Made by a program: the position numbers and the translations under genes. A stretch of 62,230 bases of DNA from Minwuia sp. (GTDB lineage: Bacteria; Pseudomonadota; Alphaproteobacteria; Minwuiales; Minwuiaceae), in contig JARGPL010000008.1 of the NCBI GenBank assembly GCA_029210175.1, positions 1 to 62,230 of the forward strand, given 5' to 3'. The notes beneath the pieces were generated by a model. It saw nothing but the letters and a program-made list of their open reading frames with translations, was not told the origin of the DNA and searched no databases. Positions 1-62,230 of this stretch are shown one piece after another (position 1 is the first letter of the stretch; each line of letters begins with the position of its first letter).

Positions 1-2
1 CC

Positions 3-140
3 GTCGAGAGGTTCTTCAGCAAAATCAAACACTACCGTGCCATCGCAACCAGATACGAAAAGCACCCGGAAAATTACCTCGCCCTCATAAAGCTCGCTTC
101 AATACGCATCTGCTTGAAGGCTTATGAGTCGGTGACCTAG
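3..140 (+). CDS. IS5-family transposase, C-terminal remnant (5' end off window)
   Basis: An open frame enters from the left edge and ends at TAG 138-140. The 45 visible residues start VERFFSKIKHYRAIATRYEK and continue with an NYLALIKLA segment. This is the usual end of IS5/IS427-type DDE transposases, where the ExxF-K-hYRriATRYeK block follows the catalytic Glu. Only the last exon-free part is in view, so it cannot be said whether the element is intact. It acts on its own element's terminal repeats; the right-hand inverted repeat should lie just after 140, but I could not identify it without the left end. Confidence 0.85.
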   Translation, partial: VERFFSKIKHYRAIATRYEKHPENYLALIKLASIRICLKAYESVT

Positions 141-183
141 ACAGACGCCATGCACCCGAAGATGGCAACAGGGATTGGACAAG

Positions 184-399
184 ATGGACAGCACGATACG
201 CACGCTTGCAAAGACACTGACCTGGCAGACTTCTGGCCTGATCGTGATGATGGCAATCACTTACGCAGTTACGGGTTCGCTGATGGATGGCGGCATCGTG
301 GCGGCGATCAGCGCGGCGACCGGAGCCTGCGCCTACGTCGCTCATGAACGGCTCTGGTCACGGGTCAACTGGGGTCGTGTCGTGGAAGGCTCCCGCTGA
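184..399 (+). CDS. DUF2061 family small membrane protein
   Basis: This 71-residue protein begins at ATG 184; an in-frame TTG at 175 would add three residues. It has the DUF2061 pattern: KTLTWQ near the N-terminus, one hydrophobic segment (about residues 13-31), a second small-residue stretch of Ala and Gly (about 36-50), then the hallmark HERLWSRVNWG. Family members are short inner-membrane proteins of unknown function, sometimes found as domains fused to sulfate-assimilation enzymes. The gene lies between an IS remnant and the convergent cyclase and shows no operon partner. The identification rests on the K-T-W and HERxW motifs. Confidence 0.8.
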   Translation: MDSTIRTLAKTLTWQTSGLIVMMAITYAVTGSLMDGGIVAAISAATGACAYVAHERLWSRVNWGRVVEGSR

Positions 400-434
400 C
401 GGCCAGATGCACGGTGCAGCTTGCGCCCGGCTGC

Positions 435-1766
435 CTATTCGGCGGCGGCGACGGCATTGGTGGGCGAGGTCAGCCACCAGGTCTGCATGCGCCCCTTGCC
501 CTTGACCTCGATCTCGCCACGGGCTTCGAAGGTGTAATTGTCACCCAGCGCATCAACCACATCATGCGTGACCTGGATGCGACCGCATTCGCCTGTGGTT
601 TCCATCCGCGACGCCGTGTTCACCGGGTCACCCCAGAGATCATAGAGAAAACGGCTGTCACCAACGACTCCGGCAATCAATGGTCCGCTTGAAATACCAA
701 TGCGGATACCCAGCGCTGCGCCATCCGGACGTTTCATGCCTTCGACCGCGCGCACCATGTCACAGGCAAGGGCTGCGATGTCGCGAACGCCGGATTTCGC
801 ACCCGGCGGTGCGCCGGCGGCGACCATATAGGCATCACCGATCGTCTTGATCTTCTCGACGCCATGCTTCAGCACCAGTTCGTCAAACTTCTCGAACACA
901 TCGGAGAGCAAGGTCAACGTCTCTTCCGGCTCACAGGACGCCGCCAGCGTCGTGAAGTCCTGCAGGTCGGCGAACAGCACCGCCACATCCGGTAACCGCT
1001 CGGTATTGTGGACGTTACCCTCCCGCAGGCGCTGCGCGACAGTTGCAGGCAGGATCCGGTCCAGCAGTTCGCGCACCTTGTTGCGTTCCTGATCGATGAT
1101 GACGGATCGCGCAAAGGCGCGGCGGCGCATCAGTTCCAGGCGACGCAGGGCAAAGAAGCCCACGATATTGGCCGAGATGATCAACATGATGCTGGTGACA
1201 GCCGCGCCACTACCCGTACCGCCGAAGGCCGCGAACGAAGTGATGACCAGAAAGCAGGCCGTGCAGGCCAGGGCCGTCGTCACGGCCTGGATATAGAACA
1301 GGGGGAACAGCGCATACACGATGAAGACCATCAGGATGAACCCGGTATCGACCGGGCGCTCCATTCCCGAATACACATTGGTCAGCGCCTGAAAGACCGT
1401 ATAGCCAACAGCGCCGACGAAGATCAGGGCCGGCCATCGGGTCCGCCAGAAATCCACGAAACTCAGCGCCAGCAGCAGCACGAACAATCCGTTCACACCC
1501 AATCCCCGGATCAACGCGATGGAGCCGCTGTGCTCAGGCAGGGTGAAGTAATCCTGAGGCGCAATTATGGTGTTCAGGACGATGCCGATGATGAATGCGG
1601 TCCGCACCTGGCGCAGGTTGCCGTCGCGCATCGCCGCCTTGTAATTCCGCTCCCACGTCAGGTCCTTGAAGTTCAGGGAAACGGTTTCCAGGGGCGGCAG
1701 GTCATCGGACTGATTTTCGCCACCAAGCTTTTCATGCAGGGATTTCATGGCCGCAGGATAACTCAC
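435..1766 (-). CDS. Membrane-bound class III adenylate cyclase
   Basis: The 443-residue protein has six predicted membrane helices (about residues 55-207) followed by a class III nucleotidyl cyclase domain (about 255-435). Visible catalytic parts are the metal-binding aspartates D267 in FADLQDFT and D311 in KIKTIGDAYM, and the base- and transition-state block LYDLWGDPVNTASRM (D376, N383, R387). The Lys/Asp pair at the purine-selecting positions indicates ATP rather than GTP, so the product should be cAMP. The domain would act as a homodimer on the cytoplasmic side. No sensor domain other than the membrane anchor is visible. A cyclic-nucleotide-binding antiporter lies at 23424-25901, a possible but unproven target. 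Confidence 0.9.
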   Translation of the reverse strand: MSYPAAMKSLHEKLGGENQSDDLPPLETVSLNFKDLTWERNYKAAMRDGNLRQVRTAFIIGIVLNTIIAPQDYFTLPEHSGSIALIRGLGVNGLFVLLLALSFVDFWRTRWPALIFVGAVGYTVFQALTNVYSGMERPVDTGFILMVFIVYALFPLFYIQAVTTALACTACFLVITSFAAFGGTGSGAAVTSIMLIISANIVGFFALRRLELMRRRAFARSVIIDQERNKVRELLDRILPATVAQRLREGNVHNTERLPDVAVLFADLQDFTTLAASCEPEETLTLLSDVFEKFDELVLKHGVEKIKTIGDAYMVAAGAPPGAKSGVRDIAALACDMVRAVEGMKRPDGAALGIRIGISSGPLIAGVVGDSRFLYDLWGDPVNTASRMETTGECGRIQVTHDVVDALGDNYTFEARGEIEVKGKGRMQTWWLTSPTNAVAAAE

Positions 1767-1863
1767 CAGCAGTCCGCTGCCAGCCGCAATCCGTCACCAA
1801 ATGTGCCCACCCGGGGAAACCGTGGCGGAAACCTCAACAGACAGCCCTCCGGAGCCCTGCAAT

Positions 1864-1934
1864 TGCTGCAATGCAGCATAGCCGCGGCGGCCATTACATC
1901 CGCCTGAGCGCAACCTATATTGCAATGCAGCATA
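1864..1934. repeat. 14-bp direct repeat with internal dyad upstream of small ORF
   Basis: The sequence TGCAATGCAGCATA occurs at 1867-1880 and again at 1921-1934. The first copy sits in a 15-bp dyad, TGCTGCA-A-TGCAGCA (1864-1878). The second copy overlaps the expected start point of a weak promoter (TTACAT 1894-1899, TATATT 1916-1921) for the small ORF at 1987. This layout suits an operator, but no regulator is identified. Confidence 0.45.
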
Positions 1935-1986
1935 CGGCGTCATCACGATGATCCCACCGGTGCTTACCCTGAAAACGGAGTGTCCG

Positions 1987-2178
1987 ATGTCTCCCCGGAA
2001 TGTGCATGGCGAAATGCCTGCGCGCAAACTCGATTCTGCCGAAATCCAGAACCTGATCATGGAAGCCCGCGCCGCGCGCTCGAAGATGATCTCCCACCTG
2101 CTGATCAGCGGGTATCACGATGCACGTGACTGGTTCGGCAACCTCATCAACGGTGGCCGTCACCCAAGCGGCGCCTGA
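1987..2178 (+). CDS. Small hypothetical protein (63 aa)
   Basis: ATG 1987 is preceded by GGAG at 1977-1980 with good spacing. The product starts MSPRNVHGEMPARKLDS and is charged, soluble and probably helical. It has an ExRAARS segment, then HLLISGYHDARDWFGNLI, and no signal peptide or membrane helix. Size and Arg/Ala-rich make-up recall the many short regulatory-type proteins of alphaproteobacteria, but I recognise no named family. It follows a 14-bp repeat pair and precedes a long gene-free stretch. A longer in-frame start at 1948 exists but has a poorer ribosome site. Confidence 0.6.
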   Translation: MSPRNVHGEMPARKLDSAEIQNLIMEARAARSKMISHLLISGYHDARDWFGNLINGGRHPSGA

Positions 2179-2816
2179 TCACCCCCCAGACGCTTTTACC
2201 CGAGGCATGGCGGCTCACCCGACCGACCACCCATCAGGTGTTTCCTGCCGGGCGGACGCCATGCCAAGGGACCCTTACCGCTTGAATCGCGGGTCTTGAT
2301 TCGAAAAACATCCTTTTTCATTTGCATATCGTTCGCTTTCTGTTTCGAAACAGGATTCAAATATCAGCCGCGTCGGTTGCAGGTCGCGCCTGGATCTGCG
2401 GGCAGATCCAGATCATCATTCCACGCACCCTCAATCGCGAATTCAGCCAACAGCGTGGTCGAATCTTCGAACGATCTTGATTCGTTTTGCATTCTGCTTT
2501 GACTGATGTTTGCGCCCTGTTTGTTCCGAAATACGATTCAAACTTGCCCGTGCGCGAGATCCAGGGCTGGCGCGCTCCACCACCCGCCATCACAAACGAC
2601 ATCGTCCGGACCGGGCGTTGCCAACGAAACGGTCAGCACGTGTCGATCGCCCCGACCGAGCGGGTCAGCGATTTGAAACCAACATGAAAACAGGAAAACT
2701 GGTGGACACAGACGAAGTGTTCTTGAACTCACCAACAGGCCGCGACCGCGGCCCGGCGACCGTTCGCTGCCCCGTCGGAGCGAGTGAGCGCAGCGAACTG
2801 AGCGTGAGACAGAAAA
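2179..2816. other. Gene-free stretch with GANTC cluster and hairpins
   Basis: I see no credible gene here. The stretch is more AT-rich than its surroundings. It holds six GANTC sites in 256 bp (2284, 2298, 2354, 2461, 2479, 2535), two pairs of them inverted (GAATC then GATTC). There is a perfect 14-bp palindrome, CTGTTTCGAAACAG (2340-2353), and a perfect 9-bp hairpin (CTGGATCTG 2390-2398 with CAGATCCAG 2403-2411). A further 9-bp inverted pair, GTTCGCTGC 2762-2770 and GCAGCGAAC 2790-2798, lies downstream of the tRNA but lacks a T-run. No DnaA boxes were found, so an origin is not supported. Confidence 0.6.
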
Positions 2817-2892
<76 letters not shown>

Positions 2893-2926
2893 ACACAGCG
2901 CCCGACCACAGGCCGGAAGCCGCGCT

Positions 2927-2956
2927 TTCTTAGGTGTCGGAGTGGGGCCAAGTCAA
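2927..2956 (-). promoter_or_regulatory. Candidate promoter for tRNA-Ala
   Basis: On the minus strand TTGACT (2956-2951) is followed after 17-18 bp by CTAAGA/TAAGAA (2933-2927). This would start transcription about 30 bp before the tRNA. The -35 is good and the -10 is weak, so the call is tentative. Confidence 0.45.
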
Positions 2957-3063
2957 GCGGGAAAGCCGGTTTCAGCACCACCCCCCTTGCCCTCCTGACA
3001 GGCTGGTTGCAGAATCACAATCAACATCATATTTTTAATGACTCTTTTTCCTGGACAAGCACC

Positions 3064-4269
3064 ATGGTCAATCAACGTCTCGATCTTCTGACCGACTATC
3101 CGTTTCAGCGGTTGCGCGATCTGCTGGGTGACGCGCCCGCGGGCGGGCCTGCCGGTGCCGCGCCGATCAGCATGGCGCTGGGGGAACCGCAATACGGCCC
3201 GCCGCCGATCCTGATGGAGGCCCTGACCCGCGCCGCAACGGAATTCGGGCGGTATCCGCCGGCCAAGGGTACGGACGGCCTGCGGTGCGCCATTTCGGAC
3301 TGGCTGGGCCGCCGCTATGGCCTGACCGGTACAAAGGCGGTCAACCCCGATACAGAGGTCATTCCACTGAATGGCACCCGTGAAGGCTTGTTCGGCCTCG
3401 CCACGGTCACTGTTCCGGCGGTGCGTGCCGCGACCCGCGCCCTCGTCCTCACGCCAAACCCGTTCTATCAGTGTTATCTGGGTGCGGCGACGATGGCGGG
3501 TGCGGAAATCCACCTGATGCCGACCACACGGGAAAGCGGGTTCCTGCCGGATCTGGATGCGCTGGAAGGTGAGACGCTGGATCAGGCCGCCCTGATGTAC
3601 CTCTGCTCCCCCGGCAACCCGCAGGGGGCGATCGCCGACCAGGCTTATCTGGCCCGGGCGATCAGCCTGTCGCGCAAGCATGGCTTCGTGCTGGCGCTGG
3701 ATGAATGCTACGCGGAGATCTATGACGACGCGCCGCCACCGGGCGGGCTGGAGATCGCCGCTGCATCGGAAGAGCGGTTTCGCAACATCGTGGTCTTCCA
3801 TTCCCTGTCGAAGCGGTCGAGCGCGCCGGGCCTGCGTTCCGGCTTCATGGCCGGTGACCCTGAACTGGTTCGCCGTTTCGGCAAGCTGCGTGAATTCGGC
3901 GGTGCCCCCCTGCCCGGCCCGATCATGGCCGCGTCGGAGGCGCTGTGGCGCGACGACGCCCATGTGGAACAGACCCGGGCACACTATCGGGCCTTGTTCG
4001 ACCTGGCGGATGAGACCTTCGGCAACCGCCCTGGCTATTTCCGCCCGGCTGGTGGCTTCTTTCTATGGCTGGAAGTCGGCGACGGGGCCGCATTCGCCCA
4101 CCGCGCCTGGACCGAGGCCGGGGTCCGGGTTCTGCCCGGTGGATATCTGGCCCGTGAACAAGCGGACGGCAGCAACCCGGGAGACGCCTACGTACGGCTC
4201 GCCCTGGTGCAGGACCGCGCCGCAACGGCGGAGGCGCTGCAGCGTCTCGCCGCCCTGATGGACAGTTGA
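3064..4269 (+). CDS. dapC: Class I/II aminotransferase, probably N-succinyldiaminopimelate aminotransferase
   Basis: This is a 401-residue fold-type I PLP aminotransferase. ATG 3064 was chosen because [20 protein letters not shown] matches the family's usual beginning (N-RLD-L--YPFeRLR-LL); the 19 extra codons upstream read as spacer. The Schiff-base lysine is K250 in [14 protein letters not shown], and PLP-contact segments include SPGNPQG and [11 protein letters not shown]. DapC transfers the amino group from glutamate in the diaminopimelate branch of lysine and peptidoglycan synthesis in the cytoplasm. ftsK follows after 10 bp, so the two are probably co-transcribed. The N-terminal signature favours DapC over a generic aspartate aminotransferase, but substrate is not proven. 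Confidence 0.75.
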
Positions 4270-4279
4270 GGACAGCGAC

Positions 4280-6667
4280 ATGGCAGGAACCGCCCGCGCC
4301 CGTATGAGCTTCGCCCCGCCGGAACTGAAACGTTTCCTGCGTCGTCGGCTGCAGGAAGCTGGTGGCCTGCTGGTCATCGCGCTGTTCGCGCTCGCGCTGC
4401 TGGCGGTTGCCAGCCACAACCCGGCAGACCCGAGCTGGAACAACGCCACGCCTGACCAGACAACCAACCTGATCGGCCTGCCCGGCGCGATCCTGGCCGA
4501 TCTGGCCTTGCAGATGCTCGGCCCGATATCGTTGCTCTTGCTGTTCGTGCCCCTGTGCCATGGCGTCCGCACGATGGCGCATCATCGCGCATCACGGCTG
4601 CGGTTGCGGGCGCTGGCCTGGGTGTCTGGTGGCCTGATCGCGGCAGGCGGCTTTGCGCTGGCCGCGACTGACCTCGGCCTGGGTGCCGTGTCGGCGGGTG
4701 GACTGATTGGTGTCTGGCTGGCTGATCTGGTGCGACTGACCCCGCAACTGCCACCGGTTGCCATCCGTGGCATTGCCTTCGCCCTGGCAGTGCTCGGGCT
4801 GGGCCTGATCATTCACGCCTCTGCCGTACCGGCTGGCTGGTTCGGCGCGCCCTTCGCCTGGCTGTTCCGACGCGGAAAAACCGAAACCGGTGCCACAGCG
4901 AAGACTGCAAGGCGCTCCCGCTTCGCCATGCCGCGTGTTCGGTTGCCACAGATTGCCCTGCCGAAGCTCAGGCTGCCGCGCCTGCCGCGGCGTGCCGATG
5001 ATGACAGCGGCACGGACACACGCATCGAGCCGGAGGTCACCGCGAGGGAGCCCAGGCCTGCGGCAAAGGCCCGGCCAGCCAAACCGAAGCAGACAAAGCC
5101 GAAGCCGAAGGACCGAAAGGTCGAACCCGAACTGGATCTGGAGCCGGAGCCCGATCTGGACGACACGGGTGACCTGCTGCCGCCGCTGTCGCTGCTCTAT
5201 GAACCAACCGCCGCCGACTATCCCGAACGTGCAGAGGACGCCGAATTGCAGGAGAACGCGCGCCTGCTGGAAAGCGTGCTGGACGATTTCGGCGTGAAGG
5301 GGGAAATCACCGACGTGCGCGCCGGGCCGGTCGTCACGCTCTATGAGCTGAAACCGGCCCCGGGCACGAAGTCTTCCCGCGTCATCGGTCTGGCCGACGA
5401 TATCGCCCGATCCATGAGTGCGGTTTCGGCCCGCGTGGCCGTGGTGCCCGGACGTGATGCCCTGGGCATCGAACTGCCGAATTCAAAGCGGGAGGTTGTC
5501 TACTTCCGCGAGATGCTGACGGATGACCGGTTCCAGACAGGCCCCGGCACGCTGACCATGGCGCTGGGCAAGGACATTGGCGGTTCCGCCGTCTATGCCG
5601 ACCTGGCGAAGATGCCCCATCTGCTGATCGCGGGCACCACCGGCTCCGGCAAGTCCGTCGCCGTGAACACCATGATCCTGTCCCTGCTCTATCGCCTGCG
5701 TCCCGAACAGTGCCGGATGATCATGATCGATCCGAAGATGCTGGAACTGTCGGTCTATGAAGGCATTCCGCATCTGCTGACCCCGGTCGTGACCGACCCG
5801 AAGAAAGCCGTTGTTGCCCTGAAGTGGGCGGTGAAGGAAATGGAACAGCGCTATCGCCGCATGTCGGAACTGAACGTGCGCAACATCGCCGCCTTCAACG
5901 AACGGCTGAATGCCGCCAATGCGGCGGGTGAAAGCCTGACCAAGCGGGTGCAGACCGGCTTCGACCCGGAAAGCAGCGAGGCGGTGTTCGAGGACGTGGA
6001 ACTGGATTCCTCCCCCATGCCGCAGATCGTCATCGTCGTGGACGAGATGGCGGACCTGATGCTGGTCGCAGGCAAGGACATCGAAGGCGCGATCCAGCGC
6101 CTGGCGCAGATGGCGCGTGCCGCCGGCATCCACCTGATCATGGCCACCCAGCGCCCGTCCGTGGACGTCATCACCGGCACCATCAAGGCCAATTTCCCCA
6201 CCCGGATCAGCTTCTCCGTCACGTCGAAGATCGACAGCCGGACCATCCTGGGCGAACAGGGTGCCGAACAACTGCTGGGTCAGGGTGACATGCTGTATCA
6301 GCCGAACGGCACCAAGCTGCTGCGCGTGCATGGACCTTTCGTGTCCGACGGGGATGTGGAGCGCATCGCCAAGTGGATTTCCAAGACCGGCCGCCCGGAG
6401 TATCTGGAAGAAGTCACCCGCGACGACAGCGAGGAAGAAGGCTTCACGGCCAGCGGCGGGTCGGTGGACGAGCCAATGTTCGACGAAGCCGTGGATATCG
6501 TCGCCCGCGCCGGCAAGGCCTCCACCAGCTACATCCAGCGTCAGCTGAAGATCGGCTACAACCGCGCCGCCGGCATCATCGACGAGATGGAAGCCCAGGG
6601 CATGGTCTCCGCCCCCGACCACAAGGGCAAACGCGAAGTCCTGCTGCGCAACCCCGACGAGGAATGA
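4280..6667 (+). CDS. ftsK: DNA translocase FtsK
   Basis: This 795-residue translocase couples chromosome segregation to septum closure. An N-terminal four-helix membrane domain (about residues 20-190) starts with [20 protein letters not shown] Pro/Lys/Glu-rich linker (about 200-300) follows, then the RecA-like motor with Walker A GTTGSGKS near residue 452 and Walker [12 protein letters not shown]. The last 65 residues form the winged-helix gamma domain ([20 protein letters not shown]) that reads KOPS sites. The linker is short, as is common in alphaproteobacteria. AGGAC lies upstream of ATG 4280, 10 bp after dapC. Confidence 0.95.
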
Positions 6668-6744
6668 GAGAAGGCTTTCCTCAACCGCAAGAGCGATGCA
6701 TCATTCCGGTTACGTAGTTCGAGGCTGCACACGGATTTGCGTTG

Positions 6745-7428
6745 ATGGCAGAGCAACCGGCGGAACTGATCGACCAGGACATTACGTCGATTACGCAGGC
6801 GCGCTTCCAGTCCGCGATGCAGTGGCAGGAGCTGTCTGCGGAAGAACGACGCAGGCGCAGGGAGATGCGCCGACAGAGCTGGCTTCCGCCGGGCTTGCTG
6901 TCCCCGGAATGGGTTTTGTCGACGGCAATGCGCTATGGAGTCGGATCGCCGGACTCCAGCGAACTGTACATCGTTCCGCGAGGGTACGAGTTCGACGGTG
7001 CCAGCGTGCCCTGGCCGCTGACCGCCATCGTTCCCAAGACCCACTCCACCTATATCGGTGCCGCTGCACTGCATGACTTTCTCTACGAGAAGGCCTGGGA
7101 GAGTGTGCCGAGGGAAAGGGCGGACAGCATCTTCCGCGAGGCAATGCTGGTGCTTGGACTGAACTGGATCTGGGCCGGGCTGATGTGGCGCGCGGTGCGT
7201 GCCGGCGGCTGGCGTGTCTGGTATCGACGCTCCGGTGTCGGCTTCGCCGGATGGTTCATGCGACTGCCGATCGCGATCCGCATCCTGCCCGAACTGCTCG
7301 CCGTCATTGTCAGCGGACTGCTCGGGGCGTTGCTTGTCGATCTGCCCCGGTTGGCAAGCTATCGCCAGCAAGCCCTGGACATCGCGGACCGCGACAGGCA
7401 ACGCGACAGCTCGGAACGTCCCGGATAG
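6745..7428 (+). CDS. DUF1353 family protein
   Basis: The 227-residue protein contains the DUF1353 core (about residues 65-160): YIVPRGYEFDGASVPWPL, then AAALHDFLYEK, then R-AD-IFREAM-LG and W-A--MWRAVR. The family is found in phages and bacteria and has no settled biochemical role. The N-terminal 45 residues are polar and Arg-rich. The C-terminal part adds a hydrophobic segment (about residues 181-201) that may anchor it in the membrane. ATG 6745 is preceded by an in-frame TTG at 6742. It lies 77 bp after ftsK and converges on yebC with a 14-bp gap. Confidence 0.8.
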   Translation: MAEQPAELIDQDITSITQARFQSAMQWQELSAEERRRRREMRRQSWLPPGLLSPEWVLSTAMRYGVGSPDSSELYIVPRGYEFDGASVPWPLTAIVPKTHSTYIGAAALHDFLYEKAWESVPRERADSIFREAMLVLGLNWIWAGLMWRAVRAGGWRVWYRRSGVGFAGWFMRLPIAIRILPELLAVIVSGLLGALLVDLPRLASYRQQALDIADRDRQRDSSERPG

Positions 7429-7442
7429 CCGCAGGCCAAGCC

Positions 7443-8192
7443 TCAACCCGACAGCTTCGCCATGATTTCGTCGTCGATCTCGAAGTTGGCGAAGACGCGC
7501 TGCACGTCGTCGTTGTCATCCAGGACGTCGATCAGTTTCAGCAGGGTGGCGGCCTTGTCCTCATCCAGCGCGGTGGTCGTTGTCGGGCGCCAGTCGAAGG
7601 CGGCACGTCCGGCCTCGCCGAAGCGGGCTTCGAGTGCGTCGCGCACCGTGTTGAAGCTTTCGATGGTGCAGATGACCTCATGCCCCTCATCGCTGCTGAC
7701 ACAATCGTCCGCGCCAGCTTCCACCGCAGCCTCGAACATGTCATCGGCGGATGCGGTATCTGCGGGATATTCGACAACACCGGCACGGTCGAACATGAAG
7801 GACACCGAGTTCGTTTCGCCCAGCGCACCGCCGTTCTTGGAGAAGGCAGAGCGGACTTCTGAGGCCGTGCGGTTGCGGTTGTCGGTCAGCGCCTCGACGA
7901 TGACGGCCACGCCGCCCGGGCCATAGCCCTCGTAGCGGATTGCCTCGAACGCATCAGCGGCACCATCACCCGTCGCGCGCTTGATCGCCCGGTTGATGTT
8001 GTCATTGGGCATGTTTTCCTTGCGGCCCGCGATGATCGCGGCGCGCAGGCGCGGGTTGGCGGCCGGATCGTCACCGCCCTCCTTCACCGACACCGTGATT
8101 TCGCGTGCCAGCTTGGTGAACAGCTTGGCGCGCTTCGCATCCTGCGCGCCCTTGCGGTACATGATGTTCTTGAATTGTGAATGACCTGCCAT
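7443..8192 (-). CDS. yebC: YebC/PmpR family protein (TACO1-like)
   Basis: The 249 residues begin with the invariant [20 protein letters not shown] and keep the whole family layout: [47 protein letters not shown], and a C-terminal ferredoxin-like domain. YebC proteins were named as DNA-binding regulators; more recent work on the family shows a role in translation of difficult peptide stretches, as for mitochondrial TACO1. Length is typical. In many genomes it precedes ruvC; here that neighbour is absent. Confidence 0.95.
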
Positions 8193-8285
8193 GGGACCCA
8201 GGCTCCGAACTTCGCAAGAATGAATGGTTGGCGCGCAGTCATCGGCGCACGCGGGAAACTCTTAGCAGAAAACCGGGCACATGGG

Positions 8286-9869
8286 TCAACCGTCGCCGAA
8301 GGAACCGGGGATCAGCCGCTCCAGCGTTTCCAGGTCATCAGCCTCATTGGCTGGCTTGTCCCAGCGTATCCGCGCGATACGTGGAAACCGCATGGCAACC
8401 CCCGACTTGTGGCGACGGGACCGATTGATACCGTCAAACGCCACTTCCAGCACCAGCGTCTGGTTGACCGCCCTGACCGGGCCATAGCGCTCGACCGTGT
8501 TGGTCCGCACGAAGCGGTCCAGTTCCTTCAGTTCCGCATCCGTGAAACCGAAGTATGCCTTGCCCACCGGCACAAGCTCCCCATCCCGCCAGGCACCGAA
8601 GGTGAAGTCGGAATAGAGTGAGGAGCGTTTGCCGTGGCCGCGCTGCGCATACATCATCACGCAGTCCACCCGATGCGGATCCCGTTTCCACTTGAACCAC
8701 AGGCCCCTTGGTCGCCCGGCGTGATAGGTGCTGTCGCCGCGTTTCAGCATCAGCCCCTCGATCGCCGGATGCGGCGGATCCATCCGCGCCTGCTGCATCT
8801 CTTCCCAGCCGGACAGGGGCACGCGCGGCGAGAGGTCAATGCGCGGTGACGGGTGGCGAGCCGCCCAGTTTTCCAGCACCTGCCGCCGGTCATCGAAGGC
8901 CAGGTCACGGCAATCCCGGTCGCCGTCGATCAGAATGTCGTAGAGCCGTAGCCCGACCGGCTGTTCCGTCTGCAGCTTCGCCGTCACCGTCTTGCGGTTC
9001 AGGCGTTGCTGCAGGTCGTTGAATGTCCCGATGCCGTCCGGGCGCATCACCAGCAACTCGCCATCCAGCACGGCATCACCTGTCAGGTCCGACAGCAGAT
9101 CCGGGAAGGCCCGGGAAATGTCGTCACCCGTGCGGGAAAACAGGCGCGCCTGCCCGCACCGCAGGACCAGTTGCACCCGAATGCCGTCCCACTTCCATTC
9201 CGCCCGATAGTCGCTCAGGTCCAGCCGTTCCTGATCACTCACCTCCAGCGGGTGTGCCAGCATCAGGGGCCGGAACGTCAGCGCATCGGTCAGGGACGGT
9301 TTCTCCGCCCGTCCCTCCAGCCAGTCGAACAGGGGAGCATAAGGGGCCTCGACCGCGTGCCAGACTTCCTCCACCTCAGCCAGACCGACATCGCCGAGCC
9401 GCGTCAGGGCGGTGCGCGCCAGACGGCCGGACACGCCAACACGCAGCCCTCCGGTGATCAGCTTCAGCAGCGCCCAGCGCCCGGTCGCATCCAGCCGGTC
9501 CAGCCATGCCGCAACCAGATCAGGAACCTCCACCCGTCTGGCGGATTCCATGGCGTGAATGATCTCGGAAAGCCGGGGGGTGGCGTTGACCCGAAACTCG
9601 GCCGGCCAGAGCAGCGCCACCGTCTCCGCCAGATCACCGACATAATCGTAGGACATGCGGAACAGGTCGGGGTCTGCCCGCGTGGCTGCCAGTTCGCGGA
9701 TCATGGCCGGCTTGGCGGTGCGCAGGCTGAGGTCCCCGGCGAGTGCCGCCAGCGCATAACCGCGATCCGGGTCCGGTGCCGCCTGAAGATAGGCCGCGAT
9801 CAGGTCCAGGCGCACATTGCGCCCCGGCGCGGTCGACAGGCGGTCCAGCAGTTCGCCAAAGGCCTGCAT
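8286..9869 (-). CDS. ATP-dependent DNA ligase, DNA-damage-response type
   Basis: The 527 residues match the bacterial ligase family annotated as cisplatin damage response ATP-dependent DNA ligase (TIGR04120 by memory). An N-terminal helical DNA-binding domain covers about residues 1-200. The nucleotidyltransferase domain follows with motif I AEWKWDGIR (adenylated lysine), motif III LDGELLVM, motif IV EGLMLKRGD and motif V WFKWKRDP. An OB-fold closes the protein. The enzyme seals nicks in repair and is distinct from replicative NAD-dependent LigA. Its ATG overlaps the stop of the upstream exonuclease as TGATG (9867-9871), so the two are translationally coupled. The helicase and PdeM partners often found with it are not in the window. 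Confidence 0.9.
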   Translation of the reverse strand: MQAFGELLDRLSTAPGRNVRLDLIAAYLQAAPDPDRGYALAALAGDLSLRTAKPAMIRELAATRADPDLFRMSYDYVGDLAETVALLWPAEFRVNATPRLSEIIHAMESARRVEVPDLVAAWLDRLDATGRWALLKLITGGLRVGVSGRLARTALTRLGDVGLAEVEEVWHAVEAPYAPLFDWLEGRAEKPSLTDALTFRPLMLAHPLEVSDQERLDLSDYRAEWKWDGIRVQLVLRCGQARLFSRTGDDISRAFPDLLSDLTGDAVLDGELLVMRPDGIGTFNDLQQRLNRKTVTAKLQTEQPVGLRLYDILIDGDRDCRDLAFDDRRQVLENWAARHPSPRIDLSPRVPLSGWEEMQQARMDPPHPAIEGLMLKRGDSTYHAGRPRGLWFKWKRDPHRVDCVMMYAQRGHGKRSSLYSDFTFGAWRDGELVPVGKAYFGFTDAELKELDRFVRTNTVERYGPVRAVNQTLVLEVAFDGINRSRRHKSGVAMRFPRIARIRWDKPANEADDLETLERLIPGSFGDG

Positions 9870-10930
9870 CAGTCGTCCGCTCCAGCCACCTCTGGCGCAG
9901 CTGCAACCTCGGCATCCTGATCATCCTCATCCTCGCGACCCACGAGACTGAGCGCACGCGCTTCCAGCCCGAGCGATTGCGCGTAGTGGACCAGCGCATC
10001 CTCCCGCCCGTGCGTCACCCAGATCTCGCCAGCCTGCACATCACGGATCGTGGCCGTCAGTTCGTCCCAGTCGGCGTGGTCGGAGATGATCAACGGCAGT
10101 TCCGCGCCGCGCTGCCGCGCCCGCGCCCTGACCCGCATCCAGCCCGAAGCCACAGCCGTCACGGGGCTCGGCATGCGCTGCGACCAGCGGTCCGCGAGGG
10201 AGCTTGGCGGGCACATGATGATACGACCGGTCAGAGCCTGCTTCGGCAGACCTGCCACGGGTGCCAGGTCGCCCAGATCAACGCCCAGTCGCTGATACAG
10301 GCTGCAGAGCTTCTGCAAGGCACCGTGCAGGTAGATCGTGTCGCTGTATCCGGCTTCGCGCAGCAGGGCGATGACCCGTTGCGCCTTGCCCAACGCATAG
10401 ACACCGACCAGATGACAGCGATCGGGAGTTGCCGCGACAGACGCCAGCAGCCGCGCGACTTCGTCGGCAGCGACCGGATGACGGAACACAGGCAGGCCGA
10501 ATGTCGCCTCCGTAATGAAGATGTCGCAGGTCACCACCTCGAACGGGGCGCAGGTCGGGTCACGGCTGCGCTTGTAGTCCCCGGATACCACGATCCGCTG
10601 CCCCTGATGTTCCAGCACAACCTGCGCGCTGCCCAGCACGTGCCCCGCAGAAACAAGGCGGATCGACACATCGTTCATGTGCGTGACCTCACCGTACTTC
10701 ACGCGCTGAAAGCTGCGCCCGGCGGCACTGCCGTACCGCGCCTCCGCTATCGCGACTGTTTCATGGGTGGCAAGGACATGATTGTTCCCCGGTCGCGCAT
10801 GATCGGCATGGCCATGGGTGATCACCGCCCGATCCGCAGCACGTGACGGATCGATGTAGAAATCACCCGGGATGCAATAGAGACCGCCCGGTCGTGGTTC
10901 CAGCCAGCTTGTCCGTTCGGTTATTGCCAT
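9869..10930 (-). CDS. Ligase-associated MBL-fold DNA exonuclease
   Basis: The 353-residue protein starts at ATG 10930 (MAITERTSWLEPRPGGLY); upstream codons to 10975 lack family similarity. It has the metallo-beta-lactamase metal motif HGHADHARPG near residue 35 and the beta-CASP arrangement of SNM1/CPSF-type nucleases, with VVSGDYKRSRDPTC and a late WVTHGREDALVHYA segment. Its family is known as ligase-associated DNA damage response exonuclease (TIGR04122 by memory). The stop codon overlaps the ligase start, so the pair should work together in processing and sealing damaged ends. Confidence 0.88.
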   Translation of the reverse strand: MAITERTSWLEPRPGGLYCIPGDFYIDPSRAADRAVITHGHADHARPGNNHVLATHETVAIAEARYGSAAGRSFQRVKYGEVTHMNDVSIRLVSAGHVLGSAQVVLEHQGQRIVVSGDYKRSRDPTCAPFEVVTCDIFITEATFGLPVFRHPVAADEVARLLASVAATPDRCHLVGVYALGKAQRVIALLREAGYSDTIYLHGALQKLCSLYQRLGVDLGDLAPVAGLPKQALTGRIIMCPPSSLADRWSQRMPSPVTAVASGWMRVRARARQRGAELPLIISDHADWDELTATIRDVQAGEIWVTHGREDALVHYAQSLGLEARALSLVGREDEDDQDAEVAAAPEVAGADD

Positions 10931-10972
10931 AAGTTGCGGTTTCCCATGATGCAGGCTGTCTACGTGCCGGAA

Positions 10973-11013
10973 CATGGTGGCGGATCAGCGGACCATTTGC
11001 GCCAGCCACCATG
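10973..11013. repeat. 9-bp inverted repeat between divergent genes
   Basis: CATGGTGGC (10973-10981) and GCCACCATG (11005-11013) are perfect inverted copies 23 bp apart. They lie between the exonuclease (minus) and pcaB (plus), where a shared operator could sit. There is no T-run, so a terminator is unlikely. Confidence 0.35.
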
Positions 11014-11063
11014 CTGTTCCATGCTGATCGACCCTACCCCCTAACGCACAGGAGGCTCCACCC

Positions 11064-12131
11064 TTGGCCATTGGTGCATTCGACCATCCCCTGCTGGCTG
11101 GCCTGCTCGGCGACCCCGAGGTTGCGACCTGGTTCACCGTGGATGCCGAACTGGCGGCCATGCTGGACTTCGAGCGCGCGCTGGCCCGCGCGGAGGCGAA
11201 ATGCGGCATCATCCCGGATGTCGCAGCAAGGTCGATCCTGGCCACGCTCGACGGCTTCGTGCCTGACGTCACCGCACTGTCAGCGGCGTCGGCAAGGGAC
11301 GGGTTGATCGTGCCGGCGCTGGTCCGTCAGATGCGTGCCGCCGTACCTGATCCGCACAAGCAGCATGTGCATTTCGCCAGCACCTCGCAGGATGTCATCG
11401 ATACGGCGCTGGTACTGCGCCTTGCCCCCTGTCTCGACATCTTCGCGGTGCGCCTGGGCGCGGTGTGCCGGCAGGTGGAGGCTCTTGTCGAAGCCGCTGG
11501 CGATCGCCCGCTGATAGGCCGTACCCGCATGCAACGCGCGGTGCCCGTGCGCTATGCGGATCGTCTGACCAACTGGCTGATCCCACTGCAGGAACTGGGT
11601 GCCGATCTGGCCCGCGTCCGAGGGGCGTCGATCCGGCTGCAGTGTGGCGGCGCGGCTGGGACTCTCGACAAGCTGGGCAATGACGGACCAGCGGTGGCAC
11701 GCGCACTGGGCGCGGAACTCGACCTGCCGGTGCCGGAACACCACTGGCAGACCAACCGTCACGGACTGGCAGGCTTGGCGCACTGGTGCGCGGGGGTGAC
11801 CGGCGCCCTCGGCAAGATCGGGCAGGACATCGCGCTGATGACCCAGAACGAACTGGCGGAGTTGCAGGTAACCAGCGGCGGTGGATCGTCGGCCATGCCG
11901 CACAAGGTCAACCCCGTTGCCGCGGAAGTGCTGGTCGCGCTGGCCCGTTTCACCGCCACTCAGTCTGCGGGGATGCAGCATGTGCTGGTGCACGAGCAGG
12001 AACGGTCGGGCGCCGCATGGACACAGGAATGGCTGCTGCTGCCCCAGGTCATCGCCGCGACCGGAACCGCCCTGATTCGGGCGCGTGGATTGCTGGACAG
12101 CGTCGAATTACCGACGGATACACCCGGATAA
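11064..12131 (+). CDS. pcaB: 3-carboxy-cis,cis-muconate cycloisomerase
   Basis: The 355 residues belong to the fumarase/aspartase superfamily. The signature GGSSAMPHKVNPVAAEVL lies near residue 272 and the HV-FASTSQDVIDTALVL block near 95. The PcaB subtype is suggested by the opening (FDHPLLAGLLGDPEV--WF) and by an overall length shorter than argininosuccinate or adenylosuccinate lyases. PcaB cyclises beta-carboxymuconate, the product of PcaGH, to the muconolactone used by PcaC. The start is TTG 11064, fixed by GGAGG at 11051-11055 and the lack of a better upstream codon. It lies about 4.6 kb from pcaGHCD, on the other strand. Confidence 0.85.
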   Translation: MAIGAFDHPLLAGLLGDPEVATWFTVDAELAAMLDFERALARAEAKCGIIPDVAARSILATLDGFVPDVTALSAASARDGLIVPALVRQMRAAVPDPHKQHVHFASTSQDVIDTALVLRLAPCLDIFAVRLGAVCRQVEALVEAAGDRPLIGRTRMQRAVPVRYADRLTNWLIPLQELGADLARVRGASIRLQCGGAAGTLDKLGNDGPAVARALGAELDLPVPEHHWQTNRHGLAGLAHWCAGVTGALGKIGQDIALMTQNELAELQVTSGGGSSAMPHKVNPVAAEVLVALARFTATQSAGMQHVLVHEQERSGAAWTQEWLLLPQVIAATGTALIRARGLLDSVELPTDTPG

Positions 12132-12230
12132 GTCGATGAACATTTCCACAGATCGCTGATTTGGGTTGTGGCCGGGCTGAATTGCATTCTTAATTCACGG
12201 CGCAACACCAGATCCGGTCCGGGGGGACAG

Positions 12231-12746
12231 ATGAACGGGTTCAATGCGAAAGGCAGTGGCGTCGGACAGGATTCGGCAGCAGTGGCCAAACGCTCAGTCA
12301 GTCTGGATGGCAACGCGATCCGCAAGATCCTGGCAGATCAGCAGATCGATCCCTACGTGATCTACGACACCGCCAGATGCAGCTTTGCCGACCGGTTGTT
12401 TCAACCTGTCGTGCATGAGGACGTGGACGACATACGTCTCTGGCTGCTGGATCGCTGGCCGGACCCGCCACGGTTCACCAGCGAAGTCTTTGACTGCGAT
12501 GACTTCGCGATCATGTTCAAGAGCTTCGCGACATTGTTCACCTATTACCGTCAGGCGCGTCTGCCACTTGCCATCGGTATTGCCTGGGGCGTGTTTCCAC
12601 AGATCAATCCCGACCTGCATGCGCTGAACTTCGCGATCACGCCCAACAACAAGGCCGTCTGGTTCGAACCACAGGACCTGCTGCAGCCGGGGGCCAGATG
12701 GCGCACGGGCATCATCCCGACCCGGATTGACCGCATCGTCTGCTGA
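12231..12746 (+). CDS. Putative cysteine-protease-fold protein, MOA C-terminal-like
   Basis: The 171-residue protein starts at ATG 12231 with a G-rich site before it (GGGGGGACAG). It has a Cys-His-Glu series spaced as in the papain-like C-terminal domain of the Marasmius oreades agglutinin and its bacterial relatives: C89 in FDCDDFAIMFK, H130 in DLHALNF and E146 in WFEPQD. The fold assignment rests on these three motifs. No signal peptide or lectin domain is visible, so if active it would be cytoplasmic. It stands alone between pcaB and ggt. A catalytic role is inference; it could also be a structural relative. Confidence 0.5.
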   Translation: MNGFNAKGSGVGQDSAAVAKRSVSLDGNAIRKILADQQIDPYVIYDTARCSFADRLFQPVVHEDVDDIRLWLLDRWPDPPRFTSEVFDCDDFAIMFKSFATLFTYYRQARLPLAIGIAWGVFPQINPDLHALNFAITPNNKAVWFEPQDLLQPGARWRTGIIPTRIDRIVC

Positions 12747-12857
12747 ATGGCAACCGGTCGGCGTCACACCACCAGCAGCCTTGGAATGCGCCAGCCAGAC
12801 TTGTGATGGTTTCCCCCCTGTGGTTCGCTTGGATGTCAAAGGGGGGGACCGGACAAG

Positions 12858-14474
12858 ATGGCCGCAAGAGCAAAATCCATGATCGTTGCCGCACAACCCG
12901 AAGCGGCGGAGGCTGGCGCAAGCATTCTCGCCCGCGGCGGCAATGCCATTGACGCGGCCATGGCTGCCGCGCTGGTACAGGGTGTCGTCGATCCGCAGAT
13001 GTGCGGCGTAGCCGGTTTCGGATCATGTCAGGTCTACATGCCAGACCGTGATGTGCTGACCTTCATCGACTTTCACGGCAAGACACCCAAGAGCGCTACG
13101 CCGAACATGTGGGAAGACATCATCATCGGCGAGACACGCGACGGGTTCGGGTTCGTGCTGGATGGCTTCGTCAACGACCTCGGCTACCAGGCGGTCACCA
13201 CGCCAGGCAGCCTGAAGGCCTATCATGAAGCGGTCAGCACCTATGGCACCATGGACTGGGCCGATATCTGCGCCCCCGCCATCGCACAGGCCGAAGAGGG
13301 TTTCGTCGTGCGTCCGCACGTGCAGTTCTGGTGGGATTCCGGCAGCAGCTATGGCCGCGCCGATGTCACAGACCGTTTGAGGTTCTCTGCCACCGGTCGC
13401 GAGGCCTATTTCAGGGGTGATGGCAGCACGAAACGGGTCGGGGACCGGGTCAACAACCCTGACCTGGCCAGGACCCTCGCACTGATCGCGAAACATGGAC
13501 CGGACGTCTTCTACAAGGGCGAGATCGCGGAACGGATTGCTGAGGATTTTGCAGCGCACGGCGGGCTGCTGACCTATGAGGACATGTCCGAGTACGCGAC
13601 CACCAGCAACGCACCGATCCCCATCGACTATCGCGACTGGCACCTGACGACCAACCAGCCGCCCGGTGGCGGCATCATGCTGGCCGAGATGATGAACATC
13701 CTGGAGAACTTTGACCTGGCCGACATCGGCCACAACACGGTCGAATACATCCGCGTCGTGGCGGAGGCAATGAAGGTGGCGACCGCAGACAAGGATGCTC
13801 ACGTCGGCGATCCGGCATTCTATGACGTGCCGATCGGACGTCTGACGTCGAAGGCGCACGCTGCGGAGGCTGCGGCACGTATCAAGGCCGGTGAAAAACA
13901 TCACGTCGACCGGATCGGCATGGAGGAATCGAAGCAGACGACCCATGTGGCCGTGATCGATTCGGATGGCAATGCGGTCACCATGACCCACTCCCTCGGC
14001 ATGCCGTCAGGGGTGATTACCGATGGCCTCGGCTTCATGTACAACGGCTGCATGGCCGTGTTCGACCCCCGTCCGGGACGGGCCGGATCCATTGCGCCAG
14101 GCAAGGCCCGATTCAGTTCGGTTTGCCCGACGTTCGGGTTCCAGGATGGCAAGCTGCGACTGGCCATCGGTGCCCCCGGCGGGACGCAGATCGCAATGGG
14201 TGTGTTGCAGGCCACCCTGAACGTCATCGACCATGGCATGACAATGACGGAGGCCGTGTCTGCCCCCCGTTTCTCGGCCACATCCGACATCATAGACGTG
14301 ACCAATCGCATTCAGCGTTCGACCCAACGTGCGCTGGAAAGCGACGGGTATGAGGTTGCGCGCAACCCGCTGACATTCGACATCGCGGCGGTGCACGGCA
14401 TCAGGGTAACCGATGCCGGAACGTTCGACGGCGCTGCCGACCCCGGGCATGACGGCGTTGCCATCGGTGTCTGA
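12858..14474 (+). CDS. Gamma-glutamyltransferase family protein
   Basis: This 538-residue Ntn-hydrolase precursor should cleave itself before the catalytic threonine at about residue 361-362 (KQTTHVAVIDSDGNAVTMTH). The N-terminal GGNAIDAAMAAALVQGVVDPQMCG and the late NGCMAVFDPRPGRAGSI segments are typical of the family. Classical GGT is exported and hydrolyses glutathione. This protein has no signal peptide and starts MAARAKSMIVAAQPEAA, so it should be cytoplasmic, and a different amide substrate (as for HpxW-type members) is possible. No transporter or partner gene adjoins it. Confidence 0.85.
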   Translation: MAARAKSMIVAAQPEAAEAGASILARGGNAIDAAMAAALVQGVVDPQMCGVAGFGSCQVYMPDRDVLTFIDFHGKTPKSATPNMWEDIIIGETRDGFGFVLDGFVNDLGYQAVTTPGSLKAYHEAVSTYGTMDWADICAPAIAQAEEGFVVRPHVQFWWDSGSSYGRADVTDRLRFSATGREAYFRGDGSTKRVGDRVNNPDLARTLALIAKHGPDVFYKGEIAERIAEDFAAHGGLLTYEDMSEYATTSNAPIPIDYRDWHLTTNQPPGGGIMLAEMMNILENFDLADIGHNTVEYIRVVAEAMKVATADKDAHVGDPAFYDVPIGRLTSKAHAAEAAARIKAGEKHHVDRIGMEESKQTTHVAVIDSDGNAVTMTHSLGMPSGVITDGLGFMYNGCMAVFDPRPGRAGSIAPGKARFSSVCPTFGFQDGKLRLAIGAPGGTQIAMGVLQATLNVIDHGMTMTEAVSAPRFSATSDIIDVTNRIQRSTQRALESDGYEVARNPLTFDIAAVHGIRVTDAGTFDGAADPGHDGVAIGV

Positions 14475-14511
14475 CACCCTTGTGCCGACGTATGACAAAG
14501 GGATTCGTTGT

Positions 14512-14611
14512 CGGAGCGCAAAAAAATTGCCGACGTCTTCGTGAATCTGGTTCCCATGGCACTAGAAATGGTTATCTGTGCTACACAGACGCCACATGAA
14601 TTCAGCGAATC
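14512..14611. promoter_or_regulatory. Three GANTC (CcrM) methylation sites
   Basis: GATTC at 14512-14516, GAATC at 14543-14547 and GAATC at 14607-14611 lie within 100 bp upstream of the PAS_5 gene. GANTC is the target of the alphaproteobacterial cell-cycle methylase CcrM, and clusters next to CtrA sites are common at regulated promoters. Confidence 0.5.
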
Positions 14612-14652
14612 ACGATCCTTTGCTGAATTGAATGTCTGAAAGACATGGACCG

Positions 14653-14668
14653 TTAACCGAATATTAAC
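14653..14668 (+). promoter_or_regulatory. CtrA-binding site, full consensus TTAA-N7-TTAAC
   Basis: TTAA (14653-14656), seven bases, then TTAAC (14664-14668) matches the CtrA box exactly. It lies 44 bp before the GTG start of the PAS_5 gene, where CtrA could activate or block transcription. GANTC sites just upstream strengthen the cell-cycle reading. Confidence 0.65.
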
Positions 14669-14712
14669 TTTGCTGGCGTAGCCTGGCGTGCCAGCTTCAG
14701 AAAGGCCTTCAA

Positions 14713-15240
14713 GTGTTTGATCGCAGCCATCTCGGGGCCGAACACCTTTCGCTGCTGGACTATTGGCAGGGTCTGGGCGGCACGAAAGGTATCCCGAGTC
14801 GTAGCGCCGTCAATCCGATGGATGTACCGCGTCTTCTGAAGAACATTGGCCTCATCGACGTCGTGACAGATATCGCCGGATTGACCAGATTTCGATATCG
14901 GCTGATCGGCACCCGGATCAATCATATCTACGGCTCCGATTTCACGAACCGCTGGGTGCATGAGTCAAAGACTGGTGCCCACGGGGAATTCGTGGCGCAG
15001 CTGTATCTGGATGCGGTGACCCGTGCCGTGCCGGTGTTTTCGCGCACGATGATCACTTATGGCGATCAACGCGAACTCCAGACGGACCGCCTGGTACTGC
15101 CACTGTCAGGCGATGGCAAGACGGTCGACATGCTGTTGTTTTCCAACCTGTTCCGGTCAGAGAACCTCACATTCGGACTGAAGCCCTTCCGGTTCGAGGA
15201 CATTGCCGAGGTCGAGGAAAGCCTTCGCATCGCCGCCTAG
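14713..15240 (+). CDS. PAS_5 domain protein (PF07310 type)
   Basis: The 175 residues form a single PAS_5 domain: LLDYWQGLGGTKGIPSRSAV and NPMDVPRLLKNIGLIDV, then FRYRLIGTRI and a later TDRLVLPLSGDG. Such proteins occur in many copies in Rhodospirillales and relatives; ligands and partners are mostly unknown. The start is GTG 14713 with AAAGG nearby, since no ATG fits the conserved beginning. There is no output domain, so it probably signals by binding another protein. A CtrA box and three GANTC sites precede it. metZ follows on the same strand but with its own promoter and riboswitch. Confidence 0.85.
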   Translation: MFDRSHLGAEHLSLLDYWQGLGGTKGIPSRSAVNPMDVPRLLKNIGLIDVVTDIAGLTRFRYRLIGTRINHIYGSDFTNRWVHESKTGAHGEFVAQLYLDAVTRAVPVFSRTMITYGDQRELQTDRLVLPLSGDGKTVDMLLFSNLFRSENLTFGLKPFRFEDIAEVEESLRIAA

Positions 15241-15244
15241 GTGC

Positions 15245-15274
15245 TTGACACACCGTCATCCCAATCCCTAGTTT
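15245..15274 (+). promoter_or_regulatory. Promoter for the metZ riboswitch leader
   Basis: TTGACA (15245-15250) and TAGTTT (15269-15274) are separated by 18 bp. The predicted start is near 15281, exactly at the first base of the SAM-II aptamer, which supports both calls. Confidence 0.65.
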
Positions 15275-15280
15275 CCGATC

Positions 15281-15333
15281 CGCGCCGATTTGAGCCAGCT
15301 TGCGGGCGCGTTAACAAATTCCGCTAAAGAGGT
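15281..15333 (+). ncRNA. SAM-II riboswitch (metA motif)
   Basis: The leader shows the SAM-II layout: CGCGCC then GATTTGA, a short loop with CTTGC, the closing GGCGCG, TTAACAAATT, and the diagnostic GCTAAAGAGG (15323-15332). Stem P1 is CGCGCC (15281-15286) with GGCGCG (15305-15310). The 3' segment forms the pseudoknot and contains a ribosome site, AAAGAGG. SAM-II elements are known upstream of metA, metX and metZ in alphaproteobacteria and switch expression off when S-adenosylmethionine is plentiful, which fits the gene downstream. Confidence 0.88.
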
Positions 15334-15352
15334 GTGTTGTGACCCCCGGGTT

Positions 15353-15375
15353 GCCAGCGCCTCCGCTGGCATTTT
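15353..15375 (+). promoter_or_regulatory. Hairpin between riboswitch and metZ
   Basis: GCCAGCG (15353-15359) pairs with CGCTGGC (15364-15370) around CCTC and is followed by ATTTTG. It could be a weak intrinsic terminator in the leader or a structural element; the T-run is short. Confidence 0.45.
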
Positions 15376-15398
15376 GCGAAGCCGTGAGGACGCACACC

Positions 15399-16691
15399 AT
15401 GACGCTTTCTTCCAAGAATCCCGAAACCATTGTTCTGCATGCCGGTCATCGCGCCGACCCGACCACCGGGGCCGTTGCAGTGCCGATCTATCAGACCACT
15501 TCCTACCAGTTCCAGAACACGGAACATGCGTCGAACCTGTTCGCGCTGAAGGAACTGGGCAACATCTACACCCGCATCATGAACCCGACCTGTGATGCCC
15601 TGGAACAGCGCGTGGCCGCGCTGGAAGGCGGCGCAGCAGCACTTGCCGTGGCCTCCGGTCAGGCAGCCAGCGCGATGGCTATCCAGAACCTTGCCCGTGC
15701 CGGGGACAACATCGTGTCCTCCACGGACCTCTATGGTGGCACCTGGAACCTGTTCGCGAACACCCTGAAGGACCAGGGCATCGAAGTCCGCTTCGTTGAC
15801 CCGGAAGATCCCGAGGCCTTTGCCCGGGCCACCGATGACCGCACCCGCGCCTATTACGCCGAGACCCTGCCCAACCCGAAGCTGAGCGTGTTCCCCATTC
15901 GCGAAGTGGCCGAGATCGGTCGGCCGCTCGGCATTCCGCTGATCGTGGACAATACGGCGGCCCCGATCCTCTGCCGCCCGTTCGATCATGGTGCAGCCGT
16001 CATCGTCTATTCGACGACCAAGTACATCGGTGGTCACGGCACATCCATCGGCGGGCTGATCGTCGACGGCGGCAACTTCGACTGGGACGCCGTGCCAGCG
16101 CGCCAGCCCGCGCTGCATACGCCGGACCCGAGCTATCACGGCGCCGTCTGGGTCGATGCCGTACGCCCGCTCGGCCCCATTGCCTATGTCCTGAAAGCCC
16201 GGGTGACCCTGCTGCGTGATACCGGCGCGGCCATGAGCCCGTTCAACGCGTTCCAGTTCATTCAGGGCCTGGAAACACTGCCCCTGCGCATCCGTGCGCA
16301 TTGCGAGAATGCCGCGCGGGTGGCGGACTATCTGCAGGCCCACCCGAAGGTCGAACGGGTGATCTTCCCCGGGCTGGCCAAGGGCAAGGCAAAGGAACGG
16401 GTCGATACCTACCTGAACCGTGGTTTCGGCGGCCTGCTGGGCTTCGAGATCAAGGGCGGCAAGGACGCCGGTGCATCATTCATCAATGGTCTGGAGCTGT
16501 TCTATCACGTCGCCAACATCGGCGACGCACGCAGCCTGGCCATCCACCCTGCAACCACGACGCATTCACAGCTGACCGCTGAGGAGCAGATCGCGTCCGG
16601 TGTTTCCGACAGCTACGTCCGCCTGTCGATCGGTATCGAGCATATCGACGATATTCTGGCGGACCTGGAACAGGCCCTCGCCAAGGCCTGA
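15399..16691 (+). CDS. metZ: O-acetyl- or O-succinylhomoserine sulfhydrylase
   Basis: This is a 430-residue Cys/Met-metabolism PLP enzyme (gamma-family). The PLP lysine is K208 in VYSTTKYIGGHG; AALASGQAA-type substrate contacts and YTRIMNPT near the N-terminus are present. Length and the inserted WNLFANTLKDQGI region fit the MetY/MetZ group, which makes homocysteine directly from an activated homoserine and sulfide. ATG 15399 follows GAGGA (15386-15390). An in-frame GTG at 15339, 6 bp after the riboswitch's own AAAGAGG, would add 20 residues and put initiation directly under riboswitch control. Which activated homoserine is used cannot be read from sequence. Confidence 0.88.
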   Translation: MTLSSKNPETIVLHAGHRADPTTGAVAVPIYQTTSYQFQNTEHASNLFALKELGNIYTRIMNPTCDALEQRVAALEGGAAALAVASGQAASAMAIQNLARAGDNIVSSTDLYGGTWNLFANTLKDQGIEVRFVDPEDPEAFARATDDRTRAYYAETLPNPKLSVFPIREVAEIGRPLGIPLIVDNTAAPILCRPFDHGAAVIVYSTTKYIGGHGTSIGGLIVDGGNFDWDAVPARQPALHTPDPSYHGAVWVDAVRPLGPIAYVLKARVTLLRDTGAAMSPFNAFQFIQGLETLPLRIRAHCENAARVADYLQAHPKVERVIFPGLAKGKAKERVDTYLNRGFGGLLGFEIKGGKDAGASFINGLELFYHVANIGDARSLAIHPATTTHSQLTAEEQIASGVSDSYVRLSIGIEHIDDILADLEQALAKA

Positions 16692-16704
16692 ACCGACTGA
16701 GACC

Positions 16705-16739
16705 ACGCTGCAGGGCGTGATATTCACGCCCTGCAGCGT
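16705..16739. terminator. Bidirectional terminator-like hairpin
   Basis: A perfect 16-bp stem (16705-16720 with 16724-16739, loop TAT) lies between the convergent metZ and pcaG genes. The flanking bases give only short T-runs, but stem strength and position support termination from both sides. Confidence 0.75.
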
Positions 16740-16751
16740 TCTCAATTCCGA

Positions 16752-17339
16752 TCAGATATCGAAGAAGACCGTTTCCTGATCGCCCTGCATGTGAATATCG
16801 AACCGATAGACCGGTCCCTGCGGCGTATCCTGCCGCTGGGCAATGACCGTTCCGCGCCGCGCCTCCGGGATTGACGCGAGCACCGGATCCGCCGCATTCG
16901 CCGCCGCCTCGTCACTGAACCAGATGCGCGTATGACAGTGATTGAGCAGCCCGCGCATGAAGACAATCACGTTCAGATGCGGCGCCTGGCGACCATCAAC
17001 CGCGCCGGGCTTGATCGTGTCGAACCGGAACGTCTGGGACGCGTCGGCACCTGTTCCGACGCGCGCAAACCCGCGGAACCCCGTATTGCCGCCCCCTGAT
17101 GGGTTCGGGTACTGACCCGCCGCATCGGCCTGCCAGATTTCCAGCATGGCATCGCCCACTGCCACACCCTGACCATCAAGGACCTGCCCCACAACCGTGA
17201 TCGCCGTGCCGTCAGCCGTGGCGTCACTGATCTGGCCATCGGCGACCTGCGGGTGGCGATACCCGTACTGTCGCGCCGTCAGCCCGTAGGCGAAGAACGG
17301 ACCGACCGTCTGAGAAGGGGTCTGCTTTTCCGCCATCAC
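16752..17339 (-). CDS. pcaG: Protocatechuate 3,4-dioxygenase alpha subunit
   Basis: The 195 residues have the intradiol dioxygenase fold. The sequence begins QTPSQTVGPFFAYGLT, and the beta-sandwich segment LEIWQADAAGQYPNP parallels the catalytic subunit but lacks its full iron-ligand set. PcaG pairs with PcaH to open the ring of protocatechuate into 3-carboxy-cis,cis-muconate. The start overlaps the pcaH stop by 4 bp, giving coupled translation and equal amounts of the two subunits. It is the last gene of the pobA-pcaDCHG run and ends at a strong terminator hairpin. Confidence 0.95.
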   Translation of the reverse strand: MMAEKQTPSQTVGPFFAYGLTARQYGYRHPQVADGQISDATADGTAITVVGQVLDGQGVAVGDAMLEIWQADAAGQYPNPSGGGNTGFRGFARVGTGADASQTFRFDTIKPGAVDGRQAPHLNVIVFMRGLLNHCHTRIWFSDEAAANAADPVLASIPEARRGTVIAQRQDTPQGPVYRFDIHMQGDQETVFFDI

Positions 17340-18037
17340 CGGTCTCCCTCGAACGGGGTTTCAGCGCCGCCTGCCAGCACGATGTCGAAGACATAGCCCA
17401 GCGCAAAGGCTTCCTGCGTCACGCCGATGTCGAAGCGTGAAACCAGCCGATCGCGCGCGCGGGCCGGGACCGCCTGAAAGATCGGGTCCAGGTCCAGCAG
17501 CGGATCACCCGGAAAATACATCTGGGTCACGAGACGACTGGCGATGGTCGGACCGAACAGGGAGAAATGGATATGACCGGGCCGCCAGGCATTGGCATGA
17601 TTGCCCCAGGGGTAGGCCGCCGGACGAATGGTCGTGAAACGATAGACACCGTCAGCGTCCGTCACACTGCGACCGCCGCCGAAGAAGTTCGGGTCGATGG
17701 GCGCGTCATGCTGATCGCCGTCATGGAAATAGCGTCCCGCTGCATTCGCCTGCCAGACCTCCACCAGTTCACCGGCGAGCGGTCGCCCGGCATCATCAAG
17801 CACGCGCCCGGTGACGATGATCCGTTCCCCCAACGGTTCACCGTTGGTGCGGCCATTCATGGTCAGGTCAGTGTCGATGGCTCGCACGTCGTCTTGACCG
17901 TAGACCGGACCTGACGAGGTGGCGGTCCCCTGCGGCAGGGGGATCAGCGGGCGTGTCGGGCCACGCAGTGCCGTCGATTTGTACCCTGCGTCGATGGCGG
18001 GCGGGTGGCTTTGCCAGTCCCGGGCACGATGGCTCAT
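17336..18037 (-). CDS. pcaH: Protocatechuate 3,4-dioxygenase beta subunit
   Basis: The 233-residue subunit carries the non-heme Fe(III) site. The four ligands are visible as Y103 (GRYFHDGD), Y142 (AAYPWGN), H155 and H157 (RPGHIHFS). The N-terminal GYKSTALRGPTRPLIPLPQG is typical of PcaH. It overlaps pcaG by 4 bp downstream and pcaC by 4 bp upstream. With PcaG it forms the heteromultimer that performs intradiol cleavage of protocatechuate supplied by PobA. Confidence 0.96.
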   Translation of the reverse strand: MSHRARDWQSHPPAIDAGYKSTALRGPTRPLIPLPQGTATSSGPVYGQDDVRAIDTDLTMNGRTNGEPLGERIIVTGRVLDDAGRPLAGELVEVWQANAAGRYFHDGDQHDAPIDPNFFGGGRSVTDADGVYRFTTIRPAAYPWGNHANAWRPGHIHFSLFGPTIASRLVTQMYFPGDPLLDLDPIFQAVPARARDRLVSRFDIGVTQEAFALGYVFDIVLAGGAETPFEGDR

Positions 18038-18450
18038 TGATGCCCCTCCCCGGCTTCCGTGTCGATCTCCGCATAGACCTGCTTGATCAGCTTGATGGCA
18101 TGGTTGGCGGCGGGGACCCCGGCATAGACGGCGACGTGCAGCATCGCCTCCCGCACATCCTCCATCGTCGCGCCGGTATTGCGGGTGGCCTTGGCATGCA
18201 GGGTCAGTTCCCCGTCCCGTCCCAGCGCTGCCAGGATGGACAGGGTGACAAGCGAGCGCTCCCGCAGGCTGAAATGCGGCCGGGTCCAGAGCCCCCCCCA
18301 GGCGGTTTCGGTGATGAAGTCCTGAAACTCACCGTCCAGGTCGGTGGCGGACGCACGGGCACTGTCCACATGGGTGTCGCCCAGCACCTTGCGGCGCACT
18401 TCCATCCCCGCCGCATAGCGGTCGGCGTTCTTCAACGGGTCATCAGCCAA
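18034..18450 (-). CDS. pcaC: 4-carboxymuconolactone decarboxylase
   Basis: The 138-residue protein is a stand-alone PcaC of the AhpD-like all-helical family. Visible blocks are GMEVRRKVLGDTHVDSA, TRPHFSLRERSLVTLSILAA, and a C-terminal EAMLHVAVYAGVPAA with the family's active-site region. It decarboxylates the lactone made by PcaB to give the enol-lactone used by PcaD. Overlaps of 8 bp with pcaD and 4 bp with pcaH place it firmly in the operon. Confidence 0.95.
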   Translation of the reverse strand: MADDPLKNADRYAAGMEVRRKVLGDTHVDSARASATDLDGEFQDFITETAWGGLWTRPHFSLRERSLVTLSILAALGRDGELTLHAKATRNTGATMEDVREAMLHVAVYAGVPAANHAIKLIKQVYAEIDTEAGEGHQ

Positions 18451-19237
18451 GATCGTTCTCCCTGAAAAACCGGTCCATCAGGTCCAGCTGTGCCTGCGGC
18501 TGCTCGATACAGGGCAGATGCCCGGCGTCATTGATGATCGCATAGCTGGCACCATCGATCAGACCGGCCAGTTCCCGGACCAGCGCAGGCGTGGTCGACT
18601 TGTCCTCGTCACCCACGATGCAGAGGGCGGGTATTCTCAGTTCTGCCGTGCTCTTCGTGAAGTTCGCATCGCGAATAGCGGCGGAGGTCCCGGCGTAGCC
18701 AGCGACCGGTGTCCGTTCGAACATGTTGCGGTATCCGACAAAGGCAGCGCTCGCAGGCGCCCGGAAAGTCGCGGTGAACCAGCGCTGCATGACGCCATCG
18801 GTCAGCGCGGACAGGCCATCACGTTCCACGGCGTCGATGCGACCGTTCCACATCTCCGCATCACCGATGACATGGCCTGTATCGCAGAGGATGACCGCCC
18901 TGACCTTGTCCGGATGAGAGGCTGCGATGCCTTGCGCGATCATGCCCCCGACCGACAGGCCGCAGATGATCGCGGACGGGACCGCCAGGTGATCCAGCAG
19001 CGCCACCAGATCGCCGACATGATCGTCCATGGCATAGGGTGCGTCCGGGGCATCCGACAGGCCGTGGCCCCGCTTGTCGTAGCGGATGCAGCGAAAGCGA
19101 CCGCGCAGGCCGGCGACCATGTCATCCCAGATCCTGAAATCTGTCCCCAGCGAATTCGCGAAGGCGATTGCGGGCAAGTCAGCCTCCCCCGTGTCCGCAT
19201 GATGCAGGACAACCCCGTTCATTGCCGCAAAGTTCAT
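18443..19237 (-). CDS. pcaD: 3-oxoadipate enol-lactonase
   Basis: The 264-residue alpha/beta hydrolase has nucleophile S95 in CGLSVGGM, the oxyanion segment FANSLGTDFRIWD, and the terminal histidine in DAGHLPCIEQP. ATG 19237 is set by an AGGGGGAAG ribosome site and a family-like start (MNFAAMNGVVLHHADTG); codons further upstream do not resemble the family. PcaD opens the enol-lactone to 3-oxoadipate. The later genes pcaIJF are not in the window. It follows pobA by 37 bp. Confidence 0.93.
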   Translation of the reverse strand: MNFAAMNGVVLHHADTGEADLPAIAFANSLGTDFRIWDDMVAGLRGRFRCIRYDKRGHGLSDAPDAPYAMDDHVGDLVALLDHLAVPSAIICGLSVGGMIAQGIAASHPDKVRAVILCDTGHVIGDAEMWNGRIDAVERDGLSALTDGVMQRWFTATFRAPASAAFVGYRNMFERTPVAGYAGTSAAIRDANFTKSTAELRIPALCIVGDEDKSTTPALVRELAGLIDGASYAIINDAGHLPCIEQPQAQLDLMDRFFRENDLG

Positions 19238-19274
19238 CTGCTTCCCCCTGGTTCTGTCACTGGTTATCCGACCG

Positions 19275-21876
<2,602 letters not shown>

Positions 21877-21905
21877 CCACCGATCCTGGGACGAGGGATA
21901 GACCC

Positions 21906-22742
21906 ATGACGCAGACCGCACAGGTTTCAGATATCTCCGGCCCGCTTTCCGACAGGGATGTGAGCCAGTACCGCGATCAGGGCTATGTCGTGCCACAGGG
22001 CTTTCGCCTGCCGACTGACAAGGTGGATCAGATGCGCGAGGATCTGGACCGCCTGATTGCAGACAACCCGCACCTGTCTGCGGATGCCATGTTCTGTCCG
22101 CATATTCCGGCCCATGGCCCACAGGCACTGAAGGGTGCGGACACCTGGATGGAACACGCAGCCATCCCCGAAATCCTTGATGCCGTGAGCCAGGTGATCG
22201 GCCCGGATTTCCTGCTCTGGGGCACGACGGTGTTCGGCAAACCAGCCCATTCGGGCAAGGAAACGCCCTGGCATCAGGATGGCCAGTACTGGCCCATTCG
22301 CCCCTTGGCCACCTGCTCCGTCTGGATTGCGATCGACGCAGGCACGTCAGAGAACGGATGCCTGCGGGTCATTCCCGGGTCCCACAAGGACCAGCGATTG
22401 CGGGGACATGATCGCAATGACAATGATGGCCTGACCCTGAACCAGGAACTGAAGCCGGAAGAATTCGACGAAGCCGATGCGGTGGAGATCGAACTTCAGC
22501 CCGGCCAGATTTCCCTGCACGATGTCTACATGATCCACGGGTCCCGTCCCAACCGGTCCCCGCGTCGCCGGGCCGGGTACGTCTTGCACTTCATGCCCGC
22601 AAGTTCCCGTTTCGACCGCGGGCTTGGCGCCGACATCGTCAAGCTGACCGGCGGACAGGTCGATTTCGAAACGCGCCCGCTGTACCTGATGCGCGGCACG
22701 GACCTTTCGGGTCAGAACGACTTTGCCGCAGGCAAGGCATAG
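21906..22742 (+). CDS. Phytanoyl-CoA dioxygenase family protein, second copy
   Basis: The 278-residue protein begins at ATG 21906 after GAGGGA. The iron ligands are in TPWHQDGQYWPI and the distal histidine in DVYMIHGSRPNRSPRRR. It shares only general PhyH features with the preceding gene, so the pair is not a recent duplication. The two probably form one transcript. Its TAG stop overlaps the GTG start of ruvX (TAGTG), suggesting coupled translation with that unrelated gene. Substrate unknown. Confidence 0.88.
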   Translation: MTQTAQVSDISGPLSDRDVSQYRDQGYVVPQGFRLPTDKVDQMREDLDRLIADNPHLSADAMFCPHIPAHGPQALKGADTWMEHAAIPEILDAVSQVIGPDFLLWGTTVFGKPAHSGKETPWHQDGQYWPIRPLATCSVWIAIDAGTSENGCLRVIPGSHKDQRLRGHDRNDNDGLTLNQELKPEEFDEADAVEIELQPGQISLHDVYMIHGSRPNRSPRRRAGYVLHFMPASSRFDRGLGADIVKLTGGQVDFETRPLYLMRGTDLSGQNDFAAGKA

Positions 22743-23194
22743 TGCTGCTTGGTCCGGCTGACTTGCGACGGGCGGCAGCGGGCAAGCGGCTTCTGGGTCT
22801 GGACCCGGGCACGAAGACCATTGGTGTCGCCGTTTGCGATTCCGCCCATATGGTCGCCACCCCCCTGCAGGTCATCACACGCAAGAAGCTGGCGGCCGAT
22901 CTTGCTGCACTGCAGCAGATCATCGACGAAACGGATGCCGGTGGCATCGTTGTCGGCCTGCCGCTGAACATGGATGGCACGTCGGGGCCGCGGGCCCAGT
23001 CCGTTCGCGCATTCCAGCGCAGCCTGGAACGGGCGTTCGACCTGCCCATGGCCTTCGTCGATGAACGACTGTCCACCAGCGCCGTGGAGCGCAGCCTGAT
23101 CGAACAGGATGTTTCCCGCCGTCGCCGGGCGGCAGTCATCGACGCCCACGCCGCCGCCTACATCCTGCAGGGCGCGCTGGATCTGAAGATCTGA
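22742..23194 (+). CDS. ruvX: Putative pre-16S rRNA nuclease / Holliday junction resolvase YqgF
   Basis: The 150-residue RNase-H-fold protein has the acidic residues in LLGLDPGTKTIGVAV, IVVGLPLNMDGTSG, FVDERLST and DAHAAAYIL. YqgF/RuvX trims the 5' end of 16S rRNA in E. coli and was earlier predicted to be a Holliday junction resolvase. The start is GTG 22742, overlapping the preceding stop. It is a housekeeping gene in an unusual place next to dioxygenases. Confidence 0.93.
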   Translation: MLLGPADLRRAAAGKRLLGLDPGTKTIGVAVCDSAHMVATPLQVITRKKLAADLAALQQIIDETDAGGIVVGLPLNMDGTSGPRAQSVRAFQRSLERAFDLPMAFVDERLSTSAVERSLIEQDVSRRRRAAVIDAHAAAYILQGALDLKI

Positions 23195-23243
23195 ACAGGT
23201 CAATGATCAAGTGAAGCCAATCGCGAAGCACAGGATCCCGACA

Positions 23244-23402
23244 ATGCCAGATCAAGGCCATGCCGCATCAGACCAGAACGCCGTATGGACGCATCATCAG
23301 CGGCGGGCAGCCCACACGAAGGAAATACCGGCAAGTCCGTTGCCCCTTGCTGCACTGACAGCCATCCAGCTGCTCATCCTGAAGCGCCTCAAGTGGATAT
23401 GA
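23244..23402 (+). CDS. Possible small ORF (52 aa), doubtful
   Basis: ATG 23244 has AGGA upstream. The product starts MPDQGHAASDQNAVWTHHQ and ends in a hydrophobic stretch of Leu and Ile before KRLKWI. I recognise no family and the codon pattern is not convincing. It lies in the 229-bp gap between ruvX and the antiporter and is given only so the gap is described. Confidence 0.18.
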   Translation: MPDQGHAASDQNAVWTHHQRRAAHTKEIPASPLPLAALTAIQLLILKRLKWI

Positions 23403-23423
23403 TGGTCGACGCCTGAGCGCGGC

Positions 23424-25901
23424 TCAATCCTTCATGCGCGCCTCGGCCACCGCTTCGATGGTGGCGCGCAGCTCCGGGCTGGCGGACAGCAGCTTCTGGA
23501 ACGCCGACCGCTCCAGCACCAGCAGGTCGCAGAAACCTTCCGCCACGACGTCGGCATTGCGTGGCGCGTCCTTCAGCAAGGCGATTTCGCCGAAGAACTG
23601 CCCCGACCCCAGCACCACCGGATTCGGCGAAACATCCACCCGGATCGCGCCGGACGAGACGAAATACATCGCCGTACCCGGATCGCCCTTGTGGAAGATG
23701 GCTTCACCCGGCAGCACAAGTTGCGGGCGCAACAGGTCGGTGATTGCGCGAATGCGATCCTGTCCCAGACCTTCGAACAACGGCACGCTGGCCACCAGTT
23801 CGGCCGGATCTAGGCCAAGATCCAGGGCCGGACGCCGACCAAGCCGGTCGTAGCGTTCTTCCAGCTCCCCCTGCAGGCTCGCGTGGATCTCCGCGCCGAT
23901 CACCGCTTCCTCATGCAGCCGGTCATAATCCTGGCGTTCGCGACGCAGGGCCACGCGCTCCAGATACCGCAGCTGCAACTGCCGGGCATAATCCGGGTAC
24001 TGCATCCGCACCGCCGTCAATGCAGCCATGGTCTTGTCGAGACGTTCGTCAAGCATCTGGCACAGACGACCCGAAACCTCCGGCCCCACCAGCGCCTCGA
24101 TATCCGCCATGCCGTCGCGGCGTACATCGGCCAGCACCGCACGCATCGTCCGCAGGCGCTCCATCCGGTCGGCAAACCGCCGGGCCAGCGGCCCGGCAAT
24201 GCCGAACCGGCGCTGCAGCTTCAGCGTCAGCAGGAAACCGCGGCTGAACCCGAGCACCTTGTCACAGGCCTTCGCATATCCTTCCAGGCCACCGTGTTTC
24301 GTCACGTCCAGCATCTCGTCGTTCATGGCCAGAAGGGAACGGGCAATGGCGGACGACAGATACCCCTGCGCGTAGTGGCGCAGGAACCCGCGCCGTTCCT
24401 GCCCAAGGGTGGCCATCAGGGCGACCTTCATCCAGTCGTCGGGACTCAGGTCGGCTTCGTTGGCGGTGTCGGCGCGCGCTGCCACGACCCGTTCCGCATA
24501 GATGTCAGCCACGTCCTGCGCGACCTCATCGGGTATCTTCTGGTTCTCGGCCACATCGACAACCTGATGCTGGATCCGGTCCAGCGCGGTCGAGATGGCG
24601 CGGTTGCGAATGGTCACGTCCGCCGGCGACAGCTTGTCGAGGCCAAACGCCTTCATCACCGTGCCGACCGTGGTTGCGTTGATGAACAGGGTGAACAGCA
24701 CGAAGGCGCAGACAAGGGCGACCACGAAGTCACGGATGTCCTGCGGAATGGCGTCGTTCTCCCAGATGGCCAGGGCAAGCGCGAGCGAAACCGCACCACG
24801 CAGTCCCCCCCACCACATGACGGTGCGAAAGCCGAGACTGACCTCCCCCGTCATGCCAATTCGGCTGAGGATGGGCAGCAGACCATGGGTCAGCAGCGCG
24901 CGGGCCGTGAACGCCGACAGCAGCAGCACCAGCAGGGTCAGCCACATGCCACCGGAAAAGACCGACAGGATCGACGGCACGGCAAGCCCGACAAGCACGA
25001 AGATCAGGGAGTTCGCCCAGAAACCCAGGTTTTCCCAGGTTTCCTGCAGCAGGTGCCAGCCATTGGCAGACATGCCCGTACGGCCCAAAGAGCCCATGAC
25101 CAGCGCCGCCGTCACCACGGCCATGACGCCGGAGACATGCAGGTAATGTTCAGCAACCAGGAATGACAGATAGGCCAGCGAAACGGTCAGCGTCACCTCT
25201 ACCAGTGCCACACCGCCCATCCGGCCGATCAGCCAGACGAAACCACGTGCCATGATGAAACCGACGATGATGCCGCCCAGAAAGACCTTCAGAAACCCGA
25301 GCGCACCACCGACCAGATCGGCCTCCGCATGGCCGATGATCATGGCCGCAAGGATATTGAACAGGACGATCGCCGTCGCATCGTTGAACAGGCTCTCCCC
25401 CTCCACCAGCACGGCAAGGCGCTTCGGTGCGCCGAGGTCCTTGAAGATTGCCACAACGGCAACCGGGTCCGTGGCCGACAGGATGGCGCCCAGCAGCAGG
25501 CAGACCAGGAAACTCATGCCCGAAACCAGCCAGACCGCGCCGCCGACGGCGAACGCGGAAATCATCAGGCCGACAACAGCCAGGAACATGATCGGGCGGA
25601 TGTCGGCCAGCAGCTTGCGAACATCGATTGCCAGACTGCTCTCGAACACCAGCGCGGGCAGAAAGATGAAGATGATGATCTCCGACGTGATCTCCAGCGA
25701 CTCGAAGCTGTGGAAGAGATCGCTGATCACCCCCAGATGCATCGCCCCCGTCAGTTCGCTCAACAGGCCCAGACCGATGCCGACCGCCGCGAGCAGAACC
25801 GTGTATGGAAACCGTATCTTTCTGGCGAGCGGCAGCATCAGCACCGCGATGGTCATCAGGCCGAAAAGCCCGAGTACAGTGGTCCATATCCCCTCATGCA
25901 T
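23424..25901 (-). CDS. CPA1 Na+/H+ antiporter with C-terminal cyclic-nucleotide-binding domain
   Basis: The 825-residue protein starts at ATG 25901 (AGGGGGGA upstream). An NhaP-like transporter domain covers about residues 1-425, with FLPALVFESSLAID, LGAILSATDPVAVVAI and LVEGESLFNDATAIVLFN, the ion-binding ND motif. A long cytoplasmic region (about 425-700) follows, then a cNMP-binding domain with FHKGDPGTAMYFVSSGAIRV and the phosphate cassette FFGEIALLKDAPRNA. The architecture resembles plant SOS1 and sperm SLC9C. It should exchange Na+ and H+ across the inner membrane under control of a cyclic nucleotide, conceivably cAMP from the cyclase at 435-1766. Confidence 0.9.
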   Translation of the reverse strand: MHEGIWTTVLGLFGLMTIAVLMLPLARKIRFPYTVLLAAVGIGLGLLSELTGAMHLGVISDLFHSFESLEITSEIIIFIFLPALVFESSLAIDVRKLLADIRPIMFLAVVGLMISAFAVGGAVWLVSGMSFLVCLLLGAILSATDPVAVVAIFKDLGAPKRLAVLVEGESLFNDATAIVLFNILAAMIIGHAEADLVGGALGFLKVFLGGIIVGFIMARGFVWLIGRMGGVALVEVTLTVSLAYLSFLVAEHYLHVSGVMAVVTAALVMGSLGRTGMSANGWHLLQETWENLGFWANSLIFVLVGLAVPSILSVFSGGMWLTLLVLLLSAFTARALLTHGLLPILSRIGMTGEVSLGFRTVMWWGGLRGAVSLALALAIWENDAIPQDIRDFVVALVCAFVLFTLFINATTVGTVMKAFGLDKLSPADVTIRNRAISTALDRIQHQVVDVAENQKIPDEVAQDVADIYAERVVAARADTANEADLSPDDWMKVALMATLGQERRGFLRHYAQGYLSSAIARSLLAMNDEMLDVTKHGGLEGYAKACDKVLGFSRGFLLTLKLQRRFGIAGPLARRFADRMERLRTMRAVLADVRRDGMADIEALVGPEVSGRLCQMLDERLDKTMAALTAVRMQYPDYARQLQLRYLERVALRRERQDYDRLHEEAVIGAEIHASLQGELEERYDRLGRRPALDLGLDPAELVASVPLFEGLGQDRIRAITDLLRPQLVLPGEAIFHKGDPGTAMYFVSSGAIRVDVSPNPVVLGSGQFFGEIALLKDAPRNADVVAEGFCDLLVLERSAFQKLLSASPELRATIEAVAEARMKD

Positions 25902-26063
25902 CGTGCAATCCCCCCTGGCCGATGCAGCTATTATTGCCGACGATGATAGCACCAAATTGCATGCACGACCCGATTGTTGACGGATTGTGGCCCGTCACAA
26001 TTGACAGGGTGTGGTACAGGATGCAGCTTCACGGACCAACGGGTTCCCCGGCACGAGGATGTC

Positions 26064-27020
26064 ATGCAGACCTATCTGGATTTCGAAAAGCCCCTGGCCG
26101 AACTGGAAGGCAAGGTGCGCGAGTTGCAGCATCTGGCACAAACCAACGAAGCAACCGACATCGACGCCGAAGTCGGCACCCTGCGCGGCAAGGCAACCAA
26201 GTTGCTTCGGGAGACCTACAAGACCCTGACGCCATGGCAGAAGACGCAGGTTGCCCGTCACCCGGAACGGCCGCACACGTCGCATTACATTGAATCGCTG
26301 ATCACCGACTTCACGCCGCTTTGCGGTGACCGGTCCTATGGCGATGACAAGGCGCTGATTGGCGGCATGGGGCGGTTTCGCGGTCGTGGCGTGATGATCC
26401 TGGGAACGGAAAAGGGGCATTCGACAGAAGGCCGCGTGAAGCACAACTTCGGGATGGCCCGGCCGGAAGGCTATCGCAAGGCGCAGCGCCTGATGCGGCT
26501 GGCGGAACGGTTCAAGATGCCCATCCTGACCTTCGTGGACACTGCCGGTGCCTATCCGGGTGTCGGGGCGGAAGAACGCGGCCAGGCGGAAGCCATTGCC
26601 CGCAGCGTCGAGGTCTGTCTGAACGTGAAGGTGCCGATCATCGCCGTCATCATCGGTGAAGGTGGCTCCGGTGGTGCGGTGGCGCTGGCGGTGGGCGATC
26701 AGGTGATGATGCTGGAACATTCGATCTATTCCGTGATCTCGCCCGAAGCCTGTTCGTCGATTCTGTTCAAGACGTCGGACCGCGCCATCGACGCAGCGGA
26801 AGCGCTGAAGCTGACTGCCCAGGACCTCTATCGCCTGAAGGTCGCCGACAGGATCATCGAGGAGCCGGTGGGCGGCGCGCATCGCGATACGGTGCAGACC
26901 CTGATGCGTGTCGGTGATGCCATCGCAGCCGCACTGGAAAAGTTCGAGAATGTCCCGCCCGATATCCTGCTGGAACGGCGACGCGACAAGTTCCTGAAGA
27001 TCGGACGGACGATTTCCTGA
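26064..27020 (+). CDS. accA: Acetyl-CoA carboxylase carboxyltransferase subunit alpha
   Basis: The 318 residues match AccA in length and layout: the N-terminal helix pair (MQTYLDFEKPLAELEGKV), the RPHTSHYIESLITDF linker, and the crotonase-like core with TFVDTAGAYPGVGAEERGQ and GEGGSGGAVALAVGD. With AccD it transfers carboxyl from biotin to acetyl-CoA, the first step of fatty acid synthesis. ATG 26064 follows GAGGA; upstream codons to 25974 are non-conserved. A response regulator gene follows 51 bp later. Confidence 0.96.
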   Translation: MQTYLDFEKPLAELEGKVRELQHLAQTNEATDIDAEVGTLRGKATKLLRETYKTLTPWQKTQVARHPERPHTSHYIESLITDFTPLCGDRSYGDDKALIGGMGRFRGRGVMILGTEKGHSTEGRVKHNFGMARPEGYRKAQRLMRLAERFKMPILTFVDTAGAYPGVGAEERGQAEAIARSVEVCLNVKVPIIAVIIGEGGSGGAVALAVGDQVMMLEHSIYSVISPEACSSILFKTSDRAIDAAEALKLTAQDLYRLKVADRIIEEPVGGAHRDTVQTLMRVGDAIAAALEKFENVPPDILLERRRDKFLKIGRTIS

Positions 27021-27071
27021 TGCATCTGTTTCAGGCAGCTTCATCCAACCGGCTTGATCTGGTGACAGCGC

Positions 27072-28523
27072 ATGTCTGAACCTGCGAAGCATCGCCTGCT
27101 GCTGGTGGAGGACAGCCGATCCCTCGCGCGTACCTATGAGCAGTATCTGCGCGACGAACAGTTCGAGATCGTCGCCGTGGAGAACGGTGCAGACGCCATG
27201 AACGAACTGGCACGCCCGTTCGATGTTGTCCTGCTGGACCTGCGCCTGCCGGACATGGACGGCATGGACATCCTGCAGCGCCTGAATGAGCGGGAGAACC
27301 CGCCACCCGTCATCGTCATCACCGCCCATGGCTCGATCAATATCGCTGTGGAGGCCATGCGGCTTGGCGCGTTTGACTTCCTGGTGAAGCCATTTTCGGC
27401 AGAACGCCTGACCTTTACAGTTCGTCATGCGACAGAACGGTCACGCCTTGCCGCATCAGCAGAAGCGATCTCCGACGATCGGGAAGCGGACGGTTTCGCT
27501 GGTTTCATAGGTAACGCGCCGAAGATGCGGGCTGTCTACAAGACCCTGAAAATGGCCGCGCCGAGCAAGGCGACAGTTTTCGTTGTTGGGGAATCCGGCA
27601 CTGGCAAGGAACTGGCTGCGGGCGCGGTGCACGCCCTCAGTCCCCGATCGAACGGCGCGTTCGTTGCCATCAATTGCGCCGCGATTCCCAAGGGGCTGAT
27701 CGAAAGCGAGATCTTTGGTCATGTGCGGGGTGCCTTCACAGGTGCCGTTCAGGACCGCGAAGGGGCCGCAGCCCGCGCCCATGGCGGCACCTTGTTCCTG
27801 GACGAAATCTGCGAGATGGACCTGGATCTGCAGAGCAAGCTGCTGCGCTTTGTCCAGACCGGCAGTTTCGAACGCGTCGGCGATGGCAAGACCCGCCATG
27901 TGGACGTGCGCTTTGTCTGCGCCACCAACCAGAACCCGATGGAAGCGGTGAAGGCCGGGCGGTTCCGCGAAGACCTGTTCTATCGCCTGCATGTGATCCC
28001 GATCCAGCTGCCGCCGCTGCGGGAGCGCGAAGACGATGTGATGCTGATCGCCGATACCTTCCTGAAGCATTTCGCGAAGGAAGAACGGAAGAAGTTTCGC
28101 CGCTTTTCGCCGGAAACCGCCGCCGCGATGGTTACCCACGGCTGGCCGGGCAACATTCGTGAACTGCAGAACATCGTCCGCTCCATCACCGTCCTGTTCG
28201 ATGGAACAGAAGTCACGCCGGACATGCTGCCGCCGATCTTCAAGGTGCAGCAGCCGGTGCCCGGCGCACGTGCCCCAGCCGCCCCCGGTTTGCCGGGCAT
28301 GCCGGCAGACGGTGAGACACCGGTTGAGGCCGAGGTTCAGGGTGGCGTCGCGTCATGGACCCGCGAACAGGACATTCTCGCGCTGGATGATGTGGAGCGG
28401 GAAGCGATCGAGACCGCGATCCGCATCTGTGGCGGCAACATCGGTCGTGCCGCCGGGTTCCTGGGGGTCAGCCCCTCGACGATCTATCGCAAGAAACAGG
28501 TCTGGGACGCCCGCAACGGCTGA
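27072..28523 (+). CDS. Sigma-54-dependent response regulator, NtrC/LuxO-like
   Basis: The 483 residues have a receiver domain (phospho-acceptor D56 in [13 protein letters not shown]), an AAA+ domain with Walker A GESGTGKE near 173 and the sigma-54 contact loop GAFTGA near 220, and a Fis-type helix-turn-helix at the C-terminus ([20 protein letters not shown]). The receiver opening ([18 protein letters not shown]) resembles LuxO of vibrios more than NtrC or DctD. No histidine kinase or phosphotransferase adjoins it, so it is an orphan here. It should activate sigma-54 promoters after phosphorylation; targets unknown. Confidence 0.88.
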
Positions 28524-28529
28524 TCCGGT

Positions 28530-29579
28530 TCAATCGAACGTCAGGTCACCATCGGGCAGCGGCGCGAAATATCCGTCCACGGTTGCGTCGTCCACGTCCG
28601 CCAGGGTCGGCGGCTGCCATTGCGGCTTCTGATCCTTGTCGATGACCGTGGCACGGGTGCCTTCGTAGAAGTCATGCCCGGCGATGACACGGTTCACCAT
28701 GCGCCATTCCATCTGCATGCAGCTGCGGAAGTCACGTGCCGTCCCATCCCGCACCTGACGATAGGCGATCCTGAGCGATGTCGGTGACTTCGTGCGCATG
28801 ATCGATGCCTGCTTGGCCGCCCACTCGCCACCGTCGGCATCCAGCGCGGCAAGAATCGCGGCCACGCCGTCACCACCAAACAAGCGATCCAGATCCACGC
28901 GTCGTGCAGCCAGATCCGACGCACCGAGGTCCCCGGCATGTGCCGCAATCACGGCTGTCGCATCTGCATGGCTGTTGATCGGTGCCTCAGCCAGCGCCGC
29001 GATCAATGCTTCCTGCCGGTCCGACGCCACATAGGCGTCCGCGACACCCGCATGCAGACTGTCAGCGGCTTTCAGCCGCGCGCCAGTCAGAGCCAGCCAG
29101 AGTCCCACACGACCCGGCGCGCGTGACAGGAAATACGATCCGCCCACGTCAGGGAACAGGCCGATACCGGTTTCCGGCATCGCGAATGTCACACGCTCCG
29201 TCGCGACCCGATGACTGCCGGGAATCGACACGCCACAACCGCCACCCATCACGATCCCGTCGAGCAGGGATATCCAGGGTTTCGGGAAATGGTGGATGTC
29301 CGCGTTCAGGCGGTATTCATCATGATAGAAGTCGTAGGGGTATCGCCCGCCCGACCGTCCCTCATCATAGAGCTTGCGGATATCGCCACCGGCGCAGAAT
29401 GCACGGTCACCCGCCCCCTGGACCAGCACTGCACGCACGCCGTCGTCAGCCCGCCAATCCTTGAGGCGCGCATGCAGCGCGACGCACATTTCATGGGTCA
29501 GCGCATTCAGCGCCTTGGGTCGGTTGAGCAGCACCGTGGCCAGGCCACCGTTCCTGCCGAAGATGATTTCGTCTTCCAT
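28530..29579 (-). CDS. 3-hydroxyisobutyryl-CoA hydrolase
   Basis: The 349-residue crotonase-fold protein has the hydrolase subtype features: FCAGGDIRKLYDEG, LDGIVMGGGCGVSIPG, and PETGIGLFPDVGGSYFLSRAPG with the catalytic Glu, plus a C-terminal helical extension of about 90 residues absent from plain enoyl-CoA hydratases. It removes CoA from 3-hydroxyisobutyryl-CoA in valine breakdown. It converges with the response regulator gene (6-bp gap) and has no adjacent valine-pathway genes. Confidence 0.9.
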   Translation of the reverse strand: MEDEIIFGRNGGLATVLLNRPKALNALTHEMCVALHARLKDWRADDGVRAVLVQGAGDRAFCAGGDIRKLYDEGRSGGRYPYDFYHDEYRLNADIHHFPKPWISLLDGIVMGGGCGVSIPGSHRVATERVTFAMPETGIGLFPDVGGSYFLSRAPGRVGLWLALTGARLKAADSLHAGVADAYVASDRQEALIAALAEAPINSHADATAVIAAHAGDLGASDLAARRVDLDRLFGGDGVAAILAALDADGGEWAAKQASIMRTKSPTSLRIAYRQVRDGTARDFRSCMQMEWRMVNRVIAGHDFYEGTRATVIDKDQKPQWQPPTLADVDDATVDGYFAPLPDGDLTFD

Positions 29580-29665
29580 ATCACGCTCGCTCCCCTGCGC
29601 GCAAAATCGCCACCACCATCGGCCACTCCCCGCGACCGCCGGTCAGTCTATCGCCCCCGGGCCGA

Positions 29666-30373
29666 TCAGTTCATCAGTCCGGACCATTCCGCCTTGCCGC
29701 AGATGGCAAGGTTGGCCCGGTAGGCTTCCGCCGACATCAACCTCAGATGCTGGATCCGAATGTCCGAATCCAGTTGCCGGGCCGCCCGTTCCGCGACGCG
29801 CAGCGCCAGATCGCGCGCCCGTTGACGCCCGTCCTTCTTGTCCCGTGCCTTGAGGGTGATCCGCAGTTCCCGTTCCGACTGCAGCGCCTGCTTGATCCGC
29901 GCCGGCAGATCCCGAAAGGCCTGTTCCTCGATGTCGAGGTGCTGCAGCTGGTGAACCCGAACGACACCGGCAGGACAGGACGTTCGCGAAAATTCCCCCG
30001 GAACGTAGACCGTGGGGGCAATGGAAATCGTGACGGTGATGGTTTCCGGCGAATAGCAGAAATTCTTGTAATCATCGGTGCCGGAACGGATGTTCGCCTG
30101 CACCCTGATGCGACGATCCATCTCCAGAAATCCGAAGTGCCGGTATCCGGTTGGCAGCGGATCAACCCTGTCGGCGTAGGTGCGCAGTTCGTCAGCCGTG
30201 AACTTCGTTGACGTCCGCTCTGCCCGCGCCTCGGAAATCACCGAAATTCGCGGCAGTTCCAGCGGATTGCGGCACGGGTCGTCTGTCTGAGCAATGGCAG
30301 GCGAAAGCAGTGTGGTGCCAACCATTCCGGCCAGCACCACACCGCACATCAAACCACCGATCAAGCGCATCAC
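29666..30373 (-). CDS. Periplasmic hypothetical protein
   Basis: The 235 residues begin with a clear signal peptide (MRLIGGLMCGVVLAGMVGTT, cleavage after SPAIAQ). The mature part has four cysteines (in DDPCRNPL, KNFCYSPE, RTSCPAG and AICGKAE), which could form disulfides, and a charged helical C-terminal half rich in Arg and Glu. I recognise no family with certainty. It is 8 bp downstream of the FAH-family gene on the same strand. Two ATGs (30373, 30370) are adjacent; either start is possible. Confidence 0.7.
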   Translation of the reverse strand: MMRLIGGLMCGVVLAGMVGTTLLSPAIAQTDDPCRNPLELPRISVISEARAERTSTKFTADELRTYADRVDPLPTGYRHFGFLEMDRRIRVQANIRSGTDDYKNFCYSPETITVTISIAPTVYVPGEFSRTSCPAGVVRVHQLQHLDIEEQAFRDLPARIKQALQSERELRITLKARDKKDGRQRARDLALRVAERAARQLDSDIRIQHLRLMSAEAYRANLAICGKAEWSGLMN

Positions 30374-30381
30374 GACAGGCC

Positions 30382-31233
30382 TCAGGCTTCGTTGACCACC
30401 GGGTTCACCAGCGTACCAATACCGGTGACCTCGACTTCCACCGTGTCGCCATTCTTCATGTAGACAGGCGGCTTGCGCTTGTCGCCGACACCACCCGGTG
30501 TGCCACTGACAATGACGTCACCGGCTTCCAGCGCCATGAAACTGCTGATGTACTGGATCAGGAAAGGAATATTGAAGATCAGCCGATCGGTGTTCGCCTG
30601 CTGCATGACCTTGCCATTCAGGCGGGTCGTCAGGGTCAGCGTGGTCGGGTCAGGGATCTCGTCGGTCGTGACCATCCAAGGCCCGAAGGCCCCGGTTCCG
30701 CTGAAATTCTTGCCCGGCAGGAACTGGTGCGTATGTCCCTGAAAGTCGCGGACGGAGCCGTCGTTGTAGCAGGAATAGCCCGCGATATGGTCCAGCGCAT
30801 CAGCCTGTGCAATGTGCCGGCCTGGCGTGCCGATGATCACCGCCATCTCGCCCTCATAGTCGAAACGGTCGGAGTTGCGTGGCTTCACCATCGGCTCGCC
30901 ATGTCCCACCTGGCAGTTGGCATACCGCGGGAACATCACCGGATAGCCGGACACCTGCCGCCCGGTTTCGATGCGATGGTCTTCGTAGTTCAGACCGATG
31001 CAGACAATCTTGTTGGGGCGCGGGATGACCGGCAGGAAGTTCACATCGGTCTGGGCAAAGTCATCTCCCTGACCGGCGGCCGCCTTTTCGGCAGCGGCAA
31101 AGGCATTGCCCTCGATCAGCGACAGCAGGGTCGGATACTCACCGCCCATGCGTGCGCCCAGATCAATCACGCCCTTGTCCGTGGCAATACCGTAGCTTGC
31201 CTTGCCACCCTGTTCGAAACTCATCAGCCGCAT
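30382..31233 (-). CDS. Fumarylacetoacetate hydrolase family protein
   Basis: The 283-residue protein starts at ATG 31233 after AGGGAGG; codons above that point are not family-like. The FAH fold is shown by PNKIVCIGLNYEDH, the metal-binding acidic pair in FDYEGEMAVIIG, and GDVIVSGTPGGVGDKRKPP near the end. Members hydrolyse or decarboxylate 2,4-dioxo acids in aromatic and sugar-acid breakdown. Substrate cannot be fixed from sequence, but the nearby pob/pca genes make a role in ring-product catabolism plausible. Confidence 0.88.
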   Translation of the reverse strand: MRLMSFEQGGKASYGIATDKGVIDLGARMGGEYPTLLSLIEGNAFAAAEKAAAGQGDDFAQTDVNFLPVIPRPNKIVCIGLNYEDHRIETGRQVSGYPVMFPRYANCQVGHGEPMVKPRNSDRFDYEGEMAVIIGTPGRHIAQADALDHIAGYSCYNDGSVRDFQGHTHQFLPGKNFSGTGAFGPWMVTTDEIPDPTTLTLTTRLNGKVMQQANTDRLIFNIPFLIQYISSFMALEAGDVIVSGTPGGVGDKRKPPVYMKNGDTVEVEVTGIGTLVNPVVNEA

Positions 31234-31423
31234 GGCCAACCCTCCCTGAAAGTCCAGTCTTGCGACTGTGCTGGTAGGTGCCAAAACCTAGAGAACCGGG
31301 TGACGTTTCGCCAGTGCCATTTCGGTGGAGGCTTGGTAGCATCAGCGCGCATCACAGGCACCATCATCGGGATGCATCACATCCTTGCCGGATTCCGGGC
31401 TGCCGAGACGGGGGACGACCATC

Positions 31424-32749
31424 ATGAGCTACGCACACCCGATACCGAACGACCTGGACTCGTTCTGGATGCCCTTCACGCCGAACCGCCAGTTCAAGAA
31501 GGAACCGCGCATCGTCGTCTCGGCCAAGGACATGCATTACACATCCGCGGACGGTCGCCCGATCCTGGATGGCTCTGCCGGGCTTTGGTGCGTGAATGCA
31601 GGCCACGGACGGCAGCGGATCGTCGATGCCATAACGAAGGCCGCGAACACGCTCGATTTCGCGCCCTCGTTCCAGTACGCCAACCCGGCAGCATTCGAAC
31701 TGGCCAGCCGTATTTCCAGTCTGACGCCGGACCCGCTGAACCGGATATTCTTCACCAACTCAGGCTCCGAAGCCGTGGATACCGCGCTGAAGATCGCCAT
31801 CGCCTATCACCGGGCACGGGGCGAAGGCACGCGGACCCGGCTGATCGGTCGGGAACGCGGTTATCACGGCGTCGGTTTCGGCGGCATCTCCGTCGGTGGC
31901 ATCGTTGCCAACCGGAAGTTCTTCGGCAGCCTGCTGACCGGTGTCGACCACATGCCCCACACCCATCAGCCCAAGCTCAACAGCTTTTCCAAGGGGCAGC
32001 CGGAACATGGCGCGGAACTGGCGGATGAGCTGGAGCGCATTGTCCAGTTGCACGATCCGTCGACTGTCGCCGCCGTCATCGTGGAGCCGATGGCAGGGTC
32101 CACTGGTGTGCTGGTGCCGCCCAAGGGCTATCTGGAGCGGCTGCGCAGCATCTGTGACAAGCATGGGATCCTGCTTATCTTCGATGAGGTGATCAGCGGC
32201 TTCGGTCGGCTCGGCACCAACTTCGCGTCCGACCGCTTCGGCGTCGTGCCTGACATGATGACCATGGCCAAGGGTCTGACCAACGCCGCCGTGCCAATGG
32301 GTGCCGTGGCAGCCAGCGAGGACATCTACAACGCCTTCATGACCGGGCCGGAACATGTGATCGAACTGTTCCACGGCTATACCTACTCCGCCCATCCCAT
32401 GGCCTGTGCAGCCGGACTCGCGGCACTGGAAATCTACAGGGAAGAGAATCTGTTCGACCGGGTCGCAGAACTGGAGGGTTACTGGGAGGAGAAGATCCAC
32501 GCGCTGGCTGATGCGAAGAATGTCATCGACATTCGCAACATCGGGCTGGTCGGTGCCATCGAGATTGCATCCCGTGATGGCGAACCTGGCAAGCGCGGTT
32601 TCGAAGCAATGATCAAGGCCTTCGAAAAGGGCGCGATGGTCCGTGTTACCGGCGACATCATTGCCCTGTCGCCACCGTTCATCATCTCGAAGGAACAGAT
32701 CGACGAGTTGATGGACCTGGTGCGCGACGTCGTGAACGAGCTTGACTGA
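31424..32749 (+). CDS. Class III aminotransferase, omega-amino acid:pyruvate type
   Basis: The 441-residue fold-type I enzyme has the PLP lysine K283 in MTMAKGLTNAAVP, the aspartate in LIFDEVISGFGRLG, and the N-terminal DSFWMPFTPNRQFKKEPRI typical of beta-alanine-pyruvate transaminases. It should move the amino group of beta-alanine or a similar omega-amino acid to pyruvate. ATG 31424 follows GGGGGA. The epimerase-like gene starts 2 bp after its stop, so they are co-transcribed, with the broken PhyH gene next. Confidence 0.88.
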   Translation: MSYAHPIPNDLDSFWMPFTPNRQFKKEPRIVVSAKDMHYTSADGRPILDGSAGLWCVNAGHGRQRIVDAITKAANTLDFAPSFQYANPAAFELASRISSLTPDPLNRIFFTNSGSEAVDTALKIAIAYHRARGEGTRTRLIGRERGYHGVGFGGISVGGIVANRKFFGSLLTGVDHMPHTHQPKLNSFSKGQPEHGAELADELERIVQLHDPSTVAAVIVEPMAGSTGVLVPPKGYLERLRSICDKHGILLIFDEVISGFGRLGTNFASDRFGVVPDMMTMAKGLTNAAVPMGAVAASEDIYNAFMTGPEHVIELFHGYTYSAHPMACAAGLAALEIYREENLFDRVAELEGYWEEKIHALADAKNVIDIRNIGLVGAIEIASRDGEPGKRGFEAMIKAFEKGAMVRVTGDIIALSPPFIISKEQIDELMDLVRDVVNELD

Positions 32750-32750
32750 C

Positions 32751-33806
32751 ATGGCGAAGAAACCGGTGGGCCGCCGCGCCTTCGTCACCGGCGCCACCGG
32801 CTTTCTGGGTCTGAACCTCGTCCAGCAGTTGCTGACCGAAGGCTGGGACGTGACGGCGCTGCGGCGGGAAAAGCTGCGCCATCGCGACCTTGACCGCTTT
32901 CCCGTCACCCAGGTGACCGGCGACCTGCTGGATCCGGAGAGCCTGGAGGCCGCCGTTCCCCGCGACTGCGACGCAGTGTTTCACATGGCGGCGATGACCA
33001 CTGTCTGGTCCCGGCAGGCGCCGATGCAGAATCAGGTGAATGTCGACGGTACGGAAAACGTCATCGACGCAGCGCTGGCGAAGGGTGCCGGTCGGTTCAT
33101 CCATACATCGACCTGGAACGTCTATGACTGGTCAAACGGTGTGGTGTCGGAGGATACGCCCCAGACCGCCGGCACATCCTGGATCAATTACAACCGCACC
33201 AAGTTCCAGGCCGAGGAGGTCGTGCGTGCCGCCGTTCGCGACAGGGGCCTGGACGCGGTGATCCTGAACCCGTCCCACATCATCGGACGCTATGACCGGC
33301 AGAACTGGGCCCAGCTGATCATGATGGCCGCCATCGGGAAGCTGCCCGGCGTCCCACCCGGGGCGGGCAGCTTCGCGCATGGAGAGGCCGTGGCCCGCGC
33401 CCATATCGCCGCTGTCGACAAGGGCCGCACGGGGGAGAACTATCTGCTCGGCGGGCCGGACGCGACATTTCTTGAACTGGTGCAGCAGGTGGCCGACCTG
33501 GCCAAGCAGAGCAAGCGCCCCAAGCGCACTGTCCCCGCGCCCATGATGCGGCTGATGGGCAGGATCGAAGGCGTGATCTCCACCATCACGGCCAAGACGC
33601 CACAGATCACGCCGGAAGCAGTGGCCATGGTCACTGCCCGGGTCCGGATAGCATCATCGAAGGCGCAGGATGAACTGGGGTATCAGCCATCCACGCTGCA
33701 CGCCGCCATCTCGGATGCTTATGACTGGATGCTGCGGGAGAAGATGATCTACGCTTATGGCAAGCCGCCGAGCACGAAGCGGCAGTTGGGCTTCAAGAGG
33801 AAATAG
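32751..33806 (+). CDS. NAD(P)-dependent epimerase/dehydratase family reductase
   Basis: The 351-residue extended SDR has the Rossmann motif VTGATGFLG at residues 12-20 and the catalytic Tyr-Lys pair in NYNRTKFQAEE, with the preceding active-site region HTSTWNVYDW. General layout resembles dihydroflavonol-4-reductase and 3-beta-hydroxysteroid dehydrogenase types, so it probably reduces a ketone or oxidises an alcohol. It follows the aminotransferase by 1 bp and is followed by a PhyH gene 19 bp on, suggesting a three-gene operon. Confidence 0.85.
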   Translation: MAKKPVGRRAFVTGATGFLGLNLVQQLLTEGWDVTALRREKLRHRDLDRFPVTQVTGDLLDPESLEAAVPRDCDAVFHMAAMTTVWSRQAPMQNQVNVDGTENVIDAALAKGAGRFIHTSTWNVYDWSNGVVSEDTPQTAGTSWINYNRTKFQAEEVVRAAVRDRGLDAVILNPSHIIGRYDRQNWAQLIMMAAIGKLPGVPPGAGSFAHGEAVARAHIAAVDKGRTGENYLLGGPDATFLELVQQVADLAKQSKRPKRTVPAPMMRLMGRIEGVISTITAKTPQITPEAVAMVTARVRIASSKAQDELGYQPSTLHAAISDAYDWMLREKMIYAYGKPPSTKRQLGFKRK

Positions 33807-33825
33807 CGCTTGGGAGGGCCAGACC

Positions 33826-34622
33826 ATGCTGTCAGCCGCGACCGTTGAAACCTTTCACAGGGATGGCGCGATCCTGCTGCCCGGTGTCATCTCTGCCGAC
33901 TGGGTCGCACGGGTGCGCGCCGCCATCGACAAGGACATCGCCGAACCCGGCCCCTTCTGCCATGGCTACACGCTGGAGAACGGGCGCAGGTTTCACGGCA
34001 ACATGCGTATCTGGGAGAGCGACCCGACGTTCCACGACTATTGCCACAACTCTCCCCTGCCCGCGCTGGCGGCGGAACTGATGGGGGCCGACCGGATCAC
34101 GCTGTTCTAGACCAGTTGTTCGTGAAGGAAGAAGGCTCCGACCATCCGACCCGCTGGCACAATGACCAGCCTTACTGGCCCGTTCGGGGCCGCCAGGTCA
34201 TGAGTTTCTGGCTGGCGCTGGATGAGGTCACGGCGGACTCCGGCCGTCTGGAATTCGTCGCCGGATCGCACAACTGGGAGCGCTGGTTCCAGCCCGAACC
34301 CTTCGCCCCCGGCGGCGCCGACTATGAACGGGGCGAGAATTACGAGGACATGCCCGACATCGATGCCGATCGTGGTGCCTACAACCTGATCGGCTGGGAC
34401 ATGCAGCCCGGTGACGTCATCGCCTTCCATGCCATGGCCGTGCACGGCGCAGGCGGCAACCATCGCCTGGACCGGCGACGGCGCGGCTATACGGTGCGCT
34501 ATTGCGGCGATGATGCGACATACTTCGGCGGTCCCGGGCCGAATGCCGGCCTGCGGAACCCGAACCTCGATACCGGCGACGATCTGGCCAGTGAACAGTA
34601 CCCGGTCGTCTGGCCAGCCTGA
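33826..34622 (+). pseudogene. Phytanoyl-CoA dioxygenase family gene with a single frameshift
   Basis: ATG 33826 follows GGGAGG. The first frame gives 94 residues (MLSAATVETFHRDGAILLPG to ADRITLF) and stops at TAG 34108. The next frame continues at 34110 with DQLFVKEEG and holds the iron site TRWHNDQPYWPV and distal HGAGGNH. Restoring one base (TA-GAC to TAC-GAC) rejoins them as LFYDQLFVKEEG, paralleling LFFDTLLVKEPG in the intact gene at 21058. A one-base deletion, genuine or from sequencing, explains the break. No other lesion is visible, so the inactivation, if real, is recent. Confidence 0.85.
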
Positions 34623-34670
34623 ATACACCATCGGCGCCCGCATCAGGCCACGCCCACGGGGGGCGCCCCC

Positions 34671-34712
34671 TGACCTGATCAGGTTGTCCAGCCTTGCGGC
34701 GTTTGAGTGACA
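34671..34712 (+). repeat. Diverged 42-bp direct repeat, copy 1
   Basis: This copy contains CTGATCAGG and GCGGCGTTTGAGTGACA. The second copy is 34789-34830, with TTGATCAGG and GCGGCGTTCGCGAGACA; about 33 of 42 positions agree. Both lie between the broken PhyH gene and the acyl-CoA synthetase gene. Confidence 0.6.
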
Positions 34713-34721
34713 CACCGGGTA

Positions 34722-34738
34722 CCCGCATCAAGTGCGGG
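34722..34738. repeat. Palindromic intergenic hairpin
   Basis: CCCGCA (34722-34727) pairs with TGCGGG (34733-34738) around TCAAG. With the neighbouring CCCGGACTTGATCAGGGTG it belongs to the ACCCGsAyTTGAT-type palindromic elements that recur between genes in alphaproteobacteria. A link to the flanking 42-bp repeats is likely. Confidence 0.5.
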
Positions 34739-34788
34739 CACGCAGCCTGCAGGGAGAGCGCACGCCGTCCATATCCCATGGCGCACCC

Positions 34789-34830
34789 GGACTTGATCAG
34801 GGTGCCCAGCGTCGCGGCGTTCGCGAGACA
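34789..34830 (+). repeat. Diverged 42-bp direct repeat, copy 2
   Basis: This is the partner of 34671-34712. It ends exactly at the base before the stop codon complement (34831) of the convergent acyl-CoA synthetase gene. Confidence 0.6.
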
Positions 34831-36930
34831 TCACCCGGCCTTCGACACGATCACCGCGTCGAGGGCGACACCGCCATCCGGCAAGGCGACGTAAGGGTTG
34901 ATGTCGATGGACTCGAACTCCGCAGCCTGTGCCGCGGCGTAGACCGAAACCCGTGAAAGCGTGCGGGCCAGATCATCCAGATCAACCGGCTGGGCACCGC
35001 GCGCGCCCTGCAGCAACGGCAGGCCCTTCAGTTCCAGGATCATGCGGTGTGCCTCCGCCTCATCAAACGGTGCCACGCGGAAGGTCACGTCCTTCAGGAC
35101 CTCGACGAAGACACCACCCAGACCGAACATGACCACAGGGCCGAACACCGGGTCGTTCTGCACGCCGATGATCGTCTCCACACCCTTCGGGGCCATGGGT
35201 GCAACCAGCACGCCGTCCACAGCCGTGTTCGGTTCATGCGATTCCACCGAGGCCATGATCCCGGCAAAGGCTTCTGCAGCCTGGTCGGCCGAAACGTTCA
35301 ACCGGACACCACCGATGTCACTCTTGTGCTGAATGGCCCCTGACAGGATCTTCATGGCGACTGGCGTGCCCAGCGTCCGGGCCGCGGTTTCGGCCTCCGA
35401 GGCGTTGGTCGCGACATGGATCGACGGGAACCGCAAACCCGACTCCGACAGCAAACGCGCAGCCTCCGCTTCGTTCATTGCGCCGGAAGGCATCGGCGAG
35501 AGGGTGCTGGTCGGTGCCAGAGTTGCCGTGCTCTCCGGTCGCTCCAGCCCCTCGCGGATTTCCGTCAATGCGGCGAGGATCTGCACCGCATTGTTCAGGT
35601 CCTCGATAACCAGATAGCCATGTTCCTCGAAATACTTGCGGCTTTCCTTGGTACACATCATCGACACGGCCATGATGGCGTCCGGGTGCTTCTCGCGGAT
35701 CGCCGGGAAGATGCCCCGCAATCCATCCATGATGCGTGGGCTGAAGCCCACCGTGGACAGGAAGATGACGGTCATGTCCACGTTCCCGTGGTCCAGCATC
35801 GCCTCCAGACCCTGCTGCATCAGGTGGAAATCATTGGTGACAGTAGCGGTCACGTCGACCGGGTTTCGGGCGGCGGCATAGGGCAAGGCGTCCTTTACCG
35901 CCTTCTGAGCAATGGCAGGCAGTTCAGGGACTTCCAGGCCGCACTTGGCGGCTTCATCTGCGGCCATGACACCAGCGCCACCAGATATCGTGACAATCCC
36001 CAGTCGCCGGCCCTTGGGCAGCGGGCTGACCAGTGCCGCACCGGCCACATCCATCATCTCGTCGAGGCTATGGGCCCGGTAGACGCCATACTGACGGAAC
36101 AGCGCGTCGAACACGGCGTCCGCACCGGCCAGCGACGCGGTGTGGGTCGCGGCGGCAGCGGCACCGACTTCAGAAGCACCGACCTTCATGCAGATCACCG
36201 GCTTGCCGGCGGCCTTTGCCATCTTCAGCGCTTCGATCAGTCGTTCGGGGTTCTTGCAGCCTTCCATGTAGGCGACGATGACCTTGGTCTGCGGGTCCGT
36301 GGCACCGAAGGCGATGCAATCAGCGACGTCGACATCGGACTCGTTGCCGGTCGCAACCCAGGTCCGAAGCCCCAGGCCCCGTTCGCGCGCCGCAACCAGG
36401 ATATGGCTACCGACCGCGCCCGACTGGGTCATGATGGTCAGCGCGCCCTCCTTCGGCCAGCCGTGGTCGAATATCGACGTGAAGGTGCCGATGGCCCAGC
36501 AGCCCGGGGTCAACATGCCAAGGCAGTTCGGGCCAACGACCAGCATGCCCGTGCGGGCCGCCGTTGCAGCCATGCGTTCCTGCCACTCATGCGCTTCCCC
36601 GCCCACTTCGGAGAAGCCGGAGGAAAAGATCACGCAGGCCTTCACACCGGCTTCGGCGCAGGCGTCAACCACATCGGCGACAGCGGGCGCGGGTACGGTG
36701 ATCACCACCATGTCGATCGGCTGCCCCACGTCGCGGATATCGGCATAGGCCTTCAGGCCCTGGATCTCCTTCTCCTTCGGATGGATCGGATAGATCGGGC
36801 CCTTGAAAGGCGCTTCAAGCATGTAGCGGATCGGGCGACCACCAAACTTCAGGACATTGTTGGACGCGCCGATGACCGCAATGGACTTCGGGTCGACCAG
36901 GGCAGACAGGTCGCGGGGTTTGCTGGACAT
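34831..36930 (-). CDS. Acetate-CoA ligase family protein (ADP-forming type)
   Basis: The 699 residues combine an N-terminal CoA-binding domain (VDPKSIAVIGASNNVLKFGG), two succinyl-CoA-synthetase-like domains (VGPNCLGMLTPG, then the GIVTISGGAGVMAADEA region) and a C-terminal ATP-grasp domain from about residue 485. This fused beta/alpha layout is that of NDP-forming acyl-CoA synthetases. It would activate a carboxylic acid with ATP and CoA, or run in reverse to make ATP. As last gene of the seven-gene run from 43238 it could either prime the substrate or harvest the product thioester. Confidence 0.88.
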   Translation of the reverse strand: MSSKPRDLSALVDPKSIAVIGASNNVLKFGGRPIRYMLEAPFKGPIYPIHPKEKEIQGLKAYADIRDVGQPIDMVVITVPAPAVADVVDACAEAGVKACVIFSSGFSEVGGEAHEWQERMAATAARTGMLVVGPNCLGMLTPGCWAIGTFTSIFDHGWPKEGALTIMTQSGAVGSHILVAARERGLGLRTWVATGNESDVDVADCIAFGATDPQTKVIVAYMEGCKNPERLIEALKMAKAAGKPVICMKVGASEVGAAAAATHTASLAGADAVFDALFRQYGVYRAHSLDEMMDVAGAALVSPLPKGRRLGIVTISGGAGVMAADEAAKCGLEVPELPAIAQKAVKDALPYAAARNPVDVTATVTNDFHLMQQGLEAMLDHGNVDMTVIFLSTVGFSPRIMDGLRGIFPAIREKHPDAIMAVSMMCTKESRKYFEEHGYLVIEDLNNAVQILAALTEIREGLERPESTATLAPTSTLSPMPSGAMNEAEAARLLSESGLRFPSIHVATNASEAETAARTLGTPVAMKILSGAIQHKSDIGGVRLNVSADQAAEAFAGIMASVESHEPNTAVDGVLVAPMAPKGVETIIGVQNDPVFGPVVMFGLGGVFVEVLKDVTFRVAPFDEAEAHRMILELKGLPLLQGARGAQPVDLDDLARTLSRVSVYAAAQAAEFESIDINPYVALPDGGVALDAVIVSKAG

Positions 36931-36983
36931 GCTTCTCTCTTGTTCAGGGACTATATGGAAATGCGGGCACCGCCAATGCGGTC

Positions 36984-38330
36984 TCAGGCGGCGATCTGCA
37001 TGATCTCGGTCAGGGAAGGCGCAGTCTCGATCTGCTCGATCGCGGCACGCAGCGCGCCGGCACGATTGTCGCCGATGACAGGCTTGGCCAGCGCATCGAA
37101 CTTCGCACCGATTCGTGCGCCCTGTTCTGCCACGTCAGCCGCAGGTATGCCGCTGTCGTGTTTCGCCTGCAGACGTGTACCGTCGCGCAGGGTGACCGCG
37201 ACATCGGAAAATGTCGCCGTGACCCCTGATATCAGGTCGATTTCCACACGGTCCCGCAGCGCCGTCAGGCGCGGGTCCATTGCGTGATCGCTGTTGTAGT
37301 TCTTCATGCCAGCCGTATCGATACCGGCAAGCGCGAATGCCGTCGTCATGCGCAGCGAGAACTTGGTCTCCAGACCCGTCGCGGGCTCGGCAATGTTGCA
37401 GACCCTGTCGGCACCCTTTTCCACCTGCACCGTTACCGATGCGATGTCATCCAGCGCGGGGGCATGATCATGGCGAATTTTCCGGCCGCTCTCGATCGCG
37501 GCATGGGTCAGATAGCAGGCTGCGTGATACTTGAAGAGGTTGTTGCGGACGTGGAAGCCGCCCCCCGGTGCCGCGCCGATGGCGTCCTCAGGATTGAAGT
37601 GCTTCGAATGGGTTGCCGCGAACCCCTGTTCGCAATCGAGAATGTCGCCGCGTGACGAGAACCCGCGCGCCGCCATCGTGGCTGCCATCATCCCGGCCTC
37701 GGTCGCCCGGCCCGCGTGGAACGGCTTGCAGTCGGTGCCGAACTGGCTCTTCAGACCGGCAGCCATGGTTCCCGCGATGCCAAATGCCCGCGCCATGGCA
37801 TCCGCATCCAGCCCCAGCAGGCGACCACAGGCTGCGGCGGCACCGAACGTGCCTGCCGTCGCCGTGGCATGGAATCCCATCGCATAGTGACCCGGCATCA
37901 CCAGCGCCCCGACACGGCAGGCGGTTTCATAGCCCGCCACGAATGCTGTCAGCACATCGGCACCGGACGCGCCTGACCGCTCCCCCAGGGCCAGCAGGCC
38001 CCCGGCCACAGCCACCGTCGCGTGACCGGAAAGAACCATGTTCACGTCGTCATAGTCGTGCGCGTGGCTCGCCGTGCCATTGACCAGCGCCGCCTGGCGC
38101 GTCGACAGGCGCAGCCCGCGCCCGACCAGCGTCGACTGCGGGTTGCCCCCCTGATCCTCGGCCTCTGCCGCCAGGATATCGACGCACTGCTCATCCGCCC
38201 CGGCAAGCGTGACAGCGAACCAGTCCAGCAGACACTGCCGGGCAACCGCCCGTGCGTCATCATCGATACTGTCGAGCTGCAGCCCGGCGGCCATTGCCGC
38301 CAGGGTTGCTGTCACCTGCGTGCCGGTCAT
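36984..38330 (-). CDS. MmgE/PrpD family protein
   Basis: The 448-residue protein has the PrpD family pattern: an N-terminal all-helical region with HAHDYDDVNMVLSGHATVAV and KSQFGTDCKPFHAG, and a smaller alpha/beta domain after residue 270 (KYHAACYLTHAAIESG). Known members are 2-methylcitrate dehydratase, cis-aconitate decarboxylase and iminodisuccinate epimerase. No prpB or prpC is present, so methylcitrate is not the obvious substrate. It is 10 bp from the MaoC gene on the same strand. Confidence 0.88.
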   Translation of the reverse strand: MTGTQVTATLAAMAAGLQLDSIDDDARAVARQCLLDWFAVTLAGADEQCVDILAAEAEDQGGNPQSTLVGRGLRLSTRQAALVNGTASHAHDYDDVNMVLSGHATVAVAGGLLALGERSGASGADVLTAFVAGYETACRVGALVMPGHYAMGFHATATAGTFGAAAACGRLLGLDADAMARAFGIAGTMAAGLKSQFGTDCKPFHAGRATEAGMMAATMAARGFSSRGDILDCEQGFAATHSKHFNPEDAIGAAPGGGFHVRNNLFKYHAACYLTHAAIESGRKIRHDHAPALDDIASVTVQVEKGADRVCNIAEPATGLETKFSLRMTTAFALAGIDTAGMKNYNSDHAMDPRLTALRDRVEIDLISGVTATFSDVAVTLRDGTRLQAKHDSGIPAADVAEQGARIGAKFDALAKPVIGDNRAGALRAAIEQIETAPSLTEIMQIAA

Positions 38331-38340
38331 GATGCGCGGG

Positions 38341-38805
38341 TCAGGCGTAGGACAGGCTGATGAACTCTGCCACCATCGCCGGACGTTCCTGGCCTTCGAT
38401 CTCCATCTTCATCTCGGAGATCACCTGGACACCATTGCCGGAAACATCGTTCACTTCCTTGATGGTCTGATGCAGTCGCACCCGGCTGCCCGCAGGCACG
38501 GTGTTGGTGAAACGCACCTTGTTGGAGCCGTAGTTGATGCCGCGGCTGCGCTTCTTCACCGTCAGCGTCTGGGCCGACAGCAGCGGCACCAGCGACAGGG
38601 TCAGGAAACCGTGCGCAATGGTCTGGCCGTTCGGCATTTCCGTCCTGGCGCGTTCCACATCAACGTGAATCCACTGATGATCGCCCGTCGCTTCGGCGAA
38701 CTTGTTGATCATCTCCTGATCCACCGACACCCATTCCGATGCGCCACAATCGGCGCCCACGTGGTTCTTCAGGTCCTGCGGGGTTTCCACACTCAGCATC
38801 ATCAA
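38341..38805 (-). CDS. MaoC family hydratase
   Basis: The 154-residue single hotdog domain has the hydratase motif EATGDHQWIHVDVERA and the following GQTIAHGFLTLSL that form the (R)-specific enoyl-CoA hydratase site. It would add water across an enoyl-CoA. Within the cluster it offers a second hydratase of opposite stereochemistry to the crotonase-type enzyme at 41093. It is 10 bp from the PrpD gene. Confidence 0.9.
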   Translation of the reverse strand: MMMLSVETPQDLKNHVGADCGASEWVSVDQEMINKFAEATGDHQWIHVDVERARTEMPNGQTIAHGFLTLSLVPLLSAQTLTVKKRSRGINYGSNKVRFTNTVPAGSRVRLHQTIKEVNDVSGNGVQVISEMKMEIEGQERPAMVAEFISLSYA

Positions 38806-38891
38806 TCCTCCCGGTTATCATTTTTTGGCATCATTATGCGCCGAAGCCTGCCCCCACGGCATGCCAAATCCGCAGGGTTGTTCCTACAGCG

Positions 38892-40094
38892 TCAATAGGA
38901 TCTCGTCAGACCCAGGACGTTCTGGGCCACGAAGTTCAGAATCATGTTCGAAGAGATCGGCGCGATCTGGAACAGACGGCATTCGCGCCACTTCCGCTCG
39001 ATCTGGAAATCACGCGCGAAGGAAAATCCACCATGGGTCTGCATGCAGGCTTCGGCGGCGCTCCATGCCGATTCCGATGCCAGCAGCTTGGCCAGGTTGG
39101 CCGCCTCACCACATTCATGTCCGGCATCGAACAGGGCAGCCGCCTGGCGCACCATCAACTCCGCAGCCTGCAACTCGCCATAGGCGCGCGCGATGGGGTG
39201 CTGGATGGCCTGGTTCTGTCCGATGGGACGCCCGAAGACCGACCGGTCGTTGGCGTATGCCACGGATTTCTCGGTGAAGTACTTGCCATCGCCGATGGCT
39301 TCGGACGCCACCAGCACACGCTCCGCATTCATCCCGTCGAGGATGTACTTGAAGCCACGTCCCTCTTCCCCGATCAGGCTGTCGGCGGGGATGCGCATGT
39401 TGTCGAAGAAGACCTCGTTGGTGTTGTGGTTGACCATCGTGGGGATGGGGCGGATCTCGCAGCCCTTCCCCTTCACTTCCCGCAGGTCGACCAGAAACAC
39501 CGACAGGCCCTGGGTCCGCTTCTGCACCTGATCGGCGGCGGTCGTGCGGGCCAGCAGCAGCATCATGTCCGACTGCAGGGCCCGGCTGGTCCAGATCTTC
39601 TGGCCGTTGACCACATAGCTGTCGCCGTCGCGCACCGCGCGGGTCTTCAGTTGTGTCGTGTCGGAACCTGTCGTTGGCTCCGTCACACCGAATGCCTGCA
39701 GCCGCAGTTCCCCGGTGGCGATCTTCGGCAGGTACTTCTGCTTCTGCGCTTCGGAGCCGTGTCGCAGCAACGTGCCCATGATGTACATCTGCGCGTGGCA
39801 GGCGGCAGCAGAGCAGCCTGACGCATGGATGGTTTCCAGGATGACCGATGCCGCGCGCAGGGGCAGGCCGGACCCACCATATTCCTCGGGAATCAGCGCC
39901 CCCAGATAGCCGGACTTGGTCAGCGCCTCGACAAAGGCATCCGGATAAAGCGACTTTTCGTCCAGGTCCTGCCAATAGGTGCCCGGAAACCCGTCACAGA
40001 TACGCCGGACCTGATCGCGGACGTCGCGCCAGTCGTCGCCCAGTACCATGGTAACCGTGTCATCGGCTTGGTTCATCGTCGTGTCAGCGTTCAT
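38892..40094 (-). CDS. Acyl-CoA dehydrogenase family protein
   Basis: The 400-residue FAD enzyme starts at ATG 40094. Typical blocks are IPEEYGGSGLPLRAAS, FGVTEPTTGSDTTQLKTRA (flavin contact), RPIGQNQAIQHPIA, and QTHGGFSFARDFQIERKWRE near the C-terminus. It would introduce a double bond into an acyl-CoA and pass electrons to ETF. The residue serving as catalytic base could not be fixed by eye. It sits between the MaoC and HMG-CoA lyase-like genes (22-bp gap to the latter). Confidence 0.9.
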   Translation of the reverse strand: MNADTTMNQADDTVTMVLGDDWRDVRDQVRRICDGFPGTYWQDLDEKSLYPDAFVEALTKSGYLGALIPEEYGGSGLPLRAASVILETIHASGCSAAACHAQMYIMGTLLRHGSEAQKQKYLPKIATGELRLQAFGVTEPTTGSDTTQLKTRAVRDGDSYVVNGQKIWTSRALQSDMMLLLARTTAADQVQKRTQGLSVFLVDLREVKGKGCEIRPIPTMVNHNTNEVFFDNMRIPADSLIGEEGRGFKYILDGMNAERVLVASEAIGDGKYFTEKSVAYANDRSVFGRPIGQNQAIQHPIARAYGELQAAELMVRQAAALFDAGHECGEAANLAKLLASESAWSAAEACMQTHGGFSFARDFQIERKWRECRLFQIAPISSNMILNFVAQNVLGLTRSY

Positions 40095-40116
40095 TGCAGC
40101 GGCTCCAGTCGTTCCA

Positions 40117-41064
40117 TCATTCTGCGGCGAGGGCGGCAGACGCGGGCACGAAGCCCTTCGGCACACTCGCCTTGGCAATCATGCCATGCAGCGGTTCATC
40201 AGGCAGGTTCTCGGTCAGCAGCTCGCGAATGCCGACCAGCGCATCAAGATCGACGCCGGTGCGCATGCCCATGGCTTCCAGCATGAACACCAGGTCCTCC
40301 ATCACCACATTGCCGGTGGCAAGCGGTGCGAACGGACAGCCGCCAAGTCCGGCCAGCGACGCATCGAAGACCCGACACCCGGATTCCAGCGCCGCCAGCG
40401 CATTCGCCAGCCCAAGCCCGCGGGTATCGTGGAAATGGGCCACGATCGTGGTGTCGTCGCCAAAATTGCGGATCGCCTCGGTAAACACTGCCTTCACCTG
40501 CGCCGGATTGGCATAGCCAACGGTATCGGCAATCCCGACCTCATCCGCGCCGCGTTTCAGATATTCCTCGATCAGCCACATCACCCGGGATGGCGCGATC
40601 TCACCCTCCATCGTGCAGCCAAGCGCCGTGGAGACACCACCACCCACCTGGGTGTCGGCATAGGCGGGGTTCGACCGCTTCACTTCCATCACCTGGTCGA
40701 AGCGTTCCAGGGATTCCTCGGTGGAGCAGCGGACATTCTTCTGATTGTGGGTTTCCGATGCGGACAGCACGAAATTCAGCTTGTGCACCCCCAGCATGAA
40801 GCCCCGCTCCGCCCCCTTCGCATTCGGCACCAGCGCGGACACGGTCAGATCGGGGTGGGTCAGCGCTTGGGCGACCACTTCGGCGTGGTCCTTGAACTGC
40901 GGCACCACATGCGGCGGCACGAAGGAACAGACCTCGATCTCCGGCATGCCAGCCGCAACCGCCTGATCGATCCACCGCTGCTTGGCGGCAGTCGGAAATT
41001 CGGTGGAGACCATCTGCAGGCCGTCCCTCATGCCGACTTCGCGCAGGATGACATCACGTTCCAT
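40117..41064 (-). CDS. Hydroxymethylglutaryl-CoA lyase family protein
   Basis: The 315-residue TIM-barrel lyase starts at ATG 41064, set by GAGGAGA. It has the substrate and metal segment ILREVGMRDGLQ, HFHDTRGLGLANALAAL with metal histidines, and the cysteine signature GLGGCPFAPLATGN. The reaction is retro-Claisen cleavage of a 3-hydroxy-3-methylacyl-CoA, classically HMG-CoA to acetoacetate and acetyl-CoA. No leucine-pathway carboxylase is present, so a related substrate such as citramalyl-CoA-like compounds is possible. Confidence 0.9.
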   Translation of the reverse strand: MERDVILREVGMRDGLQMVSTEFPTAAKQRWIDQAVAAGMPEIEVCSFVPPHVVPQFKDHAEVVAQALTHPDLTVSALVPNAKGAERGFMLGVHKLNFVLSASETHNQKNVRCSTEESLERFDQVMEVKRSNPAYADTQVGGGVSTALGCTMEGEIAPSRVMWLIEEYLKRGADEVGIADTVGYANPAQVKAVFTEAIRNFGDDTTIVAHFHDTRGLGLANALAALESGCRVFDASLAGLGGCPFAPLATGNVVMEDLVFMLEAMGMRTGVDLDALVGIRELLTENLPDEPLHGMIAKASVPKGFVPASAALAAE

Positions 41065-41092
41065 GGTTTCTCTCCTCATTACCGATCACGTT

Positions 41093-41902
41093 TCATCGGC
41101 CCTTGAAATCCGGCCGGCGCTTTTCATTGAAGGCGCGCACGCCTTCCAGCCGGTCTTCTGTCGGGACCATCCGGTTGTAGGCCTCGATCTCGTACATGTA
41201 GCCCGTATGATACCCCACCTGCGCGGACATGGAGATCGACTTCTTTGCCTGCCGCGTGGAGATCGGGGCATTGCGTGCGATCTTTTCCGCCGTCTCCAGT
41301 GCCGCCACCATCAGGTCTTCCGGTGCGACGACCTTGTTCAGCAACCCCCAGGCCAGGGCTTCTTCCGCCGTGAACGGGCTGGCTGAAAGAATGATCTCCT
41401 TGGCGCGGCGGATGCCCACGGCGCGCGGCAGGTTCTGTGTGCCCATGGCACCCGGCATGATGCCCAGCGACACCTCTGTCAGCGCAAACCGCGCATTGGT
41501 GGAGCCATAGGCGAAGTCGGTCGCACAGACGAATTCACAGCCACCACCGAATGCCGCACCATTCACCGCCGCGATCACCGGGACGGGACAGTCCATCAGG
41601 GCCAGAGTGCCCTGTTCGAACAGCGCATGCTGCTGTTGCCACTGGCTGTCCGTCATGTTGTTGCGCTGCTTCAGGTCGCCACCGGCGCAGAACGCCTTGT
41701 CGCCCGTGCCCGTCAGGATGATGCAGCGGGTGTCGCCGGGATCGACGTACATCTGCTGCCAGATACGCTTCAGGTCGTGCCCCATCTGGGTGTTCATCGC
41801 ATTGCGGGCTTCAGGCCGGTCAAGGCGCACCACAAGCACATGCGGCGCAGGCCGCTCCAGCACCACTGTCTCGAAAGTGGTCGTCTCAAACGATTCAGGC
41901 AT
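41093..41902 (-). CDS. Enoyl-CoA hydratase/isomerase family protein
   Basis: The 269-residue crotonase has the oxyanion-hole segments AFCAGGDLKQR and NGAAFGGGCEFVCATD, and the catalytic Glu in FALTEVSLGIMPGAMGTQNL. The C-terminal GYMYEIEAYNRM-EDRLEGVRAFNEKR helix region is normal for the family. It would hydrate trans-2-enoyl-CoA within the same catabolic run as the dehydrogenase and lyase. Confidence 0.9.
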   Translation of the reverse strand: MPESFETTTFETVVLERPAPHVLVVRLDRPEARNAMNTQMGHDLKRIWQQMYVDPGDTRCIILTGTGDKAFCAGGDLKQRNNMTDSQWQQQHALFEQGTLALMDCPVPVIAAVNGAAFGGGCEFVCATDFAYGSTNARFALTEVSLGIMPGAMGTQNLPRAVGIRRAKEIILSASPFTAEEALAWGLLNKVVAPEDLMVAALETAEKIARNAPISTRQAKKSISMSAQVGYHTGYMYEIEAYNRMVPTEDRLEGVRAFNEKRRPDFKGR

Positions 41903-41948
41903 CCAGAAATCTCCCCGCCGGAAGATTAGGGTAGCGCAGCGTCAGGCG

Positions 41949-43238
41949 TCAAATGACGGTATCGGAGGTCAGGGGTCCACCATCGGAGAAGCGGCTGAAA
42001 CGGAACGCCGAAAGGTCGATCGACGGCCGCCCGTCAGCCACGATCTCCGACACCAGACGCCCGACGATCGGTCCCATGCCGAAACCATGACCGGAAAACC
42101 CGCTGGCCACGACAAGACCGTCCGGGCGGTCCAGGCTGTCAATCACCGGCAGCATGTCCGGGGTCATGTCGATATAGCCGCCCCAGGTGCGATCGATGCG
42201 GACATGGGTGGTGGCGGGGATTGCCTGTTTCAAACGCTGCAGGACATTGTCCAGTTGCTTGTCATTGGGGGCCGGGTCGAGCGTGCGATAGCGGGTCAGT
42301 TCCCGGCGCAGCGCCGACCGTGAAACACGTCCAAGCGCCGTCGAAAGCCCCATCCGGCCGAGCCGCAGCCGCAGGTCGCGACCATGCTTTCGGTAATCAT
42401 CCAGAAACACCCGCCCGAACAGCAGGCTTTCGACCATCAGATCATGGTCCGCTGACCGGGTTGCGATGTTCATGGTGCCGTCGGCCCGCTGCCGGAACGC
42501 AACGCCGGCCCAGGTCGCGGCCTCGGCGATCGGCGGTGCGGCTGTGGTGCGGGCGACCGAACCCGTGATCCAGACCTGCGGGAAACGAAGCCCCAGATGC
42601 GCCAGCATGCGACTGGTCCAGCCGCCACAAGCCAGCACGACCGTTGGTACCTGTATTGCGCCATGCTCGGTTTCCACACCCGACACGCGCCCGCCGGACG
42701 TCTCCACCCCGAACACGGCACAGTCGGTCAGAAATCTGGCACCCCGCCCCTCTGCCGCGCGTTGCAGGGCGTGGGTCACTTTCGCCGGTTCGGCCTGCCC
42801 GTCACTTTCGGTGAAGATTCCGCCCAGAGTGCCAAGCTGGCTGCCGGGCACGATCTGCTGCATCTCGGACGCCGGAACCATGCGGGACTGAAGACCGTGC
42901 CTCGCCGCAATCGCGCGCCAGCGCTCGAACGTGGCCCGTTCCTCCTCCGTCTGGAACACGACGAAGTTGCCGCCCGCGATCCATTCCAGATCGGCATTCA
43001 GGTCGCGCTCAAGCGTACGCCAGATGCGGTTGGATTCCATCATCAGGGGGATTTCTGCAGGGTCTCGGCCCTGCTGGCGGACAAAGCCCCAGTTGCGCGA
43101 AGACTGCTCCCCCGCAACACGGCCCTTTTCGCAGACAACCACCGCAAGGCCGCGCTTTGCCAGATACCAGGCCGTGGCCGCGCCCATGATGCCCGCGCCG
43201 ACGATAACGACGTCAGCACGGGCAGGCAGGTCACGCAT
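41949..43238 (-). CDS. FAD-dependent amino-acid oxidase (DAO) family protein
   Basis: The 429-residue protein begins with an FAD-binding Rossmann motif (VVIVGAGIMGAATAWYLAKRG) and has the C-terminal DAO block DMTPDMLPVIDSLDRPDGL-VASGFSGHGFGMGP. Relatives oxidise glycine, sarcosine, D-amino acids or N-methyl compounds to imino or keto acids. It is the first gene of the seven-gene run and is 46 bp before the enoyl-CoA hydratase. It may produce the keto acid that the cluster then handles, but that is inference. Confidence 0.85.
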   Translation of the reverse strand: MRDLPARADVVIVGAGIMGAATAWYLAKRGLAVVVCEKGRVAGEQSSRNWGFVRQQGRDPAEIPLMMESNRIWRTLERDLNADLEWIAGGNFVVFQTEEERATFERWRAIAARHGLQSRMVPASEMQQIVPGSQLGTLGGIFTESDGQAEPAKVTHALQRAAEGRGARFLTDCAVFGVETSGGRVSGVETEHGAIQVPTVVLACGGWTSRMLAHLGLRFPQVWITGSVARTTAAPPIAEAATWAGVAFRQRADGTMNIATRSADHDLMVESLLFGRVFLDDYRKHGRDLRLRLGRMGLSTALGRVSRSALRRELTRYRTLDPAPNDKQLDNVLQRLKQAIPATTHVRIDRTWGGYIDMTPDMLPVIDSLDRPDGLVVASGFSGHGFGMGPIVGRLVSEIVADGRPSIDLSAFRFSRFSDGGPLTSDTVI

Positions 43239-43258
43239 CAGGTCGTGTCCTGATTTAA

Positions 43259-45304
<2,046 letters not shown>

Positions 45305-45359
45305 ATTTTTCCGTCCTGAAATTCAGACTTGTCCCGAAACCGCTTGAGCCGCTCATGCC

Positions 45360-47222
45360 TTAACGCGGATCGCCACCCCCGGCGCCGCTGATCCCCGTTG
45401 GCTCCTCGGCTTTTGCGCGGTCGAGTGCGCGCCGAAGTGCCGCCATCCGCTCAATGGCTTCCGCTGTAACTTCCCGCCGCGCCTCTGACGCAGCCTCCTC
45501 ATAGTCCGTCTGCAACACCTCGATGCGGTATCGCAGCAATGTTGCATCGAAATGCTGCTGCACCGCATCCGCCGGTGGATTTCGCTCGGATGCCCAGTCC
45601 AGACGCGCCGCACTGGGCGCACTCATCCGGGTAACAACCTGCTCGAACCCTGACCGGCTTAGGTGGCGTGCAAGGGCTTCGCTGTCAAGCCCCGGCGCGG
45701 TGTAAAGTGCGTCACGTATCGCCATGAGACAGGCATCAAGGTCGGCACTGCGCATCTCCAGATCGTCCAGCTGTTGCTCGAACTGTTCCACCAGCGACGG
45801 CCATTTCAGCAGGGCTCCGATGATCGCCTCCTCGCGCGAACGGAACGGCGGTATGGCCAGACTGGCCTTCAGGCGAGAAACATCCTCTGCAGGCTGGCGC
45901 TTGCCGTTCCAATTGGGCTTCCACCCTCCCTGCCCACCGGCGTTCTGTCGGGGGGCGGGACGCAGCAGATCACGCATGCGACCCTTCAGATCATCGCGGT
46001 AATGACGCTGCACGATCTCGTCCTCGATGGAGAAGATCATCCGGTCGATGTCTCTCTCCAGCGCGGCGCGACGTTCGGGGGTGTCAATGTCACGTCCCTC
46101 CAGCAGCGCCTGCCAGAGCATCGCCGTCATGGGCGTGGTGCTGGACAGAAGCCCTGACAAGGCTTCCCCGCCACTGCCCCGGACCAGATCGTCGGGGTCC
46201 ATCCCCTCCGCCAGCAACGCGAACTGCAGGGATTTGCCAGGCTTCAGCTTCGGCAAGGCCCGCTCCGCCGCACGCCGGGCGGCGCGCAAGCCAGCCGCGT
46301 CACCATCCAGGCACAGGACCGGTTCAGATGTCATCTGCCAGAGCAGATCGATCTGATCCTCCGTCACCGCTGTCCCCAGGGGTGCAACCGTGTGGCGAAA
46401 TCCCGCCTCCGCCAGGGCGATCACATCCATGTAGCCCTCGACCACGATGACGGTACCGGCGGCCCGCCCCGCCTCCCGCGCCATGGCGTGGTTGTAGAGG
46501 GTCCGTCCCTTGTCGAAGAGTGGCGATTCCGGGCTGTTGAGATACTTCGCCCGCACCTCCCCCAGCGCCCTGCCGCCAAAGGCGATCACCCGGTTGCGGC
46601 GGTCCCCGATGGGAAACATCAGTCGGTTGCGGAACCGGTCATAGCTGCCACGCCCGTCATCCGGTTGCCCCAGCAGGCCGGATTCCACCAGTTCCTGATC
46701 CGTGAAACCCCGGTCGAGCAAGGCGGTCTTCAATCCGTCATTGCGGTCCGGGGCATAGCCGAGCCGGAATTCCTCGACCGCCTTCTCGCCCAGGCCGCGC
46801 TGCTGCAGGTATTCCCGCGCCTCTGCCCCCTGACTGCTGCGCAATTGCGCCTGAAACCATTTCGCGGCCGCCTCGTTGGCCTCCGCCAGGCGCGACACGT
46901 GATCGGCCTTCTCACGGGATTCAGGTGCCAGTTTCGGGACTTCCAACCCGGCGGCCTCCGCCAGCCGTTCCGCCGCTTCGGGGAAGCTCAGACCTTCGAC
47001 ATGCATGACGAAATCAAAGGCCGAACCATGCGCCCCGCAGCCGAAGCAGTGATAGTCGTCGCGATCCTCGGACACCTTGAAGGACGCCGTCTTCTCCCCG
47101 TGGAACGGGCAGCAGCCCCAGTGGTCGCGCCCACGTTTCTTCAACGCCACGCGCCGCCCCACCAGCTCAACCATGTTGATGCGGTTGCGTATCTCGTCGA
47201 GGAAGCTTTTCGGAAAGGCCAT
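45360..47222 (-). CDS. dnaG: DNA primase
   Basis: The 620-residue primase has the CHC2 zinc domain (CPFHGEKTASFKVSEDRDDYHCFGCGAHG, broken here as CPFHGEK then CFGCGAHG), the Toprim domain with VIVVEGYMDVIALAEAG and CLDGDAAGLRAA, and a C-terminal helicase-interaction domain. It makes RNA primers at the replication fork. ATG 47222 (MAFPKSFLDEIRNRI) matches the family start; five further codons upstream to 47237 are possible. rpoD follows 55 bp downstream. Confidence 0.95.
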   Translation of the reverse strand: MAFPKSFLDEIRNRINMVELVGRRVALKKRGRDHWGCCPFHGEKTASFKVSEDRDDYHCFGCGAHGSAFDFVMHVEGLSFPEAAERLAEAAGLEVPKLAPESREKADHVSRLAEANEAAAKWFQAQLRSSQGAEAREYLQQRGLGEKAVEEFRLGYAPDRNDGLKTALLDRGFTDQELVESGLLGQPDDGRGSYDRFRNRLMFPIGDRRNRVIAFGGRALGEVRAKYLNSPESPLFDKGRTLYNHAMAREAGRAAGTVIVVEGYMDVIALAEAGFRHTVAPLGTAVTEDQIDLLWQMTSEPVLCLDGDAAGLRAARRAAERALPKLKPGKSLQFALLAEGMDPDDLVRGSGGEALSGLLSSTTPMTAMLWQALLEGRDIDTPERRAALERDIDRMIFSIEDEIVQRHYRDDLKGRMRDLLRPAPRQNAGGQGGWKPNWNGKRQPAEDVSRLKASLAIPPFRSREEAIIGALLKWPSLVEQFEQQLDDLEMRSADLDACLMAIRDALYTAPGLDSEALARHLSRSGFEQVVTRMSAPSAARLDWASERNPPADAVQQHFDATLLRYRIEVLQTDYEEAASEARREVTAEAIERMAALRRALDRAKAEEPTGISGAGGGDPR

Positions 47223-47269
47223 GGCGGGGCGGATCATACCGGAACCGCACCTATCTTGAGAGAGGACAA

Positions 47270-47938
47270 TTAGTCAGCATCAATCTCTGCAATCAGGTCC
47301 GGATCGTCGTTCTGGACCTTGCCGACGCGCGGTGACACGCGATAGCCACGCACGCCGGTGTTCGGACGCAGCAGCTCCTGCAGGTCGTCAGTCGCGGTGC
47401 CCGGGTCAAGCCATCGGGCGTGGTCGGCATCTTTCAGGATGACAGGCATACGATGATGAATGTCTGCAATGGCGGGCGCGGCATCCGTCGTGATGATCGT
47501 GTAGCTGTCGATCTTCACACCGTCCGTACCCTGCCAGCGCTCCCACAGGCCCGCGAAGGCAAATAGCTGCTGATCCTGCAGGGTGATACGCCACGGTTCG
47601 CGCACTTTCGGTTCCGGCTTCCGCCATTCATAGAAACCGTCCGCAGGCACCAGACAGCGGCGTCGGCCAAGAGCCGCCCGAAAGGATGGCTTTTCCGCCA
47701 CAGTCTCCGCCCGTGCATTGATCAGCCTGGCGCCGCCCGTTGCATCTTTCGCCCAGGACGGGATCAGCCCCCACTGGATATCATGCATCAGCAGGCGTCC
47801 ATCAGGGTGCTGGCGGATCACCGGCGCGGTCTGGGTGGGGGCAATGTTGTAGCGTGCCTGCAGGTTCGGGAGGCCCTGAATGGCGAAGGTCTGGCGCATG
47901 GCCTCCAGCGGTGAGGTCAGGCTGTAGCGTCCGCACAT
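47270..47938 (-). CDS. SOS response-associated peptidase (SRAP domain, YedK/HMCES-like)
   Basis: The 222-residue protein starts MCGRYSLTSP, so Cys2 becomes the N-terminal catalytic residue. The other site residues are visible in RLINARAETV (Asn), RCLVPADGFYEWRKPE (Glu) and IADIHHRMPVIL (His). SRAP proteins crosslink to abasic sites in single-stranded DNA through Cys2 and protect them. It lies beside dnaG on the same strand, 47 bp upstream, and diverges from argE. Confidence 0.92.
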   Translation of the reverse strand: MCGRYSLTSPLEAMRQTFAIQGLPNLQARYNIAPTQTAPVIRQHPDGRLLMHDIQWGLIPSWAKDATGGARLINARAETVAEKPSFRAALGRRRCLVPADGFYEWRKPEPKVREPWRITLQDQQLFAFAGLWERWQGTDGVKIDSYTIITTDAAPAIADIHHRMPVILKDADHARWLDPGTATDDLQELLRPNTGVRGYRVSPRVGKVQNDDPDLIAEIDAD

Positions 47939-48012
47939 GTCGTCGTCCCTTCCCCGCTTCCGCCGCGCGATTCATTGCTGCCCGACGGTGGGGATGCTAC
48001 ATGCTGTAGGGC

Positions 48013-49176
48013 ATGAAAACACCACGCCAGAGCACCATTGAAATCCTCGACCGGCTGATCAGCTTTGACACCACAAGCCGCTATTCGAACCTGGAACTGA
48101 TCGACTGGGTGGTCGACTTTCTGGCCCAGCGCGGTGTCGAAAGCCAGCTGCTGCACGACGAAAGCGGCGAAAAGGCAAACCTCTGGGCCACCATCGGGCC
48201 GAAGGATGTGCCGGGCATCATGCTGTCAGGCCATTCGGACGTCGTGCCGGTCGATGGCCAGGACTGGGCGAGCGCCCCCTTCAGGATGGTCGAACGCGAC
48301 GGTCGGCTGTATGGCCGGGGCACCGCAGACATGAAGGCCTTCATCGCCATCTGCCTCAGCCACGTTGACGACTTTCTGGCTGCAGACCTGAAGGTCCCGG
48401 TCAATCTGGCGATTTCCTATGATGAGGAAGTGGGATGCCTCGGCGGTCGGCAGCTGGCTGAGATGCTGCGCGGACTGTCGCCGAAACCCCGTCTGTGTGT
48501 TGTCGGCGAACCGACCATGATGGGCGTCGTCACGGGCCACAAGGGCAAGGCCAGCTACCGCGCCCGCATCCGGGGTTTCGAATGCCATTCATCGCTGACG
48601 CATCAGGGGGTCAATGCGGTCGAGTATGCGGCCGAACTGATCACTGCCGTTCGGGCACTGTCGCGACAGAAACGCGATCATGGCCCCTACGACCCGGCAT
48701 TCGACCCGCCCTACACCTCCATCCATGTGGGTGTGATCCACGGCGGCACGGCGCTGAACATCGTGCCGAAGGACTGCCATTTCGACTTCGAGTTCCGCAA
48801 TCTGCCTGCCGATGACACGGCGGAGATCTTCAGCCACATCGAAGCCGGCGCAGCCGCGCTGAGTGCGGAGATGCAGGCCATTCAGCCAGACACGGGTATC
48901 AGCTTCGAACAGATCGCCTGGTTCGAAGGGCTGGACACCGCGGAAGATGCCGAAGCCACCACACTGACCAAGGCCTTTGCCCAGGCCAATGCATCACAAA
49001 AGGTGAGCTTCGGGACCGAGGCCGGGCATTACCAGGGTGCTGGCGTGCCGACGGTGGTGTGTGGCCCGGGCGACATCGGTCACGCGCACAAGCCGGATGA
49101 ATATGTCGGGATCGCCCAGATCGCAGCGGCTGAGGAATTCTTTGCCCGCATGATCGACTGGGCGCGCCGCGGCTGA
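48013..49176 (+). CDS. argE: Acetylornithine deacetylase
   Basis: The 387-residue M20 metallopeptidase has metal-ligand segments GHSDVVPVDGQDW, GRGTADMKAFIAI and SYDEEVGCLGGRQ, a dimerisation insert (about 180-295), and a late SFGTEAGHYQGAGVPT with the last histidine. The SFGTEAG-type ending and length match the ArgE subfamily rather than DapE. It releases acetate from N-acetylornithine in arginine synthesis. It is monocistronic and convergent with the export gene at 49220. Confidence 0.88.
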   Translation: MKTPRQSTIEILDRLISFDTTSRYSNLELIDWVVDFLAQRGVESQLLHDESGEKANLWATIGPKDVPGIMLSGHSDVVPVDGQDWASAPFRMVERDGRLYGRGTADMKAFIAICLSHVDDFLAADLKVPVNLAISYDEEVGCLGGRQLAEMLRGLSPKPRLCVVGEPTMMGVVTGHKGKASYRARIRGFECHSSLTHQGVNAVEYAAELITAVRALSRQKRDHGPYDPAFDPPYTSIHVGVIHGGTALNIVPKDCHFDFEFRNLPADDTAEIFSHIEAGAAALSAEMQAIQPDTGISFEQIAWFEGLDTAEDAEATTLTKAFAQANASQKVSFGTEAGHYQGAGVPTVVCGPGDIGHAHKPDEYVGIAQIAAAEEFFARMIDWARRG

Positions 49177-49219
49177 GCCCCGGGACGGACCGCCGCAACC
49201 ACCGCAGTCAGGAACCGTC

Positions 49220-50104
49220 TCAGAACAGTCTGCGGTGCACTTCAACCGTATCGCCCGGCAGGATGATCGCATTCTGGTCAACCCGGAACCGGACCAGTTC
49301 CCCCGCCGAGTTGGTGCGGAAGATGGTGATCGGTTCTTCGCGCGCCCGGCGGGTATACCCCCCACCGACGGCCACAGCCATGCGGGCGTTCAGGCCCGGC
49401 TGATACTTGTAGGACCCGGGCTTGCCCACCTGACCCAGGATGAAGAACGGGCGGTAGTTCGTGACTTCGATGGACACCTTCGGATCAACGATGAAGTTGG
49501 TGTCCAGCGCGGTGGTCAGAACCTGTGCCAGTTCACCCAGCGTCAGGTTCTCGGCGGTGATCTGGCCGATCAGTGGCACCGAAAGCTCACCCGCCGCACT
49601 GATCTCGAACTCGCCCGATATGTCGTCCTGACCAAAGACCTTGATCTGGATCCGGTCACCGGGGCCGAGGCGATACTGCTCCAGCTTCTGCGCCACGTCG
49701 GTGGGCAGTTCGTCGATCAGGATGGCAGGCTTGTCGGGGTCGGCCAGCGCCGCTCCCGACACCGAAGGTGTGACCACGGCGGTGCGGCTCTGCGGGGTGA
49801 CGATTGTTGTGTCAGGTACGGTCAGGGCGGGCCGTTGCACGATGACGGTCTGCGGCGCGGGGGCGACCTGCGGCGTCGGGCGCACGATGACAGTTTCAGG
49901 CGCTGCAAGCACACGACGTTGCGGCACAGCGGCAGGCGCGGGCGCGACGAGAGCCGGTTGAACGCGCTGCTGCGCGACGGGCGCTGTCGCTGTTGCGCTG
50001 GTCACCCGTTCATAGCGACGATCCGAACAGCCCTGCGCCACAACAGCGACCGCACCGAGGGCAAGCATGGCAATTGCAAAACGTCGAAAGGAATTCTGTC
50101 TCAT
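49220..50104 (-). CDS. Polysaccharide export outer-membrane lipoprotein, Wza-type
   Basis: The 294-residue precursor starts at ATG 50104. A lipoprotein signal ends in VVAQGC, so the acylated cysteine is residue 26. A low-complexity Ala/Pro/Val/Gln stretch (about 35-125) follows, then the poly_export domain LGPGDRIQIKVFGQDDISGEF and SLBB repeats (FFILGQVGKPGSYKYQPGL). Such proteins form the outer-membrane channel for exopolysaccharide or capsule. The beta-barrel gene at 50170 precedes it on the same strand. The Wzc-like tyrosine kinase and glycosyltransferases usual for such loci are not in the window. Confidence 0.88.
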   Translation of the reverse strand: MRQNSFRRFAIAMLALGAVAVVAQGCSDRRYERVTSATATAPVAQQRVQPALVAPAPAAVPQRRVLAAPETVIVRPTPQVAPAPQTVIVQRPALTVPDTTIVTPQSRTAVVTPSVSGAALADPDKPAILIDELPTDVAQKLEQYRLGPGDRIQIKVFGQDDISGEFEISAAGELSVPLIGQITAENLTLGELAQVLTTALDTNFIVDPKVSIEVTNYRPFFILGQVGKPGSYKYQPGLNARMAVAVGGGYTRRAREEPITIFRTNSAGELVRFRVDQNAIILPGDTVEVHRRLF

Positions 50105-50169
50105 ACGCGTTTTCCGGTCCGATAATGCACTGGCAGCGACGACAGACCCGTCGCAGATGATCCGAGCCA

Positions 50170-51606
50170 TCAGTAATGCAAGGTCAGGACCACACCAAGC
50201 CTGTTGCGGAGGAATTGTCGGTTCGCATCCGTCGAACCAAAATTCGTGAAATCCCAGAACCCGCGAAGGCGCATGTTCTCATTCATCAGCCACAGCAGCG
50301 AAAGTTCGTTGTTGAAGACGTCGTCAACGGTATTGCCCGAGATGGAAGATGTGTGCGCAAAGCTGGTCTTCATGCCAGCGAGCAGTTCGTAAGTGATCTC
50401 CAACTGGGCACCGACAGACAATTCGTGCGTGATGATCGCGGTGTCGGGAACGTTCACACCATTGACGTTCGTGATCGCCGTCGTGCTTTGAACATTCCGC
50501 TCATAGCCCGCGAGAAACGTCCAGCTGTCATGCGGGTTCCAGACGAAATCAAGTTTGCCATCCAGGAACAGCAGATTGGAACTGTTGCGATCTGCAAATG
50601 TTGCATAGCCAAGGCCAATCGCACCTTCCAGAAAGGTTACGGCTGTCAGGTCATAGGTAAATCCGACGAGAGCCGTTGCCGACGAGAAATCCCGCTCCAC
50701 GCCGGCACCATCAAACTGCAGGTCATGAACAACCGTCTTTACGCCCGGCTCGATGAAAAGCGTCGTGCCTTCCCATTCCTCCCAGCCGATCCTCACAGCC
50801 CCGCCAAATTCCCAGCTATCATTTCTGTCTGCTTCGATTTCTCCGGCACCGGCGGGCGTATCGACAAAGTCTTTCCGCTGGGCCGCGCCCTTGGCACGCC
50901 AGAGGAACTTGTCGCGCTTGTATTCCCAAGTGCCTGCGAGGCCATATTCGTAGCGAACGGAAGGTTCGTCCCCTCCCACGTTGTTGATGGCATCCCCACG
51001 GGGCGCGATCTTCCTGTCGAAGCCCAGCCTAAGCTTGACCGACTCGAACTCCGAGATTTCCAGCTTCCCACCGGTGGCGAAGCCGTGTTCGCGACTGTTT
51101 TCGGCACCATTCGACAGGTGCCTCGAAAACCGGGCGCTTCCTTCTGCGAAGACTTCATGGTTGTCCCAGTTGGATACCAGACGAACGGATGGTGCAACCG
51201 AGCCGATGAAGTCGGCCTTCTCTCCCCCATTCGTCGCAAAGATATTGTCATCGAACGTCAGGCCGATATCGACTTTCGGGAAGATGAGGAAGCTTTCGAA
51301 CGGCTGACCCCGGCCCAGATGCTCGACATCCAGGAACAGGCCGCCTGCTTCAAAGCCGATGGCGTTGTATTCGCGGCGCGCGCGCTGCAGCACCGCGTCC
51401 TGCTTGGCCGTGGTGAAACTCGGCTCAGGATCTGCCGTGGCGGGGATGATCGGGTTCTGGATGATCTGGGCGCGGACCTGACCTTCGGTCTCGGTATCCG
51501 AGGCACCCTGGGCGCTGACACCCTGGGCGAAAAAGGCCAGGGCCGGACACAGCAGCAGCACAACGGCAAGTGCGGTCCTGCGGAATCCTGTACGCCTCTG
51601 GTTCAC
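50170..51606 (-). CDS. Outer-membrane beta-barrel protein
   Basis: The 478-residue protein starts at GTG 51606 with AGGT upstream. A signal peptide (RTALAVVLLLCPALAFFAQG, cleavage near VSAQG) is followed by a barrel-like series of alternating strands with many aromatic and charged residues, and ends LGVVLTLHY with a terminal aromatic, the outer-membrane insertion signal. The layout fits the BBP2-type barrels found next to Wza homologues. It lies 65 bp upstream of the export lipoprotein gene, and the two may form one export route across the outer membrane. Confidence 0.8.
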   Translation of the reverse strand: MNQRRTGFRRTALAVVLLLCPALAFFAQGVSAQGASDTETEGQVRAQIIQNPIIPATADPEPSFTTAKQDAVLQRARREYNAIGFEAGGLFLDVEHLGRGQPFESFLIFPKVDIGLTFDDNIFATNGGEKADFIGSVAPSVRLVSNWDNHEVFAEGSARFSRHLSNGAENSREHGFATGGKLEISEFESVKLRLGFDRKIAPRGDAINNVGGDEPSVRYEYGLAGTWEYKRDKFLWRAKGAAQRKDFVDTPAGAGEIEADRNDSWEFGGAVRIGWEEWEGTTLFIEPGVKTVVHDLQFDGAGVERDFSSATALVGFTYDLTAVTFLEGAIGLGYATFADRNSSNLLFLDGKLDFVWNPHDSWTFLAGYERNVQSTTAITNVNGVNVPDTAIITHELSVGAQLEITYELLAGMKTSFAHTSSISGNTVDDVFNNELSLLWLMNENMRLRGFWDFTNFGSTDANRQFLRNRLGVVLTLHY

Positions 51607-51646
51607 GACCGAGATACCTGCCCTGCTGATTCGATTCGTTCAGATA

Positions 51647-52741
51647 TCAGTTTGGACTGACATCGCGTGCCGGTTCCACAACTGGTTGCGGCTGGTCCAG
51701 CAAGGCCGCGAGTTCCTGCGGCCCGGCGGTGGTCGCGACATCATTCAGCAACTGCGCAACGGCCTCGTTGACCTGGTTCTCAGCCTCAAGCAACTGGTCC
51801 TGTCCCGTGAACAGCACACGTCGGGCTTCGGATGACGGTGCGAAGACGCTTTGTTCCATCGCCTCCGGCTCGATGATCACGCCGGTCAGATAGGTTTCGA
51901 GCCCTTCACGACCGTCAAAGGTGATCACCAGTTCGTTGTTCTCCACCACGGCATTCATCATGACCACCCCACCGGTACCGGTAGCGCGGGCATTGGGTCG
52001 CCGCCCGACGGCATCAGCTGATTCACCGTCCGTCAGATAGCTGCCGGGTTCGGCCATATAGGTTTCGGCCGCCCAGGCATCCGGCGCGGCAGAGGCCATG
52101 CGGACACGGCGTCCATTCACCTTCATGGCCTCACCAAACGGACTGGTCACTGCCTCGGGCACGCCAATGTCGTCCGTCATCAGGAACACGCGGTATTTGC
52201 CGGAGGGAACCGGCAGGCGCATGGTGCGAATGTTGCGGATGCCATCACGCAGCAGGGCGTCGCCTTCCGGTCGGCGCATCGCGGCGGGGCGCGGCCCCTT
52301 GATGAACGCACTGCGCGCCGTCACCTTCGTGAAGCCCTTGGTGACCTTAGCATCAGGCGGGCCGAAATCGAAGCCGTAGCGGCCCTCTCCCAGTTCGAAT
52401 GACGTGGTCACCTTGGTCTTGAAGATGCGCGCGGAAATGAAGGAACGGCTGGCGGCCTGGGATACGCGGTCGGCGGCAGAGGCCAGCACCAGCGGATCGG
52501 CGACAAGGTCACTGCGCTGCAATTCACGGATCAGGGCCACGGCACGCTGGGCCGCAGCTTCCGGCAAGCCACCGCTGTCGAGGTATCGTTCGATCGCGCG
52601 CTGGCCTGCGTCGCTGCCGGCGATCGCGCCAGCAAGGGCCTCGGCGCGGGAAACGTCGGTCCCGACAGTCTGGGCGGACACCGCTGCGCCCAGCATCATT
52701 GCCAGGATCGAAACGGTGCAGAATTGGATTGTTTTCTTCAT
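51647..52741 (-). CDS. Secreted protein with carbohydrate-binding-like beta-sandwich
   Basis: The 364-residue precursor starts at ATG 52741 (MKKTIQFCTVSILAMMLGAA, cleavage after AVSAQ). After a helical Ala-rich part (to about 110), the segment RYGFDFGPPDAKVTKGFTKV, then ALLRDGIRN and LPVPSGKYRVFLMTDD, follows the order seen in N-terminal domains of rhamnogalacturonan acetylesterases and malectin-like modules. No esterase triad is visible. It lies 40 bp upstream of the barrel gene. A role in holding or modifying the exported polysaccharide is likely but not proven. Confidence 0.6.
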   Translation of the reverse strand: MKKTIQFCTVSILAMMLGAAVSAQTVGTDVSRAEALAGAIAGSDAGQRAIERYLDSGGLPEAAAQRAVALIRELQRSDLVADPLVLASAADRVSQAASRSFISARIFKTKVTTSFELGEGRYGFDFGPPDAKVTKGFTKVTARSAFIKGPRPAAMRRPEGDALLRDGIRNIRTMRLPVPSGKYRVFLMTDDIGVPEAVTSPFGEAMKVNGRRVRMASAAPDAWAAETYMAEPGSYLTDGESADAVGRRPNARATGTGGVVMMNAVVENNELVITFDGREGLETYLTGVIIEPEAMEQSVFAPSSEARRVLFTGQDQLLEAENQVNEAVAQLLNDVATTAGPQELAALLDQPQPVVEPARDVSPN

Positions 52742-52932
52742 GGTACTACCGATCATGCAAGAAACGCGCAAAGGTCGCGTGAATCGCTCGTTGGCTCTCC
52801 GTCGCTACCATAGATGACGATTTACTGACATTTCATCAACAGGCTGCGCACATGATGCTGGCACTCTCGGGGTGATCGGGGACACAAGCAACCGGCATTC
52901 AGTGCCCCATTTCGAAACAGGTTTCTCAGGCG

Positions 52933-53991
52933 ATGTCCGATGATGATGCGATGAAGGGGTTGCGCGTCTGGCAGGAAATCGCCGGCGGCATGCCAGAAAC
53001 GACGCCAGAAGCAACATCTGAAACAGCCGTTGTCACCGCACTCGCCGACCGGGTGACGACCGCCACGGTGGATGCCCTGCTGGCTGCATCCGGGCTGCCG
53101 CAACCCGCAGTGATGCAGTCACGGTTGCTCAACCGGTTCCGCCATCAGGCGGGACGAAAATGGCTGCAGGCCATTCGCGACGCTGGCGTGCCCTGCATGG
53201 CCATCAAGGGTCTGGCAAGTGGTGCATGGCTTTATGACAGGCCGGAGGATCGCGGCATATCGGATGCGGACCTGCTGATCCGCCCCGACGATCTGGCGCG
53301 GGTTCTGGACGTCCTGCAGGCAGCGGGATTCGCGTTCGCCGATGAACCGACCCGCAGCCGTTGGGGTTTCATCAGCCAGGCCAGTTTCCAGCCCCTGCTG
53401 TCACCCGATGGCGCGGTGAACATCGACCTGCACATTGCCGGTGACGCCGCGCCCTTCGCCGAAGCCCTGCCAACGGAAACGCTGTTCGCAGCAGGTCGGG
53501 CGGCTGACGGCGTCTGCATCCCGGCACGCGAGCATGCCTTTCTGATCGCTGCCAGCCATGCCGCACGGGACCTTTTCACGGGGGATGCGGCGAAGACGGT
53601 GATCGATGGGCTTCTGATGCTGAAACATCACCCCGGTCTGGACTGGGCGGAGATTGCCCGATGCAGTCGTTCAGGCCGGATGCTGAAGCCGGTGAGTGTC
53701 TTCACGGCACTGCTGCAACGGCTCGGCGCGGATACATCGGCGGCAGAAGATCACCTGCCGCTTCACAGGGTCCGGGGATCGCTGTTCGAACAGGTCGTCC
53801 GGGATCATCTGCTGATGTTTCCACCGGCCGATTCTCCTGACGCCATGGCCCGCTTCTGTCGGCAATGGCGTCTTGCGGCGGCCCCCACCGTGGCCTTGCA
53901 GCGCGACCTGCGTCGACTGACGGGGCTGGTCCGCCCCCATGGCGGCATACCGGGCCAGCGAACAGCCCCCGACAGGCAGGCCAGAGATTGA
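52933..53991 (+). CDS. Nucleotidyltransferase family protein (NTP_transf_5 type)
   Basis: The 352 residues hold a DNA polymerase-beta-fold core: GVPCMAIKGLASGAWLYD, then RGISDADLLIRPDDLARVL with the D-x-D metal pair, and a later NIDLHIAG. This order matches PF14907, often found in polysaccharide and peptide-modification loci. Substrate is unknown; members may transfer a nucleotide to a protein or sugar. It starts the plus-strand arm, divergent from the secreted sandwich protein with a 191-bp gap. Confidence 0.8.
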   Translation: MSDDDAMKGLRVWQEIAGGMPETTPEATSETAVVTALADRVTTATVDALLAASGLPQPAVMQSRLLNRFRHQAGRKWLQAIRDAGVPCMAIKGLASGAWLYDRPEDRGISDADLLIRPDDLARVLDVLQAAGFAFADEPTRSRWGFISQASFQPLLSPDGAVNIDLHIAGDAAPFAEALPTETLFAAGRAADGVCIPAREHAFLIAASHAARDLFTGDAAKTVIDGLLMLKHHPGLDWAEIARCSRSGRMLKPVSVFTALLQRLGADTSAAEDHLPLHRVRGSLFEQVVRDHLLMFPPADSPDAMARFCRQWRLAAAPTVALQRDLRRLTGLVRPHGGIPGQRTAPDRQARD

Positions 53992-54094
53992 ACGCAGCCT
54001 GATGGACAGCCTGCGGCCCGGGGCGCAAGATCAGGTCAAGGTCCGGGAACGTTTCTTGCTTCCCGGGCACCACACCGACAGGGACGCATGACAC

Positions 54095-54886
54095 ATGTTC
54101 GAGTATCTGAGGGCCGATGAACCGACCGCACCTCCGGGCCAGCGCCCGCCGGAACGCAGGATCGTCGATGTCGGCTACATCATTGATGCCGAGAAGGCCG
54201 GTTTCATCTGGGAAGCGCCGCGCGCGCAGCAGCGCCAGGCCGCCACGTCATCGCATGCAAAGTCAGTGACCTATTGCCCGGCTGTCATCGATTACGAAGC
54301 CCGGCTGTTCGAGGTCGTGGCCCCGATCGATGTGCAGTTGCGCATCAAGGTCGATGAACAGGGCAAACCGCAACTGATCAACGCCCTGGGTGACCGCAGC
54401 CAGATCCGCTCCAAGCACCTGGGCCAGATGGTCGCCGTCATGCCGCGCAAGGAATGGCGCCACCCCGATCGCCCGGTCATCCAGTTCATCACGCCTTATA
54501 TCTTCGTGGCTGATGATGTCTGCTGGATGAACCAGATGCCACCTTTCAACAGCTACACGGGTCGCCATTGGCCCGGCCTGATGATCGGCGGGCGGCTGCC
54601 GATACATATCTGGCCACGACCGATGATGTGGGCGTTCGAATGGCATGACACGTCCAAGGATCTGGTTCTGCGGCGTGGCGAGCCCTGGTTCTACATGCGC
54701 TTCGAGACTGACGACCCGCGACGCCCCGTGCGCATGGTGGAAGCTGTGAAGGACGAGCGGCTGGTCAACTACATGAAGGGCCTGAACAGCGTCACCAACT
54801 ATGTCGGGCGCACGTTCTCGCTGTTCAGCGTCGCGGAACAGCGTCGTCCACCGAAACTGCTGACCCGAAAGCAGAGCGGTTCGTGA
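54095..54886 (+). CDS. Hypothetical protein (263 aa), T1SS-linked
   Basis: No signal peptide or membrane helix is visible, so it should be cytoplasmic. The core runs from YCPAVIDYEARLFEVVAP through QFITPYIFVADDVCWMNQMP and WPGLMIGGRLPIHIWPRP to LRRGEPWFYMRFE. The order of a CP-AV opening, an aromatic middle and RGEP-FY resembles DUF6065-type proteins, but I place it there only tentatively. The gene lies between an NTP_transf_5 gene and a type I secretion ABC gene (58 bp upstream of the latter), so a role in preparing the exported substrate is reasonable. Function unknown. Confidence 0.72.
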   Translation: MFEYLRADEPTAPPGQRPPERRIVDVGYIIDAEKAGFIWEAPRAQQRQAATSSHAKSVTYCPAVIDYEARLFEVVAPIDVQLRIKVDEQGKPQLINALGDRSQIRSKHLGQMVAVMPRKEWRHPDRPVIQFITPYIFVADDVCWMNQMPPFNSYTGRHWPGLMIGGRLPIHIWPRPMMWAFEWHDTSKDLVLRRGEPWFYMRFETDDPRRPVRMVEAVKDERLVNYMKGLNSVTNYVGRTFSLFSVAEQRRPPKLLTRKQSGS

Positions 54887-54944
54887 ACGATTATGATGCT
54901 ACAGGTACAGGGCATGTGAATCACTGGAATCAACGGATTTCCGA

Positions 54945-57482
54945 ATGACCGACAAGTCGGACAGCAACGGTATCGGACAGGATGACGAAGGCGGCTGGTC
55001 CCGTCCGCGCAGCAATGTCGTGACGCCGATCAGCGAAGGCTGGTCGAAGATCAGACCGGACCACGCGACACCTGCTCCACGCAAGGCGGACAGGCAGGCC
55101 GCACCGCGCGCATCGGCGGAGGTTGCTGATCTGGCAGCAGAGGAATGGCGCCGTCCGAACCAGGGTCGGCAGTCTGACGCCCCCCCTGCCCGTCGGGAAC
55201 GTGTTGCCGCCGCGCCGGAAACATCTGATGCAACAGCAGCAGAAAAGCCTGCTGAGCGCGCTGCACCAGATGCGCCAAAGGCGGCGCCGGAACCGACGGC
55301 GCCACGCATCGACGTGCTGCGCCGGCTGCTGATACGCACAACACGCGACGTCGGTCGCCCCATCGGTGCGCCGGACATTCAGGCCGCCGCCCCAGGCGCG
55401 GGGTCGCCGATGACCCTGGACGGGTTCCGGCTTGCTGCCGAGCGTCTGGGCTTCCCGGTGACGGAGCGGAGCTTTGGTCGCAAGACCCTGGATCAGGTGA
55501 AACCACCCTTCATCATCCTGAAGAAGAACGATCCGACCAGCGCCCGATCCGTCGTGCGCAAGGAAGGGTCACGGTTCGCGGTCTACGACCCCGTGCGCGA
55601 CGAGACCGAGATCCTTGCGCCGGAGGACATCACCCCCCTCGGCAATCTGGCCATCGTGCTGAAGGCACCGGAGGCCGCGACCAAGGGAGTTCGGGACTGG
55701 CGCTCTGCCGTTGTGCGCAAGATGCGGGGCGTGCTGCTGGAACTGGCCGCTGCGTCGCTGATGATCAACATCTTCGCGCTGGCCGCACCGCTGTTCATCA
55801 TGACCGTGTTCAACAAGGTCGTCGGCACCGGCGGGGGCGCGCAATCCACCCTGATGGCGCTGGCCATCGGCATGGCCGTGATCTACGCCTTCGACCTGAT
55901 CCTGCGCATTGTCCGGGTCTATATCTCCAGCCACACCGGCGCGCGGGTCGAGTCCCTGATCGGTGGCGAACTGGTGCACCATCTGCTGCGCCTGCCCTAT
56001 CGCCATTTCGAAACCACGGCGAGTGGCGTGATCTCGGAACGGATGCGGCAACTGGATGCCATTCGCGCCTTCTTCACCGGCCAGATGCCACTGGTGGTGG
56101 CCGACCTGCTGTTCGTCTTTGTCTTCCTGTTCGCGCTGCTGATGATCGAACCGCTGATCGCCATGGTGGTGATGGTGTCGATCCCGATATTTGTCCTGCT
56201 TTCCGTCGCCTCCCATGGCAAGCAGAAGAAATTGACGGAACAGAACTTCATCGGCCAGGCGGCGAAGTCCTCCGCCCTGCACGAGACCATGGCCAATGCC
56301 CTGACCGTGAAGGCGCTGGGGCTGGAATCGGAGATCGAGCGGCGCTGGGACCACCGTCTCGGCCTGTCGGCCTGGACCGGGTATCGCTCCAACACGCTTT
56401 CCGGCGTGCTGTCCGCTGTCGGCCAGAACCTGCAGCAGATTCTCAGCCTGGTGGTCATCGTCATCGGTGCCATGCTGATCATGGAAAACGAGATGTCAAT
56501 CGGGGCGCTGATTGCCACCAACATCCTGGCCACCCGCGCGGTGGCTCCCATGCGACAGGTCGTGGGTGCATGGCATCAGGTGCAGGAAGTGCGCACCGCC
56601 TTCGCCCGCATTGACGAGATCATGCAGGAAACCCCGGAGTCCGAACCGGGCGAGCTCAGCCCTGGAACCACGTTCGATGGCAAGGTGACGTTCGAGAACA
56701 TCGCCTTCCGCTACGAGGACGATCTGCCGCCCGTGCTCTATGACATCAACCTGACCATTGCAGCGGGTGAGGTGTTCGGCATCATCGGCCCATCCGGTCA
56801 GGGCAAGACAACCCTGTCGAAACTGGTTCAGGGCCTCTATCTGCCTGACAATGGCCGCGTGCTGGTGGACGATACAGACATTGCCCATATCTCCCCCGCC
56901 ACATTGCGCCGTCAGGTCGGCGTCGTACCGCAGGAGGTCCAGCTGTTCGCCGGAACGGTGCGCGAGAACATCGCGATGGGTATCGACGACAAGGATCCGG
57001 CGCGCGTTGAATCCGTCGCCCGCTTCGTCGGCGCGCACGAGTTCATCCAGCGTCTGCCAAAGGGCTATGACACGATCCTGAGCGAGCGTGGCGGTGGCCT
57101 GTCATCGGGCCAGAAGCAGTTGCTTGCCGTGGCGCGGGCACTGATCCGCAATCCGAAGATCCTGATCTTCGATGAGGCGACCAGCGCGCTCGACCCGGGC
57201 ACGGAGGAGCGGTTGATCCGCGCCCTGAAACGGGCCAAGCGGGGCCGGACGATCATCATGATCTCGCATCGCATGGCACCGATGGTCATTGCAGACCGTG
57301 TTGCCCTGCTGATCGACGGCCACATCGAACGTGTTGGCTCACCTGAGGAAGTCATTGCCTTCTCGCGCACGCGGATGCGTGACGCGGCGATGCGCCCGGG
57401 GGACAGGCCGGGCCGCGATGCGGGCCAGGCCGGACCTGACCGGAAATCCACCACGGACACGTCGGCGGACCGACAGGCATGA
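54945..57482 (+). CDS. Type I secretion ABC transporter (permease/ATPase) with degenerate C39-like domain
   Basis: The 845-residue half-transporter has about 120 residues of polar, probably disordered N-terminus, a C39-like domain (about 120-245) without the catalytic Cys, a six-helix membrane domain (about 265-535), and an ATPase. Walker A is GPSGQGKTT near residue 615, the signature is LSSGQKQLL near 719, and Walker B is ILIFDEATSALD. This is the LapB/HlyB-type layout used to secrete RTX adhesins and toxins from cytoplasm to outside. The HlyD adaptor gene overlaps it by 4 bp. No TolC homologue or RTX substrate is in the window. Confidence 0.9.
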   Translation: MTDKSDSNGIGQDDEGGWSRPRSNVVTPISEGWSKIRPDHATPAPRKADRQAAPRASAEVADLAAEEWRRPNQGRQSDAPPARRERVAAAPETSDATAAEKPAERAAPDAPKAAPEPTAPRIDVLRRLLIRTTRDVGRPIGAPDIQAAAPGAGSPMTLDGFRLAAERLGFPVTERSFGRKTLDQVKPPFIILKKNDPTSARSVVRKEGSRFAVYDPVRDETEILAPEDITPLGNLAIVLKAPEAATKGVRDWRSAVVRKMRGVLLELAAASLMINIFALAAPLFIMTVFNKVVGTGGGAQSTLMALAIGMAVIYAFDLILRIVRVYISSHTGARVESLIGGELVHHLLRLPYRHFETTASGVISERMRQLDAIRAFFTGQMPLVVADLLFVFVFLFALLMIEPLIAMVVMVSIPIFVLLSVASHGKQKKLTEQNFIGQAAKSSALHETMANALTVKALGLESEIERRWDHRLGLSAWTGYRSNTLSGVLSAVGQNLQQILSLVVIVIGAMLIMENEMSIGALIATNILATRAVAPMRQVVGAWHQVQEVRTAFARIDEIMQETPESEPGELSPGTTFDGKVTFENIAFRYEDDLPPVLYDINLTIAAGEVFGIIGPSGQGKTTLSKLVQGLYLPDNGRVLVDDTDIAHISPATLRRQVGVVPQEVQLFAGTVRENIAMGIDDKDPARVESVARFVGAHEFIQRLPKGYDTILSERGGGLSSGQKQLLAVARALIRNPKILIFDEATSALDPGTEERLIRALKRAKRGRTIIMISHRMAPMVIADRVALLIDGHIERVGSPEEVIAFSRTRMRDAAMRPGDRPGRDAGQAGPDRKSTTDTSADRQA

Positions 57483-58837
57483 GCAAGCAGGACGGTGACG
57501 ACGGGCGCACCCGGCAACGCGGCGCGCAATATTCCGATTTCCTGCCGGAAGCGCAGGCGATCAGCGAGGCACGGCATTCGCCACTCGCTTCGCTGCTGGT
57601 GCTGATCATCTGCGGGTTCTTCGTGGTCATCATTGCCTGGGCCGCCATTGCCGAGGTCGATCAGGCCGTGGTGGCACAGGGTCAGGTTCGCCCGGGCGGG
57701 CGGGTCAAGCTGGTCAACCATCCGGAAGGTGGCTCCGTGGCCGAAGTCCTGGTGCGTGATGGCGATCTGGTGCGCGAGGGACAGCCCCTGCTGCGCCTTG
57801 ATGACGAGATCATCAACGGCGAAGCCCGCCGCCTGCGGGGCGACCTGCAGACCCTCGAAGCAGATCTCGCCCGACTGGAGGCAGAGGCAGGCGGTGATGC
57901 GGTCATCAACTTCCCCGACATCGTTGCAAAGGAACGCCCTGATCTGGTGGCCACGCATACGCGGTTGCTGGATGCGCGGCGGGACTCGCTGAACTCCCGG
58001 CGGGAATCGGCTGAACGCGAGATCGAACAGGCGCAGTCCGACATCAACTCCTTCCGGGTGCGGATCAACACCCTGTCGCAGAGCCGGGATGTGCTGGCGG
58101 AACAGGTCCGGTCCCTGCGCACCCTGACCGACAAGGGGCATTTCCCCTTCCTGCGGTTCCAGTCCGTGCAGCGTCAGCTGGCGGAAACCGAAGGGGAGTT
58201 GCAGGAAACGCGTCAGTCACTGGACTCAGCGCTCTCTGCACTTTCCGCATCCAAGTCGCGGCGGCGCGAGATCGATGATGAATCCCGCAGCGGCGTGCTG
58301 ACCAATCTGGCCGAAACCCGTGGCGCCAGGGACCGCACGGCCCGGGGTCTGGAACAGGCGATGGCCCGGTTGAACCGCACGGTCATCCGCAGCCCCGTAG
58401 ATGGCTATATCCAGAACCTGGTGGTCAACAATACGGGGCAGGCCGTTCGCCCGAACGAGCCGCTGTTGTCCGTGGTGCCGGAAGCAGACAATCTGATCAT
58501 CGAAGCGCGCGTCGCCAACAACGATATTTCCAGCGTCGAACAGGGTCAGGCGGCCAACATCAAGGTACGCGCCTACGACTTCATCAAGTACGGCGCTCTG
58601 GAGGGTCATGTGGAACGGGTTGCGCGTGATGCCAACACCGACGAGCAGACCGGCGCAATCTTCTATCTGGTGGAGATCCGCACCGACAAGTCCTATCTCG
58701 GCGACCGGCCAGGGGTGAACGATGTCCGCCCCGGCATGCAGGTCGATGTGGAACTGAAGGCCGGGTCCCGGTCCATCCTGTCGTTCCTGACCGACCGCGT
58801 CATCGGCACGGCGGATGAGGCGTTCCGCGAACGGTAA
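57479..58837 (+). CDS. HlyD-family type I secretion adaptor
   Basis: The 452 residues have a short cytoplasmic N-terminus, one membrane helix (about 37-58, LVLIICGFFVVIIAWAAI), a lipoyl-like segment (GGSVAEVLVRDGDLVREGQP), a long coiled coil (about 110-285) rich in Glu, Gln and Arg, and a C-terminal beta-barrel domain ending GMQVDVELKAGSRSIL. This is the periplasmic bridge between the ABC exporter and an outer-membrane channel. ATGA overlap with the ABC gene shows translational coupling. Confidence 0.93.
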   Translation: MSKQDGDDGRTRQRGAQYSDFLPEAQAISEARHSPLASLLVLIICGFFVVIIAWAAIAEVDQAVVAQGQVRPGGRVKLVNHPEGGSVAEVLVRDGDLVREGQPLLRLDDEIINGEARRLRGDLQTLEADLARLEAEAGGDAVINFPDIVAKERPDLVATHTRLLDARRDSLNSRRESAEREIEQAQSDINSFRVRINTLSQSRDVLAEQVRSLRTLTDKGHFPFLRFQSVQRQLAETEGELQETRQSLDSALSALSASKSRRREIDDESRSGVLTNLAETRGARDRTARGLEQAMARLNRTVIRSPVDGYIQNLVVNNTGQAVRPNEPLLSVVPEADNLIIEARVANNDISSVEQGQAANIKVRAYDFIKYGALEGHVERVARDANTDEQTGAIFYLVEIRTDKSYLGDRPGVNDVRPGMQVDVELKAGSRSILSFLTDRVIGTADEAFRER

Positions 58838-58863
58838 GGCGCGGTCCCGGCATTCACCAAAGC

Positions 58864-59562
58864 CTACTGAAGCCTGGCCTCTCCATTCGGGTTCGCCCAG
58901 TCCTGCTGCCGCAGCAGCGCACGCAATCCCATGCCCTGGCAGACAAAGGTCTCGTCCAGCATCTGCCAGGCATGAATTCGGTCGGTGCGAAAATGGCGGA
59001 AGGCACCGCGCAGTTCGCACCAGCCTGCCAGCAGCACGCAGTCCACATGGTAGATCAGGGCCAGCGGCAGGATCGTGCGTTCCGTGCGCTCCCCCGTCAG
59101 GCTCTCATAGGTCAGTGTCAGCTTCCGCTCATTGCGGACGGCGTCACGCAGCATGTCCTTTGGAACACAGCCTTTCTGCGGGTCGTCCAGCGGCGCGCCC
59201 CAGGTCGACACCTGCAGCCAGTCCGCGGGCCGGTTGAGGGCGTCAACCTTGGCACATATCCGATCCGCCGCGCGTTGCAGGGCACGGTCCCCGGTTCGCG
59301 ACAGCATGGCCAGCCCGACCCGCAGCGCCTCCACCTCTTCCTCATCGAAATTGAGTGGCGGCAGATCATAACCACGCCGCATCATGTAACCGATCCCCGG
59401 CTCCCCCTCGATTGGCGTATGCATGGCCTGCAGGGCGGCAACGTCGCGGTAGATCGTGCGCACCGATACCTCCAGCCTTTCCGCCATGTCGGCGGCTGTC
59501 ATGGGCCGCGCAGCAGCCCGCAGCATCTGGATCAGTTCGAACATCCTGTTTGATCGGCGCAT
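58864..59562 (-). CDS. YafY-type transcriptional regulator with HTH and WYL domains
   Basis: The 232 residues start at ATG 59562 after GGAGG. An HTH_11 domain (RRSNRMFELIQMLRAA, MAERLEVSVRTIYRDVAAL) is followed by the WYL domain (about 140-200, LTLTYESLTGERTERTILPL then LLAGWCELRGAFRHFRTDRI). WYL domains sense ligands such as nucleotides or nucleic acid fragments. The upstream gap holds repeated CTGACA half-sites, probably its own operator, which it would share with the divergent small gene at 59681. Confidence 0.9.
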   Translation of the reverse strand: MRRSNRMFELIQMLRAAARPMTAADMAERLEVSVRTIYRDVAALQAMHTPIEGEPGIGYMMRRGYDLPPLNFDEEEVEALRVGLAMLSRTGDRALQRAADRICAKVDALNRPADWLQVSTWGAPLDDPQKGCVPKDMLRDAVRNERKLTLTYESLTGERTERTILPLALIYHVDCVLLAGWCELRGAFRHFRTDRIHAWQMLDETFVCQGMGLRALLRQQDWANPNGEARLQ

Positions 59563-59584
59563 CGCATCCTCCCGCCCCGTTCCG

Positions 59585-59639
59585 CTGACACACGGCACTG
59601 CTGACACCATAGCCGACCCTGCTGACAAGGGTCTGTCAG
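59585..59639. promoter_or_regulatory. Operator-like CTGACA repeats
   Basis: CTGACA occurs at 59585-59590, 59601-59606 and 59622-59627, and its inverse TGTCAG at 59634-59639; the last two form a perfect dyad around AGGGTC. CTGACA/TGTCAG dyads are typical of YafY-like regulator genes. The position between the WYL regulator and the small divergent ORF fits autoregulation. Confidence 0.65.
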
Positions 59640-59680
59640 CAGCCTTCGCTAGCTTTGCCCTCCAACCGGAGGACAGCTGC

Positions 59681-59863
59681 ATGAGCTATTACGACAATGC
59701 GACCCTGATGGCCTTGAAACTGGGGCCCTGGCGGCCGGCTGAATCCGCAGATACGCCCCACCTGGCGGCGCCGCGCGGACGACCTGCCCGCCGGGTCGGG
59801 GGCAAGGCGCGCCGCTGGATCCTGCTCAGTCTGCCGGGCCGGACACCGCGCCCACCCGCCTGA
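59681..59863 (+). CDS. Small hypothetical protein (60 aa)
   Basis: ATG 59681 is preceded by GGAGGA with good spacing, and the product begins MSYYDNATLMALKLGPWRP. The rest is Arg/Pro-rich and basic (ARRVGGKARRWILL). No known family is recognised. It diverges from the WYL regulator across an operator-like repeat and would be under its control. Its 3' end overlaps the convergent CaiB gene by 38 bp. Confidence 0.5.
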   Translation: MSYYDNATLMALKLGPWRPAESADTPHLAAPRGRPARRVGGKARRWILLSLPGRTPRPPA

Positions 59864-61019
59864 GTTCCGCCACATCCGCATCACTGTACCCGGCTTCACG
59901 CAGGATCTCGTCCGTGTGCTGACCCAGCAGCGGCGCACCGGCACGATATTCAGGCACAGTGTCGCTGAATCGCGCCGCATTGCGTGCCTGCCGCATCGGC
60001 CCGGCAACCGGATGGGTATTCTCGGAGACGATACCACTCGCCTGCACCTGCGGGTGATTGATCATGTCCTTGCGGTGCAGCACTGGCGCACAGGGCACGC
60101 CAGCGGCTTCCAGCAGGTCCATCCATTCGTCCGTCGTGCGCTCAACCAGCACCGACTGGATCAGGGCCAGGCGTTCGTTGATATTCAGATCACGCAGCGC
60201 CGTCGTGGCAAAGCGCGGATCGTCGATCCATTCCGGGTGGCCGGTGGCCTCGGCCAGGGCCTTCCACTGGGGATTGGTCATGACGGCCACACTCATGTGC
60301 CCGTCCTTCGTCTCGTAGATCAGGTCGATGAAGCTGGCAGCGCGTTGCTGACTGACATCCTTGCCGACATAGGTCTGCCCCCCCATGTCCGACGACCAGA
60401 GAAATGCGACGACGGCATCCAGCATCGACAGGCGGACATGCTGCCCCTTGCCGGTCCTGGTGCGGGCCAGCAGGGCCGCAGTGATGGCCTGCGACGCTGT
60501 GATGGCCGTCAGCTTGTCAGGCAAAATGGTCCGCAACAGGCGCGGACGTTCCTCATCGGAACCGCCCTGCACGGAGGCAAGGCCTGACAGGGCCTGAATG
60601 ATCGGGTCATAGACGGGTTTGGCGGAAAACGGCCCCTTTTCCCCGAAGCCACTCAACGAGACATAGACAATGTCGGGACAGGCCGCGCGGATGTCATCTT
60701 CCCCCAGCCCCAGCCGCTCCATCACGCCGGGACGGAAATTCTGCACGAAGACATCGCAGTCCTTCGCCAGCCGCTTGATCAGTTCGACACCGCCCGGTGC
60801 CTTCAGATCGACCGCAATGGAGCGCTTGTTGCGGTTGTTGTTCAGGAAACTGGCGGACATGCCATTCATCTGATTTCCGGCGGCACGGGTGAAGTCCCCC
60901 TGCGTCGGCTCCACCTTGATCACGTCCGCCCCCTGATCCGCCAGGATCATGGTGCCAAAGGGGCCGGAAATGACCGCACTCAGATCAAGGATGCGAAATC
61001 CGTCGAGGGGTCCGGGCAT
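59826..61019 (-). CDS. CaiB/BaiF family CoA-transferase
   Basis: The 397-residue class III CoA-transferase begins with the family opening PLDGFRILDLSAVISGPFG and GADVIKVEPTQGD, and continues with FVQNFRPGVMERLGLG and SGFGEKGPFSAKPVYDP, the latter region carrying the family's catalytic aspartate. It moves CoA between carboxylic acids; substrates cannot be assigned. The start seems complete, but only 8 bp separate it from a possible IS terminus at 61027, and the ribosome site is weak (AGGGA far upstream). Its native promoter may have been displaced. Confidence 0.9.
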   Translation of the reverse strand: MPGPLDGFRILDLSAVISGPFGTMILADQGADVIKVEPTQGDFTRAAGNQMNGMSASFLNNNRNKRSIAVDLKAPGGVELIKRLAKDCDVFVQNFRPGVMERLGLGEDDIRAACPDIVYVSLSGFGEKGPFSAKPVYDPIIQALSGLASVQGGSDEERPRLLRTILPDKLTAITASQAITAALLARTRTGKGQHVRLSMLDAVVAFLWSSDMGGQTYVGKDVSQQRAASFIDLIYETKDGHMSVAVMTNPQWKALAEATGHPEWIDDPRFATTALRDLNINERLALIQSVLVERTTDEWMDLLEAAGVPCAPVLHRKDMINHPQVQASGIVSENTHPVAGPMRQARNAARFSDTVPEYRAGAPLLGQHTDEILREAGYSDADVAELRRVGAVSGPAD

Positions 61020-61026
61020 TTTCGTG

Positions 61027-61052
61027 TGTCTGTCCCTGTTGCAAGTGACTAG
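61027..61052 (-). mobile_element. Candidate 3' end of the interrupted second IS element
   Basis: If the IS481 element at 61053-62089 was inserted at the stop codon of another transposase (see 62090-62230), the rest of that older element should continue here. The segment starts TGTCTGTCCCTGTTGC, a plausible TG-type terminal repeat, and ends in CTAG. Only comparison with the element's other end can confirm this. Confidence 0.35.
61049..61052. repeat. CTAG target-site copy, left
   Basis: CTAG borders the IS481 element on the left; the matching copy is 62090-62093. IS481 elements are known to insert at CTAG. Confidence 0.7.
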
Positions 61053-62089
61053 TTGTGAGGTTTCATTAGGTTGTCCATCCGGGCGTTATCCGGGAAGCTG
61101 GTGTTGTGAAGCATCAACTGATCCAGGAGCGCCCGAATGAACATCCACAAGAATGCCCGCCTGACGCCGATCCGTCGAGCCGAACTTGTTGGTGCCGTGC
61201 TTGGTGACGGGCAATCCCTGACAGGAGCTGCTGTGTCCTTTGGTGTGACGCCGAAGACAGCCTCGAAGTGGGTGCGCCGGTTCATTGATGAAGGCAAAGA
61301 TGGCCTGCTGGATCGTTCTTCCAGACCACTTCGTCTGCACCGGCCGACGCCTGAGAAGGTCGTCCAACAGGTCATCGCTCTGCGTCGCCAACGCATGCAC
61401 GGCAAGCGCATCGCTTTCGAGACAGACGTCTCGCCCGCCACCGTCAGTCGTATCCTGAACCGCGCCGGTCTCAGCCGTATGCGCGATCTGGACCCACCCA
61501 CGGCGGTGCTGCGTTATGAGTACAGCCAGCCAGGTGCCATGATCCACCTGGACATCAAGAAACTCGGGCGGTTCGAGCGCACGGGACACCGCATCACCGG
61601 CGACAGAACCGGCCAGTCCAACAGCCGTGGCGTCGGCTGGGAGTATGTCCACGTGGCCATCGACGATCACAGCCGCATCGCAACGTCAGAGATATTGCCC
61701 AACGAGAAAGCGGTGGGTGCCATTGCTGCACTCACGTCTGCCATCACCTTCTATGAGCATCTTGGGATCAAGGTCGAGCGGGTCATGACGGACAATGGCA
61801 GTTGCTACATCTCCCATGACTTCGCCGACGCCTGTCGCGAGCTTGGCCTGAAGCACATCCGCACCAAACCCTACACGCCGCGCACCAACGGCAAAGCCGA
61901 ACGCTTCATCAAGACCGCCATCTATGAATGGGCCTACGCCCGCGCCTACGACACGTCAGATCAACGCGCTGCCGATCTGCCGCTATGGCTGCATTACTAC
62001 AATTGGCATCGACCACACGGCGGCATAAACTTCGTACCACCAATCCAGCGTCTCAAGACAAAGCGGAACAACCTATTGAGCATGCACAA
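61053..62089 (+). mobile_element. IS481-family insertion sequence, complete
   Basis: The element has terminal inverted repeats that agree at 15 of the first 21 positions counted from 61054 on the left and 62088 on the right: both begin TGTG and share TAGGTTGT further in, close to the ends of Bordetella IS481. CTAG stands on each side as the target duplication. One transposase fills the element. Length is close to 1.04 kb, normal for the family. Confidence 0.82.
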
Positions 62090-62093
62090 CTAG
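61137..62093 (+). CDS. IS481-family DDE transposase
   Basis: The 318 residues comprise a helix-turn-helix part (LTGAAVSFGVTPKTASKWVR), a linker, and an rve integrase core with D139 (MIHLDIKKLGR), D219 (VMTDNGSCY) and E255 (RTNGKAERFIKT). AGGAG at 61125-61129 serves ATG 61137. The reading frame runs through the right inverted repeat and stops at TAG 62091-62093, which lies in the flanking CTAG rather than in the element, so the target site supplies the stop codon. The gene looks intact. Confidence 0.93.
   Translation: MNIHKNARLTPIRRAELVGAVLGDGQSLTGAAVSFGVTPKTASKWVRRFIDEGKDGLLDRSSRPLRLHRPTPEKVVQQVIALRRQRMHGKRIAFETDVSPATVSRILNRAGLSRMRDLDPPTAVLRYEYSQPGAMIHLDIKKLGRFERTGHRITGDRTGQSNSRGVGWEYVHVAIDDHSRIATSEILPNEKAVGAIAALTSAITFYEHLGIKVERVMTDNGSCYISHDFADACRELGLKHIRTKPYTPRTNGKAERFIKTAIYEWAYARAYDTSDQRAADLPLWLHYYNWHRPHGGINFVPPIQRLKTKRNNLLSMHN
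62090..62093. repeat. CTAG target-site copy, right, shared stop
   Basis: CTAG is the right-hand target duplication. Being palindromic, it gives TAG on both strands: the stop of the plus-strand IS481 transposase (62091-62093) and of the minus-strand transposase (62092-62090). Confidence 0.75.
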
Positions 62094-62230
62094 ATGTTTG
62101 GTCCCGGAATGAGATGGTCTGGATGAACTCTGAACCTGTCGGGTTCTGATGTCCATTTTTCGTTGATGAATTCGAAGACGGTGAGCCCCCTGAGAGTCTT
62201 CAGGCGCTTTGCGAAGTTGTAGGCCTGCAG
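62090..62230 (-). CDS. Second IS481-family transposase, C-terminal part (5' end off window)
   Basis: The minus strand gives 46 residues from the window edge: LQAYNFAKRLKTLRGLTVFE, then KWTSEPDRF and a terminal HLIPGPNI before TAG. This is the common C-terminus of a different IS481-type transposase group (YNF-RRLKTLKGLTP-E, W---P-RF, PGLN-T). It differs from the neighbouring element's product, so the two ISs are not copies. The remainder lies beyond 62230. Confidence 0.8.
   Translation of the reverse strand: MQAYNFAKRLKTLRGLTVFEFINEKWTSEPDRFRVHPDHLIPGPNI

Follow-up and report, generated by a model that had tools for sequence, protein, structure and literature searches.

The DNA analyzed here is a 62,230-nt stretch of Minwuia sp. 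(the window), in which a predicted SAM-sensing RNA with promoter-like hexamers upstream precedes a gene of the methionine pathway. The elements of this leader and its gene, all on the forward strand and with conservation counted over the five leaders of the genus described below, are as follows.

15245..15250, forward strand: −35-like hexamer TTGACA, seen in the sequence and conserved in 5/5
15268..15273, forward strand: weak −10-like hexamer CTAGTT, conserved in 5/5
15272..15348, forward strand: SAM-II aptamer over the whole RF00521 model, 48.0 bits (cut-off 36)
15323..15335, forward strand: aptamer 3′ strand, GCUAAAGAGGUGU; P2 strand with SAM and predicted partner of 15357-15370 without SAM, from folds whose shuffle controls are not significant
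15339..15341, forward strand: in-frame GTG, apparently incidental and unsupported as a start; absent from 4/4 congeners, at chance frequency
15339..15354, forward strand: central hairpin of the predicted ligand-free fold; standard pairs in 5/5, with one A-U to U-A double change
15353..15370, forward strand: hairpin GCCAGCG-CCTC-CGCTGGC, seen in the sequence; one C-C mismatch in L003, L004, and L006
15371..15375, forward strand: ATTTT after the hairpin, a weak U tract; AUUAU in L003, L004, and L006
15386..15390, forward strand: GAGGA, Shine-Dalgarno sequence of ATG 15399, within GTGAGGACGC, invariant in 5/5
15399..16691, forward strand: metY, O-acetylhomoserine sulfhydrylase (TIGR01326), start ATG 15399 conserved in 5/5

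Neighboring genes in the window encode a gamma-glutamyltransferase (12858-14474, forward strand), a protein with a weak MopJ match (14713-15240, forward strand; 64.1 bits against a cut-off of 200), and two protocatechuate 3,4-dioxygenase subunits (16752-18037, reverse strand); a tRNA gene (66.6 bits) lies at 2820-2892 on the reverse strand.

Covariance-model searches place the leader in the SAM-II class. In a cmscan of the whole window, RF00521 (SAM-II) matches 15272-15348 (forward strand) with 48.0 bits against a gathering score of 36 (E = 1e-07) and is the sole riboswitch found; the window's own genome contains this one RF00521 match only (covariance model, E ≤ 0.001), and a motif pattern agrees. 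The RF00521 alignment, whose model carries the P2 pseudoknot without pairs, includes the P1 stem and the SAM-II motifs GATTTG, GCTTGC, CGTTAA, and GCTAAAGAGG; congeners share these motifs, with CGTCAA as a variant in L006. The gene downstream acts in the methionine pathway, as expected for the class. A preliminary description of this DNA had recognized SAM-II and named covariance scoring as the test, which the leader passes: judged by its sequence, the predicted element is a real and ordinary SAM-II riboswitch upstream of a methionine-synthesis gene. TTGACA-N17-CTAGTTT lies directly upstream of the aptamer in 5/5 genus genomes with a similar leader, although a consensus promoter scan calls no promoter at these hexamers.

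The 430-residue protein opened by ATG 15399 scores 616.6 bits against TIGR01326 (O-acetylhomoserine sulfhydrylase; cut-off 495.1) and 329.7 bits against TIGR01325, the metZ model (O-succinylhomoserine sulfhydrylase; cut-off 510.05). The first score is above its cut-off and the second below, and the gene is therefore metY; the name metZ, given to it in the preliminary description, was rejected.

Nine genomes of the order were compared, seven of them from the window's genus. A similar metY leader is present in five of these seven: the window (L001), L003, L004 (the same place as L042, Kordiimonadales bacterium IMCC3096), L005, and L006. The distal ATG is conserved in all five leaders, and sequence conservation extends through the linker, beyond the hairpin and across GTGAGGACGC, up to the ATG; the GAGGA of ATG 15399 lies where the preliminary description placed it.

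A second in-frame start-like codon lies between aptamer and gene. AAAGAGG occupies 15326-15332, GTG 15339 follows six nt beyond, ATG 15399 comes sixty nt after the GTG, and the reading frame is open from the GTG to the stop ending at 16691. AAAGAGG and the two codons stand as in the preliminary description, which took the aptamer's AAAGAGG as the ribosome site of GTG 15339, yielding either a 20-residue N-terminal extension or a leader that is read through. Its spacing and open frame speak for this reading, as does the fact that occlusion of a ribosome site within P2 is a published SAM-II mode (available text of PMC10907184). Comparison within the genus speaks against it. No counterpart of the GTG exists in the four congeners with the same leader (L003, L004, L005, and L006): L005 has the same linker length as the window and an open frame, but GCG replaces GTG, and L003, L004, and L006 have a linker of 70 nt between GAGG and ATG against 66 nt in the window, so that the frame of the GTG position is lost, and the metY frame hits a stop 12 nt upstream of the ATG. 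Over the 20-codon stretch that begins at 15339 and runs up to the ATG, the window and L005 differ by four base changes in four codons, none of them at a third position and all nonsynonymous (the change in the GTG itself included), with no synonymous change; the next 97 metY codons differ by 34 changes, 26 at third positions (Fisher P = 0.0067 against the extension). By this comparison, the stretch between 15339 and the ATG does not look like translated sequence. The GTG is also paired in both predicted folds of the window, the ligand-free and the P2-locked.

The four-nt-longer leaders contain a different small frame: in L003 (1552-1650), and likewise in L004 and L006, a TTG five nt past the aptamer GAGG opens a frame of 22 codons whose stop, TGA, overlaps the metY ATG (ATGA). 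A coupled leader ORF is conceivable here, but the frame belongs among the wrong-frame cases that occur at chance in the survey that follows.

To place the GTG in the context of its class, we used at least 153 alphaproteobacterial SAM-II loci (41 + 112), of which 150 had a gene match and 142 an assigned start. Three were left out for want of a gene match (L039, L195, and L230) and eight because the start codon was absent or implausible (L007, L021, L150, L153, L173, L176, L184, and L188). Separately, the Phyllobacterium metA locus L268, which carries a SAM-I/IV match, was left aside. Homology to six reference proteins served to assign the starts, and some assignments will be wrong; relatedness among several of the source genomes means that the counts are not independent. 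The survey covers nearly all loci among the matches listed, a set that stops short of the weaker ones; kinship and selection affect all three frames alike. Among these matches, assigned starts lie 46-171 nt past the aptamer CTAA. A start codon 9-22 nt past CTAA, in the gene's frame and open, occurs at 13 of the 142 loci (window included), and the wrong-frame equivalents at 11 and 14 of 142; with the five genus loci removed, the corresponding counts among the matches listed are 12/137 for the gene frame and 8/137 and 14/137 for the wrong frames. Since the gene-frame count resembles the wrong-frame counts, proximal in-frame starts are at chance.

GTG 15339 was rejected as a start on these four grounds: its absence from 4/4 congeners, the frame lost in three of them, the exclusively nonsynonymous changes, and the chance frequency across the class. 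We regard initiation there, with its extension or read-through leader, as highly improbable; the comparison of related N-termini that the preliminary description had proposed finds the ATG in 5/5 leaders and the GTG in the window alone. The in-frame GTG looks accidental and peculiar to one species, within what sequence comparison suggests is an untranslated leader.

Further searches gave observations on the wider distribution of such elements. SAM-II scores above the Rfam cut-off at two of 80 metY loci of named genomes among the matches listed (L042 and L045). A pattern of GAGG followed by ATG matched 129 of 385 genomes, and the reversed control matched many too; among the matches listed, the pattern led to one SAM-II locus (G336, the same place as L191), where the ATG is directly followed by TGA. 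Comparison of the leader DNA with plasmids returned 13 records, 11 of them to coding or later parts and two to the aptamer part: Paracoccus seriniphilus plasmid p599725 (L285, 1201-1253; 88.7%), beside hypothetical proteins, and a plasmid of the gammaproteobacterium Legionella adelaidensis (L286, 1201-1264; 81.3%), with only a vWA-domain gene annotated nearby. Judged by sequence similarity, both may be SAM-II elements that lie apart from annotated methionine genes.

On balance, we consider it probable that the SAM-II element is an OFF switch for ATG 15399, that GTG 15339 is incidental, and that an inferred partner exchange links the aptamer's 3′ strand and the hairpin. When SAM is plentiful, the riboswitch would switch metY off. 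In the absence of SAM, the free 3′ strand 15323-15335 would pair with 15357-15370 and break hairpin 15353-15370, leaving the GAGGA of ATG 15399 weakly paired; with SAM, the same strand would be locked in the P2 pseudoknot, the hairpin would form, and the linker may close up to the ATG. Regulation would chiefly target translation start at the distal ATG; ATTTT may contribute weak termination.

Predicted folds agree with the geometry of this exchange. When leaders are truncated after the U run of the hairpin and the 3′ strand is free, GCUA-aa-GAGGUG(U) is paired with (G)CGCCUC-cgc-UGGC around the central hairpin in the minimum-energy fold of 5/5, at −19.5 to −22.6 kcal/mol. The pairs of this ligand-free helix are all standard in the five leaders; the central hairpin also has several one-sided changes. 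The SAM-bound state was an imposed constraint, with the P2 strand locked, rather than a prediction. Under that constraint, the window's truncated leader folds the 7-bp hairpin (−15.8 kcal/mol), and in the window hairpin 15353-15370 and pairing of the aptamer 3′ strand are mutually exclusive. In the truncated leaders of L005, L003, L004, and L006, the hairpin is not the minimum fold when P2 is locked, and in the same test the sister-genus leader L008 forms its terminator in both states.

In full leaders, opening GAGGA-ATG costs more with P2 locked than with the swap helix forced in 5/5: for L001, L005, L003, L004, and L006, respectively, the cost is 3.5, 4.7, 6.0, 6.0, and 6.0 kcal/mol when the swap helix is forced and 8.0, 8.1, 13.8, 11.9, and 13.8 kcal/mol when P2 is locked, a comparison resting on five leaders from few and closely related species. 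When P2 is locked without a forced swap, the opening cost hardly moves in the window (7.0 to 7.6) and falls in L005 (8.9 to 8.1); it rises only in L003 (8.9 to 13.8), L004 (7.1 to 11.7), and L006 (8.9 to 13.6). The swap helix lies 0.2-4.6 kcal/mol above the unconstrained minimum of the full leader and would therefore need to be set during transcription. Shuffle controls did not set the exchange apart from chance. The gain from P2-strand pairing is not significant against shuffled linkers in the five leaders (P = 0.085-0.264) and gives no signal over the 142 loci among the matches listed (mean z = +0.27, 7/142 below 0.05); the difference in opening cost was equalled by 62, 94, 10, and 40 of 200 shuffles for L001, L005, L003, and L004. 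Strand-swap energetics were therefore rejected as proof, with controls not significant for the window and without signal over the 142 loci, and we infer the strand swap from conservation and analogy.

Plain transcriptional attenuation would use the same parts differently: SAM would let hairpin 15353-15370 and ATTTT terminate, the aptamer strand would antiterminate without SAM, and ATG 15399 would be unregulated. The preliminary description, which correctly located a 7-bp hairpin and ATTTT between the two codons, had suggested a transcriptional decision there; this is plausible in that hairpin and strand pairing exclude each other in the window, but the terminator scan is negative. Attenuation is the commonest SAM-II mode in print: many SAM-II elements have putative terminators ahead of the gene (PMC1273637), and in alpha- and betaproteobacteria SAM-II is the class that most often goes with terminators (PMC2258182), as far as the available text of both papers goes. 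A run of five or more T separates aptamer and start in 107 of the 142 leaders among the matches listed (109 if 20 nt past the start are included), and five T follow the hairpin in the congeners G003 and G007 and in sister-genus L008. The window shares with these terminator-type leaders an aptamer above cut-off, promoter-like hexamers upstream, a methionine gene, a distant start, and a hairpin between. It differs in what follows the hairpin: only four U stand there in the window and L005, UUAU takes their place in L003, L004, and L006, the scan of 15353-15370 with ATTTT is negative, and conserved sequence goes on past the hairpin through GTGAGGACGC to the Shine-Dalgarno region of the distal ATG. 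We regard attenuation alone as unlikely here, if the more credible of the alternatives.

Two readings instead make the aptamer's GAGG part of distal initiation. In a split ribosome site, the 30S subunit would be recruited by this GAGG and reach ATG 15399 over a folded linker, with SAM hiding the GAGG. With P2 locked and the AUG open, the linker forms a single closed, folded element in 5/5 leaders, and its energy is reached by only 22, 47, 15, 15, and 11 of 500 shuffles (L001, L005, L003, L004, and L006); equally tight closure, however, occurs in 31, 162, 33, 33, and 19 of 500 shuffles of the same leaders, and linker closure, being suggestive only, was rejected as proof of a split site. Precedents exist in the available text of two papers: the distal AUG2 of Sinorhizobium meliloti metA needs the riboswitch Shine-Dalgarno sequence (PMC9373788), and T4 genes 25 and 38 have folded spacers (PMC3014915). 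The window shares with the T4 genes a foldable spacer between GAGG and ATG; its linker is 66 nt against 22-27 nt, a second GAGGA stands beside the ATG, and the likeness is one of sequence only. Two further facts speak against a split site: a conserved GAGGA already stands before ATG 15399, and the GAGG of S. meliloti is found just past the corresponding strand position rather than within it. We hold this reading to be very doubtful. A broader proposal, that the GAGG copies in the pseudoknot strand and before ATG 15399 compete for one CCUC or share the distal start via the folded linker, which would give SAM control over a start 66 nt further on in a leader that lacks a good terminator, strikes us as improbable too, though less so than the split site taken by itself.

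The preferred OFF switch at ATG 15399 can be set beside characterized systems. The leader of S. meliloti metA has, in order, the SAM-II aptamer, a Shine-Dalgarno sequence with AUG1, a terminator, and an in-frame AUG2; reporter fusions indicated that translation of the native leader begins at AUG2, not AUG1, with the riboswitch Shine-Dalgarno sequence required (available text of PMC9373788). Shared with the window are a proximal start-like codon past the aptamer, a hairpin, and an in-frame distal ATG; there, unlike here, the terminator is proven and has a long U stretch, the gene is metA, and the proximal codon is AUG, whereas the window's proximal GTG occurs in one of five species and a conserved GAGGA precedes its distal ATG. 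Among four rhizobial metA leaders that match RF00521, an AUG1-like ATG is present in both Sinorhizobium records and absent from those of Shinella sp. PSBB067 and Rhizobium sp. NLR16a. One S. meliloti record carrying metA with a SAM-II leader (L264, CP090106.1, 3513728-3514991) is labeled "plasmid pSymB"; its size of 3.72 Mb suggests a mislabeled chromosome.

The direct-occlusion type, exemplified by metX and structure 2QWY (available text of PMC10907184), shares the purine-rich GAGG within the P2 strand and differs in that the window has no conserved start codon close to it; comparison gives no sign of a used start a few nt past the P2 ribosome site, the codon being missing from 4/4 congeners and at chance frequency. 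A literature search for a SAM-II anti-Shine-Dalgarno platform before metY returned no paper. An S. meliloti Ribo-seq study yielded no SAM-II start-site data, its available text naming SAM-II in the reference list only (PMC10117765), and the available text of PMC4117421 and PMC2704228 gave no information on SAM-II starts; SAM-II elements with long loops are named in the available part of PMC2864571.

The remaining congeners bear on the origin of the leader. G003 and G007 have metY leaders with a hairpin and five T, as does sister-genus L008. SAM-II-like aptamers stand before metY in G003 and G007 (L273, ~1285-1352, and L274, the same place); RF00521 gives no match to these at E up to 1, and RF01726 gives none either. 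Their SAM-II motifs are recognizable, with ~30 nt between P1 and GCTAAAGAGG against 13 nt in the window, an insert that by eye can form a GC hairpin, and the aptamer would be either a variant or a decayed SAM-II. Four other loci, L009, L010, L011, and L012 (~1501-1575), give SAM-II matches of 28.7-31.7 bits, below cut-off. The gene after the L010 match encodes siroheme synthase (TIGR01470, 208.1 bits), as do those of L009 and L011 by similarity to L010, and the match in L012 (sister genus) precedes a betaine-homocysteine S-methyltransferase gene (NF005718, 448.3 bits); at these loci, the 3′ strand GCTAAAGCGCC continues directly into the inverted repeat CCACGGAG..CTCCGTGG.

The arrangement in the window may be derived from the terminator type kept by two congeners and the sister genus; as a simple history of the leader, the terminator may have weakened while control moved toward the distal ribosome site. 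For the class, gene-frame proximal starts are no commoner than wrong-frame ones, and a start-like codon beside a SAM-II aptamer should therefore not be assumed to be a regulated start. Of some value is the question of how a SAM-II aptamer would here control a start lying 66 nt further on when no good terminator is at hand; competition or sharing between the two GAGG copies, if true, would give the unexplained use of the distal start in S. meliloti metA a structural basis. The genus forms a small natural series: at one end the leader hairpin is followed by five T, at the other by UUUU or UUAU together with a Shine-Dalgarno region that is conserved. Such a series could serve to test a shift from transcriptional to translational control.
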